Notes under the pieces: generated by a model | The model's input: the letters and a program-made list of their open reading frames with translations, nothing else | Databases searched by the model: none | What the model was told of the DNA's origin: nothing | NCBI GenBank assembly: GCA_001803645.1 | Contig: MHDW01000175.1 | Location: 11,407-17,858 of the forward strand | Direction: 5' to 3' | Source of the DNA: Nitrospirae bacterium GWC2_42_7 | GTDB lineage: Bacteria; Nitrospirota; Thermodesulfovibrionia; Thermodesulfovibrionales; UBA6898 | DNA: 6,452 bases | In this document: one piece after another, positions 1 through 6,452 of the stretch | How positions within the stretch are numbered: position 1 is the first letter of the stretch | Layout: each line of letters begins with the position of its first letter | Translations under genes and position numbers: made by a program

Positions 1-516
1 GTACAGGAAGTGGTGAATTATGTGCTTAAGAGTTTGGGTGTTGGCCCGGCAGCATTATTTTCCACTCTCGGCAGAGTTGCTGCCAGAGGGGTTGAGACAC
101 TTGTTACTGCTGAAATGCTTCCTGTATGGCTGAACGAACTTACAGCTAATATGAGAAAAGGTGATCTGAAGATACACGAAGGCTCTATGTGGGAACCATC
201 GAAATGGCCGAAGGAGGCTAAAGGATATGGAATGCATGAGGCACCGAGAGGAGCTCTCGGCCACTGGATCAGGATCAAAGACCAGAAAATAGAGAATTAC
301 CAGTGCGTTGTGCCGAGTACATGGAATGGTTCGCCGAGGGATTCATCAGGCCGGAGAGGGCCTTACGAGGCTGCCTTGATAGGAACACCTGTGGCAGATT
401 TAGAAAAACCTGTGGAGATACTCAGGACAGTCCATTCTTTTGACCCGTGCATGGCATGCGCAGTCCATCTGCTTGATGCTGAAGGCAAGTTGGTGACAAG
501 GGTCAGGGTAGTGTAA
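1..516 (+). CDS. hyaB: [NiFe] hydrogenase large subunit, C-terminal part (5' end outside window)
   Basis: C-terminal 171 residues of the catalytic subunit of a membrane-bound, group 1-type uptake [NiFe] hydrogenase, which splits H2 at a Ni-Fe(CN)2CO centre. The reading frame is open from base 1, so the start and the N-terminal RxCGxC ligand pair lie to the left. Visible family hallmarks are the 'STLGRVAARGVE' helix, 'EAPRGALGHW', the 'VPSTWNGSPRD' segment, and the terminal nickel ligand motif DPCMACAVH (codons 442-468). After that His there are exactly 15 residues (LLDAEGKLVTRVRVV). This matches the C-terminal tail that a HyaD/HybD-type protease cleaves off after Ni insertion, and that protease is encoded two genes downstream. 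The tail closely resembles that of E. coli HyaB, from memory. A GTG at base 10 is an internal Val codon, not a start. The small subunit is presumably upstream. Identity is secure; the exact subgroup is not decided. Confidence 0.96.
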   Translation, partial: VQEVVNYVLKSLGVGPAALFSTLGRVAARGVETLVTAEMLPVWLNELTANMRKGDLKIHEGSMWEPSKWPKEAKGYGMHEAPRGALGHWIRIKDQKIENYQCVVPSTWNGSPRDSSGRRGPYEAALIGTPVADLEKPVEILRTVHSFDPCMACAVHLLDAEGKLVTRVRVV

Positions 517-530
517 CAGGAGGAAAAACC

Positions 531-1184
531 ATGAAAAAAAGGATATATGTCTGGGAAATACCGATCAGGGTCATTCACTGGGTAAATTTTACCTGCATCC
601 TTGTCCTGTCCATTACAGGCCTGTATATTGCCTATCCTTTCATAAAGTCAGACCCCGGCAATCAGTTTGTGATGGGTTGGTTTCGGTTCATCCATTTTGT
701 GTTTGCGTATTTATTTGTTTTTACATTTGTTGTGCGTATCTACTGGTGGTTTGCCGGAAATGAATATGCAGGCTGGAGGTCATATTTCCCTTTTGGAAAG
801 GACCAGAGAAAAAGGCTGGTTGAACAGATACTTTTTTATACGCTGATAAGCAAAAGGCCTCCTGATGTGATCGGACATGCCCCTCTTGCAGGCCTGACAT
901 ATCTGACTTTATTTGCGATAAATGTTTTCTCTATACTGACAGGTTTTGCCCTTTACTCTATTTATTATCCGGGCGGGATAATGTATTCAGCTTTCGGATG
1001 GATGTTCTCTCTCATTGCATTGCCGTATATGAGACTCTTCCATCATCTGGTAATCTGGCTGATGCTCTACTTCTTAATGCTGCATGTTTATATTATTCTC
1101 TTTAATAATGCTGTTGAGAAGAACGGCATTCTCAAAAGCATTTTCACCGGTTATCTGAATGTTGATACTAAAGAAATAGAGTGA
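531..1184 (+). CDS. hyaC: Ni/Fe-hydrogenase b-type cytochrome subunit (HyaC/HydC family)
   Basis: Integral membrane di-haem cytochrome b, 217 residues, which anchors the hydrogenase to the cytoplasmic membrane and passes electrons from the small subunit's Fe-S clusters to quinone. Four hydrophobic helices are visible at about residues 14-37, 48-74, 119-144 and 165-192. Candidate haem ligands are H16 in helix 1, H55 in helix 2, and H171 (or H172) and H185 in helix 4. The 14-residue spacing of the last pair matches the ligand pair known in Wolinella HydC. Start ATG 531 follows a strong AGGAGG (518-523) at 7-base spacing, 14 bases after the large-subunit stop, so the two are co-transcribed. Its stop overlaps the start of the maturation protease gene. 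The length is typical for the family and nothing is missing. Confidence 0.94.
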   Translation: MKKRIYVWEIPIRVIHWVNFTCILVLSITGLYIAYPFIKSDPGNQFVMGWFRFIHFVFAYLFVFTFVVRIYWWFAGNEYAGWRSYFPFGKDQRKRLVEQILFYTLISKRPPDVIGHAPLAGLTYLTLFAINVFSILTGFALYSIYYPGGIMYSAFGWMFSLIALPYMRLFHHLVIWLMLYFLMLHVYIILFNNAVEKNGILKSIFTGYLNVDTKEIE

Positions 1185-1666
1185 AGACACTAATTCTGGG
1201 AGTCGGAAATATTCTCCAGAAAGATGAAGGGATCGGAGTTCGGGCTGTTGAGATCCTTCAGGAGCGATTCGAGATAAGGGATGATATCAGGATCTTAGAT
1301 GGCGGTACAATGGGGCTGGATCTGCTTCCGTTCATCGAGGGATATGACAATTTACTGATCATAGATGCCGTAAAAACAGGAGGGGAGCCTGGTACTATCG
1401 TCAGGATCGAAGGAGATGATGTGCCCAGGTTCCTGAGTACGAAGCTTTCAGTACACCAGATAGGGTTGCCGGACATGTTATCAGCCGCTACAATGATGGG
1501 AATTATGCCGGAAAAGACATGCCTGATAGGAATACAACCGGAAACGATCGAAAGCGGAATAGAGCTTTCCGGATCTGTAGAAAAAAGAATGGAAGACATA
1601 ATTAATGCTGTTCTTGAAAAGCTTGAACAATGGGGTATCAGTTCAGAATTAAAAAAAGTTTTCTAG
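1181..1666 (+). CDS. hyaD: hydrogenase maturation endopeptidase (HyaD/HybD, peptidase M52 family)
   Basis: Cytoplasmic, nickel-recognising protease (161 residues) that removes the C-terminal tail of the hydrogenase large subunit once nickel has been inserted, closing the active site. The N-terminal 'LILGVGNILQKDEGIGV' block, 'LDGGTMGLDLLP', 'NLLIIDAV' and 'SVHQIGLPDML' are the conserved blocks of the family. The metal-binding residues known from E. coli HybD (Glu16, Asp62, His93) correspond here to E16, D62 and H92. It starts with GTG at 1181, in a GTGA overlap with the cytochrome b stop (1182-1184), so translation is probably coupled. Its substrate is very likely the large subunit at the left edge, whose 15-residue tail is intact. 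Its stop lies within the left arm of an inverted repeat that ends the operon. Confidence 0.95.
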   Translation: MKTLILGVGNILQKDEGIGVRAVEILQERFEIRDDIRILDGGTMGLDLLPFIEGYDNLLIIDAVKTGGEPGTIVRIEGDDVPRFLSTKLSVHQIGLPDMLSAATMMGIMPEKTCLIGIQPETIESGIELSGSVEKRMEDIINAVLEKLEQWGISSELKKVF

Positions 1667-1738
1667 CCCACTGAATTCATGAATTTCTCCGGAAGTATTT
1701 GAGAAATACAAAACTGGCTTATGAATAATATGGGCTAG
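1663..1738. repeat. inverted-repeat region between convergent genes (possible bidirectional transcription end)
   Basis: The whole gap between hyaD and the convergent cytochrome gene is symmetrical. CTAGCCCA (1663-1670) is repeated exactly inverted as TGGGCTAG (1731-1738). ATTCAT (1675-1680) pairs with ATGAAT (1721-1726) further in. Inside lie a 12-bp perfect palindrome AATTCATGAATT (1674-1685) and a hairpin GTATTT-GAG-AAATAC (1695-1709). The left arm includes the hyaD stop codon, and the right arm ends 4 bases before the cytochrome stop. It could fold on either transcript and end transcription from both sides, but it lacks the GC-rich stem plus T-run of a standard intrinsic terminator. The alternative is a small mobile-type palindromic element. 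The structure is seen directly; its role is inferred. Confidence 0.5.
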
Positions 1739-1742
1739 TCGG

Positions 1743-3947
1743 TTATTTCCCCTTCTTTTTCTTCCAGTCAGCTAAATGATGACAATACTCGCAGCTTGCA
1801 CCAAACACACCCTTATGCGGGTCTTTGTGGCAGTCTCCGCATAATTTGAATTTGGCGACTTTGAATGAGGCTTCACCCGGCGCAGCATTCGGATTCTTTT
1901 TATGGCAGTCGCCGCATTTTACTTTTTCATGCTTGCCTTCAAGCTTGTACTTTGAATCACGGTTGTGATCGAACTTAACATCTTTGCCTTTCCAGCTCGC
2001 ATAGTTATGGCATTGTAAACAGTTTGACTCCAGTTCACTGCCGTGCGGGTCTTTATGGCAGTCAGTGCAGAGTTTAAATTTAAGACCGCGCAGAATCGCT
2101 GTGCCAAGCGCAGCATTGGCAGGCCTCGGCTTATGACAGTCAACACACTTGATTTTGTCGTGTTTGCCTTCAAGCTTATATTTCGAGTCCTTATTGTGAT
2201 CGAACTTAACATCTTTGTCTTTCCAGCTTGCATAGTTATGGCATTGTTCGCACTTTGACCCCAGTTCATTGTTATGGGGGTCTTTATGGCAGTCAGTACA
2301 GAGCTTGAATTTCATATTTCTGAACTGGGCAGTCCCAAGCGCAGCATTGGCAGGCCTTGGTTTATGACAGTCAACACACTTGATTTTATCGTGTTTGCCT
2401 TCAAGTCTATATTTAGAATCTCTGTTGTGGTCGAACTTCAGATCCTTTCCTTTCCAGCTTGAATAGTTATGGCATGATTCACATTTCGACCCAAGATCAT
2501 TATTATGCGGATCCTTATGACAACTTGTGCATAGGTCATATTTAAAGCCTTTAAAGACAGCTGTGCTCATGTCGGTGCTTCCCTGTTTTGTAGGCTTATG
2601 GCAGTCAACGCACTTTATAGATGCATGTTTGCCCTCGAGTCTGTATTTCGAATCTTTATTGTGATCGAACTTCAGGTCTTTGCCTTTCCATCCAACTGCA
2701 GAATGGCATGTCTCGCATTTTGAGCCAAGACCGTTATTATGCGGGTCTTTGTGGCAGTCTGTGCATAGTTCAAATTTCATGCCCACGTATAAACCTTCAG
2801 GAGCTCCCTTTGGTCTTCCCTTATGGCACTTTTCGCATTCTTTTATTTCAGCATGCTTGCCTTCGAGTTTAAACAGGGCTTCATTGTGGTTAAATTCTTC
2901 TTTCTCGAACTTTATTATTTTGCCGAGGGCTTCTGCCGGATGTTCCCTGTGGCATTTAATACATTTTCCTTTACTGTTGCCATGATAACCTAATTTCTCT
3001 TCTCTTCTTTTCTTGACGAGTTTATGGCACTCCATACATTTTTCATCTTTTAGTTCACCCGTGTATTCATGGCATGCTGTGCATTTGTTAAGTTCTTTCA
3101 GCTGATGTGCCCTTGAAAGCTGGCTGGGCCTTATTATGGAGTTGAATTCCTTGCCGAGGGTTGCGCCTTTTTTGAATACGCCAAAACCAACTATGCCGAG
3201 GACGACAGTCATCAGAAGTATCACTACCTCAGCGCTCATGAACATACTGCTTTCGAGTTTTTTCTCCTTGGGGTCTTCTTTCCTTTGTTGAGCGTAAACG
3301 CCTTCTACAACTTTCTCTCTCTTATACCCGAGGGTGAGTGAATGATGATGTGCAATATAAGATTTTGGAACCCATCCGTGGAATATTCCCCAGAGACCCA
3401 CACGGGTCGACGGGTTGATGAAGGAAAGATACAGGTGTCCGCCTACAGTGGTGACTGCCATGAAGAAAAGGGCTGCATGAAGGTACCAGGCAAGAAGAAT
3501 GGTGCCGAAGAACCACATTATTGCGCCGGTCACGGTAAAGGCTATGACATAAAAAAACACCAGCAGGCTGTTTACCTTCTGGCCTGTATTGAACTTCCCT
3601 GCAGGGGGAATTTCTACTTTATGGTCTATGATGGCTTTCACGGCGAGGAACATCCATTTGGCGTCATCATAACCTAATCCGAAGAACTCTCTGAGATTAG
3701 AAAGGTTTAATCTCGGCCCGATAAAGAAGAAAGTGATTCCCATAGCTATAGACCATATTGCTGCTACGGTCCGGTGGAAAAATCTCATTAGATTGAGGGT
3801 TTCTCCGCTTATATCCGAAAATCTTGCATATATCATGAGGCCGCCACTCAGGAGCAGGAGAAGAAACGGGATGGCATTGACCCAGTGAAGTATTATCTCT
3901 GAAGTCTGGAACCGTCTGAACAGATTAGGATTTGAATTTCTTTCCAT
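1743..3947 (-). CDS. fusion of membrane di-haem cytochrome b (formate dehydrogenase gamma/b561-like) and 18-haem cytochrome c
   Basis: A 734-residue predicted membrane electron-transfer protein. Residues 1-210 form a four-helix cytochrome b domain (helices about 19-41, 57-77, 126-147, 151-177). His21, His58, His157 and His171 are spaced like the four haem b ligands of formate dehydrogenase gamma (FdnI), and a 'GWVPKSYIAHHH' segment follows helix 4. Residues 205-235 are very rich in K/R/E and probably cytoplasmic. A fifth helix (237-258) would carry the rest to the periplasm. From 289 to 723 there are 18 CXXCH haem c motifs, at C289, C304, C329, C371, C395, C411, C446, C473, C489, C524, C550, C566, C601, C627, C643, C678, C703 and C719. 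Extra His in KDPH, FDHN and EGKH could be the distal ligands. Likely role: exchange between membrane quinones and periplasmic partners; direction and partner are unknown. Start ATG 3947 has GAGG at 3955-3952, a rather short 4-base spacing, and a second GAGG further up. Confidence 0.9.
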   Translation of the reverse strand: MERNSNPNLFRRFQTSEIILHWVNAIPFLLLLLSGGLMIYARFSDISGETLNLMRFFHRTVAAIWSIAMGITFFFIGPRLNLSNLREFFGLGYDDAKWMFLAVKAIIDHKVEIPPAGKFNTGQKVNSLLVFFYVIAFTVTGAIMWFFGTILLAWYLHAALFFMAVTTVGGHLYLSFINPSTRVGLWGIFHGWVPKSYIAHHHSLTLGYKREKVVEGVYAQQRKEDPKEKKLESSMFMSAEVVILLMTVVLGIVGFGVFKKGATLGKEFNSIIRPSQLSRAHQLKELNKCTACHEYTGELKDEKCMECHKLVKKRREEKLGYHGNSKGKCIKCHREHPAEALGKIIKFEKEEFNHNEALFKLEGKHAEIKECEKCHKGRPKGAPEGLYVGMKFELCTDCHKDPHNNGLGSKCETCHSAVGWKGKDLKFDHNKDSKYRLEGKHASIKCVDCHKPTKQGSTDMSTAVFKGFKYDLCTSCHKDPHNNDLGSKCESCHNYSSWKGKDLKFDHNRDSKYRLEGKHDKIKCVDCHKPRPANAALGTAQFRNMKFKLCTDCHKDPHNNELGSKCEQCHNYASWKDKDVKFDHNKDSKYKLEGKHDKIKCVDCHKPRPANAALGTAILRGLKFKLCTDCHKDPHGSELESNCLQCHNYASWKGKDVKFDHNRDSKYKLEGKHEKVKCGDCHKKNPNAAPGEASFKVAKFKLCGDCHKDPHKGVFGASCEYCHHLADWKKKKGK
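1746..2765 (-). repeat. tandem tri-haem modules within the cytochrome gene (period 228-234 bp)
   Basis: Coding repeats, each about 77 residues with three CXXCH motifs and three further His (KDPH, FDHN, EGKH). Module boundaries by residue are 395-472, 473-549, 550-626, 627-702, and a final two-haem partial module 703-734. In bases these are 2765-2532, 2531-2301, 2300-2070, 2069-1842 and 1841-1746, so the steps are 234, 231, 231 and 228 bp. A degenerate half module (residues about 352-394, haem 4) precedes them. Module ends such as 'CVDCHKPRPANAALGTA' (residues 524-540 and 601-617) are identical in protein and nearly so in DNA. The pattern indicates growth by internal duplication. Confidence 0.9.
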
Positions 3948-3979
3948 TAAACCTCGTAAACCTCATTTGAATTCTATTA

Positions 3980-4007
3980 TTTATAAAAAACAGTTAAATA
4001 ATAACAA
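3980..4007 (-). promoter_or_regulatory. candidate sigma70-type promoter for the multihaem cytochrome gene
   Basis: Read on the minus strand, TTGTTA (4007-4002) and TATAAA (3985-3980) are separated by 16 bases and match the -35 and -10 consensus at 4/6 and 5/6 positions. Transcription would begin near 3973, giving a leader of about 26 bases before the ATG at 3947, with GAGG in it. The surroundings are very AT-rich, so chance matches are common. A perfect TATAAT also occurs at 4077-4072 on this strand, but without a good -35. Confidence 0.35.
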
Positions 4008-4075
4008 AATAGTGTTTTTAAATCAAAGAAATTAAAAATAATAAGAATATTCATTTTTTCTTCAAAATCAAATTA

Positions 4076-4107
4076 TATGATAATATTAACTTAAGCATAT
4101 GCTTGAG
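4076..4107 (+). promoter_or_regulatory. 12-bp palindrome and weak -10 upstream of the metal-efflux operon; candidate operator
   Basis: AAGCATATGCTT (4093-4104) is a perfect palindrome. One mismatch further out it extends to 18 bp (4090-4107). It lies just downstream of a TATGAT (4076-4081) that could be a -10 element, and 22 bases before the YtkA-like start. A repressor there would sit at about +5 to +16. No convincing -35 is visible: a TTCAAA-17-TATTAA pair (4061-4089) is the alternative. The site also lies upstream of the divergent cytochrome gene, so one regulator could touch both. The palindrome is seen; the regulator is unknown. Confidence 0.4.
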
Positions 4108-4118
4108 AATTCAAATTT

Positions 4119-4124
4119 GGAGGA
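4119..4124 (+). promoter_or_regulatory. ribosome binding site that fixes the YtkA-like start
   Basis: GGAGGA lies 4 bases before ATG 4129. The upstream in-frame ATG at 4099 is inside the palindrome, has no such site, and would put ten polar residues before a normal signal peptide. The start is therefore placed at 4129. Confidence 0.75.
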
Positions 4125-4128
4125 TTCT

Positions 4129-4518
4129 ATGAAAAAGGTTTTAGCCGTGTTTGCAATGCTTCTGCTGATAGCAGGAATTGCATATGCAAAAAATTATGAG
4201 ATCAGTAAAAAAGCAGGTGAATATGATGTTAAGGTTGAGATTGACAGGAATCCGCCTGTAGCTGGTGACAACAACATAGAGATCGAGATCAAAGACGTAA
4301 CAGGCAAATATGTAACAGACGCAAAAGTAGTACTCGATTATTCCATGCCTGCAATGCCTGGCATGCCGGCAATGAACTACAAGACTGATGCTGTATTAAA
4401 GGGAAATGAGTACAAGGCTAATATGAGTTTGTCGATGTCAGGTTCATGGAACATTGCAGTTAAGATCTCAAAGGGCGGCAAAACCAGCACAATGAAATTT
4501 ACTGTTGATGCGAAGTAA
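4129..4518 (+). CDS. small secreted YtkA/FixH-like protein with Met-rich motif
   Basis: A 129-residue exported protein. Residues 1-20 are a Sec signal peptide with a Lys-rich start, a hydrophobic core and an 'AYA' cleavage site, and no lipobox Cys. The mature part looks like one immunoglobulin-like beta domain of the YtkA/FixH kind, with 'PPVAGDNNIEIEIKD' at the front, 'VVLDYSMPAMPGMPAMNY' in the middle and 'GSWNIAVKI' near the end. M73, M76, M79 and M82, spaced by three with Pro between, resemble the soft-metal (Cu(I)/Ag(I)) ligand sets of periplasmic copper proteins; metal binding here is inferred. It is first in the operon with an outer membrane factor and a CusB-like adaptor, which suggests a periplasmic metal carrier or sensor feeding the pump. 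A DUF-type beta-sandwich with a purely structural role remains possible. Confidence 0.8.
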   Translation: MKKVLAVFAMLLLIAGIAYAKNYEISKKAGEYDVKVEIDRNPPVAGDNNIEIEIKDVTGKYVTDAKVVLDYSMPAMPGMPAMNYKTDAVLKGNEYKANMSLSMSGSWNIAVKISKGGKTSTMKFTVDAK

Positions 4519-4531
4519 GAAAGAACAAAGA

Positions 4532-5881
4532 ATGCAGGAAACAGGATACCATCCCCCTCAATTCCCCCTTAGTAAGGGAGAAATTAAGGGGAGGTATTTT
4601 TCGTCTCATGTTCTGCTTCTTGTTTTTTCACTATTCATTATTCACTATTCACTATTTACTTCTGTTGTTTCTGCCGATGACCTTAAGCTTCAGGACTTGA
4701 TCGATGAAGCGCTTAAAAACAACCATGAAATAATCATGTCAGGCGCAAAGACAGCAGGGGCAGGGTTCCGGGTCCCTCAGGCTGGAAGCCTTCCTGACCC
4801 TATGCTGATGATAGGCTATCAGAACGACGGGACAAAGGATCTTTACACCTTCGGGCAGGACATGGCCATTGATTCAATGTGGATGTTTTCTGCGTCCCAG
4901 ATGTTCCCATTTCCTGGCAAGCGCGCACTAAAAAGCGATATGGCCCGTAAGGATGCGGAAAGCCTTCATGCCAGCAATGAATCTCTGAGACTGAATACAA
5001 TAGCCAGGGTCAAAGAGCTTTACTACAGCCTTTTTCTTGTTTATAAGGACATAGACCTGATAAAAGAAAAGGAACTTCTTTTTTTGAGGATAGAAGATGC
5101 TGCTATGGCGCGTTATTCATCCGGCATGGGAATGCAGCAGGAAGTGCTGATGGCTCAGGCTGAGAAGTATATGCTCCTTGAAAAACAGGAGATGCTGAAA
5201 CAAAAGACAGAAGCGTTTGAATCGATGCTTAACCTGACTTTAGGCAGAGATGTCAATTCTCCATTGGGAAGACCTGTTGCGTCTCTCCGTACAGATTACC
5301 CTTATAGCTTGGGAGATTTAGTCACTGCTGCTAATGAGCGTTCACCTGTGATTAAGGCAAAAAACAAGATGGCAGAATCCGCCCGTTTTAAAGTAGCCAT
5401 GGCTGAGAAGGAATACTATCCTGATTTTACCCTGAACGCAACTTACTATCTTAAGGCAAGGCAATTCCCCGACATGTGGAGTTTTACATCAACTATAAAT
5501 ATTCCTCTGTATTTCATGACAAAACAGCGTCCTGCTGTTCAGGAGGCAGAGGAACTGTTGTCTGAGGCTGAACATGATATCGAGGCTGTTCAATTAATGC
5601 TGGCTTCTTCGCTAAGGGACAATTATTCGATGGTCAAAACAGCAGAAAAACTTATGGATTTATACAAGAACGGTCTGATACCCAAGATCTATCAGGATTT
5701 TGATTCTGCTCTGTCAGGATATTCATCAGGGAAAACCGAGGCGATTACGGTTGTATCGAGGCTCAAAGCGCTTCTTGATTATGAGCTTTCTTACTGGACC
5801 CAGTTTGTTGAGAGGGAGAAGGCGATAGCGCGTATAGAGGCGCTTACAGGCGGAGAGATCAACAGTAAATCAGGGGAGTAA
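4532..5881 (+). CDS. TolC/CusC-like outer membrane efflux protein
   Basis: Outer membrane channel of a tripartite heavy-metal efflux pump, 449 residues from ATG 4532. The signal peptide core (about 27-48, 'SVVSA' then 'DDLKL') is followed by the two-part outer membrane efflux protein fold. Typical marks are 'LQDLIDEALKNN', 'SLPDPM' (86-91), 'QMFPFPGKRALK' (123-134) and the helical 'RYSSGMGMQQEVL' (194-206). The second half shows 'YYPDFTLNATYY' and 'NIPLYFMTKQRPAVQEAE'. The start is uncertain: ATG 4532 and ATG 4508 (or TTG 4505, overlapping the previous stop) all lack a good Shine-Dalgarno site. Each forces a leader of about 48-57 residues that runs through an inverted repeat (4547-4601) and a 7-bp tandem repeat (4627-4661). 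No in-frame ATG, GTG or TTG lies closer to the hydrophobic core. The body of the gene is intact. The family is clear; substrate specificity follows from the neighbours. Confidence 0.9.
   Translation: MQETGYHPPQFPLSKGEIKGRYFSSHVLLLVFSLFIIHYSLFTSVVSADDLKLQDLIDEALKNNHEIIMSGAKTAGAGFRVPQAGSLPDPMLMIGYQNDGTKDLYTFGQDMAIDSMWMFSASQMFPFPGKRALKSDMARKDAESLHASNESLRLNTIARVKELYYSLFLVYKDIDLIKEKELLFLRIEDAAMARYSSGMGMQQEVLMAQAEKYMLLEKQEMLKQKTEAFESMLNLTLGRDVNSPLGRPVASLRTDYPYSLGDLVTAANERSPVIKAKNKMAESARFKVAMAEKEYYPDFTLNATYYLKARQFPDMWSFTSTINIPLYFMTKQRPAVQEAEELLSEAEHDIEAVQLMLASSLRDNYSMVKTAEKLMDLYKNGLIPKIYQDFDSALSGYSSGKTEAITVVSRLKALLDYELSYWTQFVEREKAIARIEALTGGEINSKSGE
4547..4601 (+). repeat. long C-run/G-run inverted repeat followed by T5 (terminator-like element) inside the 5' end of the efflux gene
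   Basis: The left arm (4547-4571, beginning TACC and ending CCCCCTTA) pairs with the right arm (4573-4596, beginning TAAGGGAG and ending GGGGAGGTA). About 20 of 24 positions match, with one bulged base and a tiny loop at G4572. Five T follow (4597-4601), which is the layout of an intrinsic terminator. It lies 28 bases after the YtkA-like stop. It could cut expression of the downstream pump genes relative to the small protein. Similar palindromes with C-runs and G-runs are dispersed repeats in many Desulfobacterota and Nitrospirota genomes. Here it is also translated, if the efflux gene starts at 4508 or 4532. Confidence 0.7.
4627..4661 (+). repeat. five tandem copies of a 7-bp repeat (TTCACTA) in the signal-peptide codons
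   Basis: The units are TTCACTA, TTCATTA, TTCACTA, TTCACTA and TTTACTT: three exact, one with a single change, and the last degenerate. They encode the hydrophobic core of the efflux protein's signal peptide ('FSLFIIHYSLFTS'). Because 7 is not a multiple of 3, gain or loss of one or two units breaks the frame. The two other frames stop soon after, at TGA 4678-4680 and TGA 4698-4700. Confidence 0.85.
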
Positions 5882-5889
5882 GGAGATTT

Positions 5890-6452
5890 ATGAAAAAGAA
5901 AATAATTTATGCATCTATCATCCTTATAGCTGCCCTCGCAGCTTTTTTGATCTTTTCCGGGAAAGGCTTAATAAAAAGATCTTCACAAGAGAATGTTACC
6001 GAAACCCTTTCACCACAAACACAACCCGCAGCTGAACATCAGGGACATACTGAAGGACCTCAACAGCAGACTCAGCCACAGACGAATCTGGAGGAGCCAG
6101 AAAATGAAGAGGCCCCGACCATTGAGATCCCTGTGGATAAACATCAACTCATTGGACTGAAGACCGTGGAGGTCACAATACAGCCTCTTCAGAAGATTAT
6201 CAGGACGGTTGGCAGGATTGAATACGATGAGAGGCGTCAGGCAACAATCAATACGAAATTTGAGGGATGGATCGAAAAGCTCCATTTGGACTATACAGGG
6301 AAGTATGTCAAAAAAGGTGCGCCGCTTGCTGAGATATTCAGCCCTGAGCTTATCGCGACCCAACAGGAACTGCTCAATACGCTCAAGTGGGCAGCGCGGG
6401 GAAAAGAGATGAAGAGCGAAACGATCGGGAGCATGCTCTCACGTGATGCTGA
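5890..6452 (+). CDS. cusB: CusB-like efflux RND periplasmic adaptor (membrane fusion protein), N-terminal part; 3' end outside window
   Basis: First 187 residues of the periplasmic adaptor that joins an inner-membrane RND metal pump to the TolC-like channel. The frame is open to the end of the window. Residues 1-4 are Met plus three Lys, and 5-22 form a hydrophobic anchor or signal segment without a lipobox Cys. A disordered linker (about 31-76) is rich in Gln, Pro and Glu and contains 'EHQGHTEG'. The conserved CusB barrel and lipoyl-like region starts at about 78: 'VGRIEYDERR' (107-116), 'GWIEKL' (126-131) and 'VKKGAPLAEIFSPEL' (140-154), which is the family's signature. The start ATG 5890 has AAGGAG, overlapping the previous stop codon, 4 bases upstream, so it is in the same operon. 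A CusA-like pump gene is expected after it. The Met ligands of E. coli CusB's N-terminus are not seen here; His residues may do that job (inference). Confidence 0.93.
   Translation, partial: MKKKIIYASIILIAALAAFLIFSGKGLIKRSSQENVTETLSPQTQPAAEHQGHTEGPQQQTQPQTNLEEPENEEAPTIEIPVDKHQLIGLKTVEVTIQPLQKIIRTVGRIEYDERRQATINTKFEGWIEKLHLDYTGKYVKKGAPLAEIFSPELIATQQELLNTLKWAARGKEMKSETIGSMLSRDA

What the first reader, a model, noticed from the sequence alone, without database searches (positions are those of the whole stretch)
1743..3947. Single protein joining a quinone-type di-haem cytochrome b to an 18-haem cytochrome c
Four helices with His21/58/157/171 in formate dehydrogenase gamma spacing, a charged cytoplasmic stretch, a fifth helix, and then 18 CXXCH motifs are all in one reading frame. 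The topology works: four helices return the chain to the cytoplasm and the fifth takes it out. Known b/c fusions such as Geobacter CbcL have the c domain first and fewer haems. This b-first, 20-haem (2 b + 18 c) layout could be a self-contained conduit from the quinone pool into the periplasm, for metal or other extracellular reduction, or an entry point for external electrons.
Basis: partly seen in the sequence, partly recalled or inferred. Interest (0 to 1): 0.75.

Follow-up and report, generated by a model that had tools for sequence, protein, structure and literature searches.

The report
Quinone-linked 18-haem membrane wire protein
One gene encodes a protein that begins with a membrane part whose four key histidines match those of formate dehydrogenase's cytochrome b and ends in eighteen c-type haem-binding motifs, and it is predicted to act as a built-in wire that would carry electrons between the cell's quinone pool and the space outside its inner membrane.

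Summary
The gene is on the minus strand (3947 down to 1743, 734 aa). Its N-terminal domain is FdnI-like: Pfam PF01292, best structural match E. coli FdnI, four histidines and the KFNTGQK segment aligned with FdnI. A charged linker, a fifth helix and 18 CXXCH in six three-haem modules follow; the nearest solved chain by profile is 3ov0 (GSU1996, recalled).

The layout is not unique: 84 of 178 proteins examined are b-first fusions, 51 of them with an extra N-terminal region, and the fused b domains group together in a tree. In the window's order it is rare: 2 of 149 sampled genomes. Seven literature searches showed no description of it in the listings and passages seen; CbcL has the reverse order and six helices.

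Most likely it is a menaquinone:cytochrome c oxidoreductase with its periplasmic wire built in. Direction, haem content and partners are untested. No MtrB/PioB porin was found in either carrier genome, though both encode giant multihaem proteins. A new variant of a known kind, moderately interesting.

The parts
1743..3947 (-). whole gene, 734 aa: FdnI-like cytochrome b domain, charged linker, fifth helix, 18 CXXCH
3321..3947 (-). FdnI-like cytochrome b domain, about residues 1-209, four helices; candidate haem ligands His21/58/157/171; KFNTGQK at 118-124
   Evidence: PF01292 at 12-180; match to the b-domain profile at 2-209; FdnI structural match over residues 5-212; alignment with FdnI
3270..3320 (-). 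charged linker, about residues 210-226, predicted cytoplasmic
   Evidence: the wider stretch 178-238 has 10 K+R and 6 D+E; pLDDT under 50 at 206-215 and 218-222
3159..3269 (-). fifth helix, about residues 227-263, predicted to lead into the periplasm
   Evidence: hydrophobic peak 240-258 at 2.51; helix 226-263 in the model
1743..3107 (-). 18-haem c domain, residues 281-734: six modules of 71-78 aa with three CXXCH each
   Evidence: DNA repeat of about 231 nt period; PF14522; nearest solved chain 3ov0 in the profile search

Best explanation
The protein is likely a one-piece menaquinone:cytochrome c oxidoreductase in which an FdnI-like membrane domain would exchange electrons with menaquinone and a six-module tail with 18 c-type haem motifs would relay them through the periplasm. 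Shown directly: the open frame, the FdnI-like sequence and modelled fold, the matching histidines, the KFNTGQK segment, the fifth hydrophobic helix, the 18 CXXCH with 19 spare histidines, and the three-motif modules. Inferred: quinone is bound near the cytoplasmic face next to haem bC (FdnI geometry, recalled), electrons pass bC to bP and on to the first c-haem held near the membrane by helix 5, then along bis-His haems to periplasmic or outer multihaem cytochromes. I take outward flow (menaquinol oxidation, CbcL-like) as somewhat more likely than inward flow, about 60:40. With an FdnI-type quinone site, inward flow would build proton-motive force and outward flow would spend it.
Against: No measurement of haem, quinone activity or location exists. 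The c domain is modelled poorly (10-residue block means 40-82 in the whole-protein model; mean pLDDT 58.7 and pTM 0.28 alone), so haem stacking is not shown. The stretch just after helix 5 (260-288) has 6 K+R and 2 D+E, which by the positive-inside rule does not favour the periplasm. No MtrB/PioB porin was found in either carrier genome. The direction is open: the host has a partial dsrA-like match (310 bits, below the 392.85 cut-off; that model also rings below cut-off in 8 of 14 control genomes) and a hydrogenase with its own cytochrome b, so inward flow is also possible. CXXCH number varies from 7 to 25 among short-N-terminus relatives, some of them fragments, which fits a modular tail but not a strict length requirement.
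Confidence: 0.7

Rival explanations
1. Electron entry module: it would run mainly inward, taking electrons from periplasmic or extracellular cytochromes (a partner cell, Fe(II), H2) and reducing menaquinone for sulfur-compound reduction, building proton-motive force.
For: FdnI-like quinone-site segment kept; dsrA-like match of 310 bits and no COX1 match in the own genome; no QrcD over the curated cut-off (best 65.8 of 570 bits); CbcBA is proposed to run inward in Seep-SRB2 (passages of PMC10553843).
Against: Nothing in the sequence fixes the direction; the dsrA match is partial and below the family cut-off; the genome is 70.8% complete, so missing genes mean little.
Confidence: 0.3
2. Membrane-tethered electron capacitor: the haems would mainly store electrons, as proposed for GSU1996, rather than connect to an outer-membrane conduit.
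For: The nearest solved c-domain chain is 3ov0 (its identity with GSU1996 is recalled), and GSU1996 is described as an electron-storage device (passages of PMC10138318); no MtrB/PioB porin in either carrier; CXXCH number varies.
Against: A tether to a quinone-reactive domain suits a relay; both carriers have giant multihaem proteins.
Confidence: 0.15
3. Assembly or annotation artefact: two genes joined by chance in a metagenome assembly.
For: The genome is fragmented (238 contigs) and the related copies in it are broken: split frames on C39, and partial copies at contig ends on C15 and C173.
Against: The same order recurs in 83 other listed proteins, in L012 and L013 of a named Nitrospirae genome, and the fused b domains group together.
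Confidence: 0.02

Closest known systems
CbcL / MtoC / MtrH (Geobacter and others)
   Same: FdnI/HydC-like di-haem b domain fused to a periplasmic multihaem c domain; proposed quinone:cytochrome c oxidoreductase
   Different: CbcL has its nine c-haem motifs in the N-terminal half and six helices in the C-terminal half; here the b domain comes first, with five hydrophobic peaks and 18 c-haem motifs
FdnI, gamma subunit of E. coli formate dehydrogenase-N (1kqf_C)
   Same: fold, four histidines, K(F/Y)NxGQK segment
   Different: FdnI is a separate subunit that receives electrons from FdnH (recalled); here a c-haem tail is fused after a fifth helix; below the TIGR01583 cut-off
GSU1996 periplasmic nanowire (3ov0, identity recalled)
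   Same: tandem three-haem modules; best PDB profile hit for the c domain
   Different: GSU1996 is a monomeric periplasmic protein of four modules with one His-Met haem each; here there are six modules with enough His for all haems, tethered to a b domain
Mco of ANME-2 (cytochrome b gene followed by a 7-11-haem MHC gene) and CbcBA
   Same: b subunit paired with a multihaem c protein as a membrane-carrier:cytochrome c oxidoreductase
   Different: Mco is a gene cluster of separate b and c genes; the composition of CbcBA was not read here

Membership tests
Ni_hydr_CYTB / FdnI-type cytochrome b (b domain) | PF01292 above its gathering score | tested here: met
   52.6 bits against 30.1
Ni_hydr_CYTB / FdnI-type cytochrome b (b domain) | four helices with two pairs of haem-b histidines in FdnI register | tested here: met
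   His21/58/157/171 align with His18/57/155/169 of FdnI; that these are the FdnI ligands is recalled. An earlier pairwise HMMER alignment put the second one about four residues off
Formate dehydrogenase gamma subunit (TIGR01583 equivalog) | score over the curated cut-off | tested here: not met
   67.2 against 115.85 bits
Formate dehydrogenase gamma subunit (TIGR01583 equivalog) | adjacent catalytic and FeS subunits | tested here: inconclusive
   window neighbours are hydrogenase and efflux genes; the rest of the 17.9 kb contig was seen only as ORF starts, and the contig ends 2.5 kb beyond the gene's start
CbcL/MtoC/MtrH | c-haem domain N-terminal, six-helix b domain C-terminal | tested here: not met
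   b first, five hydrophobic peaks; CbcL layout, where a few homologues have five
CbcL/MtoC/MtrH | FdnI/HydC-like b domain joined to multihaem c in one chain | tested here: met
GSU1996-type nanowire (c domain) | tandem three-haem modules | tested here: met
   six modules, 231-nt period; 3ov0 hit
GSU1996-type nanowire (c domain) | one His-Met haem per module | tested here: not met
   19 spare His for 18 motifs and only four Met, not one per module; feature
Mtr-type porin-cytochrome conduit in the same genome | MtrB/PioB porin (PF11854) | tested here: not met
   no match in G000 (70.8% complete) or G028 (96%); over the cut-off in 19 of 41 genomes searched
Quinone:cytochrome c oxidoreductase activity | measured quinol or quinone turnover | not testable with these tools
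   needs purified protein

The most novel reading that the evidence does not exclude
The protein is a quinone-anchored, periplasm-crossing wire in a single chain: 18 bis-His haems in a row, long enough by haem count to approach the outer membrane, so that menaquinol is wired to outer multihaem cytochromes without any diffusing carrier, with gain or loss of three-haem modules setting the reach. It founds a family (b-first quinone wires) separate from CbcL, with a large branch, in Verrucomicrobiota among others, in which a cytoplasmic DUF6079 (AAA-like) region was added in front.
Probability: 0.3. Interest if true: 0.65.

Novelty: new variant of a known kind. Interest (0 to 1): 0.45.

Why it matters
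How electrons get from the membrane quinone pool across the periplasm is a bottleneck step in extracellular respiration; the Geobacter model uses quinone oxidoreductases plus diffusing cytochromes (passages of PMC12307469). A single chain that holds both a quinone-type domain and a long haem array would let one purified protein test whether a fixed wire can replace the diffusing step, and gives a marker for finding candidate electroactive bacteria in uncultured groups.

Tried and rejected
Viral contigs: two pattern matches, no relative. CbcL membership: rejected on domain order and helix number. Formate dehydrogenase gamma: below the equivalog cut-off. Hydrogenase partner: the [NiFe] hydrogenase next door is on the other strand, has its own cytochrome b (TIGR02125, 161 against 121.5 bits), and a terminator-like consensus match lies between at 1713-1739 (six such sites found, 2.5 expected in shuffles), so I do not tie the two together; in L012 and L013 no hydrogenase was recognised beside the fusion, but only ORF starts were read by eye there. 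Mtr-type conduit: no PF11854 match in either carrier. NrfA: one match under the cut-off (18.4 of 24.1 bits). QrcD: three matches, none over its cut-off. Structure of the c domain alone: low confidence, not searched further; no multihaem structure is among the 50 listed rows of each fold search of the whole model, which excludes nothing. Promoter scan: 11 sites against 5.5 expected, not used. Chance fusion or assembly error: rejected by recurrence.

Results against my reading: porin absence, weak c-domain model, a basic stretch just after helix 5, variable CXXCH number, unsettled direction. Papers: PMC6295460, PMC9012536, PMC10553843, PMC12307469, PMC12545173, PMC12133095, PMC12839542 and PMC10138318 were read as passages; PMC9129911 as abstract and sections 3 and 15; all else as search listings. 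That no description of this b-first fusion is in print rests only on seven searches aimed at such proteins (the lists of 43, 44, 74 and 91 were capped) in an open-licence library; two searches asked about DUF6079 and GSU1996.

Full report
What is there. The ORF at 1743-3947 is on the minus strand, starts with ATG at 3947 and encodes 734 aa. It holds 18 CXXCH, the first at residue 289 and the last at 719, and five separate hydrophobic peaks at 23, 60, 128, 150 and 240, none after the first CXXCH. Shuffled versions of the protein average 0.12 CXXCH, maximum 2 in 2,000.

The c domain. Six modules of 71-78 aa hold three CXXCH each; at the DNA level four copies of a 215-nt unit lie 231-234 nt apart, three of them 66, 75 and 81% identical to the reference copy. 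There are 19 histidines besides those of the motifs and four methionines, which are not one per module, so bis-His ligation of all 18 is possible. Of those 19 histidines, 15 are invariant or at least 90% in the 19-row alignment and 11 in the 39-row alignment. A profile of the domain finds 3ov0 best in the PDB (1.3e-14; listed there as a cytochrome c family protein, its identity with GSU1996 is recalled), then 1kqf_C and high-molecular-weight cytochromes c; the profile alignment also held full-length fusions, which is why 1kqf_C appears. Modelled alone the domain is unreliable (mean pLDDT 58.7).

Topology. With FdnI's orientation, four helices return the chain to the cytoplasm. The stretch 178-238 has 10 K+R and 6 D+E, the loop between helices 2 and 3 has 7 and 5, and the loop between helices 1 and 2 has 1 and 2; against this, the stretch 260-288 after helix 5 has 6 and 2. 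The CXXCH region must be exported for haem attachment (established knowledge of c-type cytochromes). This is a prediction, not a measurement.

How common. The two protein searches each scored just under 8,000 candidates and listed the 120 best of 2,984 and of 2,946 hits. Of 178 proteins (177 listed plus the window), 84 have a b domain followed by CXXCH: 33 with a short N-terminus, the window included (7-25 CXXCH), and 51 with more than 150 residues in front (17-26 CXXCH). None is c-first, and 94 have no b domain by my profile. Some are fragments. In genome contigs 307 loci encoded a relative; of the 80 kept, 11 hold fusions: L012 and L013 in one Nitrospirae MAG, L014-L022 in Verrucomicrobiota (Opitutae included) and one record named only 'bacterium'; that scan used only two peptide patterns. 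Of 149 genomes sampled from the window's order 57 give some match, but only the own genome and G028 give long fusion matches; the others reach at most 58.4 bits, many on frames near 205 aa that cover only the b domain. G028 shows the same frames as L012 and L013, so the window most likely comes from the phylum Nitrospirota. Each carrier has more than one copy: three b domains of this kind in the own genome, two in G028. A tree of 109 b domains (34 fused, 15 of the long-N-terminus kind, 60 unfused, the last two capped) puts all fusions in one clade (100/85); the single row labelled unfused inside is L003, an own-genome copy cut by the contig end. The unfused rows were chosen by similarity to the fusion profile and several have long branches, so this supports, but does not prove, a single origin.

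Surroundings. On the plus strand, one side holds the C-terminus of a [NiFe] hydrogenase large subunit, its cytochrome b and its maturation protease; the other a YtkA-like protein, an OEP efflux protein and a CusB-like protein. The fusion gene runs the other way and seems to stand alone. The own genome holds further copies: one split over two frames on C39 and partial copies at the ends of C15 and C173, perhaps one gene. It also holds separate b-plus-multihaem clusters (L131; L139 with an HmcC-like NrfD protein, 422 bits under a cut-off of 550) and a 2,054-aa, 22-CXXCH protein beside ResB, a cytochrome c assembly protein and an NHL-repeat protein. G028 has a frame of at least 2,045 aa with 26 CXXCH that runs off the contig end. 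No MtrB/PioB match in either genome. A dsrA-like match of 310 bits lies below that model's cut-off; no COX1 match.

Mechanism. I commit to a menaquinone:cytochrome c oxidoreductase with the wire built in. Shown: anatomy, aligned histidines, motif conservation, modules, recurrence. Inferred: quinone chemistry, haem binding, electron path, location, direction. FdnI-type sites lie at the cytoplasmic side, so inward electron flow would conserve energy and outward flow would spend it (established redox-loop reasoning, recalled). Geobacter's CbcL serves low-potential acceptors, that is outward flow (abstract of PMC9129911), and CbcBA is proposed to run inward in Seep-SRB2. I lean outward at about 60:40.

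Comparison and novelty. CbcL is the nearest functional analogue but fails on domain order and helix number. GSU1996 is the nearest c-domain relative but lacks the tether and has one His-Met haem per module. ANME Mco keeps b and c as separate genes. Seven searches aimed at such proteins showed no description of the b-first fusion in the listings and passages seen. It is therefore a new variant of a known kind: recurrent in public data under automatic names such as 'formate dehydrogenase gamma subunit', but apparently undescribed.

Noticed in passing
proteins P0009, P0022, P0025, P0132, P0140 and others; loci L014-L022: 51 of 178 proteins carry more than 150 extra N-terminal residues before the cytochrome b and 17-26 CXXCH; a Pfam scan gives DUF6079 (the BrxC-type AAA region) in the three of these scanned (P0009, P0022, P0025), and a Walker-A motif is present in three of five checked (P0025, P0132, P0140). 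The BREX paper that treats DUF6079 has no occurrence of 'cytochrome'. An ATPase-cytochrome b-multihaem fusion looks unusual.
   Followed up: partly
L009 8129-10319 (G000 C39): A second copy of the fusion in the same genome is split over two reading frames, with 4 and 12 CXXCH; sequencing error or broken gene not decided.
   Followed up: no
L010 1-709 and L011 3-530 (G000 C15, C173): Two partial copies stop at contig ends and may be the two ends of one further paralogue.
   Followed up: no
L166 3663-15645 (G000 C206); L137 4501-9884 (G000 C59): Clusters of an NHL/FG-GAP repeat protein, a 5-CXXCH protein and a large multihaem protein (2,054 aa with 22 CXXCH on C206, next to ResB and a cytochrome c assembly protein; cut by the contig end with 8 CXXCH on C59).
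   Followed up: partly
L131 8948-11402; L139 7796-11443: Unfused modules of cytochrome b with multihaem proteins (9 and 7 CXXCH; 13 CXXCH plus an HmcC-like NrfD protein) in the same genome.
   Followed up: partly
window 1-1666: [NiFe] hydrogenase large-subunit C-terminus with its b-type cytochrome and HyaD/HybD-type protease, converging on the fusion gene.
   Followed up: partly
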